From Planktothrix rubescens CCAP 1459/22 (GTDB lineage: Bacteria > Cyanobacteriota > Cyanobacteriia > Cyanobacteriales > Microcoleaceae), in the NCBI GenBank assembly GCA_904830895.1, contig LR882958.1:4545501-4609500 (forward strand): 64,000 bases of DNA. Direction: 5' to 3'. The notes under the pieces were generated by a model. That model searched no databases. It saw only the letters and a program-made list of their open reading frames with translations, and was not told where the DNA came from. The first letter of the stretch is position 1. Every line of letters starts with the position of its first letter. The position numbers were made by a program, and so were the translations under genes. Below are positions 1-64,000 of this stretch, one piece after another.

Positions 1-694
1 ATTTTGGCTGCTCCAACACAAACTCAGGATGCTTTTCTGCAAACTCAGCCGCCGCCGCCGTAGGATGATCCCACTTCCACTCAGGATTACCGCGTGGAAC
101 ATCATCCAAATCCTTCATAATCCCATCAGTGGCAATTATATAAGAGCAGGGTGTCACAAAGCTGCAATAAGCCTCTAACTCGTCAGCAACGTGCTGTTTT
201 GTGTGACAGGAATCAAGAGAAACTAATACCGTTTCCCCTGGTTTGACTAAATTTTTTACTTGATTGACAATTTGAGTATCTGTAGAACCACCTTCAATCA
301 AAGTAATTAAAGGAAATAACTCATGTTCTTCGATCGCCTTACGGTTATGCGGTCTAATTTCAATATCAACACCAATCACTCGGCCTTTACCCATAGCTTT
401 AAACAGACTAGCATAATAAATCAAAGAACCACCATGAGCTATACCTGTTTCAATAATTACATCGGGTTTTACCTGATAGATAACTTCTTGTATCCTAATC
501 ATATCTTCAGGTAACTGAATAATCGGTCGTCCCATCCAAGTAAAGTTATAGGTATATTTTTGGTTCCAACCTAATACTACCCATTGCTGAGAAATTAGTT
601 CAAAAGCTTCCTTGGAGTAAAGGGGAATAGTTTTTTGTTGTCCTTCTACTTCTTGAACTAAGTTTTGATTGTCTGTATCAATTGTTAATTTCAT
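1..694 (-). CDS. CmcI-like SAM-dependent methyltransferase (cephalosporin hydroxylase family), 3' end outside the window
   Basis: Reading leftward from the ATG at 692-694 gives about 231 codons with no stop, so the C-terminus is cut by the window edge. The protein starts MKLTIDTDNQNLVQEVEGQQ and contains a SAM-binding-type segment (IIETGIAHGGSLIYYA at roughly residues 70-85) followed by GVDIEIRPHNR. This is the pattern of the RMNT_CmcI family, which includes rhamnosyl O-methyltransferases and cephalosporin hydroxylase-like proteins. A GAGGA ribosome-binding site sits 6 nt before the ATG, inside the end of the upstream epimerase gene, so the two are probably co-transcribed. In this sugar cluster a role in O-methylating a glycan residue is likely, but the substrate is inferred. 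Confidence 0.8.
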   Translation of the reverse strand, partial: MKLTIDTDNQNLVQEVEGQQKTIPLYSKEAFELISQQWVVLGWNQKYTYNFTWMGRPIIQLPEDMIRIQEVIYQVKPDVIIETGIAHGGSLIYYASLFKAMGKGRVIGVDIEIRPHNRKAIEEHELFPLITLIEGGSTDTQIVNQVKNLVKPGETVLVSLDSCHTKQHVADELEAYCSFVTPCSYIIATDGIMKDLDDVPRGNPEWKWDHPTAAAAEFAEKHPEFVLEQPK

Positions 695-695
695 G

Positions 696-1616
696 CTAAT
701 TCCTCAAGTTTAATTGTTTTTCCCACCAGATTATAGTCTGTTCTAATCCAGTATCTAAGTCAAATTTTGGAAACCACCGTACCTCTTGGGATAAACGAGT
801 TACATCGGCTACCAATAAGGGTGTATCATTAGTAGCTTCTGGTATAGCACCCAACTGAATTAAGTTTGATCGTTTTATTTGCTCCCCAATTTTATAGACT
901 ATATCTTTAATTGCTATTGGTTGACCCGAACCAATATTAACAGGGCCAGTAACATCACTTTCTAAAAGAGCAACAAAAGCATCAGCAACATCCTGTGCAT
1001 ACAGGAAGTCTCGCATTTGCCGACCATGAGAACAACGTGCAGGTTCACCTTTTAATAGAGAGCAGATCACAGAAGCAACTAGGCGATCAACATACTCATA
1101 AGGCCCATAGGGCAAAAAAATTCGGCCCCAAGCACTACTGAGATTAGTTAACTTAGCATAAGATTGTAACATTTCCTGCATAGCATTTTTACAAATACCA
1201 TAAGGAGAAGATGGATTTTTGGGGGTAAGAAATTCTGAACAATAGCCATAATTCCAATCATACTCAGCACAAGTACCAGACATAACGACTCGCTGACCAC
1301 CTTGGGCTTGAAATTGTTTCAGCATTGCTAAACTAGCTTGTACCCACAAAAAGTTATCTTCTGCTTGCCAATATTTACCCGGCATACTATAACACCAAGC
1401 AAAATGTAAAAAATGAGTTGGTTTTATTTGTTCAAATAGTTGTTTAATTTGGTTAATATCTAATAAATTAGCTAAATGCCAGTGACAATTCTTGAGATTG
1501 ATATCAGGTGCATTCTCGGAAACAATGGCATGGATTTCAAAATTGCGATCGCGCAAATTTTTCAGAGTATGTCTACCAATAAACCCCTTAGCACCTGTAA
1601 CAACTACTTTTTTCAT
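696..1616 (-). CDS. NAD-dependent epimerase/dehydratase (extended SDR), nucleotide-sugar reductase or epimerase
   Basis: A 306-residue extended short-chain dehydrogenase. The N-terminal Rossmann motif is TGAKGFIG, and the catalytic Tyr-Lys pair is in YGICK near residue 158, after an SGTCAEYDW segment. It is the last step-like enzyme in an operon holding rfbF, rfbG, a C-methyltransferase and a 3,5-epimerase, so it most likely reduces the 4-keto group of the CDP-linked sugar or epimerises it. The ATG overlaps the TGA of the upstream 3,5-epimerase gene (ATGA) and has no good Shine-Dalgarno sequence, which suggests translational coupling. Exact substrate and stereochemistry cannot be read from the sequence. 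Confidence 0.82.
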   Translation of the reverse strand: MKKVVVTGAKGFIGRHTLKNLRDRNFEIHAIVSENAPDINLKNCHWHLANLLDINQIKQLFEQIKPTHFLHFAWCYSMPGKYWQAEDNFLWVQASLAMLKQFQAQGGQRVVMSGTCAEYDWNYGYCSEFLTPKNPSSPYGICKNAMQEMLQSYAKLTNLSSAWGRIFLPYGPYEYVDRLVASVICSLLKGEPARCSHGRQMRDFLYAQDVADAFVALLESDVTGPVNIGSGQPIAIKDIVYKIGEQIKRSNLIQLGAIPEATNDTPLLVADVTRLSQEVRWFPKFDLDTGLEQTIIWWEKQLNLRN

Positions 1617-2146
1617 AAGGTAAAGTTTGGGTAACTTTTATCTTTTTCAGAAATGATCATTGGTGATGTCTCAGGCCAAATAATCCTAAATATTGGATCA
1701 TCCCATCTTACTCCAGTAGCTGACTCAGAATGATAGAACTCTGACATCTGATAAAAAACCTCGGTATTGTCCACCAAAGTCTGAAACCCATGAGCCATGC
1801 CTTCAGGAATATAAAGCATTTTCCGATTTTCAGCAGTTAGCTTAACAGCTACCCACTGCTTAAAGGTTGGTGACTCAGGACGCAAATCAATAATGACATC
1901 ATAGATCGCACCCATTGTACACCTAACTAGCTTTGCTTCTTCATGGGGTTTAGCTTGATAGTGCATCCCCCGCAAAGTTCCTTTTTTAAGATTAAAAGAA
2001 ATATTACATTGAACTAGATTAGGATTTAACCCTTGTTCAATAAACTCTTTTTGACACCAAGATCGAGCAAAAAAGCCCCTTTCATCCCTAATCAATTCTG
2101 GCTCTATAATATAAGCACCTTTTAGTTGAGTTTCAGTAAATTTCAA
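1613..2146 (-). CDS. rfbC: dTDP-4-dehydrorhamnose 3,5-epimerase family protein (RmlC/RfbC-like)
   Basis: A 177-residue cupin of normal RmlC length. Typical family segments are visible: RDERGFFARSW near the N-terminus, LRGMHYQ with the catalytic His, KLVRCTMGAIYDVIIDLR, and YIPEGMAHGFQTL. It should epimerise C3 and/or C5 of a 4-keto-6-deoxyhexose nucleotide. Its neighbours make a CDP sugar rather than a dTDP sugar, so the natural substrate is probably the CDP-4-keto (possibly C-methylated) intermediate. The start is TTG, not ATG: it overlaps the preceding TGA (TTGA) and is preceded by a perfect GGAGGTGATT ribosome-binding site 7 nt away, which decides the start. Confidence 0.88.
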   Translation of the reverse strand: MKFTETQLKGAYIIEPELIRDERGFFARSWCQKEFIEQGLNPNLVQCNISFNLKKGTLRGMHYQAKPHEEAKLVRCTMGAIYDVIIDLRPESPTFKQWVAVKLTAENRKMLYIPEGMAHGFQTLVDNTEVFYQMSEFYHSESATGVRWDDPIFRIIWPETSPMIISEKDKSYPNFTL

Positions 2147-3372
2147 GCAATCACCTCCACTTCAGGAATAGGGACAACAAACTTGCCTCCCCACTCACGA
2201 ATATGACTCATTTGCTCGATAATCTCATCCTTGATATTCCACGGTAAGATTAGCAGATAATCTGGTTTAGTTTCGATAATTTTATCAGGATGATGGATAG
2301 GAATGTGGGTGCCGGGTAAAAATAAACCTTGTTTATAGGGACTACGATCTACTGTATAGTCGAGTAAATCTGTCCGAATTCCACAATAGTTCAATAATGT
2401 ATTCCCTTTAGCTGGCGCACCATAACCGACAACTGATTTCCCCTGATTTTTGATATCAATTAAGAAACGGAGTAAATGGCGTTTTGTTGCCTTAACTTGT
2501 TCCCCAAACCCTAAATAAGTTGACCGTTGCTCTAACCCAGCTTTACTTTCTTTAGTTTTGAGTTTGGAAACGCGATCACTAATAGGTTTTTTACCATCAT
2601 TATGTTGCCCATAAATTCGTAAAGATCCCCCATGAGTGGGTAATTCTTCCACATCAAATAAAATTAAACCATGAGTTGCAAAGACTTTTTCGACGGTCAA
2701 AAACGAGAAATAAGAAAAATGTTCGTGGTAAATGGTATCGAATTGATTTTGTAAAATAAGTTGTAATACATGAGGAAATTCCATTGTTAAAATCCCATCA
2801 GGTTTAAGTACAATCTTCATTCCTGCTACAAAATCATTCAAATCAGGAACATGAGCCAAAACATTATTACCCAATAATAAATCAGCTTGTTTCCCTTGAG
2901 CAACTAATTCTTGAGCCGTTGACACCCCAAAAAACTTAACCAAAGAAGGAATTCCTTTTTCTTCAGCAACTTTAGCCACATTAGCAGCAGGTTCAATTCC
3001 CAATACAGGAATATTTTGTTTCTGAAAATACTGAAGCAAGTAACCATCATTACTGGCAATTTCAATAACTTGACTATTCGCGTTCAAACCAAATCGTTGA
3101 GTCATTAATTCAGTATAATTTTCAGCATGGCGCAACCAAGTTTCTGAATAGGAGGAAAAATAAGCATAATCACTAAAAATTTGATCCGGCGTTTCAAATT
3201 CTTCCAACTGAACTAAAAAACAGTTTTCACAAACATAAGCATGAAGCGGATAAAATTTTTCTGCCTTATTAATAGCATCTGATTCTAAATAAGCATTAGA
3301 AAGGGGAGACATCCCCAAATCAACAAAAGTATGGTTTAATAAATTACCACAAAAACGGCATTTCGATGGCAT
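2143..3372 (-). CDS. Sugar C-methyltransferase with N-terminal zinc-binding domain (TylC3-like)
   Basis: A 409-residue protein with the three-part architecture of NDP-hexose C-methyltransferases. An N-terminal zinc-ribbon-like domain carries CRFCG near residue 5 and CENC near residue 48. A central SAM-binding Rossmann domain contains VIEIASNDGYLL near residue 100 and the D/N-rich LLGNNVLAHVPDL. The C-terminal domain contains GYGAPAKGNTLLNYC, the typical C-methyltransferase C-terminal motif. Relatives such as TylC3 methylate C3 of a 4-keto-deoxysugar. Placed directly after rfbF and rfbG, it predicts a branched C-methyl 6-deoxyhexose. The ATG has AGGAG about 11 nt upstream and lies 5 bp after the rfbG stop. 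Confidence 0.87.
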   Translation of the reverse strand: MPSKCRFCGNLLNHTFVDLGMSPLSNAYLESDAINKAEKFYPLHAYVCENCFLVQLEEFETPDQIFSDYAYFSSYSETWLRHAENYTELMTQRFGLNANSQVIEIASNDGYLLQYFQKQNIPVLGIEPAANVAKVAEEKGIPSLVKFFGVSTAQELVAQGKQADLLLGNNVLAHVPDLNDFVAGMKIVLKPDGILTMEFPHVLQLILQNQFDTIYHEHFSYFSFLTVEKVFATHGLILFDVEELPTHGGSLRIYGQHNDGKKPISDRVSKLKTKESKAGLEQRSTYLGFGEQVKATKRHLLRFLIDIKNQGKSVVGYGAPAKGNTLLNYCGIRTDLLDYTVDRSPYKQGLFLPGTHIPIHHPDKIIETKPDYLLILPWNIKDEIIEQMSHIREWGGKFVVPIPEVEVIA

Positions 3373-3377
3373 TGAAT

Positions 3378-4379
3378 TTACATCTCCTTTAAATTTTGAT
3401 CGTCTTGTTTACTCACAAAAATCTTATACCACTCAATAGTTTCTTTTAAACCTTTTTCTAAGGAATATTGAGGATACCAATTCAACATCTCACGAGCTTT
3501 TTTAGCGGAAAGATACTGGTGCTTAATTTCATTCTTGGCTTGATTCAAGATAACAGGTTCTAAATCTTTCTTATCCATCAAAGCTAGAATTTTATGCACC
3601 AGTTCTAACACCGTAATTTGCAGTTCATTACTAAAATTAAACGCCTCGCCCCAGATTTCTTTTCTCTCCATCTGTTCCGCTAAATGTAGATAGGCTAACA
3701 CCCCATCCTTGACATAAAAATAATCCCGAATATAACTCCCATCACTGCGAATAGTAACGGGTTTATCGCGCAATGCTGAACGAATGGTATCCGGTACAAT
3801 CCGGTTAAAATTCAAGTCCCCGCCGCCATAAAAATTACCACAGCGAGTAATACAAACTGGCAATCCATAACTAACATAATAAGTGCGACAAATCAAATCT
3901 GCACAACTTTTGGACACATCATAAGGGTGTTCTCCTTGTAAGGGTGTGGTTTCATCATAAGGCAAAATTTCTTGATCGCCATACGCTTTATCACTAGAAG
4001 CCACCACAATACGACTCACTCCCCCCACACGACGACAGGCTTCTAAAAGGTTCCAAGTTCCTTTAATATTAGCTTCAAAGGTGGCCAAGGGTTCACGGTT
4101 AGCTACTCCGACAATAGTTTGAGCCGCTAAGTGAAAAACCGTATCAACTTCATACTCATTAATCGCCCGTTCTAGGGTCGGTAAATCTTCAATACAACCC
4201 CGAACAATATTAATTTGATTATGCCAGTTTTCAGTATACAGTCGAGACTGGGGAACACCATCTCGGATTAAAGCCGTTACCCTAGCTCCTCGCTGCACTA
4301 ACTCCGCTACTAACCAACTTCCTAATAACCCTGTACCCCCGGTGACAAACACAGAGCGATCGCGCCAAAATTGACTCAT
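3378..4379 (-). CDS. rfbG: CDP-glucose 4,6-dehydratase
   Basis: Starting from the ATG at 4377-4379 ([10 protein letters not shown]) gives 333 residues. This ATG overlaps the TGA of rfbF (ATGA) and has AAGG upstream, so it is preferred over the upstream in-frame TTG. The NAD-binding motif is [11 protein letters not shown] near the N-terminus, the catalytic pair is in YDVSK near residue 150, and the segment [18 protein letters not shown] is characteristic of CDP-glucose 4,6-dehydratases. It converts CDP-D-glucose to CDP-4-keto-6-deoxy-D-glucose, the branch point for CDP-deoxysugars. No rfbH-type 3-dehydrase is nearby, so the 3,6-dideoxy route is not indicated. Confidence 0.92.
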
Positions 4380-5155
4380 TTCCATACCTTCCAAGGAGCT
4401 TGTTCAGTTTCCCACATTTTATTGAGTTCAGTGTATTCTTTAAAGGTATCCATCGCATAAAAAAAGCCATGATGCTGATAACTCATTAACTGCCCCTCTG
4501 CCGTTAAACGCTCTAAAGGTTCCCGTTCTAATATACAATGCCCTCCCTCTAAATAATCAAATACTTTGCGGTTAAAGACAAAATAACCCGCACTTACCCA
4601 TTTATTATCCTTAATTTTTTCTCCAAACTTCAAAACCCTAGCTTCTCGTTCATCAATATCCACAATTCCATAACGAGAAGGCGGTTGTACCGTTGTGACG
4701 GTTGCCAGTTTTCCATGTTCCTTATGAAAACTGAGTAATTCTCCAATATTGACATTGGCCAGACCATCTCCATAAGTGACCATAAATAGATCATCTTCGA
4801 TGTACTTCTCGATCTGCTTAATTCGTCCTCCGGTCTGGGTATCAACTCCTGTATTAGCTAACGTTACCCGAAAATTCTGCTCATCGTAATTATTCAGATA
4901 ACTAATTTGGTTAGGAACTCCTAAACCAATGGTAAAGTCATTATTCATCGCTTCATAATTGAGGAAATATTCCTTGATCATATTTCCCCGATATCCCAAA
5001 CAGGTGATAAAATCCAGGAACCCATAATGGGCATAGAGTTTCATAATATGCCAAATAATCGGACGTCCGCCAACTTCAACTAATGGTTTAGGACGATATT
5101 CCGTTTCTTCTCGAAGGCGAGTTCCCAAGCCTCCTGCTAAAATTACAACTTGCAT
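4376..5155 (-). CDS. rfbF: Glucose-1-phosphate cytidylyltransferase
   Basis: A 259-residue nucleotidyltransferase of standard RfbF length. The N-terminal signature [18 protein letters not shown] is followed by [32 protein letters not shown] contains the metal-binding Asp, and [18 protein letters not shown]-like segments typical of the family follow. It forms CDP-glucose from CTP and glucose 1-phosphate, feeding rfbG, with which it overlaps by 4 bp. It is probably the first gene of the sugar-nucleotide sub-operon: a 145-bp gap separates it from the upstream methyltransferase, and an AGGA motif precedes the ATG. Confidence 0.93.
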
Positions 5156-5299
5156 TACTTAATCCTACTAACAACTTGGTTTATATGATACAGGAAAATT
5201 GTTTTTGTTCCTGTACTTCTTGACTTTGTTAAAACTTTCCAATTTTTATCTGGGTTAATGATCAGAAGTTTACAGTACATAAGAATATAGCGATAAATA

Positions 5300-6274
5300 T
5301 TAAAGTTTGGGATAATAACTATTGGCTTCTAAAACATCATCTAACGTCACATCCCATCTAAATTTATCATAATTCACTTCTCTAACTTTTTTAGCCAGGA
5401 TTACTACACCTCCAAACACAGGATAAGTAGGAAAGCTTTCTTGACCTGACTGTAACCTATCAAAATGCAAACGCATCGGTTCATGATAAGCCGCTTGTAT
5501 GACCTCAAACCCTAAAGCCGGAGAAAATAACGCTTTTAAACCTGTATCACAAAACCGCCAAAAGTCCCAAGGCAACTCATGAGTTGGCCAAGTAAAGTGG
5601 GTATGATGAAAGGTGTAACCTCCGACTTCCAAAATCTTACTAATTTCCCTAGCAACAATCCAAGGCATCGCTAAATGTTCTAAAACAGATAAGGAAAAAA
5701 TCCCATCAAATCGCTGATTATTAAAGTATTGAGACAGTTTATGAGCATCTCCAACAACATCAGTATTAGAGTCGGGATAATAGTCAAATCCAGTATAGGA
5801 TTGAGCATTTGGAAAAAGAGATCTTTGACTGACACTTCCAGGAGAAACAATGCGGGAACCAATCTCTAAAACATTAAGATAATTTTGGTTAACTAACTGC
5901 ATAAACTGATTATAAAGACTTGAGCCATCTGGAAATAAATGAGGGTCAGGAGGTTGAGGGAATGAACCATCACAAGTTATGGTTGTATTGTAGGTTTTCC
6001 CTTGACCTTTCGCATTAAACGTAACCTGATGTTTCGCAATCCGAGGAAAATGAACAACAAAACCACAATTTTGTGTGTAATATAGGGGATATACTGCTTC
6101 GACATCTGGACGAGGATGCCAGGAGGTTATGAGAATAGTATTACCTCCTACAGAAATTTCTACTTTATCTAAAGCACCTTTTTTTGAAGTAATCCACCCT
6201 CTTAGACCCATTGCATGATCATTTGACCAGGATTCATCAACGGATAAAATCAGGTTCTCATCTTCTACCAACAT
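5300..6274 (-). CDS. SAM-dependent methyltransferase with an N-terminal accessory domain
   Basis: A 324-residue protein. Residues from about 130 form a class I methyltransferase: LNVLEIGSRIVSPGSVSQ (motif I), FDYYPDSNTDVVGDAHKL, and FDGIFSLSVLEHLAMPWIVA (motif IV region). The first 100 residues are a separate beta-rich domain with the pattern GW..., RPDVEAVYP and CGFVVHF. The same pattern appears at the C-terminus of the GT2 protein ending at 9930. The gene lies between the glycosyltransferase genes and rfbF, so methylation of a sugar or of the glycan carrier is a reasonable guess; the substrate is unknown. Confidence 0.75.
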   Translation of the reverse strand: MLVEDENLILSVDESWSNDHAMGLRGWITSKKGALDKVEISVGGNTILITSWHPRPDVEAVYPLYYTQNCGFVVHFPRIAKHQVTFNAKGQGKTYNTTITCDGSFPQPPDPHLFPDGSSLYNQFMQLVNQNYLNVLEIGSRIVSPGSVSQRSLFPNAQSYTGFDYYPDSNTDVVGDAHKLSQYFNNQRFDGIFSLSVLEHLAMPWIVAREISKILEVGGYTFHHTHFTWPTHELPWDFWRFCDTGLKALFSPALGFEVIQAAYHEPMRLHFDRLQSGQESFPTYPVFGGVVILAKKVREVNYDKFRWDVTLDDVLEANSYYPKL

Positions 6275-6347
6275 ATCCCCATTCCTTGTATTTAAGTTTC
6301 ACGAATCTACGAGATCAGAATTAATTAAAGGATTTATATATCTGTAT

Positions 6348-9300
6348 TTAATCCTGCACCTTAATACTAAAGTTCTGACAAACTCTTGTCAAGTGAGGAC
6401 TATAACAAGGATCATTATCAATATACTTTTGCCAACGTCCTTCAATAATTTTTGATTCTCGGTTTAGGCGTTCTTTCTTTTCCGGTGTATCTTCATAACC
6501 CCGACTTTTTGATTCATGATGATAAAGTTTAACATGAGGTAAGTACAAATTTCGATAGCCTTTATCTAGCATCTTTAAACACAAATCGACATCATTATAC
6601 GCGACTGTCAAATGTTCATCAAAACCTCCAATTTGTTCAAATACTTCTCGCCGACACATCAAGCAAGCACCTGTAACCGCAGAGACATTATTAAACCCAA
6701 TAACATTGCCAAAATATCCAGGGATATCAGAAGACATAGCATAATATCCATGACCAGCAACGCCACCTAATCCCATCACAACTCCGGCGTGTTGAATCGT
6801 ATTATCTGGGAATAATAATAACACTCCTACCGCACCAATTTGAGGACGTTGAACTTGTTCTACCATCGCATTCATCCAGTCAGGATTAAGCACTTCGGTA
6901 TCGTTATTTAAGAATAGCAGATAATCTCCCGTTGCTTGACTGACTCCATAATTATTAATGGTGGAGAAGTTAAAAGGAATATCTAAACGATAACATTTAA
7001 ACCGTGAAGATTCCTGAGAACTCCACTTAGAAAACACTTTAAATGTATAGTCTTGAACGCTACCATTATCAATGACAATCACTTCATAGTTAGGATAGTT
7101 TGTTTGAGTAAAAATAGACTCTAAACATCGGTCTAATACTTCCCCTAAATCTCTTGTTGGAATAATGATGCTAACCTTCTTATAATCGGTAATTTCATAA
7201 CGGACTAAATGATGTCCTAAAAACCCTGGAACTCCTGTTACTATTCCTGTTTCTCCTCGTCTATCTATAGCATCCTGAATCGCTTTTTCTGACGCTTCAT
7301 AAGCATAGGGTTTAGCTTCGCTTCCTCCTGCGGTGGAACCGGAGTGCATTCGCCAGTGATATAAAACTTTGGGAATATGAGCAATTTTTTGAGTTTTTTC
7401 GGTAAATCTCAAGACTAAATCATAATCTTGAGCGCCTTCATAACCGATTCTGAAACCTCCAATTTCTTCTATAATAGAACGTCGGTAAGTTCCTAAATGG
7501 CAGGTGTACATCCGAGACAAAAATGATTCAGGACACCATTCTGGTTTGAAGTAAGGATTAATTAAGTTACCATTGGGACTAATTTTATCTTCATCGGAAT
7601 AAATCATATCTAAATTAGGATTCCGATTTAATAATAAAGCAACTTCATATAACCCATCGGGAGTAATTAAATCATCATGATCCAGCAAGGTAATAAATTC
7701 CCCTGTTGCTAATTCTAAGGCGGAGTTAGAGGATGCAGAAATATGACCATTTTCTGTTCTATAAATAACTTTAATTCGGGAATCTTTAGCTTGATATTCT
7801 TCTAAAACTTCCTTAACATGGGGAGAGGGGGAAGCATCATCAGCAATACAAAATTCCCAGTAGGGATAAATTTGATTGATCACAGATTCTATGGCTTCCC
7901 TGAGAAATTCTTCTGGGGTATTATAAACAGGCATAATCACGCTAAATACGGGTTTATGCACGAATAATTCCATCGTTTCTGCCATTTTTCTTAAATCTGC
8001 TGCTCTGGGAAAGTTCTTGTCTCGCCAGAGTTTATACATATAATCTTCAACTAGAATTTTATCTAAAAGTGCAGTTTTTAAGCCATTAAAATCAATTCCT
8101 AATGCGGGATCAAGTTCGGATGCTCGTCGATAATGATGTAGAGAATCTTCTATTTTACCTTGTTTAGCTAAAGCGGTTGCTAAGTTACAGTGTGACCAAC
8201 CGAAATGGGGGTTAATTTCTAAGCATTTGCGGTAAGTTGCGATCGCTTCTTCTGAATTACCTTGTTTTTCTAAAGTATCAGCTAAATTATGATAAGACCA
8301 GTAAAAATCAGGATTTGATTCAATCGCTTTTTTATAAGATAAAACCGCTTGTTCAAATTTCTTTTGGCGTTGTCGAATATCTCCTAAATTGTGATAGGAA
8401 CCAAAAAAGTCAGGGTTTAATTCAATGGCTTTTTGGTAGGTTTTTGCGGCTGCTTCCAGTTCACCTATTTTTTCTAAAGGTTCCCCTAAACGATGGTAAA
8501 TATCCGATGAATTGGGGTTAATTTCTAAGGCTTTTTGGTAAGTAGCGATCGCATCTTCAAACTCACTCATCCTGACAAATGCTTCTCCCAACTTTAGTAA
8601 TATTTCAAAGTCTTGGGGTTGAGCATCTTTAACTTTTTTATAATAAATTAGTGCTTGTTCACGCTGATTTTTACTCCATAATAAATTAGCATATTTCCAA
8701 CATAATTCTAAGTTATCTGGCTGGGATTTTAACAGATTTTGATATACTTCAATATCTTCACTATCAAATTCAATAGATTTTTCATAATATTGGTTTGCTT
8801 TTTGTAAATCGCCTGGGGTTTGTCGGTACTTTAAGGTATCTGCCAACTGAGAATAAATCTTTGTTAAATTAGGATTTAATTCTAACGCTTTAGAATAGGA
8901 AGCGATCGCAGCGTCCCATCGTTCTAATTTAACTAAAACCTCGGCAAAACTCTGATGACATTCGGCTGATTCAGGATTTAATACGATTGCTTGGGAATAA
9001 GCAGAAACGGCATTTTCCCATTGATTTAGGTGAGCAAAAACATTACCTAAACCGTGATGAAATATCGCTGCATTGGGTTTGATTTGAATTGCTTGGGAAT
9101 AGGCATCAATAGCTTGATTAAAATGTTGACAATGAGAATAAACATCTCCCAGTGCATGATATATTTCTGGTGATTTAGGATTAAATTGTATGGCTTCTAA
9201 CAATATATTTAAGGCTTCTTCAAACAAACCTTTTTGAACTAATATTTTCCCTAATATTTCATAAGTATTTCCTAAATTGGGATTGAGATCAATCGCTTTG

Positions 9301-9812
9301 CGACAGGACTCTATTGCTTCATCCAGTTGACCCTGTTGTGCTAATGCTTCTCCTAAATATTGATAAGCGATCGCATCTTCTGAATTAAGTTCCAGAGCTT
9401 TTTGATAGTAACTAATTGCTTGTTCTAATTCACCTTGTTTAAATAGAGCTTGACCTAAACTATTATAAAATTCGTTAGCATTTGGATTGATAGCGATCGC
9501 ACATTGTAACGTCTTAATTGTATCGGGTAAATTTCCAAGTTTCAATAAAACTTCTGCTAATTGATATTGTGACCAAGCTGAATCAGGATTTAGTTCAATG
9601 GCACGCTGAAATGCCTGAATTGACTCTAATAGTTGATTATTTTCTGCTAATGCTTCCCCTAAATTATGGTAGACCCAATGAAAATTAGGGCTTAATTGTG
9701 CTGCTCTACGATAAGCAATAATGGCAGCTTGCAATTGACCCGATTGTTTCAGTTGATTGGCTTCTTCTAGTAAATTTGTAGCTGTTTTGAAGTTGTTGGA
9801 TTTAGATAGCAT
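6348..9812 (-). CDS. TPR protein fused to two family 2 glycosyltransferase domains
   Basis: A 1,154-residue protein. Residues about 1-560 are an almost continuous array of tetratricopeptide repeats with the recurring pattern AI..Y.KA(L/I)E(L/I)NP. Two GT-A-fold GT2 domains follow. The first begins at FSVIMPVYNTPEEFL, with the DDASPSP and DHDDLI acidic motifs. The second begins at KVSIIIPTRDLG, with FLNNDTEVLNPDW and the late HHESKSRG motif. The protein has no signal peptide or membrane segment, so it is probably cytoplasmic. TPR arrays fused to GT2 domains are common in cyanobacterial polysaccharide or glycoprotein clusters, where the TPR part probably recruits partners. The neighbouring TPR and GT2-GT2 genes reproduce this architecture in two pieces. 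Confidence 0.9.
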   Translation of the reverse strand: MLSKSNNFKTATNLLEEANQLKQSGQLQAAIIAYRRAAQLSPNFHWVYHNLGEALAENNQLLESIQAFQRAIELNPDSAWSQYQLAEVLLKLGNLPDTIKTLQCAIAINPNANEFYNSLGQALFKQGELEQAISYYQKALELNSEDAIAYQYLGEALAQQGQLDEAIESCRKAIDLNPNLGNTYEILGKILVQKGLFEEALNILLEAIQFNPKSPEIYHALGDVYSHCQHFNQAIDAYSQAIQIKPNAAIFHHGLGNVFAHLNQWENAVSAYSQAIVLNPESAECHQSFAEVLVKLERWDAAIASYSKALELNPNLTKIYSQLADTLKYRQTPGDLQKANQYYEKSIEFDSEDIEVYQNLLKSQPDNLELCWKYANLLWSKNQREQALIYYKKVKDAQPQDFEILLKLGEAFVRMSEFEDAIATYQKALEINPNSSDIYHRLGEPLEKIGELEAAAKTYQKAIELNPDFFGSYHNLGDIRQRQKKFEQAVLSYKKAIESNPDFYWSYHNLADTLEKQGNSEEAIATYRKCLEINPHFGWSHCNLATALAKQGKIEDSLHHYRRASELDPALGIDFNGLKTALLDKILVEDYMYKLWRDKNFPRAADLRKMAETMELFVHKPVFSVIMPVYNTPEEFLREAIESVINQIYPYWEFCIADDASPSPHVKEVLEEYQAKDSRIKVIYRTENGHISASSNSALELATGEFITLLDHDDLITPDGLYEVALLLNRNPNLDMIYSDEDKISPNGNLINPYFKPEWCPESFLSRMYTCHLGTYRRSIIEEIGGFRIGYEGAQDYDLVLRFTEKTQKIAHIPKVLYHWRMHSGSTAGGSEAKPYAYEASEKAIQDAIDRRGETGIVTGVPGFLGHHLVRYEITDYKKVSIIIPTRDLGEVLDRCLESIFTQTNYPNYEVIVIDNGSVQDYTFKVFSKWSSQESSRFKCYRLDIPFNFSTINNYGVSQATGDYLLFLNNDTEVLNPDWMNAMVEQVQRPQIGAVGVLLLFPDNTIQHAGVVMGLGGVAGHGYYAMSSDIPGYFGNVIGFNNVSAVTGACLMCRREVFEQIGGFDEHLTVAYNDVDLCLKMLDKGYRNLYLPHVKLYHHESKSRGYEDTPEKKERLNRESKIIEGRWQKYIDNDPCYSPHLTRVCQNFSIKVQD

Positions 9813-9835
9813 TGTTGATTTTTCCCGAATTGAAC

Positions 9836-9921
9836 TAAGTCATGATGTTGTTGCGCTTCAGCGCTCCATGTTGTTGCGCTTCAGAGCTCCATAATTGTTG
9901 CGTGCGAGAAGCTCTTACGCA
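9836..9921. repeat. Short imperfect tandem/palindromic intergenic repeat
   Basis: Between the two glycosyltransferase genes the unit TGTTGCGCTTCAGCGCTCCA is repeated almost exactly with a single-base change, followed by a degenerate third copy (TGTTGCGTGCGAGAAGCTC). Each unit contains a small inverted repeat around GCGCTTCAGCGC or GAGAAGCTC. A related fragment, GCGCTCAAGCGCAACAACG, lies near 50993. This looks like a dispersed non-coding repeat family; no function is claimed. Confidence 0.5.
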
Positions 9922-9929
9922 CCCTACAT

Positions 9930-11966
9930 TTAATGGTTGATTTCTAGTTTTACTTTTGCAAATTTAGCATAAGTTTCGTTGTTTAGAACAGCTTGGAATA
10001 ACAATTCTGTTGCTTCAGACAAATTTCTGAGTTCAATTGTTTCGCAAAATCCACAAAACTCTGAATTTAGGTTTTCAGGATGCAGTAAATGAACATCAGG
10101 ACGGGGGAAGTTAGTCGGAATTTCCTTAATTACTTGGCCATAATTACCAATAATTTGAACTGCGGTTATTTTCTCCTGTTTTCCCAGTACCCAACCTTTA
10201 AAAGTAATTTGGCTAATTCCCCCATAAGTTTTAATTTCGGGTTCATCTATCGCACAATCCTGTAATACTCTATCATCAAATTCTAGGAAAACATCAAAAA
10301 TTTCTACTTCAGCAAATCGCCTTAAACTATAATCCGATGCGGATAGCGTTAAATTAGGATTATAACAGGGATCGTGCTCAATATAACGTTGCCATTTTTG
10401 CCGTGTAATTGTCACTTCCTGCATAAATCGTTTTAACTTATCTGGAGTTGTATCATAACCCCGACTTTTTGATTCATAATGATATAAAACAACATGGGGT
10501 AAATAAATATTCCGATACCCTTGTTCAACGATTTTCAAGCAGAAATCAACATCATTATAAGCCACGGCTAATTGTTCATCAAACCCTCCCACCTGTGTAA
10601 ATATTTCTCGCCGACACATCAAACAAGCCGCCGTCACCGCCGAATAATTACTAATAGAAATAATTTGACCATAATATCCGGGGTCTGTTTCCGATGCCAT
10701 GCGGTGACTATGGGCGGCAAAATGACCAATTCCCACCACAACACCAGCGTGTTGAACGATTTTATCAGGATACCTTAATAACGCACCCACCGCACCAATA
10801 GAAGGCCGTTGTGCCTGTTCTACCATCGCATCAATCCAATCAGGATGAATGACTTCGGTATCATTATTTAAGAATAGCAAATAATCCCCGGTGGCTTTAC
10901 TAACGGCATAGTTATTAATCTTAGAAAAATTGAAAGGAATATCTAAAGCATAATATCTAAACCGATTCGGTTCCTTTTCTTGCCATTTCTCTAAAATATC
11001 CTGGGTTGCTGATTCCGTACTGCCATTATCAATGACAATAACTTCATAATCGGGATAAATGCTCAGAGTAAAGATAGATTCCAAACAGCGATTTAAGATT
11101 TTTCCTAAATCTTTAGTCGGAATAATAATACTCACCCGCTTGTAATCTAAAATTTTATAGCGGATTTGATAATGTCCTAAATAAATCGGAACATCTTTAA
11201 CAATTCCGGGTTCTCCTCTGCGGTCAATTGCATCTTTTAACGCCCGTTTCGCGGCTTCATAAGCATAGGGTTTCGCTTCTGTTCCTCCAGCGGCTGAACT
11301 GCTATGAATCCGCCAATGATAGAGGATTTTAGGAATATGAAAAATCTTATCGGTTTTTTCCGTAAATCTCAAGACTAAATCATAATCCTGACTGCCTTCA
11401 TATCCGGTTCTAAATCCTCCAATTTGGTTGATAATTTCTCGTCGATAAACTCCGAAATGGCAAGTATACATCCGGGACAAAAAGGAATCAGGACACCAAT
11501 CTGGTTTAAAGAAATGACCTGTTAATTCTCCTTTTTCATTTAGTTTATCTTCATCGGAATAAATCATATCCGCGACGGGATTCTGATTTAATAAACTCAC
11601 CACTTCATATAAAGCATCAGGAGTCAAAACATCATCATGGTCTAATAACCCGATAAATTCTCCCGTTGCTAACTCTAAAGCAGAATTAGAAGTTACAGAA
11701 ATATGACCGTTTTTAGTTCTAAAAACCACTTTGATTCGTCTATCTTGCTGTTGATATTCTTCTAATATCTGTTTGACATGGGAAGCCGTCGAAGCATCAT
11801 CCGCAATACACAATTCCCAATTAGTATAAACCTGATCTAACACCGATTGAATTGCTTCGCGTAGAAACGTTTCCGGGGTGTTATAAACGGGCATAATAAT
11901 ACTAATCAGGGGTTGATATTTGAAATCTTTCGTAGTAAGCCCTTTAGGGCTATGAGGCGTGAACAC
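9930..11966 (-). CDS. Two-domain family 2 glycosyltransferase; real N-terminus probably lies upstream through a frameshift
   Basis: From the GTG at 11964-11966 the protein is 678 residues. The first GT2 domain is at about residues 20-240 (LISIIMPVYNTPETFL, DDAST, DHDDVLTPDA). The second is at about 280-530 (KRVSIIIPTKDLGK, FLNNDTEVIHPDW, YHYESKSRG). A C-terminal module at about 560-670 shares the GW / RPDV / CGF pattern with the methyltransferase at 5300-6274. The frame stays open upstream of the GTG to position 12062 and beyond and encodes a family-like linker (SQSEYDKLYQAWLKYN), but holds no ATG and no usable start. The GTG itself lies inside a palindromic repeat. The gene is therefore probably translated as an extension of the upstream TPR gene by a -1 shift at 12063-12072, or the two were split by a homopolymer error. 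Confidence 0.85.
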   Translation of the reverse strand: MFTPHSPKGLTTKDFKYQPLISIIMPVYNTPETFLREAIQSVLDQVYTNWELCIADDASTASHVKQILEEYQQQDRRIKVVFRTKNGHISVTSNSALELATGEFIGLLDHDDVLTPDALYEVVSLLNQNPVADMIYSDEDKLNEKGELTGHFFKPDWCPDSFLSRMYTCHFGVYRREIINQIGGFRTGYEGSQDYDLVLRFTEKTDKIFHIPKILYHWRIHSSSAAGGTEAKPYAYEAAKRALKDAIDRRGEPGIVKDVPIYLGHYQIRYKILDYKRVSIIIPTKDLGKILNRCLESIFTLSIYPDYEVIVIDNGSTESATQDILEKWQEKEPNRFRYYALDIPFNFSKINNYAVSKATGDYLLFLNNDTEVIHPDWIDAMVEQAQRPSIGAVGALLRYPDKIVQHAGVVVGIGHFAAHSHRMASETDPGYYGQIISISNYSAVTAACLMCRREIFTQVGGFDEQLAVAYNDVDFCLKIVEQGYRNIYLPHVVLYHYESKSRGYDTTPDKLKRFMQEVTITRQKWQRYIEHDPCYNPNLTLSASDYSLRRFAEVEIFDVFLEFDDRVLQDCAIDEPEIKTYGGISQITFKGWVLGKQEKITAVQIIGNYGQVIKEIPTNFPRPDVHLLHPENLNSEFCGFCETIELRNLSEATELLFQAVLNNETYAKFAKVKLEINH

Positions 11967-11977
11967 CTCACTACGAA
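11929..11977. repeat. 49-bp palindromic repeat element carried inside a coding frame
   Basis: The ends are TTCGTAGT and ACTACGAA, a perfect 8-bp inverted repeat. Inside are AGCCCTTTAGGGCT (perfect palindrome) and GAGGCGTGAACACCTC (hairpin). This nested structure is typical of small mobile palindromic elements. On the minus strand it is read in frame in the GT2 gene and contributes the residues from about IRSEV to TTKDF in the linker before the first GT2 domain. Confidence 0.7.
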
Positions 11978-12052
11978 TTGTGTTGTATTTTAGCCAAGCC
12001 TGATAGAGTTTATCATATTCTGATTGAGATTGAGAGACGGAAAAGTAGGGGG

Positions 12053-14608
12053 TTAACCTAGCTTTTTTTTTTCCACAATTGCCTCTAATTTCTTAACTAC
12101 TTCAGGATGATCGGGTTCTAACTGCAATGCCATTTGATAGAATACGATCGCACCATCTAAATGATCATGATTAACCAACGTATTCGCTAACTGAATATAC
12201 AATTGGGGATCATCAGGTTTAATCTCAATGGCTTTATGATAAACCGCAACATGATCCGGGTTTTCTTGAATTACTTGATAATAATAATCCAAGGATTCCT
12301 GTAAATCTAATTTAGCTCGATTTCTCAACGCATCGGCAAGTTTTTCTTGAATATTCGGTAAATCTGATTGAACTTTAATTGCACCTCGATAGGCGACAAC
12401 CGCTTCTTCCCAATTCTCTAATTCCGTTAAAACTTTCCCTAAATTATAATGAGACCAAGGAAATTCAGGATTAAGTTTAATCGCATTTTGATAAGCAGGA
12501 ATTGCTTCTTCCAACCGTTCTAAATTAACCAAGGCATCCGCTAAACTATTATATGACCAAGAGTAGGTTGCATCTAATTTAATGGCATTTTGATAGGCAG
12601 AAATCGCTGCTTCCCAACGTTCTTGTTTAAAGAAAATATCCGCTAAATTATTCTGTGTCCAGAATACACTAAAATTCAGTTCAATTGAACGTTGATAAGC
12701 ACTAATAGCAGATTCAAACTGTTCTTGATCTCGTAGTAAATCCCCTAATTTCTGATAAACTTCGGCTTGACTATGATCAAGTTCGGTTGATTTTTGATAG
12801 GCTTTAATCGCTGCTTCCGTTTCCCCAACTTTCGCCAGTGCATCCCCGAAACCTTTATAGGATTCCGCATCTCCACTCGGGTTCATTTGTACTGCTTGAC
12901 GCAAGACCTGCACTGCTTCTTGCCAACTTTCCTGTTTAACTAAAACTTTCCCTAATCCATAATAGGAAGAAACCAATTTAGGATTCAAGGAAATTGAGTT
13001 TTTATAAATATTAATTGCTTCTTCTAAACGCCACTGACGGTTAAAAATTTCTCCGATTTTGTAATAAGCAACGGATTGATTTGGGTCTAATTCCAAGATT
13101 TTGTTATAAACTCGGATTGCATCATCCCAACGTTCTTGACTGCTGTATAAATCGGCAAACCCATAATAAAATTCTAACTGAGAGGGTTCCAATTCTAAGG
13201 CTTTTTGATAGGAAGAAATTGCCGCTTCGATTTCTCCTTTGGCTTGATGCAGTTGCCCTAATTGATAATAGACTCCTGCCCACTGAGGATTTAATTTCAA
13301 GGCTTGTTGATAATATCTGATCGCCTCATCAAATCTACCTTGTTTAAATCGAGTATTGCCTAAATTAAAATGTTCCTCTGCCGTGGCTTTTTCCGGTTCC
13401 AAACTATAGGCTTTTTCCAAACATTGGGAGGCTGATTCTAACTGCCCCATTTGGGTTAAAACCTTAGCATAATTGCGATAAACCCCAGCAAAATCAGGTT
13501 TTAAACTGACCGCTTGTTGATAATAAGAGGCAGCTTTTTCTAATCGTTCTTCCTGAGCATATAAACTGCCCAAATTTGCATAAACTTCTGGATATTGGGG
13601 TTGAATTTCTAAAGCTTTTGAATAACAACGAATCGCCGCCGACATTTCCCCTAAAATTTGTAAAGCATTGCCTTGAATTTTATAGGCTTCTGCTAAATCC
13701 GGTTGTAATTTTAATGCTTTTTGACAAGTAGCGATCGCTTGATCCCATTCTTTCAAGGCACAATAGGCTTGGGCTTGTTTTAAGTAGGTTTGGGGATTAC
13801 CAGGATGATTCATCGGGGTTTTTGTGTTATGACTCACCGTTTGCTGACGAGTTGCCCCGGCTAAAGTTTCTTGGGGTGATAAATCCCTGGCTGTGGCGGC
13901 GGCTAGGGTATCGGAAGGGGCTGGAGCTCCCAGGGTCGGAGTATTAAATTCGATCGCTTTCCGGTAGACCTGGGTTGCTTCCTGGGCTTTTCCTTGGTCT
14001 TTGAGCAGATTGGCCAAAGATTGATGGGCTGGGGTTAAATTGGGATCGAGTGCAATCGCATTCCGATAACAGATCTGCGCTTCGGTGGTGGCTCCCTGTT
14101 GTGCCAACTGCTGGCCAAGGTTAAAATGTTCTTCTGCGGTGGCTTGATTTGGTTCTAATTTAAACGCTTGATAGAGGGCTTGTGCGGATTTTTGGGGCTG
14201 ATTAAGTTGTGTCCAAACTTTGGCTAAATTCCGATAAGCCCCAGTGAAATCCGGTTTCAGGGTGACAGCTTTTTGATAACAAGCGATCGCCTGTTGCCAT
14301 TGTTGTGATTTAGCATACAGACTTCCCAAGTTAGCATGAACTTCTGGCCAATTAGGTTGAAGTTGCAATGTCCGGGTATACCATTCTTGGGCGTCTTGTA
14401 ATTTCCCCTGTCTTTGGAATATATCCGCCATCAGTTTATAACCGGGGGCATAATCAGACTGAATTTGCAACAACTGGTTGCAAGCCTTGATCGCATCCTC
14501 AAATTGCCCTTGATTAATATAGATTTCTGTTTGTTGATGGAGAAACTGTACACTACGGGCGCGAATTTCGTTAGGTAACATAGTTGGTTTGCTGTTGCTG
14601 ACACTCAA
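12053..14608 (-). CDS. Large TPR-repeat protein, probable N-terminal half of a TPR-GT2-GT2 protein
   Basis: An 851-residue protein made almost entirely of tetratricopeptide repeats (units such as EAI..Y..A(I/L).L.P.). Two long blocks are internally duplicated. The segment with VHANLGSLYA, AVTLKPDF and ATAEEHFNLG in the first 190 residues recurs as VYANLGSLYA, AVSLKPDF and ATAEEHFNLG at about residues 330-450. An Ala/Ser/Thr-rich linker (around residues 225-265) separates them. The protein ends EKKKLG in an A10G tract, where a -1 shift would continue into the GT2-GT2 gene. It has no signal peptide; a scaffold role in the glycosylation machinery is inferred. Confidence 0.88.
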   Translation of the reverse strand: MSVSNSKPTMLPNEIRARSVQFLHQQTEIYINQGQFEDAIKACNQLLQIQSDYAPGYKLMADIFQRQGKLQDAQEWYTRTLQLQPNWPEVHANLGSLYAKSQQWQQAIACYQKAVTLKPDFTGAYRNLAKVWTQLNQPQKSAQALYQAFKLEPNQATAEEHFNLGQQLAQQGATTEAQICYRNAIALDPNLTPAHQSLANLLKDQGKAQEATQVYRKAIEFNTPTLGAPAPSDTLAAATARDLSPQETLAGATRQQTVSHNTKTPMNHPGNPQTYLKQAQAYCALKEWDQAIATCQKALKLQPDLAEAYKIQGNALQILGEMSAAIRCYSKALEIQPQYPEVYANLGSLYAQEERLEKAASYYQQAVSLKPDFAGVYRNYAKVLTQMGQLESASQCLEKAYSLEPEKATAEEHFNLGNTRFKQGRFDEAIRYYQQALKLNPQWAGVYYQLGQLHQAKGEIEAAISSYQKALELEPSQLEFYYGFADLYSSQERWDDAIRVYNKILELDPNQSVAYYKIGEIFNRQWRLEEAINIYKNSISLNPKLVSSYYGLGKVLVKQESWQEAVQVLRQAVQMNPSGDAESYKGFGDALAKVGETEAAIKAYQKSTELDHSQAEVYQKLGDLLRDQEQFESAISAYQRSIELNFSVFWTQNNLADIFFKQERWEAAISAYQNAIKLDATYSWSYNSLADALVNLERLEEAIPAYQNAIKLNPEFPWSHYNLGKVLTELENWEEAVVAYRGAIKVQSDLPNIQEKLADALRNRAKLDLQESLDYYYQVIQENPDHVAVYHKAIEIKPDDPQLYIQLANTLVNHDHLDGAIVFYQMALQLEPDHPEVVKKLEAIVEKKKLG
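12060..12075 (-). promoter_or_regulatory. Putative -1 frameshift site (A10G slippery tract) at the TPR/GT2 junction
   Basis: On the minus strand, the last codons of the TPR gene are GAA AAA AAA AAG CTA GGT TAA. The tract contains A AAA AAG in the correct phase, the same heptamer used in E. coli dnaX -1 frameshifting. After a -1 slip the next codons are GCT AGG TTA ACC CCC, which is exactly the open frame of the GT2-GT2 gene. The run of ten identical bases (T at 12063-12072 on the plus strand) would also permit transcriptional slippage, and equally a one-base sequencing error. Confidence 0.55.
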
Positions 14609-14677
14609 TGGGGATCTTCCCCAATCAATTCTATCGGGTTTTGGGTTTCACATATCAGATTTTTGGGATTAAGATAT

Positions 14678-17527
14678 TTATTTCCACGGCGATCGGACAA
14701 ATAGTATTTCTAATAGCCTTTTCAAAGAAACCAGATTCAGCCAAATATCTTCGGTCAGGGGATTTTGATACATTAACCCCCGTAGCGGATAGCAAGCAAA
14801 CCCATCTCCAGTCAAACAATAATGTTCTAATCCCAGATATTGACTAATTACCCAATAATAATGACGATTATAGTGGGGGGACATCCACTCAATAATTTTG
14901 GTTCCCGGTTGACAAAACAAAATATTAGTTAAACCGCTACCATGGGCCCCCATAATTACCTTAGCTTGAGCAAACAAAGCCACCTGTTCCGTAAAGGATA
15001 GCGTTTCTAATTGCACGGTCACAAAGCCCCAAGGACGTAAGAATTGAATTACTTCATCTTCATTTAAAACCCGACGATAGCTGGCATCTCCCCGACTAAT
15101 ATAAATTCGTTCGGGATAATTCTTACCCGAATTTGAGCTTTTAGGGAGAAACCAACGGCGCAAAGTATCAATTGCCCAGGGTTGCAACCATCCTGTATGT
15201 CCAGCAAAGGAGGGAACAATTAGCTGTTGTGCCTGAATATGGGGAAATTGATCACTTTCAAGGATTTTAAACTCTGGAATTCCTAAGCGAGTTAGGGTTT
15301 CCCGTTGAAAGGGTGCTTGGTAACTATTGACTAAAAACCAATCTATTTGATCAAAATTTATCCCACTTTGGCGCAGGAGTTCCAGTCTCGGTAAAATATC
15401 AACCATCCAATGAAAATAGACATTCCCCGACAGCCCCGATAATACTACGACCCGACCTTCAATGGTCTCTAGGGGCGGTAATTCTGACTGTTGAAAAACT
15501 TGATGCTGTTGTGGGTCATAACTGGGACAACCCGGAAGGGGGGCAGGATATTCCCTTGAGACATCGGCTAATAGTTGATTATCAGGTGTAATAATAGCGA
15601 TCGCTCTACAAACCAGCCAATAATTCTCCTGGGGAACAATCCAGGCTCGTCCATTAGGAATTATCGCCACAAACAAAGGCGTTGAAACTGGATTATTTTT
15701 GGATGTCAAACCTTTTTGAATTCCCTGTCCCAAATTCTGCCACTGAAACAATTTGAACACACCTTTCAGACAGATTTCACAATCTAACCCCCCGCATTGA
15801 TTGGGTTTAGAGGGTGTCTGTTTCCAGTTCTCCAAGTTTTGGGAACCGCATAATCCTGATAGATTACAATAATGGCTATCCTGTAAATTATTATTTTTCA
15901 GCCAGGTTAGGGTTGAATCACACACTCCTTCAGGAATATCCGTCTGTTGAATATAGGGAGCATTTGCCCATTCTTGCCATAAAGTTAAGATTGAGGGATG
16001 ATCATTGACCCAAGAATTAAACTCCTTTTCCTGCTGAGTCTGTAAAACTTTACTATAGTAGTCCGCAGCAAATTCCCAATATCCTTGTTTTTCCAATATT
16101 CTCCCCAATTGCAAATTCACTTCAAGTAACTGAATAGGGGAAAAACTAGACTCATTTTTGAGTAAATTTAAAGCAATTTGATAAATCGTTAAAGCCGCAT
16201 TGAGTTGTTTATTTTTGAATAAACAATTGCCTAATTTTAGATAAATTTCTACTGAATAGGGTTGAATTTGTGCTGCTTTTTGGTAGTAGCTCACTGCTTG
16301 ATCAAACTTGCCATAAATAGTTAAAGTATTTCCCAGATGTAGATAGGTTTGATAGAGATGTTCATAGACTGTTTTACCCCCCCTAGCCCCCCCTTGGTCT
16401 GGGTGGGGGACAGACACTTTCCCCCCTTGTTCATCAGAGTTGGAAGTATCTGCCCCCGCTTGGCAAGGGGGGGTTGGGGGGGTATCATCCTGTTGTAATG
16501 CCGTGAGAAAATCAGCACAGGACTTTCTGGCCAAAGATAATTCATCCAATTCCGAACGTTTCTGTACTCCCTGACAGTAACCGTCTACAAATTTAGGTTC
16601 TAGCTCAATAACTTTTTTAAAACAACTGAAAGCCGCATCAATTCTTCCTAAATTGAGTAAAGAAGCTCCACAGTCGGTATAGGCAAATATATTTTCGGGT
16701 TCTAATTCAATAACTTTTTCAAAGTAGGAAACTGCATTTTTATGTTGATTTTGTTGCTGGAAAATTTTGCCTAAATTGGTATAAGCCAGAGGAAAATCAT
16801 CTTTAATATTTAGGGCTTGATGATAGGATTTAATCGCCTCTTGGATTTTTCCTTGAGCATTAAAAACTTGACCAATATTATTATAAATTAATGATTTTTC
16901 TATTTCATTATCATTATAAATTAATGATTTTTCCCAGGCTTCTAAAGCCCCGTCATAATCATTTATACCAAATAACAAACAACCTAAATTATTATAGGCA
17001 TTAGCAAAATCTGGTTGCAGATGAATCACTCTTTGATAGAGTGCAATAGCTCGTTTTGTATCTCCCAACTGCCCATAAGCCATTGCTAAGGTAAAATAGG
17101 AATTAACATGATTGGGGTTTTGTTCTAAGGTTTTTTGATAGCATCGAATCGCCTTGAGAATATCCCCACTCCAGTAATAAGCCTGACCCCATTGAAAATA
17201 TAATTCTGTCCAAGTTGGACGCAAATTTAGGGCTTTTTTATAACAGAAAAAGGCTGGCTCAAACTCTCCTGTATTTCGTAAAACTTGAGCTAAATAGGCA
17301 TAGGCTTCTACAAAATCTGGTTGTAACTTAATTGCCTGTTTATAGGCAGAAATGGCTTCTGGGAATAGTCCTTGAACTTCATACCAATCCCCTAAAACTT
17401 TATAGGTTTGAGCATGATCGGGATCTCGTGCTAAAATTCGTGAGATTGTCTGATCAGCTTCTCGCAGATTTCCCACATCTAAATCAGTGATCGCTGATTG
17501 GATTAAGTCTTCAATGCTTGGATTCAC
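14678..17527 (-). CDS. TPR protein with C-terminal GT61 (DUF563) glycosyltransferase domain
   Basis: A 949-residue protein. Residues about 1-500 are tetratricopeptide repeats (for example AYNNLGCLLFGINDYDGALE). Residues about 680-930 match the GT61/DUF563 glycosyltransferase family: VVVLSGLSGNVYFHWMVDIL with the conserved His-Trp, IYISRGDASYRRVLNE, and MGAHGSGLTNILFCQPGT followed by an ending like IEWM. Between them lies a Cys-containing region of unknown role (CNLSGLCGSQ, CGGLDCEICLKGVF). An in-frame 110-bp C/G-rich repeat at 16375-16484 adds about 36 residues (DDTPPTPPCQAG through GGARGGKT) between TPR segments. It is the first gene of the minus-strand glycosylation cluster. Confidence 0.87.
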   Translation of the reverse strand: MNPSIEDLIQSAITDLDVGNLREADQTISRILARDPDHAQTYKVLGDWYEVQGLFPEAISAYKQAIKLQPDFVEAYAYLAQVLRNTGEFEPAFFCYKKALNLRPTWTELYFQWGQAYYWSGDILKAIRCYQKTLEQNPNHVNSYFTLAMAYGQLGDTKRAIALYQRVIHLQPDFANAYNNLGCLLFGINDYDGALEAWEKSLIYNDNEIEKSLIYNNIGQVFNAQGKIQEAIKSYHQALNIKDDFPLAYTNLGKIFQQQNQHKNAVSYFEKVIELEPENIFAYTDCGASLLNLGRIDAAFSCFKKVIELEPKFVDGYCQGVQKRSELDELSLARKSCADFLTALQQDDTPPTPPCQAGADTSNSDEQGGKVSVPHPDQGGARGGKTVYEHLYQTYLHLGNTLTIYGKFDQAVSYYQKAAQIQPYSVEIYLKLGNCLFKNKQLNAALTIYQIALNLLKNESSFSPIQLLEVNLQLGRILEKQGYWEFAADYYSKVLQTQQEKEFNSWVNDHPSILTLWQEWANAPYIQQTDIPEGVCDSTLTWLKNNNLQDSHYCNLSGLCGSQNLENWKQTPSKPNQCGGLDCEICLKGVFKLFQWQNLGQGIQKGLTSKNNPVSTPLFVAIIPNGRAWIVPQENYWLVCRAIAIITPDNQLLADVSREYPAPLPGCPSYDPQQHQVFQQSELPPLETIEGRVVVLSGLSGNVYFHWMVDILPRLELLRQSGINFDQIDWFLVNSYQAPFQRETLTRLGIPEFKILESDQFPHIQAQQLIVPSFAGHTGWLQPWAIDTLRRWFLPKSSNSGKNYPERIYISRGDASYRRVLNEDEVIQFLRPWGFVTVQLETLSFTEQVALFAQAKVIMGAHGSGLTNILFCQPGTKIIEWMSPHYNRHYYWVISQYLGLEHYCLTGDGFACYPLRGLMYQNPLTEDIWLNLVSLKRLLEILFVRSPWK
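16375..16484. repeat. 110-bp C/G-rich MITE-like repeat inside the GT61 gene
   Basis: The ends are TACCCCCCCTAGCCCCCCC and GGGGGGGTTGGGGGGGTA, imperfect terminal inverted repeats that begin and end in TA. If the TA is a duplicated target, the net insertion is 108 bp, exactly 36 codons, which explains why the host reading frame survives. Similar runs occur at 19762-19796, 57966-58035, 59820-59875 and 61991-62055. Confidence 0.6.
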
Positions 17528-17837
17528 AGTGTTTTGCTGAGGATTGAAAAATGGTTAGAAAGTCTTTGCGATTGTCAAATTCTGTACTATGTCGCGAGGT
17601 TGGTGTGAACTAACCCCATCTATTCTAGCAATAGGGGAGTAATTAATTGTCTAATCTCTGTACAGTTAGTTTCTCAAACACTACCTCGGCTACCTTGAGA
17701 GTAGTGGCATTCCTAGCATCTGCTCAAGCCCGTCCTCATTTTTTCTTCCTATCTGGGTAAATAGATCGCTGCAAAGACAAATCATCGTTAATAATAGGAG
17801 AGAGAAACACCAAAAAAAAGAGGAGACTGGACGCTCT
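17528..17837. other. Divergent intergenic region
   Basis: About 310 bp separate the divergent GT61 and DUF502 genes. I see no convincing ORF or structured RNA. It probably holds the promoters of both operons, but I could not assign -35/-10 elements with confidence. A GAGGAG motif 12 nt before the GTG of the DUF502 gene is a plausible ribosome-binding site. Confidence 0.4.
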
Positions 17838-18587
17838 GTGTTCCAACGCTTGAAGCAGGACTTAAAAAATGACTTAATTGCAGGTCTGTTGGTCGTGATT
17901 CCCCTAGCAACCACAATCTGGTTGACCATCACCATCTCCAGTTCTGTGATTGAGTTTCTGACCCGTATTCCTAAGCAAATTAATCCCTTTGATGGTTTGC
18001 ACCCGATTTTAGTTAACCTACTGAATGTTTTGGTTGGGTTAGCTGTACCCCTGTCGGGAATATTATTTATTGGTTTAATGGCCCGTAATATTGCGGGACA
18101 ATGGCTTTTGGGCTTTGGTGAAAAAATCTTACAAGCTATTCCCTTAGCGGGTTCGGTTTACAAAACCCTGAAACAACTTTTAGAAACCCTTTTACGAGAT
18201 TCAAACGATAAATTCAGTCGTGTAGTCTTAGTGGAATATCCCCGTCGAGGTCTTTGGTCACTGGCTTTTGTTACTGGGTCAGTCGGTGGTGATATGCAGT
18301 CCAAATTATCTGAGGAAATGGTTAGTGTGTTTATTCCCACGACCCCGAACCCCACCAGTGGATGGTATGCTATTGTTCCACAGCAGGAGGTCATTAACCT
18401 GACCATCTCGGTAGAAGATGCGTTTAAAATTATCGTATCCGGTGGAATTGTTAATACGACGTCTTCATCAACGGTGAAAGCCCTTAACCCCAAAACTGAA
18501 CCTCCATTAGAATCTCTGCTCAAAACCGAAAACAGAATTCCGGCTATTGTCCTAGAAGATGAGGGCATTGGGGTCAGCGAAAATTAA
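17838..18587 (+). CDS. DUF502 family membrane protein
   Basis: A 249-residue protein starting at GTG (FQRLKQDLKNDLIAG). Two hydrophobic stretches follow: GLLVVIPLATTIWLTITISS at about residues 18-37, and LLNVLVGLAVPLSGILFIGL at about 60-80. Then come a conserved amphipathic segment (IPLAGSVYKTLKQLLETLL) and the family signatures VVLVEYPRRGLWSLAFVTG and VFIPTTPNPTSGWYAIVP. DUF502 proteins are widespread in cyanobacteria and chloroplast-bearing organisms; plant relatives are COV-like membrane proteins. The molecular role is unknown. The gene is followed 34 bp later by nusB on the same strand. Confidence 0.85.
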   Translation: MFQRLKQDLKNDLIAGLLVVIPLATTIWLTITISSSVIEFLTRIPKQINPFDGLHPILVNLLNVLVGLAVPLSGILFIGLMARNIAGQWLLGFGEKILQAIPLAGSVYKTLKQLLETLLRDSNDKFSRVVLVEYPRRGLWSLAFVTGSVGGDMQSKLSEEMVSVFIPTTPNPTSGWYAIVPQQEVINLTISVEDAFKIIVSGGIVNTTSSSTVKALNPKTEPPLESLLKTENRIPAIVLEDEGIGVSEN

Positions 18588-18621
18588 AGGGACAATCTTT
18601 ATTCTTAAATTCTTATAACCT

Positions 18622-19281
18622 ATGCAAGCCCGTCGTACTGCCCGTGAACTCGCTTTACTTGGAATTAGTCAACTTCCTGCGACTTCCGAGCGCCTGGAAA
18701 CTCAAGAATTACATGATGTTTTAATTGCCGCAGTTCGGACGTTGACGGCTGAAGGTCAGGAGTCCTTAGAAACGGCGGTTTCTGAACTACAACGCAGTAG
18801 CGATCGCCTTTTAGGTAGCCAAATTCGGGCAAATGATTTACAAAGTGCTAGAACAATGGTTTATGAAGCCATTGAGTTAGTTCAAGGAGCAATTAATCGT
18901 TTAAGTACCGCTATTGAATTACCGGAATTGGTACAATTAGCCAATCAACAAGAAGTCTGTAATTATGCCCTTGATATTCTGATTCAAGTTAATACCCATA
19001 AAGCTGAAATCGATCAGTTATTAACAGATGTCTTGGTCGATTGGCAATTAAACCGACTCCCTCGAATTGATCGAGATATTCTCCGCATTGCCGTTGCCGA
19101 ATTAATGTATTTAGATTTACAAGAACAAGTTGCAATTAATGAAGCTATTGAACTGGCAAAACGCTACAGTGATGAAGAAAGTTTTCGCTTTATTAACGGC
19201 GTTCTGCGTCGATTTGTCGATAAATTAAAAGCTGGGGAACAGGGAACAGGGAATAGGGAACAGGTAATGGGTAATGGGTAA
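18622..19281 (+). CDS. nusB: Transcription antitermination factor NusB
   Basis: A 219-residue protein with the NusB start [19 protein letters not shown] and the conserved C-terminal RNA-binding-fold helices ([31 protein letters not shown]). The extra N-terminal half relative to E. coli NusB is normal for cyanobacteria. The last 14 or so residues ([16 protein letters not shown]) are encoded by low-complexity GGGAACA/GGGTAAT repeats, so the natural C-terminus has been extended by an invading repeat. NusB acts in rRNA antitermination with NusE. The gene leads directly into the repeat block and then ftsY. Confidence 0.92.
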
Positions 19282-19358
19282 TGGGTAATTACGAATTACG
19301 AATTACGAATTACGAATTACGAATTACGAATTACGAATTACGAATTACGAATTATGAA
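19229..19358. repeat. Heptamer repeat block: GGGTAAT units and nine ATTACGA units
   Basis: After several GGGAACA/GGGAATA units, three GGTAATG-type units follow. Then come nine perfect ATTACGA heptamers (19288-19350) and one variant (ATTATGA). Heptanucleotide repeats of this sort resemble the STRR family known from filamentous cyanobacteria. The block starts inside nusB and supplies its stop codon (TAA at 19279). Confidence 0.85.
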
Positions 19359-19461
19359 TGGGTTTTGGGTGATATTCAGCGAGCGAGGACGCTCTCACTG
19401 CTTCTGATCCCCCTGCCTTTCTGCTCCTCCACTTTTCAATCCTTAATATTAAAAAAAAAGT

Positions 19462-21018
19462 ATGGTATTTAATTGGTTTCGTCGTCAATTTAATGAAAAA
19501 ACAGATCAAAATCAAGAACCGGAAACGGAGGTTCAATCCGAACCAGTCAAAGTAGATCAACCTACTGAAACGGCTGATAGTTCGGAAGAAAAACCTCAAA
19601 TTTCTGAGGATTATTTACAGTGGGCAAAGGCAGCTTATAAAAATATTCAGAAACAACAAGAACCGGAACCGGAAGTTGAACCGGAAGTTGAACCGGAAGT
19701 TGAACCGGAAGTTGAACAGACCGTTTTAACCCAGGAAATTCAAGAAGTAGAAACGGAAGCCGACCCCCCCAACCCCCCCTTGTCAATGGGGGGCATTACT
19801 GAACCAACAGTTGCACCCGAACTCGTTAGCGCACCTGAAACCAACCTCCCAGAGACAAAAACCCCCCCTGCTCCCCCAGAATCAACAGAACCCCTACCTT
19901 TTTGGGCAGCATCAACCACAGAACGCCAAACCCGCCTAGAACGGCTGAAAGAAACCGCCATTGAACCGGAACCCGAAGTCAGCGAAATGGCCTCTGGGGA
20001 AGCGGGAATGGTGTTTGATGAGGTCTTTATGTGGTCGGCCCAGGTCTTAGCCGATCAAGGTCGCCGTCCCGATCAAGTCGCCTTAGAAGAAATTACCTGG
20101 TTACAGAAACTCTGGAAAGCTTTAGGAAGGACACGGCGCAACTTACTCAACCAATTAAAAGCCATTGTCGGTCAAGGGCCATTAAATCAACAGGCAGTTG
20201 ATGAAATTGAGTCTATGCTATTACAGGCGGATGTCGGGGTTGCAGCCACCGATCGCGTGATTGAGGCCCTACAAAATAAACTCCGTCAAGAAGCCCTCCC
20301 CCCTGAACAAGCGATCGCCTACCTTAAACAAATATTAAGAGGAATTTTAGAAGAACCCTTTTCCCAGGGCTATCCGATTAGTTTCGCACCGGAAAAAGAT
20401 ACGCTCAATATTTGGTTAGTCACCGGAGTCAATGGGGCGGGTAAAACTACAACCATCGGCAAAATTGCCCATTTAGCTCAAAAATCCGGTTATCGTTGTT
20501 TAATCGCTGCTGGGGATACCTTTCGGGCTGCGGCCGTTGATCAGGTGAAGGTCTGGGGAGAACGGACGGGTGTGGAAGTCGTGGCGAACCCTGGAAAAAA
20601 TACCGATCCGGCGGCGGTGGTTTATGATGCCATAGAAGCGGCAATATCTCGAAATACGGAATTGTTAATTATTGATACGGCTGGTCGCTTGCAAAATAAA
20701 AAGAATTTAATGGAGGAACTCAATAAAATCCGTCGAGTCATTGATAAACGCGCTCCATCAGCTAAAATTCAATCTTTGTTAGTATTGGATTCTACCTTGG
20801 GTCAAAACGGTTTACGCCAAGCCGAAGTTTTTTCAGAAGTGGCTCAATTAAGTGGGGTAGTATTGACAAAACTCGACGGAACTGCTAAAGGTGGTGTTGC
20901 CCTAGCTATTGTCCAGCAACTTGGCTTACCGATTAGATTTATCGGAGTTGGGGAAAGTATTGAAGATTTACGCCCGTTTTCCAGCTACGAGTTTATCGAA
21001 GCCCTCCTCAGTGGCTAG
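19462..21018 (+). CDS. ftsY: Signal recognition particle receptor FtsY
   Basis: A 518-residue protein. The C-terminal NG domain (from about residue 210) has GTPase motifs GVNGAGKTTTIGKIA (G1), DTFRAAAVDQ (G2/insertion box), DTAGR (G3), TKLDG (G4) and the ending GVGESIEDLRPF. It is the membrane-docking receptor for SRP. The N-terminal 200 residues form an acidic, low-complexity A domain with four 12-bp repeats encoding EPEV (about 19666-19716). An in-frame C-rich patch encodes DPPNPPLSMGG (about residue 102). The A domain is normally variable, so both insertions are probably tolerated. Confidence 0.95.
   Translation: MVFNWFRRQFNEKTDQNQEPETEVQSEPVKVDQPTETADSSEEKPQISEDYLQWAKAAYKNIQKQQEPEPEVEPEVEPEVEPEVEQTVLTQEIQEVETEADPPNPPLSMGGITEPTVAPELVSAPETNLPETKTPPAPPESTEPLPFWAASTTERQTRLERLKETAIEPEPEVSEMASGEAGMVFDEVFMWSAQVLADQGRRPDQVALEEITWLQKLWKALGRTRRNLLNQLKAIVGQGPLNQQAVDEIESMLLQADVGVAATDRVIEALQNKLRQEALPPEQAIAYLKQILRGILEEPFSQGYPISFAPEKDTLNIWLVTGVNGAGKTTTIGKIAHLAQKSGYRCLIAAGDTFRAAAVDQVKVWGERTGVEVVANPGKNTDPAAVVYDAIEAAISRNTELLIIDTAGRLQNKKNLMEELNKIRRVIDKRAPSAKIQSLLVLDSTLGQNGLRQAEVFSEVAQLSGVVLTKLDGTAKGGVALAIVQQLGLPIRFIGVGESIEDLRPFSSYEFIEALLSG
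19762..19796. repeat. C-rich palindromic repeat inside ftsY
   Basis: Two C7-8 runs separated by AA are followed by TTGTCAATGGGGGGCA, which can fold back on the C tract. It matches the C/G-rich family at 16375-16484 and is read in frame in the acidic N-terminal domain of FtsY. Confidence 0.5.
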
Positions 21019-21024
21019 TTTAAT

Positions 21025-21150
21025 AATTACAAATTACGAATTACGAATTACGAGACAATTAGCTAACTCCTAATTTATTAATCCATTAACTCCTAATTTA
21101 TTAATTCGTAATTCGTAATTGACAATTCGTAATTGATAATTCGTATATTT
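21025..21150. repeat. AT-rich inverted heptamer repeats after ftsY
   Basis: ATTACGAATTACGA units (about 21032-21050) are followed by inverted TCGTAATTCGTAATT units (about 21105-21145), with TCCTAATTTATTA repeats between them. The RNA could form a long hairpin between ftsY and the phosphatase gene. It belongs to the same heptamer family as 19288-19350. Its role as a terminator is only a possibility, as there is no clear U tract. Confidence 0.55.
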
Positions 21151-21167
21151 ATCCCGTGAGGTTTTAG

Positions 21168-22640
21168 ATGACAGCCTTGCCCCTCCCTAAACGCTCCGAT
21201 CAATTTGCTGACTCGATTACGGGTTCTGCAACACCGGAAACGACGCCAGTTTTTGCCCTCAAGGAAATGGTGGCGCGTTTGCATCGAGAACAGCAAAACG
21301 TGAACGAGTTGTTAAGTTCCTTGGGGTATGCCCTGCGTAGCTTCAACAACCTGAATCAATTTTTAGAGTTAACTCCCTTAGTTGCTAGTCGGGTGACGGA
21401 TTCTGATGGGGGAGCTTTAGTATTATTTAAACCTAATGGACAAGTTCGGTTTCAACGGCTCCATTGTCAGGAAGGACGTCAATGTCAGGATATTCGGCAA
21501 GCGATCGAAGCCGTAACCCGACAAATTACCTCGCTCTCATCTACAGGAAGGTTAGAAGACTTATCGGAATCGGCATTACAAACCTATACGGCAAATTTAG
21601 ATTATCAAGTTAGTCGCTATCTTGGCCCCGAGGTGCAGTTATTCGGGACACCGATTTTGGTGAATAATATCGAGCGCGGACGGTTATATGTTTTTAGTCA
21701 TGATGTTAATTATGTTTGGACACCAACCCGTCAGAAATTAATCCGTTTAGTTGCTGATCAAACGGCCGTTGCTATTGCCAATGATGAGTTAGCAACTTCC
21801 CTACGGGAGAAGGAACGTTTAGATCGAGAATTAGAAATTGGGGCGGAAATTCAGTTACAATTATTGCCTCGAAAATGCCCAACTATTCCGGGTTTAGATA
21901 TTGCCGCCAAATGTCAAACGGCGAACCGAGTGGGGGGGGATTATTATGATTTTATTCCCTCTAATTTTGACAAACGGGGTGATTATCTTTCTGTCTATAC
22001 TGATGAACGCTGGAGTATTGTCATCGGCGATGTCATGGGTAAGGGAGTTCCGGCGGGTTTGATTATGACTATGACCAGAGGAATGTTGCGGGCTGAGGTA
22101 TTAAACCGCCATTCTCCTTCCTTGATTTTGGGGCATTTGAATCAAGTTATGTATGCGGACTTGGAAAATTCTAGCCGCTTTGTTACCTTGTTTTATTCGG
22201 AATATGATCCGGCGACTCGAATGTTGTCCTATAGTAATGCGGCTCATCATCCCCCGTTATTATGGCAGATTGCAACTAATAATATTATCAGGTTGGATAC
22301 TTTGGGAATGTTGATTGGATTAGATGCGAATAGTCGCTATTATGAAGATAAAATCCAACTTTATCCGGGGGATACAATTATTTATTATACCGATGGATTT
22401 ACGGATGCGATGAATCAACGAGGCGATCGCTTCGATGAGGAAAATCTTAGCCAAGCATTCCATTGGGCGTGTCAGAATTGTAGAAATCCCCAAGCAATTC
22501 TGGATTATTTGTTTGAACAAGTTCAACAATTTATTGGTGCAGAAAACCGGAATGGGGATGATATGACCCTCGTAGTGTTGCAAGTTCAATTGAGCAATGG
22601 AGGCGATAATGATGATTGTTTTGATGCTGAATCCTCTTGA
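21168..22640 (+). CDS. GAF domain-containing PP2C/SpoIIE-type serine phosphatase (RsbU-like)
   Basis: A 490-residue protein. Residues about 50-220 look like a GAF sensor domain. A short coiled coil (LREKERLDRELEIGAEIQLQ) leads into a SpoIIE phosphatase domain with GGDYYDF, VIGDVMGKGVPAGLIM, YTDGFTDAMNQRGDRF and NGDDMTLVVLQ, the metal-binding Asp motifs. Such enzymes dephosphorylate anti-sigma antagonists or STAS proteins in partner-switching pathways. No antagonist or anti-sigma gene is adjacent, so the target is unknown. A GAGG motif precedes the ATG. The 3' end overlaps the start of the next small gene. Confidence 0.9.
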   Translation: MTALPLPKRSDQFADSITGSATPETTPVFALKEMVARLHREQQNVNELLSSLGYALRSFNNLNQFLELTPLVASRVTDSDGGALVLFKPNGQVRFQRLHCQEGRQCQDIRQAIEAVTRQITSLSSTGRLEDLSESALQTYTANLDYQVSRYLGPEVQLFGTPILVNNIERGRLYVFSHDVNYVWTPTRQKLIRLVADQTAVAIANDELATSLREKERLDRELEIGAEIQLQLLPRKCPTIPGLDIAAKCQTANRVGGDYYDFIPSNFDKRGDYLSVYTDERWSIVIGDVMGKGVPAGLIMTMTRGMLRAEVLNRHSPSLILGHLNQVMYADLENSSRFVTLFYSEYDPATRMLSYSNAAHHPPLLWQIATNNIIRLDTLGMLIGLDANSRYYEDKIQLYPGDTIIYYTDGFTDAMNQRGDRFDEENLSQAFHWACQNCRNPQAILDYLFEQVQQFIGAENRNGDDMTLVVLQVQLSNGGDNDDCFDAESS

Positions 22641-22827
22641 TGGGTTTAATATCCTTGATCACGGTTTAAATTTGTTCGCTCACGGAACAATTTTAGCTCA
22701 ACAAGTGAATGTAGATATTGTTGGCGATTTCGTCAGAACGTGGAACCATATCGTTAAAAGCGGGCAAATTTGGGCATTTTTTGCTGGTGTTTTTGCGGGA
22801 TGGGCAATTAGAAGTTTGTTACCCTAA
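22609..22827 (+). CDS. Small hypothetical membrane protein
   Basis: Seventy-two residues from the ATG at 22609, chosen because GGAGG lies 6 nt upstream, inside the 3' end of the phosphatase gene. The sequence has a moderately hydrophobic N-terminus and a clear C-terminal membrane helix (IWAFFAGVFAGWAIRSLLP). The overlap with the phosphatase gene suggests translational coupling. I do not recognise a family. Its reality rests on the ribosome-binding site, the overlap and the tail-anchor-like composition. Confidence 0.6.
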   Translation: MMIVLMLNPLDGFNILDHGLNLFAHGTILAQQVNVDIVGDFVRTWNHIVKSGQIWAFFAGVFAGWAIRSLLP

Positions 22828-22888
22828 ATTGTAGAGTGAGAAATGTTTGGGGGAGTCGTAGCGATCGCCTTTTGTTTGCTAGACTGGG

Positions 22889-22923
22889 GGCGATCGCGCA
22901 CTTAGAAATTAGGTGCGATCGCC
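22889..22923. repeat. HIP1-containing hairpin between convergent genes
   Basis: GGCGATCGCGCAC pairs with GTGCGATCGCC across an AT-rich loop. A third GCGATCGC lies at 22861-22868, giving three HIP1 octamers in 62 bp. It sits between the convergent small membrane gene and RTX gene. There is no U tract, so it is not called a terminator. Confidence 0.6.
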
Positions 22924-22951
22924 ATTACAAAGTGTTAACTTTCCAGACAAT

Positions 22952-25861
22952 TTATATAGAAATAACTTGAAACTGATTAGACGAAATTAAATTAATATCA
23001 ATCCCATTTAATCGAGCTAATTCTTCTCCGGTATTGGTTAAACTAATAATAGCGGTATTTCCCTGTTGATTTAGGGTAAGTTGATCGAAGGTTAATTCTT
23101 TACTGAGTCCTAGGGAATCTAACTCTGGATTAAAGTCAAGAATTAAGTCACTTCCGCTATTAATTGATAGTACAAATATATCTTGACCTGCTCCTCCAAT
23201 TAAGGTATCATTCCCGGTATCTCCCCATAACAGATCATTCCCAATTCCTCCTATTAAAGAATCATCTCCACTTCCTCCATAAAGGGTATCATTTCCAGCA
23301 CATCCATCTAAAATATCCGTACCCTCATTCCCGAATAGCAAATCTTGATCATCTCCTCCACAAATACTGTCATCTCCAATATCTCCAAATAGAATATCTG
23401 CACCCTGTTCACCTTTGAGAATATCCTGACCTTGACCTCCAAATAAACTATCATCTCCCGACCCACCATCGAGAAAATCATCTTCTGAATTTCCGAATAA
23501 AATATCGTTCCCTTCTCCACCCATTAAGATATCATTTCCTAAGTTTCCAAATAGCAAATCGTCGCCTTCATCCCCTTGTAATGTATCATTCTCTTTGCCA
23601 CCATAAAGGCTATCATTCCCCAAATTTCCCTGGATAAAATCATTATTGCGATCGCCAAATAGCAAATCATTATCTTCATTTCCGTCTAAAATATCATCGT
23701 CTTCTCCCCCATATTGGGTATCGTTTCCTAACCCTCCTCGGAGAATATCTGCTCCTTGATTTCCGAATAATAAATCATTGCCATTTTCGCCATTTAAGTT
23801 ATCTACTCCCGCCTTTCCTGTGAGGGTATCATCACCTTCAAAACCCGTGATTTGATCATTAAAATTACTTCCAATTAAGTTATCATTTCCTGCTTGACCA
23901 TCAAAGGTTTGTTCGACAGGATTTTGTGTTTTTAATGGGTCTATATTGGGCGTAGGAAATTGATCACACAGACATTTATCTTCACCAACAGGACTCGGTG
24001 TTGGAATTGGAGTTGGAGTTGGTGTTGGTGTTGGACTTGGTGTTGGTGCGGGACTTGGTGCGGGAGTTGGACTTGGACTTGGTGCGGGAGTTGGACTTGG
24101 TGTTGGTGCGGGGGTTGGACTTGGAGTCGCAGTCGGACTTGGTGTTGGACTTGGTGTTGGACTTGGGGTTGGAGTCGGAGTCGGACTTGGTGTTGGACTT
24201 GGTGTTGGACTCAGAGTTGGTGTGGGAGTTGGAGTCGGAGTTGTAATTGGAGTCGGTGCGGGGGTTACAACTGAAAACTCATAAGCACCACTATCAATAA
24301 TTGCTGTACCATTTTGATCGCCATCTGTTGGGCGAGGTTGACCGAGTTGATCCGTTGTGGGTGAATTATTGTTATTTCCCGTATCAATAGCGGGACTTCC
24401 TGTTAACAACGGATGAATTAACATCCCATTAACTGTTTGCAAATTTCCCAATAAAGCATCAGCAACTAATTTAATATTAGGAGTTGCTTTAGTATCATTG
24501 GGGTTTAATTCATTGGTTTGAATATTACCGCCACCATCATTATACACAGTTCCGGTATGGTGTTTAACGTTCCAAGTATTTCCCCCATTATTAGCAACAT
24601 TTTTGGATAAAATTGTATTTGTTAAGGTAACATTTGTACCGCCTCCCCAAAATCCACCTCCTTGAAATCCGGCATAATTATTGGCAATTGTTGTATTAAT
24701 AATATTAGTCAAATTAGTACCATTGGCGAGGGTCATTGCACCTCCTAAACCACTATTTCCGTCGGTAGATTCAGATCGATTTCCTGAAAAAGTGCTATTT
24801 GTAATGGTAGTAGGAGAGGTTTCACCCACCCATAAACCACCTCCTTGACTATAGGCTCGATTATTAGCAAATGTTGTATTATTTAGGGTTAATTCAGCAT
24901 TTCCAGAACGTATTCCTCCTCCTAAAGAATCGCCTTTATTATTGGTTTGAATTATATTATTAATAATCGTGCTATTTTCTACAATAATTTTATCGGGAGG
25001 ATAGGCAAATAGAAATAATCCTCCCCCCTGTCCAGAACCCGTATTTCCATCAAATACGGAGTTATTAATTCTAATAATTCCACCTATTGCTCCTGGTGTA
25101 GCATTGGCTCCAGAGGCGTTTGCGCCATCGGTATAAATGGCTCCACCTGCGCCGTGATAGTTACTTGAACCATTTGCAACTGTACCGCCTGGAACAGAAG
25201 TATTGTTAATAAATTTGGAATTATCAACAGTTAAATTACCCAATAAATGATTAATTGCACCGCCATTTATTCCTTTATTATTGGTGAATTGACTATTAGT
25301 AACTGAGAGAGAACCTGCGCTTTTTGTTGCGATCGCACCTCCCCCCCTTTCACTCCCGCCTAATGTGCCATCATTATTATTAAATTTGCTATTAATAACA
25401 ACCGTATTACTCTTAAATCCAGTATAGATTCCACCTCCAAATTGAGCGATATTATTATTGATTTCACTATCTTCTAAAGTCAGGTTGGTTGAACCTTGCA
25501 TCCGAATTCCACCCCCCGCACCCGCTTCATCAATTCCCTGAGCTTTTCCATTAGTGATAATCAGGTTTTTTAGGTTTATATTAGTAGGTTGAAATTGAGG
25601 ACTAACCTGGAGTTCAAAGACGCGAAATTGATTGTCTCCGCTAATAGTAATTTTACTAGGAGTTACACCTGAAATAAGTCCATCAACGGTAATACTTTGA
25701 TTGATATTTAATTGACCACTGGTGAGTAAAATAGTCGGGTTAGGTTGATTAGCTAAACTAGAATCAAATTGGATTATATCTCCAGATTGAGCTAGGGCGA
25801 TCGCTTCTCTTAAAGAACCAATCCCATTATCATTTAAGTTAGTAACAATCAAGTTTGCCAT
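22952..25861 (-). CDS. RTX-repeat protein with beta-helix (choice-of-anchor Q) domain and Pro-Thr-Ser linker
   Basis: A 969-residue protein. Residues about 1-490 form a predicted right-handed beta-helix with recurrent T(I/T)ANN, GGG(I/L) and N(S/T)TI motifs (start [20 protein letters not shown]). A choice-of-anchor Q-like segment ([16 protein letters not shown]) ends near residue 530. [11 protein letters not shown] linker follows at about 535-640. About 25 hemolysin-type calcium-binding repeats follow at 660-900 ([17 protein letters not shown] pattern). There is no Sec signal peptide; RTX proteins are usually exported by type I systems using a C-terminal signal. A surface or extracellular role is likely. 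It is a paralogue of the next upstream gene. Confidence 0.85.
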
Positions 25862-25955
25862 TTTATTTCATCCTCAATTTATAAAATTTTTATAATATTT
25901 TATCCTTCAAAATAGTTCAAAAAATTGGTTTATATTTTGAAGGATGAATTTAGTA

Positions 25956-28907
25956 TTAATTAGGATTAAAAGCCAAACTAATAAAATCTTCAGAAGTCAG
26001 TAAATTAGGATTAAATCCTTTTAAAGTAGCTAAAACTTCTCCCGTACTTGAAACTTGAATTAAGGTGTTATTGTCAACGAGAGTAAACTGCAATTTTTCA
26101 AAGGTTAATCCTCCTGTTAAACCGATAAAATCTTCTCCATCGGTAAAGTCATCAATCCAATTACTACCTTGATTTTCTCCTAAAACAAAAGTATCTTGTC
26201 CTTTCCCTCCCCATAATAAATCATCTCCCAAATCTCCACTAATAAAATCATCTCCATCTCCTCCTAAAAGGGTGTCATTTCCTTGACCACCATAGAGAGT
26301 ATCATTACCCGTTCTTCCCTTTAAGAAATCATCCCCTAAATTACCAAAGATTAGGTCATTATCTTCCCCTCCACAAATCGTGTCATTATCCTGTCCTCCA
26401 TATATCGTATCGTTTCCAGATCCTCCTTGTAATAAATCATCTCCTTGATTTCCAAATAAAATATCGTTGTCTTCATTCCCAACTAAAGTATCATTTCCTA
26501 AATCTCCAAAAAGAGTATCTTCACCTTGATTTCCCCAAACCAAATCATTCCCTTGACCGCCATAAATAATGTCATTTTCATTTCCTCCTTGAAGGTTATC
26601 GTTTCCTAAATTTCCCCAAATAATATCCTGACTATCTTCGCCTAAAACAAAGTCATTACCCTGTCCTCCGTAAATACTATCATTTCCCAAATCTCCGGTG
26701 ATATAATCATCTCCTTGATTTCCAAATAAAATATCATTTCCAAACCCGCCATCTAAATTGTCATTTTCTTCTAAACCATAGAGAATATCATTAGTATCTC
26801 GACCTAAAATTCCATCTGCTTCAGGTGTCCCTAACCCATTCGTTTGTTCGGGGTCAAAAATAGTATTGACAACGATATTTTTAGCAGGTGTAATATTAGG
26901 AATATCGATACATTGATCTTGTAGTTCAAGTCCGCTCGTTCCCCCTGGTGCTGGAGTCGGTGTGGGAGTTGGAGTTGGTGCTGGAGTTGGACTCGGAGTT
27001 GGAATCGGAGTCGTTACGGGAGTTGGAATCGGAGTTGGTGTGGGAGTTGGTGTCGGACTCGGACTCGGAGTTGGTGTGGGAGTTGGAGTCGGAGTTGGAC
27101 TCGGAGTTGGTGTTGGAGTTGGAGTTGGTGTTGGAGTTGGTGTGGGAGTTGGTGTGGGAGTTGGAGTCGGAGTTGGACTCGGAGTTGGACTCGGAGTTGG
27201 TGTCGGACTCGGAGTTGGTGTCGGACTCGGAGTTGGTGTCGGACTCGGAGTTGGTGTCGGACTCGGAGTTGGTGTTGGACTCGGAGTTGGTGTCGGACTC
27301 GGAGTTGGAGTTGGTGTTGGTGTGGGAGTTACCACTGAAAACTCATAAGCACCAATATCAATAATTGCTGTACCATTTTGATCACCATCAATAGGGCGAG
27401 GCTGACCGAGTTGATCCGTTGTGGGTGAATTATTACTACTTCCCGTATCAATAGCGGGACTTCCTGTTAATAACGGATGAATTAATACCCCATTAATGGT
27501 TTGTAAATCTCCTAATAAAGCATCAGCAACTAACTGAATATTAGCAGTTGCTTTAATATCATTCGGGTTTAATTCCGTCGTTTGAATGTTTCCCCCACCA
27601 TTGTTAAGTTGAGCGGTAACGTGATGGTTTGTATTCCAAGTATTTCCGCCATTAAATGCTTTATTTTTAGATAAAAGTGTATTAGTTAAGGTAACATTTG
27701 TTCCTCCAGACGATATTCCTCCACCTAAAAAACCTGCATAATTATTAGCAATTGTTGTATTAATAATACTGGTGGGAGTTGTCCCATTAGCCAGAGTAAT
27801 TCCTCCTCCAGATCCCCCTTTTCCATCTACAGATTCAGCCCTATTTCCTGAAATGGTACTATTAATAATAGTCATCGGAACCTGTTCCCCAACCCACAAA
27901 CCACCGCCTTGAATCAAGGCTTTATTATTGGCAATGGTTGTATTTTCAAGGGTGAATTGCCCATTATTTCCCGGTCTAATCCCTCCTCCATAACTATCAC
28001 CTTTATTGTTAAAAATAACACTATTATTAGTAATCGTGCTATTTTGAACAATCATTTTATCGGGAGAGTAACCATATAAATATAACCCCCCCGCTTGTCC
28101 GGCTGCGGTATTCCCATCAAATACAGAATTATTAATCTGAATTGTTCTTAATGTTCCTTCCGACTTAGCTCCATCGGCAAAAATTGCACCCCCATAACCA
28201 TTAGAAATATTAGCGCCAAGATTGATATTTGCCCCGGGGACAGAAGTATTATTAATAAACTTAGTATTCTGAACATTTAAGTCGCAAATTACACTATAAA
28301 TAGCTCCGCCATTAATACCTTTATTATTGGTAAATTCACTATCAATAACCGTCAGATTCGTTTGGCTATCAGTGGAAATTGCCCCGCCACCTCGTTCACT
28401 TCCTCCCGGTGTTCCATCATTAGTATTAAATTTACTATTAATAATGGTTGTACTGGTTCTATACCCAGCAAAAAGACCACCTCCATACTGAGCTATATTA
28501 TTATTAACCTGACTATTTTCTAAGGTTAAAGTGTTTAATGTTTTAACTCTAACTCCTCCCCCTGCACCCTCTTGAGCAATACCTTGGGCATTACCATTGA
28601 CAATAATTAGGTTTTTAAGAGTTGTATTTGTGGGTTGAGATTGAGCATCAGCTTGAATTTCTAAGACGCGAAATTGATTTTCACCACTAATGGTAATTGG
28701 AGTTGGAACTGTACCTGGAATCAGTCCATCAATAGTAATACTTTTATTGATATTTAATTGACTACTGGTGAGTTTTATGGTAGGATTAGTTAAACTTGCT
28801 AAACTTGGATCAAATTGGATAATATCTCCGGGTTGAGATAGAGCGATCGCATCTCTTAGAGAACCCGCTCCATTATCATTTAAGTTTGTAACAATTACGG
28901 CAGCCAT
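25956..28907 (-). CDS. RTX-repeat protein with beta-helix (choice-of-anchor Q) domain, paralogue with longer Pro-Thr-Ser linker
   Basis: A 983-residue protein with the same order of parts as its neighbour: a beta-helix from [20 protein letters not shown] to about residue 490, SPAIDTG and IIDIGAYEF, a linker, then RTX repeats ([17 protein letters not shown] type) and a similar C-terminal tail ([19 protein letters not shown]). The linker, encoded at about 26940-27330, is longer and more regular, built mainly of PTPTPSPT units. High similarity in the N-terminal domain, including whole identical motifs, indicates a tandem duplication. The 95-bp gap between the genes has no clear terminator, so they may be co-transcribed. 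Confidence 0.85.
26945..27335. repeat. Tandem repeat encoding the (PT/PS)n linker
   Basis: Hexamer-based units such as GGAGTTGGTGTC and GGACTCGGAGTT (plus strand) are repeated for about 390 bp. The equivalent stretch in the paralogue spans about 23990-24260. Near-perfect copies are a likely site of length change by slippage. Open frames on the plus strand across this region are antisense shadows. Confidence 0.85.
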
Positions 28908-28970
28908 TACGAGTTATTCCTAATTTTAGGTATAATTTCCAGACAATTATCTTTTCAATCACAGTTCATA

Positions 28971-28999
28971 AATATCCGGTTATCTAGGATATTTTTTTT
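28971..28999 (+). terminator. Plus-strand terminator-like hairpin upstream of the RTX gene
   Basis: AATATCC (28971-28977) pairs with GGATATT (28987-28993), followed by a T8 run. No plus-strand gene precedes it. A TATAAT lies at 28931 but its -35 is poor. It could end a short transcript divergent from the RTX gene or shield that gene from antisense read-through. Confidence 0.4.
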
Positions 29000-29521
29000 C
29001 CATCTTCTAGCCATTTTTACCGAAGGCTAAAGTCAGTAAAATTAGCGATCAAAAATTCCAATAAAATTGGACAGCAAATTTCAACCTTTGATCATTTTGA
29101 TCTAAGGGTTGAGAAAAACACGATAGTATTATTAGTCTATAAAAGACTAAAACTATATTATAAAATTGAGCAAAACTTTTAATTTCTGAAAAAATCCCAT
29201 TCTGGTGTTGATAAAGAAGGGATTTAACCTCATTTTTAATAGCAAAAACTATCCTAGAAGTATTTCCTAAGTACAAATTCAGCCAAACGAGGGTTAAATT
29301 AAAATTTCCAGAAAAGCACAAGGTTGAAACAGTAGGCATTTTTTAGACTCTCAAAGGGTGCATATTAGTAGATACATCCCCATCATGATTTAGTCAGGCT
29401 ACACTATATATTTGACGAAAACCCCTGAATTAAAGTTTCCTTATTTTCAAGATTAACAATTAACTCAGATTCACCCTGTCAAAATGAATCGTATCTCCGA
29501 GAAATTATGTAGAAAAACCCC

Positions 29522-29551
29522 AATAAAAAGGAGCGAGTTGTCACCCACTCC
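29522..29551 (-). terminator. Rho-independent terminator of the Bax inhibitor-1 gene
   Basis: On the minus strand GGAGTGGGT and ACTCGCTCC form a 9-bp stem (two G-U pairs) with a GACA loop, followed by TTTTTATT. It lies about 110 bp after the stop of the gene at 29659-30384. Confidence 0.75.
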
Positions 29552-29658
29552 CTTAATTTATCGCAGTCGCCCCTAACGGTTAGGACATAGACTGATGGAG
29601 CAAACTCAGATTTTCCTCTGTGTTGCGGTATTCTCGGCTCTTCCGATTCTGGCCAAGC

Positions 29659-30384
29659 TTAATCCCGATTAAAGGCAATCAGCAAGCGTAGAATGAAGAT
29701 AAATAGGTTGATGTAGGTTAAATACATCGATAATGCGGCGGACAAATACTGTTTGTCGGTGTAAGCCCGGGGAAGCAAATAGAAGTCAACAACAGCCGCC
29801 CCCACAAATAATAGAACTCCCAAGCCAGAAATCCCAATTTCCAACCAAGAAGGGGTAATGATTCCAAAGAAACCGAGGACAAATTGGGCTAAAATCACCA
29901 CGAATAGGGAAATAATTCCTAGACGGATGGTTTTGCTCAGGGCCATACCATCGGATTCTGAAAGGTTAGACCCAATCGAACGCGCCCCGATAAAGGTGAC
30001 TCCACATCCTAAAGCCGCCACCCCAATTCCAGCCATCCCAACACCACTTGTGCCCAAAGCCAGGGCGACTAGACCTGTGAGAGTATAGCCCGTCAGTAGG
30101 CTATAGGTTGCTAATAGGGGTAAAGCCGCCTGATTATTACCCTTGTTGGCGATACCCGAAGCCACAAAAAATAAAGCGATTTGGGCAATGAAGGCGACCC
30201 AGAAGGTCGTCATAAACAATCCAGGGTTAGCCGCAGCAACATTCAGACCCCCAAAGGTGCCCAGGGCTGTAAGAATTAACCCGCCTCCCACATAGGGTAA
30301 GGCGTTAGCAATCACATTTGGGCCAACAATAGCCTCATTTTTAGCCTCTCGTACAGCTTGACGAAAATTACTGGTACTGGTCAT
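29659..30384 (-). CDS. Bax inhibitor-1/YccA family membrane protein
   Basis: A 241-residue protein with a short polar N-terminus (MTSTSNFRQAVREAKNEAIV) and about seven membrane segments, for example VGGGLILTALGTFGGLNVAA, TTFWVAFIAQIALFFVASGI and LFVVILAQFVLGFFGIITPS. The tail YLSAALSMYLTYINLFIFIL is the conserved BI-1 last-helix motif. Bacterial members are pH-sensitive Ca2+-leak channels or interact with FtsH; which applies here is unknown. It is monocistronic, with its own terminator downstream and the tRNA-Arg gene upstream on the same strand. Confidence 0.88.
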   Translation of the reverse strand: MTSTSNFRQAVREAKNEAIVGPNVIANALPYVGGGLILTALGTFGGLNVAAANPGLFMTTFWVAFIAQIALFFVASGIANKGNNQAALPLLATYSLLTGYTLTGLVALALGTSGVGMAGIGVAALGCGVTFIGARSIGSNLSESDGMALSKTIRLGIISLFVVILAQFVLGFFGIITPSWLEIGISGLGVLLFVGAAVVDFYLLPRAYTDKQYLSAALSMYLTYINLFIFILRLLIAFNRD

Positions 30385-30529
30385 ATTGTCCTTCCATAAT
30401 CAACACTACCTCCTTATAATTTAGCGAACCCTGGGAATTTGGGGTAGATGTTGATTTCCACCTGGTCAAGAAAAACACTTGGGATTCTTTTTCTTCACTT
30501 CGGCTTTTTCTGGAGGCCTTGAAATTTAA

Positions 30530-30603
30530 CGGGTGTGGAGGGATTCGAACCCCCGACAGACGACTTAGAAGGTCGCTACTCTATCCACCTGAGTTACACA
30601 CCC
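30530..30603 (-). tRNA. tRNA-Arg (anticodon UCU)
   Basis: On the minus strand the acceptor stem GGGTGTG/CACACCC is perfect. The anticodon stem GCGAC/GTCGT encloses the loop CTTCTAA, giving anticodon TCT. The T arm has GGGGG-TTCGAAT-CCCTC, and the D arm starts ACTC and closes GAGT. The discriminator base is G, and CCA is not encoded. It decodes AGA and probably AGG. Confidence 0.93.
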
Positions 30604-31076
30604 AATCCAGAATCATTTTATCTTATTCCTTGTCAATTTTTAACATAGTTTCAAAAGACTTTTCCTCAAGTCCCTGAAAAAAGCCAAAGGGAAAAATTTC
30701 TGATCAAGACTGCCCCTAGTTAAGCCCAGTGCAGGATTATTAATCCCGATGCTCTTTTATTTCCGTCTTGTTAGTGCCTATGTTATGATCAGTGGTGTTT
30801 TAAACAGAACTGCAACCCAGATTAATATTAATGCAGACTGTAAGGGTGCAACAAGTGTTATTCATGATCGTACCATAAATAACATTGAGATTGGATCGGG
30901 GTGAAATTGCCAGGGGTGCCTTGACTACGCCTTTAAGAATCCAGGTTTGGAGTCTTAAAAATCTCAGTGAATCAGCGCACAGCGAATTTACCGAGAGAGT
31001 CAAAGCCGGGTGCCATGACAGGAATAGGTGCAGAAGTGTCATGTTTATATTAAAACGAACGGATGTTGAAATAACC
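30604..31076. other. Intergenic region upstream of the Npun_F0813-like gene
   Basis: Between the tRNA and the ATG at 31077 the plus strand has an open frame reaching back to 30885, but its composition differs from the gene proper and no ribosome-binding site marks an earlier start. I could not define a promoter with confidence. Confidence 0.4.
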
Positions 31077-31712
31077 ATGGTTCAACACCCTAACCGGGAG
31101 CAGCAGATTCCTGTTTTGAATTATCAGGGACAGACATTTCGCCTGATGAAAACGTTTGAAGCCAAACAAGCAGATGATGCCAGGGCTTTATGGCGGGATC
31201 TCACTGATAATAAAGGAAAGGCTTGTGTTCTATTAGAAGAACCAGACCGATATAGTGTCTGGGGGAAAGTCCGTTTAGACCAGCTTTTGAAGGAGGGTCA
31301 CAGCCCAACAGACAGCAAATTGCCGATTCTGACTCAAGCCTGCTTGCTGTTATTGCAAGCGGTTTACTTTGATATTGAAGACTTGCTAGGATCAAAACAA
31401 GCGGTTTCCTTTCAAAAAGATTTGACCAAAATTTTTCAAAAGTTCAAGTTTCCCCAAACTGATGATTCCAAGGCTATAGAAATTCTACTGACTGTCAACC
31501 CCCTGGAGAGCTTCAAAATTCCCTCTTGGCAAGAAAATCACCTCAGCACCTTGCTGCAAGAACTTTATGAACTGGGAAAAAACTATTTTGGCAATACCAG
31601 TTTTGTAGAGGGAATAGAAGAAGTGCTAGAGGATATGGCTGATGATGATCGCGAGCAGTTTGTCAATTGGCTGCATCAGTCATCTTTGAGCAAGCAATGG
31701 GTGATGAGTTAA
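31077..31712 (+). CDS. Conserved cyanobacterial protein, Npun_F0813 family
   Basis: Starting at the ATG at 31077 gives 211 residues (MVQHPNREQQIPVLNYQGQT). The in-frame extension to 30885 is rejected because it reads as non-coding. The protein resembles the family annotated as Npun_F0813 in cyanobacteria, with segments DARALWRDLTDNKGKACVLLEE and YSVWGKVRLDQL. It is soluble, mostly helical in its second half and acidic at the end (EEVLEDMADDDREQF). No function is established for this family. It stands alone, followed 134 bp later by a membrane-protein gene. Confidence 0.75.
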   Translation: MVQHPNREQQIPVLNYQGQTFRLMKTFEAKQADDARALWRDLTDNKGKACVLLEEPDRYSVWGKVRLDQLLKEGHSPTDSKLPILTQACLLLLQAVYFDIEDLLGSKQAVSFQKDLTKIFQKFKFPQTDDSKAIEILLTVNPLESFKIPSWQENHLSTLLQELYELGKNYFGNTSFVEGIEEVLEDMADDDREQFVNWLHQSSLSKQWVMS

Positions 31713-31846
31713 CCCAAATATAGACTAGCTGTTCTGACCTAAATATGGGACGCTAGATTAAAGACAATTGTTTGAATGCTGAAGTTAACAACGATTAGCC
31801 TCTAAACTTGGTCTTGATTCTTTAAATTGCTAGGTATTTTAATCCT

Positions 31847-32881
31847 ATGGGTAGCACTTCACAAGAAAAGTCCTCCTTATTTGCCACCTTGTTTTCATCA
31901 CAGGGTATGGTAATTGCCGGGATTGTGTGGGCTGTTCTTGCCTTGTTATTTTTTCTGCTGTTTAGTGTAACGGTACAAGGAGAGGAGTTACCCCTGTGGT
32001 ACTCCATCGGAACCTATTTTTTTGAATTGGGGGCATTTCTAGCCGCCTCCTTTGTCTGTTATCGAAACTGGCAAAGTCCCCAGATGGTAAGCGGTCGTAA
32101 TGTTTGGCTCTGTATTGGGTTAGGGGTATTTTTCTACTTTGTCGGGGGTGTCCTGTTTGGAGTGTGGGAACTGGCTTGGCATTTAGATCCGGCGGTTTCC
32201 ATTGCCGATGGTTTTTACGTTCTCAGCTATCTTTTTCTAGCCTCGGGAATGATTCTAGCCGTCGTCTCTAAACGATTGGATTTAGATATTAATCAGTGGT
32301 TAATTTTATTCGGGGTAGCCCTGGTGGGAACTACATTTGGAATGTGGGTTGCCAGTCCTAACTTATTTGGATTACTCGGTTCTCCCGAACCTGTGGCTAT
32401 TGAACAATCGGTTGCTACTCCTACTGCGAAGGCTCCGGCGATTTCCGGGCCTAAAATTGAAAAATCTTCAGCCCAAACTTCCCCCGAAACAGAATCAGAT
32501 CAGGAGACTTCTTCTGCCCCTCTATGGGTAGAGGCAATTGATAGTAAACTAGAACCCCTGGCTTTTGGGTTCAATTTGTTCTACATCATCGGGGATGTTT
32601 TCCTGTTGATTTTAGCAACGGCCTTGATTTTAGCCTTTTGGGGAGGGCGGTTTTCCCAGTCCTGGCGGATGATTGCCTTTGCCATTTTCTCCCTCTATAT
32701 TGCTGATATGTATTTCAAATGGGCTGACTCCAGAGGGTCAGGGGACTATGAAAGTGGCGGTTTGTTAGAAGTCTTCTTTGTATTCACGGGGGTTTTATTT
32801 GCCGTTGGAGCGATTTTGGAGTATGACATCTCAACCCGTTCTCGTCAAAGTCGCCGGAGCCGACGCACGGCTAAAGGTTAA
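31847..32881 (+). CDS. Conserved hypothetical multi-pass membrane protein
   Basis: A 344-residue protein with about eight predicted membrane helices, for example MVIAGIVWAVLALLFFLLFS, NVWLCIGLGVFFYFVGGVLF and PLAFGFNLFYIIGDVFLLIL. Helix groups 1-5 and 6-8 are separated by a Ser/Thr/Pro/Glu-rich loop (about residues 180-230, KIEKSSAQTSPETESDQETS). The C-terminus is strongly basic (RSRQSRRSRRTAKG). I do not recognise a characterised family. The helix pattern around FYVLSYLFLASGMILAVVSK resembles sensor-type membrane domains, but no signalling output domain is attached. Confidence 0.7.
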   Translation: MGSTSQEKSSLFATLFSSQGMVIAGIVWAVLALLFFLLFSVTVQGEELPLWYSIGTYFFELGAFLAASFVCYRNWQSPQMVSGRNVWLCIGLGVFFYFVGGVLFGVWELAWHLDPAVSIADGFYVLSYLFLASGMILAVVSKRLDLDINQWLILFGVALVGTTFGMWVASPNLFGLLGSPEPVAIEQSVATPTAKAPAISGPKIEKSSAQTSPETESDQETSSAPLWVEAIDSKLEPLAFGFNLFYIIGDVFLLILATALILAFWGGRFSQSWRMIAFAIFSLYIADMYFKWADSRGSGDYESGGLLEVFFVFTGVLFAVGAILEYDISTRSRQSRRSRRTAKG

Positions 32882-33034
32882 TTGGTGGAATAGTTGAGGT
32901 TTCGATCTTAACATGAGGATTCATAGAACTCTCGTTCAATCCTTCTCCGGTGTGTCAATCACACCAAGCCGGGTAGGAAATCCCTTGGCTTTATGTGAAC
33001 CTTAATCCTTCGATATCAAGTGACTCCCAACTCA

Positions 33035-34009
33035 ATGACATCCACGAAACTTTCCCAATCAGAAAAACAGGAAATTATTAGGCTCTATCAGGACGTGCCA
33101 GAGGAAACAACTATTACTCTAGCAGAACGCTATGGAGTCAGTAGCTCAACGGTGAGACGAGTCTTGCAAAGTGCTGTTCCTAAAGATGTCTATGATATTC
33201 TGACGACCCAGAAACAGCGTCTTCATCGTGCGGGGAAACGTTCCTCGGAAGATGTAGTTGATGGGGATGAATCTCAAAGGGAAGTTGACTCGCAAACACC
33301 CGAACCTATCAGTCGGGAATCTACCCTAATTTTGCCTCGAAAGCGTAAGCACTCATCTACTTTTGATTCGGAGGTGTTGAAGTCCGATGCTTCTAATTCC
33401 CTAGAGCCAGATTCTCTAAAAATTTCTTCGTCTAATTATCAGTTATCAATTCCTGGCTTAGAGGGGCTGTTCTCACCTGATCGGCTCGAAGTCAAGGGTC
33501 GCGTTTTTGGGGACTATGACCCAGATGAGGATCACGAGGAAGATGGGGAAGACACCAATCGGGATCGAGGAAATGAAGGAGACGATAATGATGATGGTGA
33601 AGACTATGGAGACGAGTTTGCAGACGATGAGGGGGATGAAGATGATGATACAGAGCCTCGGGGTCTATTTTCCCATTCTCTGGCCAGTGGAGGTTCTGTA
33701 CTCGTTAAAATTTTGCCTTTAACAGAAACTGTACTCCCGAGAACCTGCTATTTAGTGATTGACCGATTCTCGGAATTGATTGCTAAACCCTTGAGGGCAT
33801 TTAGTGAGTTGGGAAGGATTCCAGAGGAAGAAGTCCTAGAACAAACCCTTCCTGTTTTTGATAATCACCGCATCGCTAGTCGTTTTTCTGGACGCAACCA
33901 ACGGGTATTTAAAGTTCCCGATGGCCGACTTCTGAGAAAAGCGGCTCCCTATTTACAAGCCAAAGGAATTACCCGGCTATTAATTGATGGCCAGGTTTAT
34001 CGGTTTTAA
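33035..34009 (+). CDS. Hypothetical protein with N-terminal helix-turn-helix and acidic central region
   Basis: From the ATG at 33035 the protein is 324 residues. Residues about 5-50 form a transposase/resolvase-like helix-turn-helix (QEIIRLYQDVPEETTITLAE, GVSSSTVRRVLQS). The centre (about residues 160-215) is extremely acidic, with Asp/Glu/Gly runs such as DEDHEEDGEDTNRDRG. The C-terminus is a folded domain containing TCYLVIDRFSELIAKPLR and ARFSG-like FSGRNQRVFKVPDGRLLRKA. It may be a DNA-binding protein whose acidic linker tunes interaction. It is not a transposase, as no catalytic domain is visible. Function unknown. Confidence 0.65.
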   Translation: MTSTKLSQSEKQEIIRLYQDVPEETTITLAERYGVSSSTVRRVLQSAVPKDVYDILTTQKQRLHRAGKRSSEDVVDGDESQREVDSQTPEPISRESTLILPRKRKHSSTFDSEVLKSDASNSLEPDSLKISSSNYQLSIPGLEGLFSPDRLEVKGRVFGDYDPDEDHEEDGEDTNRDRGNEGDDNDDGEDYGDEFADDEGDEDDDTEPRGLFSHSLASGGSVLVKILPLTETVLPRTCYLVIDRFSELIAKPLRAFSELGRIPEEEVLEQTLPVFDNHRIASRFSGRNQRVFKVPDGRLLRKAAPYLQAKGITRLLIDGQVYRF

Positions 34010-34035
34010 TGGGGATTGATTCACACTCGGTCTAT

Positions 34036-34911
34036 CTATTTGGTTCCTGTTAATAGACCAAAACGAATCAGTCCGGTGTCATAGCCTCGACTCATCAGGG
34101 GTAAGGCTAGGGCGGCTTGAATCGTTGTTGGGCCACTCAATAACAAGCCAACGATGGCATTAAGGTTAAAGGCGGAATCGATCACCGTATTCCAAAAGGG
34201 AGCAACGGCCTTTGACCAGTCAGCCGTTTGAATATTTTTAAACCCTTGATCCGTTGCGATCGCTTCATATTCAGGCAAAGCAATCACATATGGTAAGGCA
34301 TAAACCCGATATATTTCTGCTAAATGCCGACGTTCTTCCTCGGTGAGTTGTCCAGCATTTCCCCCCAAGGGACGATGACACCAAGTGGCCATTAATAAGG
34401 TTCCGCCCGGTTTCAAGACTCGATAGGATTCTCGCAAAAACTGAATTTTATTCGGGAAGTGTTCGGCACTTTCTAAAGACCATACCAGATCAAAGCTATT
34501 GCTCTCGAAAGGCATTTCTAAGGCATCGGCTACCAAAAACTTCGTTTTCTGCTCTAACCGAGCTTCCAAGGCACGTTCTGTGGCTCTTTTAGCTTGGACA
34601 GGACTCAGGGTAATTCCAGTAACATCCGCCTGGAATTTGTCCGCTAAATATAACGAACTTCCTCCAATTCCACAGCCGACATCAAGTATTCGAGATCCTT
34701 GTAAATCCTCTTGGTCGGAGGGTGTTAGTCCCCAGTTTAGAAATTCTTCAATTAAGTCAATTTGAGCTTGACGGCGTTCTTTTTTCAGGGTTCCATCCAA
34801 GCCATAATATCCATGATGCAGATGTTCTCCCCAAATCTCCTCCCACAAACCGGAAGAAGAATCATAGAATTGCTGAATTTGTTGATAGAGTGTTGAATTC
34901 ATCTGAATCAT
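34036..34911 (-). CDS. Tocopherol O-methyltransferase-like (gamma-tocopherol methyltransferase)
   Basis: A 291-residue class I methyltransferase with LYQQIQQFYDSSSGLWEEIW near the N-terminus and WGEHLHHGYYGLDGT, motifs shared by cyanobacterial gamma-tocopherol methyltransferases. The SAM motif is ILDVGCGIGGSSLYLA, and later FDLVWSLESAEHFPNKIQFL and YRVLKPGGTLLMATW. The family methylates gamma- to alpha-tocopherol in membranes; sister enzymes (MPBQ/MSBQ methyltransferases) are similar, so the exact substrate is inferred. It is convergent with the HTH gene, ending only 26 bp from it, and has no operon partners. Confidence 0.82.
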   Translation of the reverse strand: MIQMNSTLYQQIQQFYDSSSGLWEEIWGEHLHHGYYGLDGTLKKERRQAQIDLIEEFLNWGLTPSDQEDLQGSRILDVGCGIGGSSLYLADKFQADVTGITLSPVQAKRATERALEARLEQKTKFLVADALEMPFESNSFDLVWSLESAEHFPNKIQFLRESYRVLKPGGTLLMATWCHRPLGGNAGQLTEEERRHLAEIYRVYALPYVIALPEYEAIATDQGFKNIQTADWSKAVAPFWNTVIDSAFNLNAIVGLLLSGPTTIQAALALPLMSRGYDTGLIRFGLLTGTK

Positions 34912-34998
34912 TAAAAAATTTTACTGACGCCCTTAGAGCAGCATCTCTACAGTATGATTCTACTTATCGCAAATTGCCCGTTTTCAACTAAAAGATTA

Positions 34999-35062
34999 AC
35001 CCTAAATTCCCATTACCCATTACGATTACCCATTACCCAAAACCCATTACCCATTACCCATG
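34999..35062. repeat. CCCATTA-type heptamer repeat immediately before and forming the start of ktrB
   Basis: Units of CCCATTA and variants run from about 34999 directly into the ATG at 35060 (TTACCCATGACAG). They are the reverse complement of the GGGTAAT repeats near 19270 and 42890. The ktrB start codon is formed at the edge of the repeat, and no Shine-Dalgarno sequence is present. Confidence 0.8.
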
Positions 35063-36394
35063 ACAGTATCTCGAACAATTGGTTTAGGTTTCCTGGCGGT
35101 AATTGCCCTGGGAACAATTTTACTGATGTTACCGTTCTCCTTGAGTGCCCGAACTTGGGGTAATCCTCTAACGGCCTTATTTACATCAACATCTGCGGTT
35201 TGTGTGACTGGATTATCCGTTGTGGATGTGGGCAAATTTTACTCATTTTGGGGTCAGTTTATCATTGTATTGCTAGTTCAGGTGGGAGGATTAGGATACA
35301 TGACTGTCACCACCTTTTTATTGTTGGTATTGGGTCGAAAGTTTCGCCTCAAGGATAAATTAGCTCTACAACAATCCTTAGATGCTTCAGGAATAGCAGG
35401 GGCCGTTCCTTTATTAAAATCTATTGTAGCAACCACCGCCCTATTTGAAATAACTGGAGTTTTTCTATTATTATTGGTATTTGTTCCTGATTTGGGATGG
35501 AGTCAGGGATTATGGTTTGCAATTTTTCATAGTGTAAATGCCTTTAATAATGCCGGGTTTGGCTTATTATCTGATAATTTTATTCGCTATGTTCACTCTC
35601 CCATATTAAATTTTATTATTACTTTTCTAATTATTTGGGGAGGTATGGGCTATCAAGTAATTCAAGAACTTTACTTATGGATTGGTAATCGCTTGTCTAA
35701 ATATCCCCTGCGTCGTGATTTTTCGGTTCATTTCCGAGTTGTGACTTCCACAACTATTTTTCTATTAATCTTAGGAACAGTTTTATTATTCTTCACTGAA
35801 CATCGAAATCCAGGAACCTTAGCACCCCTTAATTTTCCTGATCAAGTTATGGCAGCTTGGTTTCAATCGGTGACGACCCGAACGGCCGGATTTAATACCA
35901 TTAATAATGGGGAATTGACCGTTGCTGGATTATTTGTAACAATTATTTTAATGTTTATTGGAGCCAGTCCAGGGGGAACCGGAGGAGGGATTAAAACCAC
36001 AACCGTTAGGATTTTAGCTAATTCTACTCGTTCGGCTTTACAAGGGCGAGAAGAAGTTATTTGTTATAAACGTCAAATTCCACTGCCGTTAATTTTAAAG
36101 GCAATTGGGGTTTTATTTGGTTCGTTTATGGTGATCTGTATCTCGGCGATTCTGATCTCTTTAAGCCAACCTAATATTGATTTTGACTCCATTTTGTTTG
36201 AAGTCGTTTCTGCCTTTGCCACGGTGGGATTATCTACGGGAATTACAGCCAGTTTAACCCCCTTGAGTCAATTAATTATTATTACTACAATGTATGTAGG
36301 ACGAGTTGGTGTAATTTTATTAATGTCGGCTATTTTAGGTGATCCGAAACCGACGTCCATTGACTATCCCGAACAAAACCTTTTAGTGGGTTGA
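35060..36394 (+). CDS. ktrB: TrkH/KtrB-type potassium uptake channel subunit
   Basis: A 444-residue membrane protein of the TrkH/KtrB family. The four pore loops with selectivity-filter Gly residues are visible: TSAVCVTGLSVVD, FNNAGFGLLS, TTRTAGFNTIN and FATVGLSTGITA. It imports K+ with the help of Na+ or membrane potential and needs the cytoplasmic RCK subunit encoded 24 bp downstream. The length matches KtrB rather than the larger TrkH proteins. Upstream sequence is heptamer repeat, so translation starts without a normal ribosome-binding site. Confidence 0.9.
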   Translation: MTVSRTIGLGFLAVIALGTILLMLPFSLSARTWGNPLTALFTSTSAVCVTGLSVVDVGKFYSFWGQFIIVLLVQVGGLGYMTVTTFLLLVLGRKFRLKDKLALQQSLDASGIAGAVPLLKSIVATTALFEITGVFLLLLVFVPDLGWSQGLWFAIFHSVNAFNNAGFGLLSDNFIRYVHSPILNFIITFLIIWGGMGYQVIQELYLWIGNRLSKYPLRRDFSVHFRVVTSTTIFLLILGTVLLFFTEHRNPGTLAPLNFPDQVMAAWFQSVTTRTAGFNTINNGELTVAGLFVTIILMFIGASPGGTGGGIKTTTVRILANSTRSALQGREEVICYKRQIPLPLILKAIGVLFGSFMVICISAILISLSQPNIDFDSILFEVVSAFATVGLSTGITASLTPLSQLIIITTMYVGRVGVILLMSAILGDPKPTSIDYPEQNLLVG

Positions 36395-36418
36395 CACATT
36401 TCTTTAAAGATAAATAAT

Positions 36419-37117
36419 ATGAACTTTTCATCTTGGAATTTTTTACGCAATCTCAGAAACGAAAAAAAACAATTTGCTGTGATTGGATTAGGTAGATTTG
36501 GGAGTGCAGTTTGTTCAACGCTGTACAAAAGTGGTTATGAAGTTTTAGCAATTGATCAAGAAGAAAAACGGGTGATTTCGGCATTAAGTGATCATATTGC
36601 GTCCCATGCTTTGCAGTTAGATTCTACTGAAACCTCCGCACTCAGAGAAGCCGGAATTTTTGAATTTGATACGGTTATTGTCGCTGTCGGGAGTTTCTTA
36701 GCCGAAAGTATTACCACTACTTTAAACTTAAAAGAAGGCGGTGTGCCGAATGTAATTGCTAAAGCATCTTCGGAAACCCATGTTAAGTTATTAAATAAAG
36801 TCGGCGCGGATATGGTAGTGTTTCCTGAACAGGAAATGGGGCAACAATTAGCCCGACAATTGACTCGTCCCCGTTTACTTGATCAGTTTGAACTTGATGC
36901 GGAACATAGTATTGTAGAAATGATTGTTCCCGATGAATTTGATGGTAAAACGATTGCTGAATTAGAGCTCCGTCGCCGTTATGGATTAAATCTTTTAGCG
37001 ATTAAAAATGAAGGGGATAAAATGGAAATAAACCCCCTTTCTAATCGTAAACTTTACAAAGGAACCATGATTGTTGTCGTTGGGTCTAATCAAGATATTA
37101 ACCGTTTAGTCGGTTAA
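36419..37117 (+). CDS. ktrA: TrkA/KtrA-type RCK regulatory subunit
   Basis: A 232-residue protein with an N-terminal RCK Rossmann domain (FAVIGLGRFGSAVCSTLYKS, then EVLAIDQEEKRV) binding NAD(H)/ATP, and a TrkA-C domain from about residue 150 (FDGKTIAELELRRRYGLNLL and MIVVVGSNQDINRLVG). It forms the octameric gating ring of the K+ channel encoded immediately upstream; gene order and spacing support an operon. No oddities were seen. Confidence 0.92.
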   Translation: MNFSSWNFLRNLRNEKKQFAVIGLGRFGSAVCSTLYKSGYEVLAIDQEEKRVISALSDHIASHALQLDSTETSALREAGIFEFDTVIVAVGSFLAESITTTLNLKEGGVPNVIAKASSETHVKLLNKVGADMVVFPEQEMGQQLARQLTRPRLLDQFELDAEHSIVEMIVPDEFDGKTIAELELRRRYGLNLLAIKNEGDKMEINPLSNRKLYKGTMIVVVGSNQDINRLVG

Positions 37118-37162
37118 AACAGATTCCTCAGATTAGAGGTTTGTTGAATTTGTCATCTGTAA

Positions 37163-37573
37163 TTAATTCTCTGGTGGATTCTGTTGAGGGATGATTTTAC
37201 CTAAACTTAAATCGTCTAAATCTATCCCTCTTAAACCTTTTTGTTCTAGTTGGTTAAATAATCGAGTTAATTGATACCAAACCAATCCGGCCATTAACGC
37301 CGTTAAGGGAATAGAAAACCCATAGGCGAATGTTTCTGAAAAGGCAAAAACTTCTAAACATGAAGCCAGAAAAATACAAATTCCCAACCCAATTCCCAGA
37401 AAGGGAAACAGTATGGGAAAGCCTCGTAAATTGGCGAGATTACGACTAGAACGATTTTTCGACCATTCTTTTAAAAGTTGTTTGAGATTCACAACAAAAG
37501 CCGTACAACAGGTTATTCCAATGAATAAACCCCCAAGGAGTAAAACTAAAGGCGGATTAGCAGAATTATACAT
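37163..37573 (-). CDS. Small conserved membrane protein, function unknown
   Basis: A 136-residue protein with three predicted membrane helices (LVLLLGGLFIGITCCTAFVV; a long Gly/Ile/Leu-rich one at about residues 50-75; FSIPLTALMAGLVWYQLTRL) and a basic loop (KEWSKNRSSRNLANLRG). The C-terminus is soluble (GLRGIDLDDLSLGKIIPQQN). It is convergent with the ktr pair. The ATG abuts a GGGGAGCAGGG repeat block, so its promoter may be disrupted or supplied by the repeat. I do not recognise a named family. Confidence 0.6.
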   Translation of the reverse strand: MYNSANPPLVLLLGGLFIGITCCTAFVVNLKQLLKEWSKNRSSRNLANLRGFPILFPFLGIGLGICIFLASCLEVFAFSETFAYGFSIPLTALMAGLVWYQLTRLFNQLEQKGLRGIDLDDLSLGKIIPQQNPPEN

Positions 37574-37665
37574 AGAGAAGGGAGCAGGGGAGCAGGGGAG
37601 GCAGGGGGAGCAGGGAGAGCAGGGGAGGTAAACTCTTTCTATTACCTATTACCCATTACCTATTA
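37572..37665. repeat. Low-complexity GGGAGCAG/TTACCTA repeat block
   Basis: GGGAGCAGGGGAGCAGGGGAG-type units are followed by TATTACC units. The same composite occurs inside the DegT gene (42884-42990) and around nusB (19229-19358). It ends where the tnpB element begins. Confidence 0.75.
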
Positions 37666-37677
37666 TTGACACTCTCA

Positions 37678-39098
37678 GGTCTGAAGACACGCTCGATTCT
37701 GCGGACAGAATTAGTTTAATCTAATTCTCGCTACGACTGCCGCATATCGTCTACTGAGTTGATTAAGCGACAAACCTAATCTTCCCGATACTTTTTTTAA
37801 AATATTAGCTGCACCATTTAAGTCAGCATTAACAACAAAACCATCAGATGTCCGATAAAGACCACGCTTAATTCTATTCCCAGATGCTTTCCACCCCATC
37901 AGTTTTTCACCGTATTTGGGTAGGGAGTCCCCATCTAAGAAACTAGCTTTTGAAGTGTAGGCTTCCTCAGTTTCAATAAACCTAATCCCGTGTAAATCAC
38001 AAAGTTGTTTTACACGGGATTTTAATTTACCCAAAGGCATTTGAACAAACTTTTGATTATTCAAATTCCCTAAATTTGCATCAACTTTAAACCCTTCATT
38101 CCAACCCATCACTAAAGTTCCAATGCCATATTTAAGACAGTGGTTAATAATTAGTTTTGCAGCTTTATTAATCCCGTCACGCATTTGGTGATTACGTTTA
38201 CGAGTTACACAGTCTAACCAATTATCCCAATATCCTTGGGGTTTACCTTCTTGGCGGGTTGATACCTTTTTATTCCAAAGTTGATTTTTAGCTTTCAAAT
38301 CTCTAGCATCAATCAAAAAGGAATTCCCTAAAGTATCAACACAAGCTGCCAAATTATCAGCAGTTCCTAAATCAATAGACAACGCTTGGTTAATATCTAA
38401 CTCATGGTTTTGTTTCTCTACTTCGTAGGATACGTCTAAATAAAAAGCACCATTTTTAGGAAGAATCGTGAACTCTTTAACTTTGGAATAGTCAAGATTT
38501 GATGGCATAGGTAAGAAAAATTCAGATACGCCAAACCATCTTTTAACTGTTAATCCCAGAGAAAATCTAAGTTGACCATTAATTAATGCTGGTCTTTGCC
38601 CTCCAGAATTAGGATAGGCAACTTTAAATAGTTTAGAACCTTTGAGATAACCGGGAGGTTTAGGTCTAAAATGTAGCTGACTTTTCTTGTGTAAATCTCT
38701 CAAATTCTTGAAAGATTTGAATGCTTCTGTTACCGACATTAAAGTTTGCTGCATCGGTGTTGATGGCATTGATTGTGCCAGCAAAGATTTTGATACCGAT
38801 GGTTCAAAAGCCAGATCAAACTTTCCTGTTAGTAATTTACCTGTCTTAAACAATGTTTGACGGGCAAAATAAATTCCCGTGTTGTACAATTTACCGGATT
38901 GTTGACAAAGGTATTCTAGTAACGCACAGGTTTCCAGGTCGGGAGACAACAAGATTTGCTGTACTCCGATTGTTTTACTTGCTTTAGTCATTGACTCGAC
39001 TATTACGACCATGTTGGTTTTTTTATGATAGCATTACTAAATATTTCTAGGGGAATAAATTCCCCTGGGTCGTGTTTCCTCTGGTGGTCTGAAGACAC
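37678..39098 (-). mobile_element. IS200/IS605-group element carrying tnpB only (IS1341-like)
   Basis: The 13-bp sequence GGTCTGAAGACAC occurs as a direct repeat at 37678-37690 and 39086-39098, flanking a single tnpB gene. Inside the tnpB-proximal end AGAATTAG (37707) pairs with CTAATTCT (37721). Inside the other end AGGGGAAT pairs with ATTCCCCT (about 39048-39066). Such subterminal hairpins without tnpA are typical of IS605-group elements mobilised in trans. The exact ends are inferred. Confidence 0.6.
37711..39012 (-). CDS. tnpB: TnpB-family RNA-guided nuclease relative, non-canonical RuvC-II and no zinc finger
   Basis: A 433-residue OrfB/TnpB protein. The RuvC-I Asp is in ALSIDLGTADNLAACV and the C-terminal RuvC-III Asp in VNADLNGAANILKKV. 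The usual Glu-containing strand reads GTLVMGWNEGFKVDANLG, without the normal E-D-L. The region that usually holds the CxxC...CxxC zinc finger reads EAYTSKASFLDGDSLPKYG, with no Cys. Acidic residues just before it (FIETEEAYTSK) may substitute, as in TnpB groups with rearranged catalytic sites. The protein is full length, so this is a lineage feature rather than decay. Two close starts exist (39012 and 21 bp downstream). Confidence 0.8.
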   Translation of the reverse strand: MVVIVESMTKASKTIGVQQILLSPDLETCALLEYLCQQSGKLYNTGIYFARQTLFKTGKLLTGKFDLAFEPSVSKSLLAQSMPSTPMQQTLMSVTEAFKSFKNLRDLHKKSQLHFRPKPPGYLKGSKLFKVAYPNSGGQRPALINGQLRFSLGLTVKRWFGVSEFFLPMPSNLDYSKVKEFTILPKNGAFYLDVSYEVEKQNHELDINQALSIDLGTADNLAACVDTLGNSFLIDARDLKAKNQLWNKKVSTRQEGKPQGYWDNWLDCVTRKRNHQMRDGINKAAKLIINHCLKYGIGTLVMGWNEGFKVDANLGNLNNQKFVQMPLGKLKSRVKQLCDLHGIRFIETEEAYTSKASFLDGDSLPKYGEKLMGWKASGNRIKRGLYRTSDGFVVNADLNGAANILKKVSGRLGLSLNQLSRRYAAVVARIRLN

Positions 39099-39124
39099 TG
39101 AGTTTCCACATTCCCATCCTTTTC

Positions 39125-40771
39125 TTATGATAACTGACTAATCGCACTCCAAGCCACATCGAATAAACGATTGGGTTTTAAATCCGGCTGAATTAAAGTC
39201 CATAACCGTTGAACTTCTGTGGTATGGAGACGATCATCTTCGGTTAAAGCCGAAATAATTTGACGGCGGAGGAAATCTCCCTCATCAGACATCAAATATT
39301 TTAATCCTAATTGAGCCGTAGGTAACAGATCAAAATTCCGATCTGATCGGGCGATCGCAATCATATTTTCTAATCTTTGCCATTGTAATTTACCATCTTT
39401 AAACAATACTTCAATTAAACGAAGTCGTAGAGCCGGGGTTTCACCATTTAATAATCGACGCGCCACATAAGGATAGGCAACATCCACAATTTTGAAATCT
39501 GGATTTAAACTTAAAGCAATGCCTTCTTGAGTCACCAAAGAACGAATAATTAAGGCAAATTGGGCGGGAACTCGGAAGGGATATTCATACATTAATTCTG
39601 AAAAACTATCGGTAATAGTTTTAAAATTAAAATCCTTAACACTCGTGCCAATTATATCCCCCAAGACCATTTCCAAGGCAGGAATAATCGGTTTAATATT
39701 AGTTTCAGGAGACAAAAATCCTAATTTCACAAAATCAAGTGCCAGTTGATCATAGTCTTTATTAATCAAATGCACCACGGAATCAACCAAGGTTTCTTTA
39801 GTATTCTGTTGTAACTGATCCATCATGCCAAAATCAATAAATGCCATGCGACCATCGGGCAGGACAAATAAATTTCCGGGGTGCGGATCGGCATGGAAAA
39901 AACCAAATTCTAATAATTGTTTTAAACCACTGGTTACGCCAATTTCAATCAAGGTATCCCGATCTAATCCCGCGGCTTTAATTCGTTCCGTATCGGTTAA
40001 TTTAAACCCATTAATCCACTCTAAAGTTAAAACACAAGTGGTGGTGTAACTCCAATAAATCGAGGGAACTTTTACCAAAGGATCATCGGCAAAATAGGTG
40101 GCAAAGCGTTCCGCATTCTGACCTTCATTAATATAGTCAATTTCCTCAAATAACTTAACCCCAAATTCATCGACAATTAGGCTTAAATCATGTCCTAAAT
40201 TCAAAGGTAGCCAAGGAGAAAGCCATCCTGCCGCCCAACGCATTAAATATAAATCTAAGGTTAAAACGGGTAATAAATTCGGCCGTTGTACCTTAACTGC
40301 AACTTCTTCCCCAGTTCTGAGTCGGGCATGATAGACTTGACCCAAACTTGCTGCGGCTATAGGTTCGGGAGAAATCTCGCTATAAATTAGATCTAAATCC
40401 TGCTCTAATTCTGCTTGAATAATTGCCATCGCCTGATCATGATTAAAGGGCGGCAATTGATCTTGAAGTTTGGTTAATTCCTCTAAAAAATCCTTTCTAA
40501 TTAAATCGGGACGGGTAGAAAGCGCTTGGCCGACTTTAATATAGGTCGGGCCTAAATCCGTGAGAACGTGGCGCAGGTGGATAGCTCGTTGGGGGGTATG
40601 TTCCACGTCCCCATGTTGCCATTTATCCCACAATAACCCCAGAATAAACCCGGTGAAATACCAAATCACCATAATTGTCCGTCCGATGGCTAACCAGGGG
40701 CGACGACGATGGTAGCGGGCAATTTCCTCTGGGTCATAGCGTCGTCTGGATTTGACTTGCTGTGGGTTCAC
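39125..40771 (-). CDS. ABC1/AarF/UbiB-family atypical kinase
   Basis: Starting from the GTG at 40771 gives 548 residues. This start is chosen because AGGAGGA lies 11 nt upstream and the family begins near here (NPQQVKSRRRYDPEEIARYH). The conserved motifs are YIKVGQALSTRPDL (KxGQ), AAASLGQVYHARLRTG (A-rich loop), FGFFHADPHPGNLFVLPDG and FIDFGMMDQL. Members support isoprenoid quinone or lipid metabolism in thylakoid and chloroplast membranes. A second family member is at 45673-47352. It lies between two transposable elements, and the IS607-like insertion ends just upstream of its promoter region. Confidence 0.88.
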   Translation of the reverse strand: MNPQQVKSRRRYDPEEIARYHRRRPWLAIGRTIMVIWYFTGFILGLLWDKWQHGDVEHTPQRAIHLRHVLTDLGPTYIKVGQALSTRPDLIRKDFLEELTKLQDQLPPFNHDQAMAIIQAELEQDLDLIYSEISPEPIAAASLGQVYHARLRTGEEVAVKVQRPNLLPVLTLDLYLMRWAAGWLSPWLPLNLGHDLSLIVDEFGVKLFEEIDYINEGQNAERFATYFADDPLVKVPSIYWSYTTTCVLTLEWINGFKLTDTERIKAAGLDRDTLIEIGVTSGLKQLLEFGFFHADPHPGNLFVLPDGRMAFIDFGMMDQLQQNTKETLVDSVVHLINKDYDQLALDFVKLGFLSPETNIKPIIPALEMVLGDIIGTSVKDFNFKTITDSFSELMYEYPFRVPAQFALIIRSLVTQEGIALSLNPDFKIVDVAYPYVARRLLNGETPALRLRLIEVLFKDGKLQWQRLENMIAIARSDRNFDLLPTAQLGLKYLMSDEGDFLRRQIISALTEDDRLHTTEVQRLWTLIQPDLKPNRLFDVAWSAISQLS

Positions 40772-40930
40772 GTTTATCGTATTCCTCCTAATGGTGAGAT
40801 TTTTAGAGTTGGGATCGAAAACAAGAATTGTGAATTTTTTTATCGTTTTGTTACTGAATAGTATACAAACAATCGCGCCCACCGCACGTTTCTAAAACTG
40901 CGGAATTTGAGTCAATCCGATACTTTTTTG

Positions 40931-42061
40931 CTAACGTTTGCTAACAAATACATAAGTTAAGAATTGTCTTAACCAAGGCGTATCAACCAATGCACGAAGG
41001 AAAATCCCTCGCGCACCATTTAGATCCCTGTCCATCTTTAATTGGGTAGAATTCGATTTAATCGTTTTCGCTCCACCCAAATTATTGATAATTTCGCCCG
41101 TCCATGACACTGTTTTAGAAGTGTAGGCTTCGTTACAATCAATCACAACTTTATGGTTTTCCCAAGATTTCCACTTCAGAAATTGCTTAAACTCATAATG
41201 ACTTAGAGTCAACATTTGTCTGACAGATTTATTTCTAAGTTTACGTCTTGACTTGGAAACCATCTGTGATGTTTCAAATGTCGGAAGTAAAATCACATCA
41301 AAGTTTTCCACTAAAAACTTAGCTGTTTTATGATGTAATTCCTTAACTAAGTTCTTGATTTTACAACGAAGTCTACTAGCTGCTTTTTTAAGATTTTTTT
41401 TCTGTTTACACTTAGCTTTGGATAGCTGGGAAACTAATTTGTCTAACTTGAAACATAATTTCTGAATATGTAAGTTAGAGTCTTTACCTAGCCAACCAAA
41501 AGATGTTTCAGAAAAAAATGTCATGAATGTGCGAACACCAGGATCTAAGGCAACAACTCTCCCTTGATTCTCGGAATTTAGTTGCTGCACTTCTGTAGCA
41601 ATGGTCAAGTAATACTCACCATAAATTAGTGTTAATCGACCATCACTAAAATTATCAGGAAGTGCTTCTTTGAATTTACACCCTCCTAATATACTGTGGT
41701 AAATTCCACAATCTTTAATTGCGGATTTAGGGATGTAAATTGATTGCTTTACATCCTTGCGACTCCGAAATTTACATCGACGAATCTTACCATCTACCTT
41801 AAACCCTTTTTTTGCAGCTTTAACTGAAGCACAAGCATCTTTGATGGCTATTGATTTAATTTGATAAGGGACGGGTTTAGCCCATTCAGGTAATCCGTTT
41901 AAGATTCCTGTTTTAATCGCCATCCAGTTGGCTTTTGTGTCAGGTTGCTGCAAATATTTAATGGTTTCGTTGTAGACAAATCTACTAACTCCGAACCATT
42001 GTTTGAGCAATTTTTTTTGTTCAGGGTTTAGGTAGATTCGGATCTTCTTTGATTTTTTTGC
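40931..42061 (-). CDS. tnpB: TnpB of an IS607-like element; start codon uncertain
   Basis: The conserved protein begins near AKKSKKIRIYLNPEQKKLLK (about position 42061) and runs about 376 residues. The RuvC residues are intact: VVALDPGVRTFMTFF (Asp), DVILLPTFETSQMV (Glu) and MDRDLNGARGIFLRAL (Asp). The Cys zinc finger is reduced (EAYTSKTVSWTGEIINNLGG). The frame stays open to 42529, but that stretch is antiphase coding sequence of tnpA and there is no ATG or GTG near the conserved start. Translation may start at a non-standard codon or be coupled to tnpA. Confidence 0.75.
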   Translation of the reverse strand, partial: AKKSKKIRIYLNPEQKKLLKQWFGVSRFVYNETIKYLQQPDTKANWMAIKTGILNGLPEWAKPVPYQIKSIAIKDACASVKAAKKGFKVDGKIRRCKFRSRKDVKQSIYIPKSAIKDCGIYHSILGGCKFKEALPDNFSDGRLTLIYGEYYLTIATEVQQLNSENQGRVVALDPGVRTFMTFFSETSFGWLGKDSNLHIQKLCFKLDKLVSQLSKAKCKQKKNLKKAASRLRCKIKNLVKELHHKTAKFLVENFDVILLPTFETSQMVSKSRRKLRNKSVRQMLTLSHYEFKQFLKWKSWENHKVVIDCNEAYTSKTVSWTGEIINNLGGAKTIKSNSTQLKMDRDLNGARGIFLRALVDTPWLRQFLTYVFVSKR

Positions 42062-42596
42062 TGTAGCTTCTGAGTCCGTGCATCCGACAAGAAAAGACGT
42101 GAATGATGGAGAGAAGATCGGCTGTGAGTTCGGTTTCTGGGCAGTATATAGGATTTTCGAGAACCACGATGTTGCCACCGTTTTGTTCTGCCATAAACTC
42201 GAATAATTGAAATCCGAATCGACATAATCTGTCTCTACAGGCAACAATAATTGTGAGCTTATCTCCTCGCATAAGTCTGACCAGTAACCCTTGCAATCCT
42301 TTCCTTTTGAAGTTAAGTCCTGAACCGATATCTCGGACAATTTCTGCATCGGGATAGATTGACTGCATATAGGTAACTTGTCTGTCGAGGTCATCCCGTT
42401 GTTTTGTTGAACTAACTCGGCAGTAACAAACAGTGGTAGCGACCACTGTATCTCTGATGTAGGATTCGACATCGTACAGTCTTTGTCCTGCTGGGTTTTT
42501 GATGCTTTTGATCTTCCCTTCATCGGCATATTTTCTCAATGTATTGGGATGCAGACCCAGAAATTCGACCGCTTTTCTGAGTGGTATGTATGCCAT
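42021..42596 (-). CDS. tnpA: IS607-family serine recombinase TnpA
   Basis: A 191-residue protein. An N-terminal MerR-like helix-turn-helix (EFLGLHPNTLRKYADEGKIK, then AGQRLYDVESY) is followed by a resolvase domain with the catalytic Ser in TTVCYCRVSSTKQRDDLDRQ, and IIVACRDRLCRFGF with the conserved Arg pair. The end (HGLRSYSKKIKEDPN) is typical. It catalyses strand exchange for IS607-type transposition. The 3' part overlaps the start of tnpB by at least 40 bp in another frame. It appears intact. Confidence 0.9.
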   Translation of the reverse strand: MAYIPLRKAVEFLGLHPNTLRKYADEGKIKSIKNPAGQRLYDVESYIRDTVVATTVCYCRVSSTKQRDDLDRQVTYMQSIYPDAEIVRDIGSGLNFKRKGLQGLLVRLMRGDKLTIIVACRDRLCRFGFQLFEFMAEQNGGNIVVLENPIYCPETELTADLLSIIHVFSCRMHGLRSYSKKIKEDPNLPKP

Positions 42597-42636
42597 GGAT
42601 TAAACTATAACATACATTAGTATCTGTTAACAAAAC

Positions 42637-43890
42637 TTATACTGTTGAATAACCTTCTTTGATGGCGGTAATCACCTGATCTTGCTGTTCTGGAGACAGT
42701 TCGGGAAATAGGGGTAAAGATAAGACCTCCTGACAAACTCTTTCAACAATTGGGAGTTGATTCACCTGATAGCCCAAACCTTTATAGACGGGTTGCTGAT
42801 GCAGGGGAATGGGATAGTAAATCATAGAACCAATTCCCTGTTCTTGGAGGTAGTTTCGCAGGTAATCCCGTCGTTTGAGGGAGGGTAATGGGTAATGGGT
42901 AATGGGTAATGGGTAATGGGTAATGGGTATTACCTCCCCTGCTCCCCCTGCTTCCCCTGCTCCCCCTGCCTCCCCTGCTCCCTTCTCCCCTTGTTCTGTT
43001 TGTACCCGGATGGTGTATTGATTCCAAACACTTTCACCGAAAGTTATTTCTTGGGGTGTGATAATTTCTGATAGGGGATAGAGTAACTGGTGATACCGTC
43101 TGGCAAGGGTTTGCCGTTGTTGGTTCCAGGTATCGAGATAACGCAGTTTGATCCGTAAAATCGCGGCTTGTAGGGCATCTAAACGGCTATTAATCCCAAT
43201 GGCTTCTGAACTGTAGCGGGTGGATTGACCATGTTCTTTGATCATTCTCATGGCTTGGGCCAGAGATCGATCTTGGGTGGTTACGGCCCCTCCATCGCCA
43301 CAGGCGCCTAAATTTTTCGTGGGGAAGAAACTAAAACAACCGATATCTCCGATACTGCCGACTTTTTGCCCTTGCCAACTGGCTCCGGTGGCCTGGGCGC
43401 AGTCTTCAATTACGGCTAAATGATGGGATTTTGCCACGGCCATTAATCGGGTCATGTCCAAGGGTTGACCAAATAAATGGACGGGAATAATGGCTTTTGT
43501 TTTTTGGGTAACAGCGTTGGGAATTTGTGCAATATCGAGATTAAAAGTTGTAGCATCAATATCGACAAATACAGGCGTTGCCCCCACAGCACTGATCATT
43601 TCTGCCGTGGCGATAAAGGTAAAGGGGGTGGTAATTACTTCGTCCCCTGGCCCAATATTCAGGGCGCGGAGGGCTAAAAATAGGGCATCGGTTCCCGAAT
43701 TACAGGCAATGGTTTCCTGAGCCCCAATATATTCTCCAAAGTCTTGTTCAAAGGCTTCGACCGTTGAACCTCCAATGTAACGACCGGAAGCCAAAACCGC
43801 TTGCACACAAGCGCTGACTTCATCCTGAATAGTTTTGTACTGTAGGCTAAGATCGAGCGGAGGGACTGTATTCACGTTTGACACCATCAA
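42637..43890 (-). CDS. DegT/DnrJ/EryC1/StrS-family PLP-dependent aminotransferase with an in-frame repeat insertion
   Basis: A 417-residue protein. PLP-fold signatures include NSGTDALFLALRALNIGPGD, VIEDCAQATGASWQGQKVG and FFPTKNLGACGDGGAVTTQD, which holds the Schiff-base Lys. The family uses 4-keto sugars to make amino sugars for polysaccharides. About 36 extra residues (GEKGAGEAGGAGEAGGAGEV, then IPITHYPLP repeats) at about residue 300 come from a low-complexity repeat (42884-42990) inserted in frame. The insertion lies between a beta strand (YTIRVQTEQ) and LKRRDYLRNYLQEQGIG, in the small domain, so the enzyme may still fold. Confidence 0.87.
   Translation of the reverse strand: MMVSNVNTVPPLDLSLQYKTIQDEVSACVQAVLASGRYIGGSTVEAFEQDFGEYIGAQETIACNSGTDALFLALRALNIGPGDEVITTPFTFIATAEMISAVGATPVFVDIDATTFNLDIAQIPNAVTQKTKAIIPVHLFGQPLDMTRLMAVAKSHHLAVIEDCAQATGASWQGQKVGSIGDIGCFSFFPTKNLGACGDGGAVTTQDRSLAQAMRMIKEHGQSTRYSSEAIGINSRLDALQAAILRIKLRYLDTWNQQRQTLARRYHQLLYPLSEIITPQEITFGESVWNQYTIRVQTEQGEKGAGEAGGAGEAGGAGEVIPITHYPLPITHYPLPSLKRRDYLRNYLQEQGIGSMIYYPIPLHQQPVYKGLGYQVNQLPIVERVCQEVLSLPLFPELSPEQQDQVITAIKEGYSTV
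42884..42990. repeat. GGGTAAT heptamers plus CTCCCCCTGC units inserted in the DegT gene
   Basis: Six perfect GGGTAAT units and a seventh variant are followed by several CTCCCCTGCT-like units. The same two motifs are juxtaposed at 37572-37665 and 19229-19290. The insertion preserves the host frame. Confidence 0.85.
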
Positions 43891-44123
43891 GTAAAATTGA
43901 AATTGGGTTCGCTACTAGAGGAACGTTTTTTTGATTTTCTTAGATTTTACAGACTTGGGGCTTTTCTGGGGACTAATTGCGATCGCAATTGTTGTTCTTC
44001 TTGGCAAGGGTCAAAGAGTCACAGTTATTCCCTATGGTTTTTGGCGGTTAAACTGATAGAATTATTCCGAGTTAAATTTTGACTCTGCTACAATAACGTG
44101 CAGTTTATTACATTTATTAACTT

Positions 44124-44474
44124 ATGTCTGAATTTCAAGATTTTTTAAGACGAAAAGTTGCTTACGTTGCCATCGGTGAATTCAAACCGGGTAAATTTAA
44201 AGAAGCTCAAACATTATTTGAACAAGCCGTAGCCACTTACAAAGAAGGCTTTCAAGGAGCTTATTTACTTCAAGAACCAGGAACCGATAAAGGAATTGCT
44301 CTGATTTTCTGGGAAGATATTGGTGATATGGATACTTCCAATAACCATACCGAAGCCTATCAAGCTATTATGAATGAAATGTCATCCCTATTTGTCAAAG
44401 CCCCAACCACATCTTTTTATGAAGTCAATAGTGCCATTAATTTAGAACAGTTAGCAGAATCATTACTCAAATAA
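44124..44474 (+). CDS. Small conserved protein, possible dimeric alpha-beta barrel
   Basis: A 116-residue soluble protein starting MSEFQDFLRRKVAYVAIGEF. The pattern of a beta strand, a helix (KFKEAQTLFEQAVATYKEG), and a strand pair (GAYLLQEPGTDKGIALIFWE) resembles antibiotic-biosynthesis-monooxygenase-like ferredoxin folds, but I cannot assign a family or substrate. The gene stands alone with its own terminator at 44510-44541. No other evidence for function. Confidence 0.65.
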   Translation: MSEFQDFLRRKVAYVAIGEFKPGKFKEAQTLFEQAVATYKEGFQGAYLLQEPGTDKGIALIFWEDIGDMDTSNNHTEAYQAIMNEMSSLFVKAPTTSFYEVNSAINLEQLAESLLK

Positions 44475-44509
44475 AATCCTAATCAGTTTCAACAGATTAC
44501 AATTTCCAC

Positions 44510-44541
44510 ACCCGCACTGACGCGATCAGGCGGGTTTTTAA
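44510..44541 (+). terminator. Rho-independent terminator
   Basis: ACCCGC (44510-44515) pairs with GCGGGT (44530-44535), followed by TTTTTA. It lies 36 bp after the stop of the 116-residue gene. On the opposite strand it also lies just after the stop of the DUF427 gene. Confidence 0.75.
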
Positions 44542-44557
44542 GGTTAAATGGTACAGA

Positions 44558-45052
44558 TTACCACCCCATAGTTCCGGGTTCTCCCTTAAATGGCCCCACA
44601 ATATTTTGAGTAATCCAACCTCCATAAAAATCGCCAGTTTGGGCTTGGACTAACTCATCTCCCACATAGCAAGCATCCATGAAACTAGCATAAAAACTAT
44701 AATAATTTTGAATATCAATAAATTCAGGAACCGGAGTCAAATAACTCCAAGCCGCATTAACAGCTTGTTTGTCACCGACTGTAATATTATAATAACTACA
44801 ACCTCCTTTCCATTCACACCAACTTCTGCGAGAAGTTTGTTGTAAATACTCTAATTTAATATCTTCGGGCGGAATATAATATACCGGAGGATGGCTGGTT
44901 TCTAAGACTCGTTTTGCTCCTTGGGTTTCTGCTAGAATAATCCCATTAAATATTACTTTAATCGGTTGGTTGACATCTTCCAAACGAGGGGGACGGGGAT
45001 AATCCCAAACGGATTCTTGGCCGGGTTCTGGGGGAATAGGGATAGGTAGCAT
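44558..45052 (-). CDS. DUF427 domain-containing protein
   Basis: Starting from the ATG at 45050-45052 (MLPIPIPPEPGQESVWDYPR) gives 164 residues. AGGA about 10 nt upstream supports this start over the earlier one at 45136. The DUF427 signature is visible: VIFNGIILAETQGAKRVLET, HPPVYYIPPEDI, RRSWCEWKGGCSYYN, and AAWSYLTPVPEF, ending YGGWITQNIVGPFKG. DUF427 is a small beta-tent-like fold with no established enzyme activity. Monocistronic and intact. Confidence 0.88.
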   Translation of the reverse strand: MLPIPIPPEPGQESVWDYPRPPRLEDVNQPIKVIFNGIILAETQGAKRVLETSHPPVYYIPPEDIKLEYLQQTSRRSWCEWKGGCSYYNITVGDKQAVNAAWSYLTPVPEFIDIQNYYSFYASFMDACYVGDELVQAQTGDFYGGWITQNIVGPFKGEPGTMGW

Positions 45053-45216
45053 TCTGATAATTTCCTGATTTTGGTTAGCAATTGTATTTTTACATATTTT
45101 ATTGAAAATTTCAAACTGGCTTTTATAGAATAGCAAGATTAAAGAGCGATCGCCGATTCTTGACTAAATTCAATAAAATTGTTAAAATCAAGATAGTATT
45201 GAGGTTGAATTGTATA

Positions 45217-45555
45217 ATGGTAACTAACTCTCCTCCCCTAATCCATCTTGGGAATAAATTAAATTATGACATTGGAATTAAGCAACTCAAAAATGGTAAA
45301 TATCAAACGTTTGTCTTGAAATATCCTAGTTTAAAAGCATCTGGAAATAGCCGAGAAGAAGCTATTAAGAAGTTATCTCGGCGTCTCCAAGATTTTTTAA
45401 AGGATACGGAAATTGTTAATTTAGAAATTGAAGTCCCTAAACGTGAAGATCCTTGGATGAAATTTGCAGGAATGTTTAAAGATGATCCTCAGTTTGATCA
45501 AGTTTTAGAAGCTATTCAAGATTATCGCAATCAAATTGATGCCGAGGAGGAATAA
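45217..45555 (+). CDS. Antitoxin-like protein of a possible PIN toxin-antitoxin pair
   Basis: Starting at the ATG at 45217 gives 112 residues (MVTNSPPLIHLGNKLNYDIG). The first part has a HicB-like strand pattern (NGKYQTFVLKYPSLKASGNS and an EEAIKKL helix). The C-terminal DPWMKFAGMFKDDPQFDQVL motif matches the toxin-binding tails of antitoxins that partner PIN-domain VapC toxins in cyanobacteria. A strong GGAGGAATAATCAGG signal follows the last codons and leads into a truncated MRLFITTSVF frame. Antitoxin identity is inferred. Confidence 0.6.
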   Translation: MVTNSPPLIHLGNKLNYDIGIKQLKNGKYQTFVLKYPSLKASGNSREEAIKKLSRRLQDFLKDTEIVNLEIEVPKREDPWMKFAGMFKDDPQFDQVLEAIQDYRNQIDAEEE

Positions 45556-45560
45556 TCAGG

Positions 45561-45710
45561 ATGAGACTATTTATAACAACGAGCGTGTTTACAACTTCTT
45601 TGTGTCTTTGTGTCTTTGTGGTTAAATTAGGCTTAACACTTCTCAAGATACAAGCAAAAACTACTATAAACCTTAACTTTCTGCAATTCGATCTAACCGT
45701 TCTCGAATAG
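45561..45710 (+). pseudogene. Possible truncated PIN-domain toxin remnant
   Basis: A 49-codon frame beginning ATG at 45561, preceded by GGAGG. The first ten residues, MRLFITTSVF, look like the N-terminus of PIN toxins (usually MRLF(L/V)DTNVF, with the first catalytic Asp). Here the Asp position reads Thr, and after about 13 residues the frame runs into the dispersed repeat TTTGTGTCTTTGTGTCTTTG and then the 3' end of the convergent kinase gene. If real, this is a toxin lost by repeat insertion or deletion, leaving the antitoxin. Confidence 0.35.
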
Positions 45711-47352
45711 CCAAATTAAAGAGCGATCGCACCGACATCCATAACCCAAATAATGATAAAACCAGGACAAAAACCGCCCATCCTTGATAATTTCCAATTA
45801 ATAAAATCGCCCCCGCAATTAAAGTAAATCCTGTCCAGCAGATATAAATTAAAGTTTTAATTGCTAAATTAATCCGTCTTAAAGCGCGATCGCTTTCCAC
45901 AGACCTGACCCGAATTTGTAACTCTCCTTCTTCCAAACGTTCTTCTAAACGACGAATTAACACCTCTGATTTACTCGGTTGTTGTAATCTAAACTTAATA
46001 AAATCTCGCGCCTGTTTTGCTAATTCTCCGACTAAATTACCTCGTCCTTGAGAAATGGTTAGACTCTTAACAAACGGTTGAGCGCAAGCAACTAAACTAT
46101 ATTTAGGATCTAAATTTCTCGCTAAACCATCCAAGGTAGTTAAAGACTTTAAAATAAACATCATTTGAGCAGGTAAACGGAAGGGTTGTTGCTCAAACAT
46201 GATATAAATTTCTTCTTTAATTTGATTAAACATTTGAAAATCTACGGGTTTTTCTGTAAATTCTTCTAATAAAAATTTAACCATTTTTCTGACGGGTTTC
46301 ATGTCAGATACGGGCTCAATTAATCCAATATCAACTAAAGTCGTTAAGACCACATCGGTATCTTTTTTTAACACTGCAAAAAAGGCTTTAATCATCTGAT
46401 CCTTAGCTAAGGCTTTGACTTCTGCCATCATGCCAAAATCATAAAAAATCAAATTTCCATCAATGCTAACGGCAATATTTCCTGGGTGGGGGTCAGCTTG
46501 GAAAAAACCATCCTGAAGAATCTGTTTTAAATAACAACAAATCCCCAACTGATTGATCCGTTTGACATCAATTCCATAGGCAATTAATTGATCTCGATTA
46601 TCAGCTTTAATTCCTGGTAAATATTGCATAGTTAGTATCTTATGGGTGGTATATTTCCAATATACTTTTGGTACTAAAATCCCCGGATAATTTTTAAAAT
46701 TTTCTTTAAATCTTTCAGCATTATTACCTTCTTTAATATAATCAATTTCTTGATATAAAATCATAAAAAACTCATTATATAATTCATCCAAATTATAAAG
46801 TTTTGACCAACTAAAATGCCGTTGACAAAACTGAATTATGCGCCGCACCGCTTGTACATCTAAATCAAATAATTGTTTTAAACCCGGACGCTGAACTTTA
46901 ACAATTACATCCTCTCCCGTGTGCAGTCTGGCTTTATGAACTTGTCCTAAACTAGCTGCGGCTAAGGGTTGTTCATCAAAATCTCGATATAATGTAAATA
47001 AAGAATGACCTAATTCCGCTTCAATAATAGCGACGGCTTCATCGGTACTAAAAGGGGGAACTTGATCCTGTAGTTTCTCTAATTCTTCAACATATTCTAG
47101 GGGTAAAATATCGGCTCTTGTTGATAGAGCTTGTCCTATTTTGATAAAAGTTGGCCCTAAATCTAATAGGGTTTTAACTAACCAAGCAGCACGTTTTTGT
47201 TTCTGTTTATTAGTCTGATTTCCTAATGTTTTATCCAACCACAAAAAGAACATAAACGACCCGCAGGCGGTGAATACATCTAATTGTCTTGTTAATGGAG
47301 AATATCGAGTTTTTTGCCAACGCAGGGGTTTAGAATTAATGGGTGTAAGCAT
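45673..47352 (-). CDS. ABC1/AarF/UbiB-family atypical kinase (second copy)
   Basis: A 559-residue protein with FIKIGQALSTRADILPLEYV (KxGQ), AAASLGQVHKARLHTG (A-rich loop), GFFQADPHPGNIAVSIDGNL and YDFGMMAEVKA. Two C-terminal membrane helices (LIYICWTGFTLIAGAILLIG and WAVFVLVLSLFGLWMSV) distinguish it from the copy at 39125-40771. Members act in quinone or prenyl-lipid homeostasis at membranes. It starts at the ATG at 47352; an upstream 70-bp gap separates it from the GspE-like gene on the same strand, so the two may be co-transcribed. Confidence 0.9.
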   Translation of the reverse strand: MLTPINSKPLRWQKTRYSPLTRQLDVFTACGSFMFFLWLDKTLGNQTNKQKQKRAAWLVKTLLDLGPTFIKIGQALSTRADILPLEYVEELEKLQDQVPPFSTDEAVAIIEAELGHSLFTLYRDFDEQPLAAASLGQVHKARLHTGEDVIVKVQRPGLKQLFDLDVQAVRRIIQFCQRHFSWSKLYNLDELYNEFFMILYQEIDYIKEGNNAERFKENFKNYPGILVPKVYWKYTTHKILTMQYLPGIKADNRDQLIAYGIDVKRINQLGICCYLKQILQDGFFQADPHPGNIAVSIDGNLIFYDFGMMAEVKALAKDQMIKAFFAVLKKDTDVVLTTLVDIGLIEPVSDMKPVRKMVKFLLEEFTEKPVDFQMFNQIKEEIYIMFEQQPFRLPAQMMFILKSLTTLDGLARNLDPKYSLVACAQPFVKSLTISQGRGNLVGELAKQARDFIKFRLQQPSKSEVLIRRLEERLEEGELQIRVRSVESDRALRRINLAIKTLIYICWTGFTLIAGAILLIGNYQGWAVFVLVLSLFGLWMSVRSLFNLAIRERLDRIAES

Positions 47353-47423
47353 GGGAAATCTAAGATAAAAATAAATAGAATTGTAATGCTTAGAAATAGG
47401 CTTTTATAATCCTAATTTCAAGT

Positions 47424-49064
47424 TTAAATTGAGAATTTTCGAGCTAAAGAACTGCGAGGTAAAACACGCTGAATTTCTTCAACGGTGGTGGCTCCAGTTG
47501 TGACTTTTTCAATGGCGGCAATTCGGAATGATAAAAAGCCTGTTTCATGCAAATAACGATGTAATTCTGTTAGAGTTCCTTCATAGATAATTTCACGAAT
47601 TCGATCATCAACAGCTAATAATTCTACAATTGCTTCTCGCCCAGAATAGCCGGAATTAAAACAGTTAGAACAGCCTCGACCTTTGCGCCAACTGTCAGTT
47701 TTTACATCTTTTAATTCTAACCCTAATAGGTCTAAATCCATCGCCGTTGGGCTATAGGATTCCGCGCAGTGGGGACAAACACGACGGGTTAAGCGTTGTC
47801 CCACAATTCCTAATAAGGCATCACTAATTAACCCCGGATCGGGGCCAATATCTTTTAAACGGGGAATGGCACCAATGGCATCATTTGTATGCAAGGTTGT
47901 TAACACTAAATGACCAGTTAATGCGGCACGAATGGCGGTATCTGCCGTATCTTGATCCCGAATTTCTCCCACCATAATAATATCAGGATCTTGTCGTAAA
48001 ATAGCGCGTAATCCAGAAGCAAAAGTCATCCCGGCTCGTTCATGAACTTGAGTTTGAGTAATCCCAGATAAGATATATTCAACGGGATCTTCCACGGTGA
48101 CAACATTAACATTTTCTGTGGCAACGGCTAACAAACTATTATAAAGGGTGCTGGTTTTTCCTGACCCTGTGGGCCCGGTAAAAATAATCATTCCTTGGGG
48201 TTGACAGAGCCAACTTTTATAAATATTTAATGTGGTTTCAGAGAAGCCTAAATCTTGTAATCCAGAGAAAGGATTTTCTTGGGGTAATAATCGAATTACA
48301 GCTTTTTCACCCCCGACACAGGGCAGGGTACTAACCCTCATATCGAGGGCAACTTCTAAGTCTTTTCCTGATACATAATTCTCCCCAATTCTGCCATCTT
48401 GGGGGCGACGACTTTCGGCAATATCCATATTAGACATAACTTTAATTGCCACAATAACTTTACGTCCAATATCCGAAGGTAAGAGGGTAATATTGCGAAG
48501 TAAACCATCAATTCGATAACGAACTCTTAAACCATCTTGGGAAGGTTCTAAATGAATATCACTGGCACGATTTCTTAAAGCTCCTGAAATTAAAGTTTTA
48601 ATTCGAGTCAGTTGATCCGCGGCTTTTGATAAATATAATTCGGTGGTTTCACTAACATTTTCCGATTCTAATTCTCCCGTTAATGGGTTAATTAATGGGT
48701 TAGATGTAATTCGATGGGGATCGAGATGTTGGGCATGATACCAAGCCCGATAACTTTTATCATCAATGGGGATAATTTTAATATCAGAAAAAGTGCGATC
48801 GCCCATCATGGTGAGTGCGTCCATGGAGACTTCTACCGGACATCCCAAATAATAACAATTTTGCCATAATAATAACGGAATAACCGGGGGCAAAATATTT
48901 TTATCTGGAAATTCACGAAAAAATCTAAAACTAACATCCCGATCCAATAATTTTAGATTCAAAATTTTTTGATCATCGACTAAATTTTTCAATGCTTGTT
49001 CACAGTTAATACTCTGGTTTCTCAGTTGTTGCCAAGCGGATAAAACGGGTGTTCTTGCAGTCAT
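47424..49064 (-). CDS. GspE/PilB-family secretion ATPase
   Basis: A 546-residue type II secretion/type IV pilus assembly ATPase. The Walker A motif is FTGPTGSGKTSTLYN, the Asp box VNVVTVEDPVEYIL, the Walker B-region DIIMVGEIRDQDTADTAIRA and the His box LTGHLVLTTLHTNDA. A C-terminal zinc ribbon has CPHC and CSNC. It is shorter at the N-terminus than canonical cyanobacterial PilB (about 670 residues), lacking most of the first MshEN domain. No other pilus genes are close by, so it may be an accessory PilB paralogue rather than the main pilus motor. Confidence 0.87.
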   Translation of the reverse strand: MTARTPVLSAWQQLRNQSINCEQALKNLVDDQKILNLKLLDRDVSFRFFREFPDKNILPPVIPLLLWQNCYYLGCPVEVSMDALTMMGDRTFSDIKIIPIDDKSYRAWYHAQHLDPHRITSNPLINPLTGELESENVSETTELYLSKAADQLTRIKTLISGALRNRASDIHLEPSQDGLRVRYRIDGLLRNITLLPSDIGRKVIVAIKVMSNMDIAESRRPQDGRIGENYVSGKDLEVALDMRVSTLPCVGGEKAVIRLLPQENPFSGLQDLGFSETTLNIYKSWLCQPQGMIIFTGPTGSGKTSTLYNSLLAVATENVNVVTVEDPVEYILSGITQTQVHERAGMTFASGLRAILRQDPDIIMVGEIRDQDTADTAIRAALTGHLVLTTLHTNDAIGAIPRLKDIGPDPGLISDALLGIVGQRLTRRVCPHCAESYSPTAMDLDLLGLELKDVKTDSWRKGRGCSNCFNSGYSGREAIVELLAVDDRIREIIYEGTLTELHRYLHETGFLSFRIAAIEKVTTGATTVEEIQRVLPRSSLARKFSI

Positions 49065-49270
49065 AATAGGTTAACAATAGGATCAATATAATCCAATCAA
49101 AAATTGAGTCAATAAATACATCAGTTATCTAGTATAATTATACAGGTAAAGTATATATTTTGAACTTAACTCTCCTTCAATCTGTCTTCTTTGTATCGTA
49201 AGTACACAATTGACACATAATAAAGAAGGAACTCCCATCGGAAAATTTTATTCGCTCAACAGTTAAGCTT

Positions 49271-50959
49271 ATGAAAAGACGCTCATTTCCTAAAATTTTG
49301 GTAATTGGTCTAGTTGTTTTAGGACTCCTGGGAATTGGGGGAGTTTATAAATTATCAGGTCAAAACCCGGCTGCTTTAGTTACAGGTAGCACAAAAACAG
49401 CACCAGAGGCGGCAATGTTTGTTCCTCGGACGGCTCCGGCGATGGTTTCATTATTAGTAAATCCTGATCGGTTAGAATCAGTGGGAAAGATTTTAACCTT
49501 TTCTCAAAAAAGTAATAATAATCGGATTCAACTTAACTCTATTAAAGAAAGTCTGTTAACAAATACAGGGTTAAATTATGGGCGAGATATTCAACCCTGG
49601 TTAGGGAATGAAATCACTTGGGCATTAATTACTCCTGATCTTGATCGATTAGCTAATAATGGTCAACAACCTGGATATCTTGTCGCTTTATCAACAAAAA
49701 ATTCTCAAAAAAGTCAGGAGATTTTAGATAAATTTTGGCAAAAACAAGTAGATGCGGGTTTAGATATTGTTCAAGATCAATATCGAGGGGTTAAACTAAT
49801 TTATCGCCGTCCCTTTCAAGGAACAATTGATGATGCACCGACTTTAGTTATGGCTACAATTAATGATCGCTTTGTGTTATTTGCCAATTATCCCAAGGTG
49901 ATGAAAGAAGCCTTAAATACGGTACAAGCGAATCTGAATTTAAGTCAATCTGAATCCTATCAAAAAGCCTTAAAAGAATTAAAACCTGGGGGAGTGGGAT
50001 TTGGATTTTTTAATTTAGGAGATTGGCAATTAGTAACTGACCAAACAGACGAATTTATCGGTCAAAAACCAAGTTTAGCCGTATCTTTAGGGATTAATTC
50101 TCAAGGATTATTAGCGGAAACCGTGTTAATTGCTACCGTCGAGGAAGATACAACTAATCCATCTCCGGCATTTTCTCAACCCGTAGCAGCATTAAACTAT
50201 ATTAGTTCTAATAGTCCGTTATTAATTGCCGGAAAAGACTTAAATCAACTCTGGAAAGATTTCTCTGCTATTGTTGCAGCTAATAAACCTTTAGAACAAT
50301 TTATTACCCAACCTATAGACGGAATTAAAACTTTATGGGGTTTAGATTTACCTCAAGATATTTTTAGTTGGGTGACAGGAGAATATGCCTTAGCTGTAGT
50401 TCCCCATAGCAATGAAAAATGGGATTGGGTGTTTGTGGCAGAACGTTCAGAAAATGCTAATTCAGCTATTGAAAATTTAGATAAAATAGCAACAGAACAA
50501 GGCTATAGTTTGGGATCATTCAATCTTAATAATAATACCCTTTCCGCCTGGACAAAGTTAACCCCGATGGTTTTGGAGAAAAAGGATAAAGCCAAAACTC
50601 AAACTAGATTAATTCAAGCAAATGCAAAAGGAGTACATTCAACCGTAGGAAAATATGAAATTTTTACAACTTCTGTAGAAGCAATGGATGAGGTATTGGG
50701 ATTGTCAAAAACGGAAAATTTGATTACTCAAGATCCTAATTTTAAGGCTAGTATTGAAGTTTTACCTAAAATAAATGATGGTTATTTCTATCTCAATTGG
50801 CTAACCAGTCGGAATTTCCTTAATCAACAATTCCCTTTGTTTAAATTAGTAGAACTTTCGGCTAAACCATTTTTTGATAATTTGCGATCGTTTACCATTA
50901 GTAGTAGCGATCGCGTCGGGAATATTCAGCACGCAACGGTATTTTTAAGACTGCGTTAA
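49271..50959 (+). CDS. DUF3352 domain-containing protein, membrane-anchored
   Basis: A 562-residue protein with an N-terminal membrane anchor (FPKILVIGLVVLGLLGIGGV) after a basic start, followed by a large periplasmic or lumenal region. Features such as AAMFVPRTAPAMVSLLVNPD, GLNYGRDIQPWLGNEITWAL and ALNYISSNSPLLIAGKDLNQ are typical of cyanobacterial DUF3352 proteins. The domain is duplicated. No enzymatic motif is visible; function is unknown. It is divergent from the GspE-like gene across a 206-bp gap containing the palindrome GTATAATTATAC near 49132. Confidence 0.83.
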   Translation: MKRRSFPKILVIGLVVLGLLGIGGVYKLSGQNPAALVTGSTKTAPEAAMFVPRTAPAMVSLLVNPDRLESVGKILTFSQKSNNNRIQLNSIKESLLTNTGLNYGRDIQPWLGNEITWALITPDLDRLANNGQQPGYLVALSTKNSQKSQEILDKFWQKQVDAGLDIVQDQYRGVKLIYRRPFQGTIDDAPTLVMATINDRFVLFANYPKVMKEALNTVQANLNLSQSESYQKALKELKPGGVGFGFFNLGDWQLVTDQTDEFIGQKPSLAVSLGINSQGLLAETVLIATVEEDTTNPSPAFSQPVAALNYISSNSPLLIAGKDLNQLWKDFSAIVAANKPLEQFITQPIDGIKTLWGLDLPQDIFSWVTGEYALAVVPHSNEKWDWVFVAERSENANSAIENLDKIATEQGYSLGSFNLNNNTLSAWTKLTPMVLEKKDKAKTQTRLIQANAKGVHSTVGKYEIFTTSVEAMDEVLGLSKTENLITQDPNFKASIEVLPKINDGYFYLNWLTSRNFLNQQFPLFKLVELSAKPFFDNLRSFTISSSDRVGNIQHATVFLRLR

Positions 50960-51098
50960 ATTCCGTTGTTGGGATGAGTGCCCCTCCTGATGCGCTCAAG
51001 CGCAACAACGAGTTTTTAATGGGGGTTATGATACTTCTAGGGTGGGTTTTGCCCACCCGAAAATTTGAAGATTGACATTTTTCTATTCAAGAAATCCG

Positions 51099-54000
51099 AT
51101 GCAAGTAACTAAAACATTATTTCAAACTAAAATTCTCAACAATGCTATCCGCAATTTTGCCTTTCCTGATGATTTGCTAAAACGTCATGAAATTCTTCAA
51201 AGTTGGATTGAAACCCTCAAAATGGGAACGTTAGAAGAAGTTAAGGAAACGTCTTTACAGGGGGATTTTTTAAAAGATATTTTTCAAGATATTTTAGGCT
51301 ATCGGTCTGTGATTTCAGGAGAGGGAAAAACCTGGGAAATTCACGCCGAACAAACGATTTCTGATGGGGGTGGATTTGCTGATGGTGCGTTAGGATTATT
51401 TACGAATATTGAAGGCAAACTACAGGGAAAAATTATTGCACCTATTGAATTAAAAAGTGCTAAAAACGATTTAGATCGACCTGCACCCGGATGTAAACTT
51501 TCTGCGGTTGAACAGGGTTGGCAATATGCTAATTATACAGAAAATTGTCGGTGGGTGATTGTTTCTAATTATCGAGAATTACGTCTTTATCAAATTAGCA
51601 AAACTCCGGCTTATTTTGAACGTTTTTTATTAATTGAATTAGAAGCGATCGCAAATTTTAAAAAGCTATATTATTTACTCTGTCGGACTAATTTTCTACC
51701 CAAAACCGGACAACAACAATCGGTTATTGATCGATTATTAGCTGATTCCGATACCGCCCAACAAGAAATTACAGAACAACTCTATCAAGATTATCATAAT
51801 GTCCGAATAAATCTTGTTAATCATTTTCGCTTCACCGGGCCGAAAAATCTCCCAAATCGAGATAATATTTTAATTGAAAAAGCTCAAAAAACCTTAGATA
51901 GAATTCTATTTTTAGCTTTTTGTCAAGATCGAGGTTTATTACCGAAAAACACCCTTAATAATGCTCATGATCACAAAGATCCTTATAATCCTCGATTCAT
52001 TTGGGATAATTATAAATCAGTCTTTTCTTGGGTTGATAAAGGAAATGAAGATCCACCAATTCCTGGTTATAATGGAGGATTATTTGAACATGACCCGTTA
52101 TTAGATGAACAATTAACGGTTACTGACCCTCTGTGTACACAACTCAAAAATTTAACTAAATATGACTTTGAGACTGAGGTTTCTGTTGATATTTTAGGGC
52201 ATATTTTTGAACAATCAATTACGGATTTAGAAGCATTAAAAGCTAAAACTCAAACTCAGGAATTTAACCAAAAATCAGGGAAACGCAAAACCCAAGGAAT
52301 TTTTTATACTCCGGCGTTTATTACTCAATATATTGTGCGGGTAGCTTTGGGTGGTTATCTCAAACAAAAAGAAGATGAATTACGCGATAGCCTCCGGCTG
52401 GGCGGAGCCCCTCGCTTTCAATTAAATATTACCACAAAAACCAACAAAAAGCAACAAAAACAGGCAGAAATTCAATTTTGGCAAACCTATCGAGATCAAG
52501 TTTTAAAACTAACCAAAGTTTGTGATCCCGCTTGCGGTTCGGGTGCATTTTTAATCGCGGCTTTTGATTATTTATTCCAAGATTATCAACGAGTTAATCA
52601 AGCCTTATCTGCCCTGCTCACAACACCAGAAACAGAGTTAGAACGTTTAGATACAATGATTTTAACTCAAAACTTATATGGGGTTGATTTATCGGCGGAG
52701 TCGGTCGAAATTACTAAATTATCTCTGTGGTTAAAAACGGCGGAACACGGAAAATCTTTAACGGATTTAGATGATAATATTAAACAAGGTAATTCTATTG
52801 TTGCTGATCCTGAATTTACCGATAAACCCTTTAACTGGGAAACAGAATTTCCTGAAGTATTTGCTAACGGGGGGTTTGATGTGGTAATTGGAAATCCTCC
52901 CTATGTCCGACAGGAATTATTATCACCAATTAAACCCTATTTAAAACAGCATTATCAATCCTATAATGGGGTAGCTGATTTATATGCTTATTTCTATGAA
53001 AAAGGGTTGAATATCCTCAAACCCGCCGGAAAATTATCTTATATTGTTACTAATAAATGGCTAAAAGCGGGTTATGGTGAACCCTTGCGACGGTTTTTTA
53101 TTGAGAATAGCACTTTTGAGCAAATTATTGATTTTGGACACGCCCCAATTTTTGAGGATGCAGATACTTTTCCCTGTATTATATCTGTTTATAAATCTTC
53201 TCCTTCTCAAGCTGAAACAACTGAACTAAAAACCTCTATTCCTGCTGAATTTAATGTTAAACTCTGTCCAGTTCCCAGGGAAAAATTAGCTAATATTAAT
53301 TTAACTCAATATGTCCAAAATGAAGGTTATGATGTCTCTTGGTCAAGGTTTACAAGTGAATCTTGGAGTTTAGAACGTCCAGACGTTGAGGAGTTAATGA
53401 AAAAAATTCAGCGTGTGGGAATTCCTCTCAAAGATTTCGCCGGGGTTAAACCGTTATATGGCATTAAAACCGGGTTAAATGAAGCCTTTTTAATTGATGA
53501 TGAAACTAAAAATAAAATTGTTCAAGCTGACCCAAAATCCGCCGAAATTATTAAACCTTATTTACGAGGTCAGGATATTAAACGGTGGAGTCCTGAATGG
53601 CAAAATTTATGGATGATTTATACTAACTCCGAAGTTGATATTAATTTTTATCCTAGTGTAAAACAACATTTAAGTCAATATAAAGATAAGTTAGAAAAGA
53701 GAGCCAGTAAACAAGTTTGGTGGCAAATAGAAGCTTCTCCTACCTATTACCAGAAATTTTTAGACCCAAAACTAATTGTGCAACGCATAGCATTTTATCC
53801 CAGAGTAGCTTTTGATAATCAAGGTTTATTTATTAATGATTCAGCTTTAATTATTCCTAGTGATAATTACTGGATATTAGGATGTCTGAACTCTCCTGCT
53901 AATTGGTATTTAAGTTTTCGTTATCTACCCCATAAAAAAGATGAAGCATTAGCAATGGATATTCCTTATGTTCAAAATTTTCCCATTGCACCACTGACTA

Positions 54001-54413
54001 ATATAATGTCTGTCGAGTATGAGTCTATAGTCCAAAGATTAATTGAGATCACAATATCTCAGAAAACAGTATATCAAGATTTTTTAACCTGGCTACAAAT
54101 CCAATATAAAGTTAAAAAAATTACTCGAAAATTAGAAAACTTTGCCGACCTGAATTTTGAAGAATTAATCGAAGAAGTGATCAAACAATTACCCAAAAGT
54201 AAATCATCCGACCCCTTGGGAGTCAAAGGGTTAAAATCAATTCGAGAAGCCTATAACGAATATGTACCAGATATTAAAACTCGTAAACAAGAAGCACTAA
54301 ACCTAGAAAAACGGTTATCCGATTTAGTTAATCAAGCCTATCAATTAACTCCAGAAGAAATTGAATTAATGTGGAAAACAGCACCCCCTAGAATGCCTTT
54401 TTATCCAAGTTAA
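51099..54413 (+). CDS. Type IIG restriction-modification enzyme (PD-(D/E)XK nuclease, N6-adenine methylase, TaqI-like specificity domain)
   Basis: A 1,104-residue protein from the ATG at 51099; a TTG 27 bp earlier is also possible. The N-terminal nuclease region has GFADGALG and PIELKSAKNDLDRP, a PD-(D/E)XK pattern, near residues 100-135. The methyltransferase has DPACGSGAFLIAAFDYLF (motif I, about 477) and VIGNPPYVRQE (motif IV, about 597). The C-terminal part (GLNEAFLIDDETKNKIVQ, then PYLRGQDIKRW) is a TaqI-like target recognition domain. One polypeptide recognises, methylates and cleaves. No separate specificity, BREX or DISARM genes are adjacent. Confidence 0.88.
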   Translation: MQVTKTLFQTKILNNAIRNFAFPDDLLKRHEILQSWIETLKMGTLEEVKETSLQGDFLKDIFQDILGYRSVISGEGKTWEIHAEQTISDGGGFADGALGLFTNIEGKLQGKIIAPIELKSAKNDLDRPAPGCKLSAVEQGWQYANYTENCRWVIVSNYRELRLYQISKTPAYFERFLLIELEAIANFKKLYYLLCRTNFLPKTGQQQSVIDRLLADSDTAQQEITEQLYQDYHNVRINLVNHFRFTGPKNLPNRDNILIEKAQKTLDRILFLAFCQDRGLLPKNTLNNAHDHKDPYNPRFIWDNYKSVFSWVDKGNEDPPIPGYNGGLFEHDPLLDEQLTVTDPLCTQLKNLTKYDFETEVSVDILGHIFEQSITDLEALKAKTQTQEFNQKSGKRKTQGIFYTPAFITQYIVRVALGGYLKQKEDELRDSLRLGGAPRFQLNITTKTNKKQQKQAEIQFWQTYRDQVLKLTKVCDPACGSGAFLIAAFDYLFQDYQRVNQALSALLTTPETELERLDTMILTQNLYGVDLSAESVEITKLSLWLKTAEHGKSLTDLDDNIKQGNSIVADPEFTDKPFNWETEFPEVFANGGFDVVIGNPPYVRQELLSPIKPYLKQHYQSYNGVADLYAYFYEKGLNILKPAGKLSYIVTNKWLKAGYGEPLRRFFIENSTFEQIIDFGHAPIFEDADTFPCIISVYKSSPSQAETTELKTSIPAEFNVKLCPVPREKLANINLTQYVQNEGYDVSWSRFTSESWSLERPDVEELMKKIQRVGIPLKDFAGVKPLYGIKTGLNEAFLIDDETKNKIVQADPKSAEIIKPYLRGQDIKRWSPEWQNLWMIYTNSEVDINFYPSVKQHLSQYKDKLEKRASKQVWWQIEASPTYYQKFLDPKLIVQRIAFYPRVAFDNQGLFINDSALIIPSDNYWILGCLNSPANWYLSFRYLPHKKDEALAMDIPYVQNFPIAPLTNIMSVEYESIVQRLIEITISQKTVYQDFLTWLQIQYKVKKITRKLENFADLNFEELIEEVIKQLPKSKSSDPLGVKGLKSIREAYNEYVPDIKTRKQEALNLEKRLSDLVNQAYQLTPEEIELMWKTAPPRMPFYPS

Positions 54414-57796
<3,383 letters not shown>

Positions 57797-57875
57797 AATC
57801 AGTAATCAGTTATCAGTGTAAGAGTTAATAGTCAAGAGTTAGTTAACTAATAACTAATAACTAATAACAGCTTAT

Positions 57876-57908
57876 ATCCCTCTGTGTTTCTATGGAGGGA
57901 TTTTTATT
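57876..57908 (+). terminator. Rho-independent terminator of apcE
   Basis: ATCCCTC (57876-57882) pairs with GAGGGAT (57895-57901), followed by TTTTATT. It lies about 80 bp after the apcE stop, following AACTAATAACTAATA repeats. Confidence 0.8.
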
Positions 57909-57965
57909 GCCGAATTATATAGCACTACGCATTACAGTTAAAACACTTCTAAATCCCGGCGCAGC

Positions 57966-58035
57966 CTGTTCCCTCCCCCCCCAGCCCCCCGTGCACGGGG
58001 GGTTTGGGGGGCTGTTCCGGTGTTCCGGTGTTCCC
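57966..58035. repeat. C/G-rich inverted repeat, left copy flanking the flv operon
   Basis: CTGTTCCCTCCCCCCCCAGC, CCCCCGTGCACGGGGGG (GTGCAC centre), then TTTGGGGGGCTGTTCCGGTG. A near-identical copy in reverse orientation lies at 61991-62055. The two flank the flv1-flv3 genes. Confidence 0.8.
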
Positions 58036-58043
58036 TGCTGTAA

Positions 58044-59768
58044 TTAATATTGGGTTCCCGTCTTCCGATAATGAACCGCCGTAACTCCATCTGAATTCAA
58101 CACCTGACCCTGATGAACAGTGGCATAAATTACCCAATGATCGCCACATTCCATCCGATTTTTTACCTCACAATCGAGATAGGCTAAGGCATCTTTTAAG
58201 ATCAAACAACCCGTCGATGTTTCTTCCGTTTCTATGTCAACAAACCGATTTTCTCCGGGTTCAAAACGCTTGAGAAAATGTTTTCGCAGTTGTTTTCCTT
58301 CCTGCAAAATATTGAGCACAAAGCGATCGCCAATATGAGTTAAGGGTTCCAAGGCCCGATCCTTAGCCACCGCTACGGTAAACCCAGGGGGGTTGAAGGT
58401 CGCCTGGGACACCCAGGAGGCTAACATGGCGCTGTACATCTCCCCCCGACGCCCGGACACGACGCACAACGAACCAACCACACGCCCCAAGGCTTGGGCG
58501 GTGCGATCGGCTCCCGCAGAGGTAGCTGTGGGACGAAATGCCCGGCGTTTTTGGGTGCGTTTGAGGGTTTGAGCAAAATCAATCGCCGCCTCTTTACAGG
58601 TTTGTAGGGTGACATCCGTGGGGGTAAATTTAACTCGGATGGGTTCAAAACCAAATTTATAACCCGCATCTTTTAAGCGACTTTCTAATAAGTCAATTGC
58701 CTCTCCACTCCATCCATAGGAGCCAAATACTCCGGCTAATTTATTCGTCGAAGCTGTATTTAAAATCACTCCTAAAGCGGTTTGAATTTGGGTTGGAGCA
58801 TGACCTCCTAGGGTGGGAGAACCAATAATAAATCCATCACATTTTTCTAGGGCTTCTTGAATTTCTGAGGATTTGGCATATTCACAATTAATTAATTCTA
58901 CGGCGATATCAGATTTTGTTAATCCTTTGGCGATCGCTTGGGCTACTGTTGCGGTATTTCCATAAGCTGAGGCATATAATAATGCTACAGTTAAGTCCTG
59001 AGATTTCTGTTTTTCACTCCAATCTCGATATAAATTTGTTAGTTCTGTTTTGCCATGTTTAACTAACGGCCCATGACCGGTTCCATAGAATTTAATCGGA
59101 GGTAATTCCTTGATTTTATCGAGGTTAGAAAGAACATATTTAGCCTGGGCTGCATGAAGACAGTCATAATAGAACCGTCGATCATCGCTATAAACTGACC
59201 AGCCTTCATCAAAGACTTGATCGCCGCAAACGTGCGCCCCAAATAGCTTATCGGAGAATAAAATTTCCGTGGCTTGATCATAGGTTAAAATGGCATCGGG
59301 CCAGCGAGGAGTAGGAGTTAAAACAAACTGCAATTGATGACATTGACCTAAATCTAAGGTTTCTTCTCCTTTGATGGTTAAAATTTTTAAGTTTTCAGTT
59401 TCAAAATATTCTCGTAATGCTAAAGCAGCCGGATTTGAACAAACGAATGTTATATTAGGTGATAATTCCAATAAAGCCTTTAATGTCGCCCCTCGATTAG
59501 CATTAAAGTGACCCAAAATAATATAATTCAACTGTTCCAAATTCACACGAGTTTGTAACGCTTCAATGTAATTTTGGGTAAAGGATTCTCCGGGGGGATC
59601 AATAATTGCAGTTTGATCAGCTTCAATAATATAACTATTCGCCGTTGTTCCCCGTTGTAGGGAATATTCAACTTCAAATTTTAACCGTTCCCAAGTGCGC
59701 GATCGCACTATTTTTGTGTTATTTCCAATTAAAAAAACTTGAACATCACGCGGTTTTTGATTATCCAT
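58044..59768 (-). CDS. flv1: Flavodiiron protein Flv1-like (diflavin flavoprotein with degenerate iron site)
   Basis: A 574-residue protein: metallo-beta-lactamase-like domain (1-260), flavodoxin domain (about 262-400; TVALLYASAYGNTATVAQAI, GFIIGSPTLGGHAP) and flavin-reductase domain (about 420-574; SAMLASWVSQATFNPPGFTV). The di-iron ligand motif HxExDH reads GHFNANRG, so the site is degenerate as in Flv1. Flv1 pairs with Flv3 for oxygen photoreduction downstream of photosystem I. It is the distal gene of an operon, 106 bp after flv3. Confidence 0.85.
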   Translation of the reverse strand: MDNQKPRDVQVFLIGNNTKIVRSRTWERLKFEVEYSLQRGTTANSYIIEADQTAIIDPPGESFTQNYIEALQTRVNLEQLNYIILGHFNANRGATLKALLELSPNITFVCSNPAALALREYFETENLKILTIKGEETLDLGQCHQLQFVLTPTPRWPDAILTYDQATEILFSDKLFGAHVCGDQVFDEGWSVYSDDRRFYYDCLHAAQAKYVLSNLDKIKELPPIKFYGTGHGPLVKHGKTELTNLYRDWSEKQKSQDLTVALLYASAYGNTATVAQAIAKGLTKSDIAVELINCEYAKSSEIQEALEKCDGFIIGSPTLGGHAPTQIQTALGVILNTASTNKLAGVFGSYGWSGEAIDLLESRLKDAGYKFGFEPIRVKFTPTDVTLQTCKEAAIDFAQTLKRTQKRRAFRPTATSAGADRTAQALGRVVGSLCVVSGRRGEMYSAMLASWVSQATFNPPGFTVAVAKDRALEPLTHIGDRFVLNILQEGKQLRKHFLKRFEPGENRFVDIETEETSTGCLILKDALAYLDCEVKNRMECGDHWVIYATVHQGQVLNSDGVTAVHYRKTGTQY

Positions 59769-59874
59769 AATCTTATATTAAAAAAAGTTTTTTTGATCTC
59801 TCTTGAGCCTTAAGCATCGATCCCCCCTGCATCCCCTGCCCTTATTAAGCAGGGTTAGGGGGGATTAAGGGGGA

Positions 59875-61605
59875 TTAATAATGATTTCCGACTTTGCGAT
59901 GGTGAACCGCAGGTAGCACATCAGGATCACTGACTCGTCCATTATCAACGGTGGCGTAAACAATCCAATGATCACTTAACTCCATCCGACTTCGGACTTG
60001 ACATTCTAAATAGGCTAAGGAATCTGTTAGAATCGGACTGCCATTATTAGCAGTTTGGGTATTAATTCCTTCAAACCGATCCGCACCAGGAGTAAATCGT
60101 TTTAAGAAGTGTCTCATCAGTTTTTGATAATTACTTTCTGCCAAAACATTCAGCACAAATTTATCATCAACCTGCATTAACGCTTCAATGGCTCGATCCT
60201 TAGCAACGGCAATGGTTAATCCTAATGGTTGAAAACTTGCTTGAGTCACCCAGGAGGCTAACATCGCACTACTAACTTCTCCTTTTTGAGCCGTAATAAT
60301 ATACAATCCACCGCTTAAGCGTCCCATGGCTTTATCTAAGTTACTATCCAGGGATTTCATCTGCTTAACGGTTTTATCTCGACTCAACCATTGTCCGATA
60401 TCTGTACCCGCTTCATCGCAGGTTTGATAGGTGGTATCATGGGGAGTTTCCGTAATCCGAATTGAAGGAAAGACTTGCTTTAATCCAGCATCATTGAGTT
60501 TAACTTGCAACGGATATAAGGATAAATCATTTCCGCCTCCCGACTCATATAAACCGTAGGATTGTTTATTATGAGCCGATGCAATAATAGTATTAATTGT
60601 TTCTTCTGCCAGTTCAGAACCTAAACCAGAAACCGGGGGCATTCCGATTATAAATCCCGCAGAACCCATCACTAATTCCCGCACTTCTGTCGCTTCAGCC
60701 TTGCGTAAATCCATCATTTCTACGGCAACACCTGTTTTTGTAATGCCGTGGGCGATGGCTTGGGAGAGGCGATCGCTATAGCCATAGTCGGAGAAATAAA
60801 ACACCGCTACAGTGGTTTCAGATTTAGTTTGTTCGTGACTCCATTGCCAATAACGTCCTTTTAGTTCTTCTAAATTATGCCGTAATAATGGGCCGTGTCC
60901 CGTGGCAATAGTGGTAATTTCTCCTAAAGGTTCCATGCGTTTCATCGCATTAATTACCGAACGAGCATTAGGAGCCATTAAACACTCATAATAAAAGTGA
61001 AAATCTGGTTCAAGTGCCGCTAAGTTTGTATCGTAGGTTTGATCGGAACAATAGTGCATTCCAAACGCATCGCAAGTAAATAAGGTTTGGCTTTTCCGAT
61101 CAAAGCTAAAAATTGTATCCGGCCAATGTAAATTCGGAGCAGATACAAATTCTAAAACATGATCATTTCCTAAATCTAAGGTATCGCCATTTTTAACTAA
61201 TTTACGTTCAAAGGGGGTATGGGTTAAATTTTCTAAAAATTGAATTGCTACCTTCGACCCCACAACCGTAACATTGGGAGCAAGTTCTAGGATATCTTTA
61301 ACTAGGCCACTGTGATCGGGTTCGGTATGACTAATAATTAAATAGTCAATATCCGCAGGATTAATTAATCCTTTGAGTGTGTCTAAATATAGTTGCCGGA
61401 ATTTGGCATGGGATGTGTCAACCAGGGCTATTTTTTCCCCGCGAATGATAAATGAATTATAGGTTGTACCGTTTTGCAGGCCAAATTCTATATCAAATCT
61501 TTCCCGATCCCAGTCCAGGGAACGAATAGCAGTGGTATCAGCAGCAATCTCTTGAACTTCAATTGTTAAACGATTTTGTTTTACACGATCAGTGAGGGCT
61601 ACCAT
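59875..61605 (-). CDS. flv3: Flavodiiron protein Flv3-like
   Basis: A 576-residue protein with metallo-beta-lactamase-like, flavodoxin and flavin-reductase domains in order. The canonical iron motif is intact: IISHTEPDHSGLVKDIL. The N-terminal TAIRSLDWDRERFDIEFGLQ fits Flv3. With the neighbouring Flv1-like protein it should form a heteromer reducing O2 to water at the acceptor side of photosystem I, important in fluctuating light. The ATG at 61605 has AGGGAGG 6 nt upstream. The order flv3-flv1, with no sll0218-type gene between, argues against the flv4-flv2 operon. Confidence 0.88.
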   Translation of the reverse strand: MVALTDRVKQNRLTIEVQEIAADTTAIRSLDWDRERFDIEFGLQNGTTYNSFIIRGEKIALVDTSHAKFRQLYLDTLKGLINPADIDYLIISHTEPDHSGLVKDILELAPNVTVVGSKVAIQFLENLTHTPFERKLVKNGDTLDLGNDHVLEFVSAPNLHWPDTIFSFDRKSQTLFTCDAFGMHYCSDQTYDTNLAALEPDFHFYYECLMAPNARSVINAMKRMEPLGEITTIATGHGPLLRHNLEELKGRYWQWSHEQTKSETTVAVFYFSDYGYSDRLSQAIAHGITKTGVAVEMMDLRKAEATEVRELVMGSAGFIIGMPPVSGLGSELAEETINTIIASAHNKQSYGLYESGGGNDLSLYPLQVKLNDAGLKQVFPSIRITETPHDTTYQTCDEAGTDIGQWLSRDKTVKQMKSLDSNLDKAMGRLSGGLYIITAQKGEVSSAMLASWVTQASFQPLGLTIAVAKDRAIEALMQVDDKFVLNVLAESNYQKLMRHFLKRFTPGADRFEGINTQTANNGSPILTDSLAYLECQVRSRMELSDHWIVYATVDNGRVSDPDVLPAVHHRKVGNHY

Positions 61606-61830
61606 TCATGACCTCCCTAGATAATTGGTTATGACTTTGACTTGTTTCCCTATTGTGACACGGATTAATCGTAAAGATTTATTAAAAAACCTATCACCCA
61701 GTTCAGCTTTACAAAAGTAAAGCTGTTGATGGTTGGCGAGTATCCTCGCTCCCCTGGCTTTTCCCGCGCCCATCTTTACAAAGCCTTAACAATTGCTAAC
61801 AAATTTTTACACAATTCTTGAATAGGGGGC

Positions 61831-61859
61831 TTGACCCCTCACCCAAAAAAAGTTATATT
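61831..61859 (+). promoter_or_regulatory. Sigma70-type promoter
   Basis: TTGACC (61831-61836), a 17-bp spacer, then TATATT (61854-61859). A start site is expected near 61866. It points away from flv3, towards a terminator hairpin at 61887-61912. Confidence 0.65.
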
Positions 61860-61865
61860 GTGGTA

Positions 61866-61925
61866 TGTAGATGCACCCTGATGGTAGGGAGAGTGGCTAA
61901 GGCGACTCTCTCTTTCTTTTTGTTC
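61866..61925 (+). ncRNA. Candidate small RNA with intrinsic terminator
   Basis: About 55-60 nt from the predicted start to the U tract. The terminator stem is GGGAGAGT (61887-61894) with ACTCTCTC (61905-61912), loop GGCTAAGGCG, then TTTCTTTTTGTTCTTT. The CCCT...AGGG pairing just upstream would compete with the terminator stem. The locus has no start codon with a ribosome-binding site and no ORF. It lacks the ACTCCTCACAC motif of Yfr1, so it is not that RNA. Transcription is predicted only. Confidence 0.5.
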
Positions 61926-61990
61926 TTTGATGGTAGACCGTGAGGCAGGTTTATAAGTAGTTGCACAAAATAAATTACCTAGTTGAGAGA

Positions 61991-62055
61991 GGGAACACCG
62001 GAACAGCCCCCCCAAACCCCCCGTGCACGCAGGGCTAGGGGGGGAGGGAACAGGG
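61991..62055. repeat. C/G-rich inverted repeat, right copy flanking the flv operon
   Basis: GGGAACACCGGAACAGCCCC, CCCAAACCCCCCGTGCAC, then GCAGGGCTAGGGGGGGAGGG. It is the reverse complement of 57966-58035 with a few differences in the G runs. Confidence 0.8.
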
Positions 62056-62108
62056 TAGAGGATGTGTAATTAATTTTGTTTAGGTACTTATAGAACTTGC
62101 CCATATCC

Positions 62109-62729
62109 CTATCCCATGGCGGAACGTCCCTGTTTTCCCAATTTAAAGAATACAAAATAACCCAAATAAAGAATATAAACAGCTAAACCCACTAAAGCAA
62201 AAAAGCCTAAAAATTGAGGGGTCAAATTAGGACTAAAAGTTTGTCTATATAACCAGGGAGGGTCTAGCCAAATCCGACAAGTCGCATCGGCGATTAAATT
62301 TTTTTGACCTTGAGAAAATCCACAATGTACAACCGGAATTAAAGCGATCGCACCCAAAAGATTATAAACCGTTGCCGCCCAACGCCAAGAAGTAAAGATT
62401 AACTTCAGACCCGAATTAGGCATTTCTGAAACTTCTTCATTCAGATCCACCCAAAACCAGAGGGAAATCGGAATTAAAACCCGTGCCATAATAGAAGTCA
62501 GAAAACCAATCGGGAGGGCAGCAATCATTAAATACAAACTAATGATCAACAAACTAGCAACACGAAAATAGGTGATCATTAAGCGTTGAATAGCTTCAGC
62601 TTTCTGAACAAAAGCCCAAATAAAGATCACAAAGGGAATAATTAGTGCAAATATAACCGCCAGCCTATAGTCCGTCCAGACCAACGGTTGTAACCAGGGA
62701 GATTCGACGGCTAGTAAACAATTAAACAT
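62109..62729 (-). CDS. DUF3177 family membrane protein
   Basis: A 206-residue protein with about five membrane helices ([40 protein letters not shown], and a C-terminal [20 protein letters not shown]). The lumenal part has a Cys pair (VVHCGF and ATCRIWL) separated by about 15 residues. DUF3177 is a cyanobacteria-specific family of unknown function. It is followed by no obvious partner and ends near a C/G-rich repeat; the minus-strand cp12 gene lies upstream beyond a strong terminator. Confidence 0.85.
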
Positions 62730-62749
62730 CCTAAATTATCAAATCCAAT

Positions 62750-62797
62750 TAACAAAAATTAAGCAACTGGGTTAACTAAAGTTAACTCCCAGTTGCT
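62750..62797 (-). terminator. Strong rho-independent terminator of cp12
   Basis: On the minus strand AGCAACTGG pairs with CCAGTTGCT, with an inner GTTAAC/GTTAAC pair and a short TTTA loop, followed by TAATTTTTGTT. It is 42 bp after the cp12 stop. Confidence 0.85.
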
Positions 62798-62838
62798 GAT
62801 CAATTAACAAAGACTATAAAAACCCAAAAAACAACGGA

Positions 62839-63060
62839 TTAGTCTTCATAAATACGACATTCATCCGCACCAGGGTTATCGTTGCAATAGACTTCAAAAG
62901 AGTTTTTGGGTTTTTTTTGTTTTTGGTGTGAAGCTTCAGCTTGTAATTCTTCTACAGCATCCCAAGCTGCTGCACACTCTTTAGAGTTCGAGCCAGTGAC
63001 ATCACAGACTGTGCGGGCTCCCTCTACTTCTTTCTCGATGACTTCGTTGATGTCGTTCAT
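62839..63060 (-). CDS. cp12: CP12 regulatory protein
   Basis: Starting at the ATG at 63060 (MNDINEVIEKEVEGARTVCD) gives 73 residues, the normal CP12 size; an upstream in-frame start at 63102 is less likely. Both Cys pairs are present: CDVTGSNSKEC at the N-terminal side and CNDNPGADEC at the C-terminus. The conserved core AAAWDAVEELQAEASHQ lies between them. CP12 binds GAPDH and phosphoribulokinase in the dark when its cysteines are oxidised, switching off the Calvin cycle. AAAGG precedes the ATG. Confidence 0.95.
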   Translation of the reverse strand: MNDINEVIEKEVEGARTVCDVTGSNSKECAAAWDAVEELQAEASHQKQKKPKNSFEVYCNDNPGADECRIYED

Positions 63061-63225
63061 AAACCTTTCGTCCAATCCAAATCTACTAAGTACAGGTTCC
63101 AATTATACTTTAGAACATTTTTCAACAGTTCAGTCAACCCAGACAGTAACATTCATTGGATCTGCTGTATTCCACACAATCTGCTATCTTAGCACAAGAG
63201 AGCCGACTATTGAGGGAGGGCGAAG

Positions 63226-64000
63226 ATGGCAGAATCAACAACCAAACCTATGCGCTGGGTCAGTGCTTTATCTGAACGTCCTTCCTTGGAATCGGCGGTA
63301 AAAGAAGTTGTGGAAATCGCTCAAGATGCCTTACGAGCTTCTCCAGACCTAGGTTTAGTCTTTATTTCCTCGGCCTTTAGTAGTGAATATTCCCGACTGA
63401 TGCCCTTACTCCAAGAACATCTCAATCTTCCCATGCTGATCGGTTGTGGTGCAGGGGGTGTGATTGGCATGAATTCCGATTACCAGGCTGAGGAAATTGA
63501 GGGAGAACCCGCTCTGAGTCTCACTTTAGCCCATTTACCGGATGTTGCAATTCATCCGTTTCATCTATCGGCCGATGATTTGCCTGATTTGGATAGTTCC
63601 CCGGATCAATGGGTAGAATTAATTGGAGTTAAACCCGAAGATCAGCCCCAATTTATTCTGTTAGTTGATCCCTACTTTGGTCAAATTAATGATTTCCTGC
63701 TGGGTTTAGATTACGCCTACCCGGGTTCGGTAAAAGTGGGAGGAGTGGCCAGCACTGGAGCCATGGGTGGGGCTACAGGGGTATTTTCCGGTTCCAAACG
63801 CTATTCTGAGGAAATTGTTGGTTTGGCGTTGTCTGGTAATATTGTGATTGAAACCATTGTTGCTCAAGGTTGTCGTCCCATTGGCCATCCCTATCGCGTG
63901 ACCCAAGCTGAACGCAATATTGTTTTAGAAGTGGAAACTCCATCGGCAGATTCTGAACCAGAAACCAAGTTTTCCGTTTCTGTGCGCTTATCTCCCCTAG
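63226..64000 (+). CDS. FIST-domain protein, N-terminal part (gene continues beyond window)
   Basis: The ATG at 63226 is preceded by GAGGG 8 nt upstream; 258 codons remain open to the window edge. The N-terminus reads MAESTTKPMRWVSALSERPS, then DLGLVFISSAFSSEYSRLMP, LIGCGAGGVIGMN, LLVDPYFGQINDFLLGLDYA and VGGVASTGAMGGATG, which are features of the FIST (sensory) domain found in signal-transduction proteins that bind small ligands. It is divergent from cp12 across a 165-bp gap. Whether a FIST_C domain follows cannot be seen here. Confidence 0.82.
   Translation, partial: MAESTTKPMRWVSALSERPSLESAVKEVVEIAQDALRASPDLGLVFISSAFSSEYSRLMPLLQEHLNLPMLIGCGAGGVIGMNSDYQAEEIEGEPALSLTLAHLPDVAIHPFHLSADDLPDLDSSPDQWVELIGVKPEDQPQFILLVDPYFGQINDFLLGLDYAYPGSVKVGGVASTGAMGGATGVFSGSKRYSEEIVGLALSGNIVIETIVAQGCRPIGHPYRVTQAERNIVLEVETPSADSEPETKFSVSVRLSPL

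What the first reader, a model, noticed from the sequence alone, without database searches (positions are those of the whole stretch)
12053..12075. A10G tract at the junction of a TPR gene and a GT2-GT2 gene fits a dnaX-like -1 frameshift that fuses them
The TPR gene ends GAA AAA AAA AAG CTA GGT TAA. A -1 slip on A AAA AAG enters GCT AGG TTA ACC CCC, the exact frame of the GT2-GT2 gene. That frame is open across the whole gap, has no ATG, and encodes a plausible glycosyltransferase N-terminal linker (SQSEYDKLYQAWLKYN) upstream of the in-repeat GTG. The fused product (about 1,559 residues, TPR-GT2-GT2) would match the architecture of the gene at 6348-9812. Programmed frameshifting or transcriptional slippage in a glycosyltransferase, making both TPR-only and fused forms, would be unusual. 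A one-base homopolymer error giving A10 instead of A11 is the main alternative.
Basis: partly seen in the sequence, partly recalled or inferred. Interest (0 to 1): 0.75.

Follow-up and report, generated by a model that had tools for sequence, protein, structure and literature searches.

The report
Poly-A slippage site fusing TPR–glycosyltransferase
In the cyanobacterium Planktothrix a sugar-transferring enzyme is split over two reading frames exactly at a run of ten A's that is kept in all nine genomes of the genus where the spot could be read, so the cell most likely slips on that run to make both a short scaffold protein and a long scaffold-plus-enzyme protein from one gene.

Summary
At window 12063-12072 (- strand) an A10 run ends an 851-aa TPR gene (GAA AAA AAA AAG CTA GGT TAA). 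One extra A, or a -1 shift, opens 710 codons of a GT2-GT2 glycosyltransferase. The junction is readable in 9 of 10 genomes of the genus (own included); all 9 carry GAAAAAAAAAAGCTAGGTTAA. The 27 codons after the tract evolve as protein in the -1 frame (dN/dS 0.11). No start codon of the second frame is shared by more than two genomes, and 4 of 9 have no ATG/GTG/TTG between the tract and the enzyme's first strand. Of 19 family matches outside the genus that reach the C-terminus, 17 lie in one long fused frame. A homologous A8-A10 tract occurs at this junction in 14 of 21 loci read outside the genus: in frame in 13, and out of frame, the other way, in one. This resembles dnaX-type poly-A switches. 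Transcriptional slippage making TPR-only and TPR-GT2-GT2 forms is the best reading; ribosomal -1 shifting is the main rival. No RNA or protein data exist here. It is a new member of a known kind.

The parts
12053..14608 (-). Zero-frame ORF: TPR protein, 851 aa from the first TTG (the true start may be further in), ending EKKKLG*
   Evidence: Pfam TPR_1, TPR_11 and others
12063..12072 (-). A10 tract, the proposed slippage site
12062..12068 (-). A_AAA_AAG heptamer in the phase needed for -1 ribosomal slippage (rival mechanism)
   Evidence: direct reading
12053..12055 (-). Zero-frame TAA two sense codons after the tract; an mRNA one A shorter stops at TAG (12057-12059)
9930..12062 (-). Second frame: linker, two GT2 domains and a C-terminal extension, 710 codons plus stop
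   Evidence: Pfam Glycos_transf_2 best stretch from residue 54, Glyco_tranf_2_3 best stretch from residue 309
11982..12062 (-). 27-codon linker directly after the tract, coding-constrained in the -1 frame in 9 genomes
   Evidence: dN/dS 0.11; variable columns 5/2/15 of 27 at codon positions 1/2/3
11929..11975 (-). Interspersed repeat inserted in frame in the linker; carries the non-conserved GTG at 11964-11966 (edges by eye)
   Evidence: absent in G009
12082..12085 (-). GAGG, kept in 9 of 9; a possible weak Shine-Dalgarno-like element 13 nt before the heptamer; role unproven
   Evidence: codon table of the last 20 TPR codons
6348..9812 (-). Paralogue, TPR-GT2-GT2 as a single 1,154-aa ORF: what an unbroken copy looks like

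Best explanation
The TPR gene and the GT2-GT2 frame are one gene, anciently a single TPR-GT2-GT2 ORF, now read through a conserved poly-A recoding site. RNA polymerase slips on the A10 tract and makes mRNAs of mixed A length. Templated A10 mRNA gives the 851-aa TPR protein; mRNAs one A longer (or two shorter) give the ~1,559-aa TPR-GT2-GT2 enzyme; one A shorter or two longer stop within 5 codons. The cell therefore gets a scaffold-only and a scaffold-plus-enzyme form in a ratio set by slippage. Shown here: the sequence, its conservation, coding constraint across the break, lack of a conserved second start, fused relatives, and tracts at the same place elsewhere. Inferred: that slippage occurs, that RNA polymerase rather than the ribosome slips, and that both forms are useful.
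For: (1) 9 of 9 readable genus junctions (own included) are identical over GAAAAAAAAAAGCTAGGTTAA; the 10th genome's contig stops inside the GT. (2) Coding constraint runs through the break: dN/dS 0.05-0.18 in TPR segments (0.305 in the last 14 codons), 0.11 in the 27-codon linker, 0.09-0.11 in two GT2 segments, 0.29 in the C-terminal part. (3) Between the tract and the M of the first GT2 strand the GT frame has no ATG/GTG/TTG in G003, G004, G007 and G009; the other five have one each, at three different places, none shared by more than two genomes. (4) Outside the genus, 17 of 19 family matches reaching the C-terminus lie in open frames of 1,042-1,607 aa; alignment runs across the break. (5) Run rarity: no other A/T run of 7 or more in TPR+GT in any of the 9. 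A10G occurs 2-4 times per genome except 26 in G002; G003 and G009 have two each, so this is the only A10G site that all nine can share. (6) Control: the A run of a second TPR gene is A10 in 5 of 10, A9 in 3, A11 in 1 and interrupted in 1. (7) A8-A10 tracts at the same junction in 14 of 21 non-genus loci: in frame in 13, out of frame in G060 in the opposite direction; of the 26 slipped frames (+1 and -1) of those 13, 21 stop within 13 codons. (8) No downstream RNA structure. (9) Length-conserved runs of nine A's are taken as a sign of purposeful slippage (PMC1088944, passages).
Against: No RNA-seq, reporter or peptide data. Base-substitution conservation of the four tract codons alone is unremarkable (about 0.39 expected); the case rests on length and frame. 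Within Planktothrix the shift direction is uniform, which GeneTack's rule (PMC3711429, section 10) would read as ribosomal; the opposite direction rests on one genome on a 5.3-kb contig (G060). Most g10 and g11 genes hold other A8-A9 runs as well, so A8 there is not special. Both Microcoleus (g9) orthologues read have no tract, and 5 further loci have none or a shorter one. Five of 26 slipped frames in the in-frame relatives run 26-73 codons before a stop. A TPR-only function is unproven.
Confidence: 0.76

Rival explanations
1. Programmed -1 ribosomal frameshifting at A_AAA_AAG (E. coli dnaX type), alone or together with transcriptional slippage, makes the fusion.
For: The heptamer is in the correct phase and conserved in 9 of 9, with GAGG 13 nt upstream in 9 of 9. 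Direction is uniform in the genus, which GeneTack's rule reads as ribosomal.
Against: No stable downstream structure: z from -1.1 to +1.4 over 9 genomes and two windows; no covarying pair in the 6 of 9 sequences aligned. Ten A's exceed the nine at which RNA polymerase slips efficiently (PMC5009743, passage). Tracts at the same place in other genera end in T, C or G, and G060 needs the other direction, which a -1 slip cannot give.
Confidence: 0.13
2. Gene fission: the GT2-GT2 half is translated separately from its own start (GTG at 11966, a non-standard codon, or re-initiation after TAA).
For: In this genome the GTG at 11966 would leave both GT2 domains intact (first domain match starts at residue 54 of the frame). 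GT2-GT2 relatives in the wider order have starts of their own: in 18 of 19 regions read (L165-L183) the motif was found, each with an ATG/GTG/TTG upstream in its open frame, one of them (L180) open to the contig edge.
Against: The GTG lies in an inserted repeat and is shared only by G000 and G001; 4 of 9 genomes have no ATG/GTG/TTG before the domain. The linker upstream is under coding selection. No ATG/GTG/TTG lies within 22 codons after the tract in any of the 9.
Confidence: 0.06
3. Phase variation: the tract changes length in DNA by replication slippage and switches the glycosyltransferase on and off between cells.
For: Poly-A tracts mutate by slippage, and surface genes are typical phase-variable genes (PMC3711429, section 11); the second TPR gene's run varies from A9 to A11.
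Against: 9 of 9 assemblies have A10, none an on state; random switching should leave some A11, A9 or A8. Only consensus assemblies were seen, no reads.
Confidence: 0.04
4. Sequencing or assembly error (true tract A11).
For: Homopolymers are error-prone.
Against: The same A10 in nine assemblies, isolates and MAGs, while the run of the second TPR gene varies in the same genomes.
Confidence: 0.01

Closest known systems
Citrobacter rodentium tssM1 (A11 transcriptional slippage, PMC4256274)
   Same: A long poly-A run just before a premature stop; slippage makes a short and a full-length protein; no Shine-Dalgarno or structure stimulators near the site (abstract and section 8 read).
   Different: tssM1 slippage is shown by mass spectrometry and both forms are shown to be needed; here nothing is measured. 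Gene family and phylum differ; the tract here is A10.
Two-ORF dnaX genes with 10 A's (GeneTack, PMC3711429)
   Same: Two adjacent frames joined by a -1 frameshift at A10, proposed as transcriptional realignment (section 23 read).
   Different: DNA polymerase subunit, not a glycosyltransferase.
Thermus thermophilus dnaX
   Same: Slippage on nine A/T gives two length forms; the long form is in frame there, like the in-frame A9-A10 tracts in g5, g8, g10 and G055 here (passages of PMC5009743).
   Different: Planktothrix has the reverse arrangement: the short form is templated.
E. coli dnaX (A_AAA_AAG ribosomal -1)
   Same: Same heptamer in the same phase.
   Different: No downstream stem-loop detected here; here the long form, not the short one, needs the shift.
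Helicobacter pylori alpha-1,2-fucosyltransferase
   Same: A glycosyltransferase with an A-rich -1 slippery site (reference title; details recalled).
   Different: A different enzyme family, with phase variation (recalled).

Membership tests
Programmed transcriptional slippage site | Homopolymer of about 9 or more A/T at the frame transition | tested here: met
   A10 in 9 of 9 readable genus genomes, own included
Programmed transcriptional slippage site | Run length conserved among homologues (criterion in PMC1088944) | tested here: met
   Met within the genus, 9 of 9. In other genera the length varies A8-A10, and in 7 of 21 loci the tract is absent or shorter
Programmed transcriptional slippage site | Both shift directions among homologues (GeneTack rule) | tested here: inconclusive
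   Planktothrix needs +1 nt, G060 needs -1 nt; the latter is a single genome on a short contig
Programmed transcriptional slippage site | Heterogeneous A length in mRNA | not testable with these tools
   No RNA reads available
E. coli dnaX-type -1 ribosomal frameshift | X_XXY_YYZ heptamer in phase | tested here: met
   A_AAA_AAG at 12062-12068
E. coli dnaX-type -1 ribosomal frameshift | Downstream stem-loop | tested here: not met
   z -1.1 to +1.4 in 9 genomes; no covarying pairs in 6 of 9 sequences; a 4-bp UAGG/CCUA pairing right after the tract recurs in 8 of 9 folds of the first 50 nt
E. coli dnaX-type -1 ribosomal frameshift | Upstream Shine-Dalgarno-like element | tested here: inconclusive
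   GAGG 13 nt upstream, 9 of 9, but only four bases
TPR-GT2-GT2 glycosyltransferase | TPR repeats and two GT2 domains in one polypeptide | tested here: inconclusive
   Both halves carry the domains and relatives are fused, but here the single polypeptide depends on recoding that is not measured
Translationally coupled gene pair | Start codon of ORF2 close to the stop of ORF1 | tested here: not met
   No ATG/GTG/TTG within 22 codons after the tract in any of 9; a TTG at codon 23 in G006 and G008, a GTG at 32 in G000 and G001 and at 47 in G002

The most novel reading that the evidence does not exclude
A family-wide slippage switch in cyanobacterial TPR glycosyltransferases. The same poly-A site at the TPR/GT boundary sets the ratio of scaffold-only to scaffold-enzyme in several genera. 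In some the full enzyme is templated and slippage gives the short form (A9-A10 in frame, slipped frames mostly stopping within a few codons); in Planktothrix the roles are reversed, as between dnaX genes of different bacteria. Both forms would be needed for surface polysaccharide assembly.
Probability: 0.4. Interest if true: 0.72.

Novelty: new member of a known kind. Interest (0 to 1): 0.6.

Why it matters
A plain ORF finder splits this gene in two and starts the second half at a GTG inside a repeat, so an annotation made that way would miss the fused enzyme. If the reading is right, a bloom-forming cyanobacterial genus has kept a recoding site in a sugar-polymer enzyme through genus-wide divergence (synonymous differences about 0.3 per site), and related genera carry the reversed arrangement. 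That gives a natural series (A8, A9, A10 in frame; A10 out of frame) for testing how RNA polymerase slippage sets protein ratios outside dnaX, insertion sequences and secretion systems.

Tried and rejected
Downstream stem-loop: none; Rfam over window 9000-15000: no match. Separate start for the GT: rejected as general, not conserved. Substitution conservation of the tract codons as evidence: rejected as weak, 107 of 135 invariant K/E columns keep their third base anyway. The other three A10G sites of the genome as further recoded genes: one is in frame in an ORF that looks cytochrome-c-like (my reading, CAACH motif; also in G001); one (L124) lies where two ORFs overlap and was seen with A10G only in this genome among the 30 loci read; one is the second TPR gene, whose run varies from A9 to A11, so I use it as a control and do not claim it as recoded. 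In that control, G005 is a less certain orthologue (59% identity). A Fisher p of 0.029 was computed on 8 of 10 genomes of that second gene, before G006 and G009 were read; I give counts instead. Equivalent A-tract frame breaks in GT2-GT2 genes of the wider order: 19 regions from 19 of the 60 genomes with a match were read (L165-L183), the motif was found in 18, and no comparable break was seen; this is a sample. Literature: the listings showed no paper on recoding in this gene or in Planktothrix; most listings were cut (for example 15 of 1,396, 20 of 49, 12 of 17), and Sharma et al. 2011 and the GeneTack database were not read.

Full report
OBSERVATION. The - strand at 12076-12053 reads GTG GAA AAA AAA AAG CTA GGT TAA, with ten A's at 12063-12072. 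The zero frame is an 851-aa TPR ORF (Pfam TPR families). From G 12062 the -1 frame reads ARLTPYFSVSQSQSEYDKLYQAWLKYN... and stays open for 710 codons; Pfam's best GT2-type stretches start at residues 54 and 309. The fused product is 1,559 aa. The tract is the only homopolymer of 10 or more in the window and one of four A10G sites in the 5,698,378-base genome.

NOT AN ERROR. A search of the genus (10 genomes including the window's own) found the GT2-GT2 orthologue in all 10, each in its own open frame (525-761 aa; the 525 is a contig cut) and none fused in frame. The junction can be read in 9, the window's own among them; in all 9 the DNA is GAAAAAAAAAAGCTAGGTTAA. G000 and G001 are of the same species; identity of the GT to the window's falls to 86% in G009.

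THE SECOND FRAME IS TRANSLATED FROM THE TRACT ON. Over the 9 genomes, dN/dS (a counting method in my script) in the first 27 codons after the tract is 0.11 (pS 0.30), against 0.09 and 0.11 in two GT2 segments, 0.29 in the C-terminal part, 0.05-0.18 in the longer TPR segments and 0.305 in the last 14 TPR codons. Variable columns in the linker fall 5, 2 and 15 of 27 at codon positions 1, 2 and 3, and the other two frames hold 2-4 stops. Between the tract and the M of MPVYN, G003, G004, G007 and G009 have no ATG/GTG/TTG; G000 and G001 have the GTG at codon 32, G002 a GTG at 47, G006 and G008 a TTG at 23. The GTG of G000 lies in a repeat with 18 matches in this genome (one in this window) that is missing from the linker of G009.

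ANCESTRY. In one search (61 family genomes) 19 match rows outside the genus reach the C-terminus; 17 lie in open frames of 1,042-1,607 aa, one (G012) is a contig-end fragment, one (G060) has 719 aa. Alignment with two Microcoleus, a Drouetiella and two other loci runs across the Planktothrix break. So the ancestor was most likely one TPR-GT2-GT2 ORF. The paralogue in this window (6348-9812) is still one ORF.

THE TRACT IS PROBABLY OLDER THAN THE GENUS. G060, another genus, also has an A10 tract at the same junction, out of frame but needing one A fewer or two more. Reading 21 non-genus loci: a tract of A8-A10 sits at the homologous place (after ...LEKIL-P/E-KK) in 14: A10 in G018, G019, G060; A9 in G013, G050, G051, G052, G055; A8 in G053, G054, G056, G057, G058, G059. 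These are four genera (g5, g8, g10, g11), so not 14 independent cases. It is absent or shorter in 7 (G014, G045, G048, both G049 loci, G065, G086; one G049 locus has AAGAAAAAAG there). In 13 of the 14 it is in frame. Counting codons from the tract's first codon, for in-frame A9-A10 the two slipped frames stop after 4-13 codons, except +1 in G050 (51); in the six A8 loci +1 stops after 5-12, while -1 stops after 4 in two and runs 26-73 in four. In G018 and G019 (A10, then TGA) the +1 and -1 slips stop after 4 and 6 codons, and the tract is their gene's only A/T run of 8 or more. In Planktothrix +1 or -2 opens the GT, while -1, 0 and +2 stop after 4, 6 and 5 codons in all nine.

CONTROLS AND LIMITS. 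A second TPR gene of the same genomes also ends in an A run: A10 in G000, G001, G003, G004, G009; A9 in G006 (intact 635-aa ORF), G007, G008; A11 in G002; interrupted in G005 (59% identity, less certain orthologue); tails are replaced or broken in G004, G005, G007 and G008. Run length is thus free to drift in a similar gene, but not at the finding. Against over-reading: the four tract codons alone would stay unchanged with chance about 0.39 given the general K/E third-base rate; most g10 and g11 genes hold further A8-A9 runs; and the one genome each of g5, g10 and g11 searched holds many A10 runs (74, 83 and 82 overlapping matches, against 8 in this genome, 10 in G009, 23 in G018 and 57 in G019).

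MECHANISM. RNA polymerase slips efficiently on nine A/T (PMC5009743, passages). Baranov et al. take a length-conserved run among homologues as a sign of purposeful slippage and report 8-10 A runs in Nostoc insertion sequences (PMC1088944, passages). GeneTack's authors propose transcriptional realignment for two-ORF dnaX genes with 10 A's (PMC3711429, section 23). tssM1 of C. rodentium, A11 before a stop, has been measured: mRNAs with 10-15 A's, no nearby stimulators, both forms needed (PMC4256274, abstract and section 8). The finding fits this group. The E. coli dnaX type predicts a downstream stem-loop; RNA folding of 50- and 70-nt windows gives z from -1.1 to +1.4 over 9 genomes, and six of the nine sequences, aligned, give no covarying pair. 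The heptamer and GAGG remain compatible with some ribosomal slippage. By GeneTack's rule (section 10) the uniform direction in the genus speaks for the ribosome, and the mixed direction including G060 for the polymerase; the latter rests on one short contig.

FUNCTION (inference). Further along the same strand, downstream of the GT, lie ORFs that look like a nucleotide-sugar set (cytidylyltransferase-like 4376-5155, dehydratase-like 3378-4394, further epimerase/methyltransferase-like ORFs 696-3372; names from my reading of the translations, not from a family search). The enzyme probably adds sugars to a surface polymer, with TPR repeats as scaffold; a TPR-only form could hold partners without catalysis. 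This step is speculative.

VERDICT. Real, conserved, and best read as a poly-A recoding site; as far as my searches show new as to gene and organism, known as to kind.

Noticed in passing
L154 (own genome C1:1216500-1222500), A10G at C1:1219513-1219523, - strand: A second TPR gene ends at an A10 run; one A fewer would add ~80 aa of TPR. Run length varies A9-A11 in the genus (one interrupted) and G006 has an intact 635-aa ORF with A9: possible slippage or decay.
   Followed up: partly
L153/L124 (own genome C1:676807-676817): A10G where a 213-codon open frame with membrane-like segments and a 341-codon frame overlap by about 78 codons; seen with A10G only in this genome among the 30 loci read.
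   Followed up: partly
L128, L137, L146, L152 (genome G002): G002 has 26 A10G sites against 2-4 in the others; the 4 read are one transposase-like ORF (Pfam DDE_3 and HTH, run on L128) with the A10 in frame: a possible IS that uses slippage.
   Followed up: partly
window 11929-11975: Interspersed repeat (18 matches to a 22-base core in the genome) inserted in frame in the linker, one or two copies in 8 of 9 genomes, absent in G009: a repeat rewriting an inter-domain linker.
   Followed up: partly
L185 (genome G060 contig C280): An out-of-frame A10 at the homologous TPR/GT junction in another genus, opposite direction; single genome, short contig.
   Followed up: partly
L183 (genome G142): In-frame A10 followed by GATTAA about 88 aa before a GT2 motif in another family of the order; the two other frames stop close by.
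   Followed up: no
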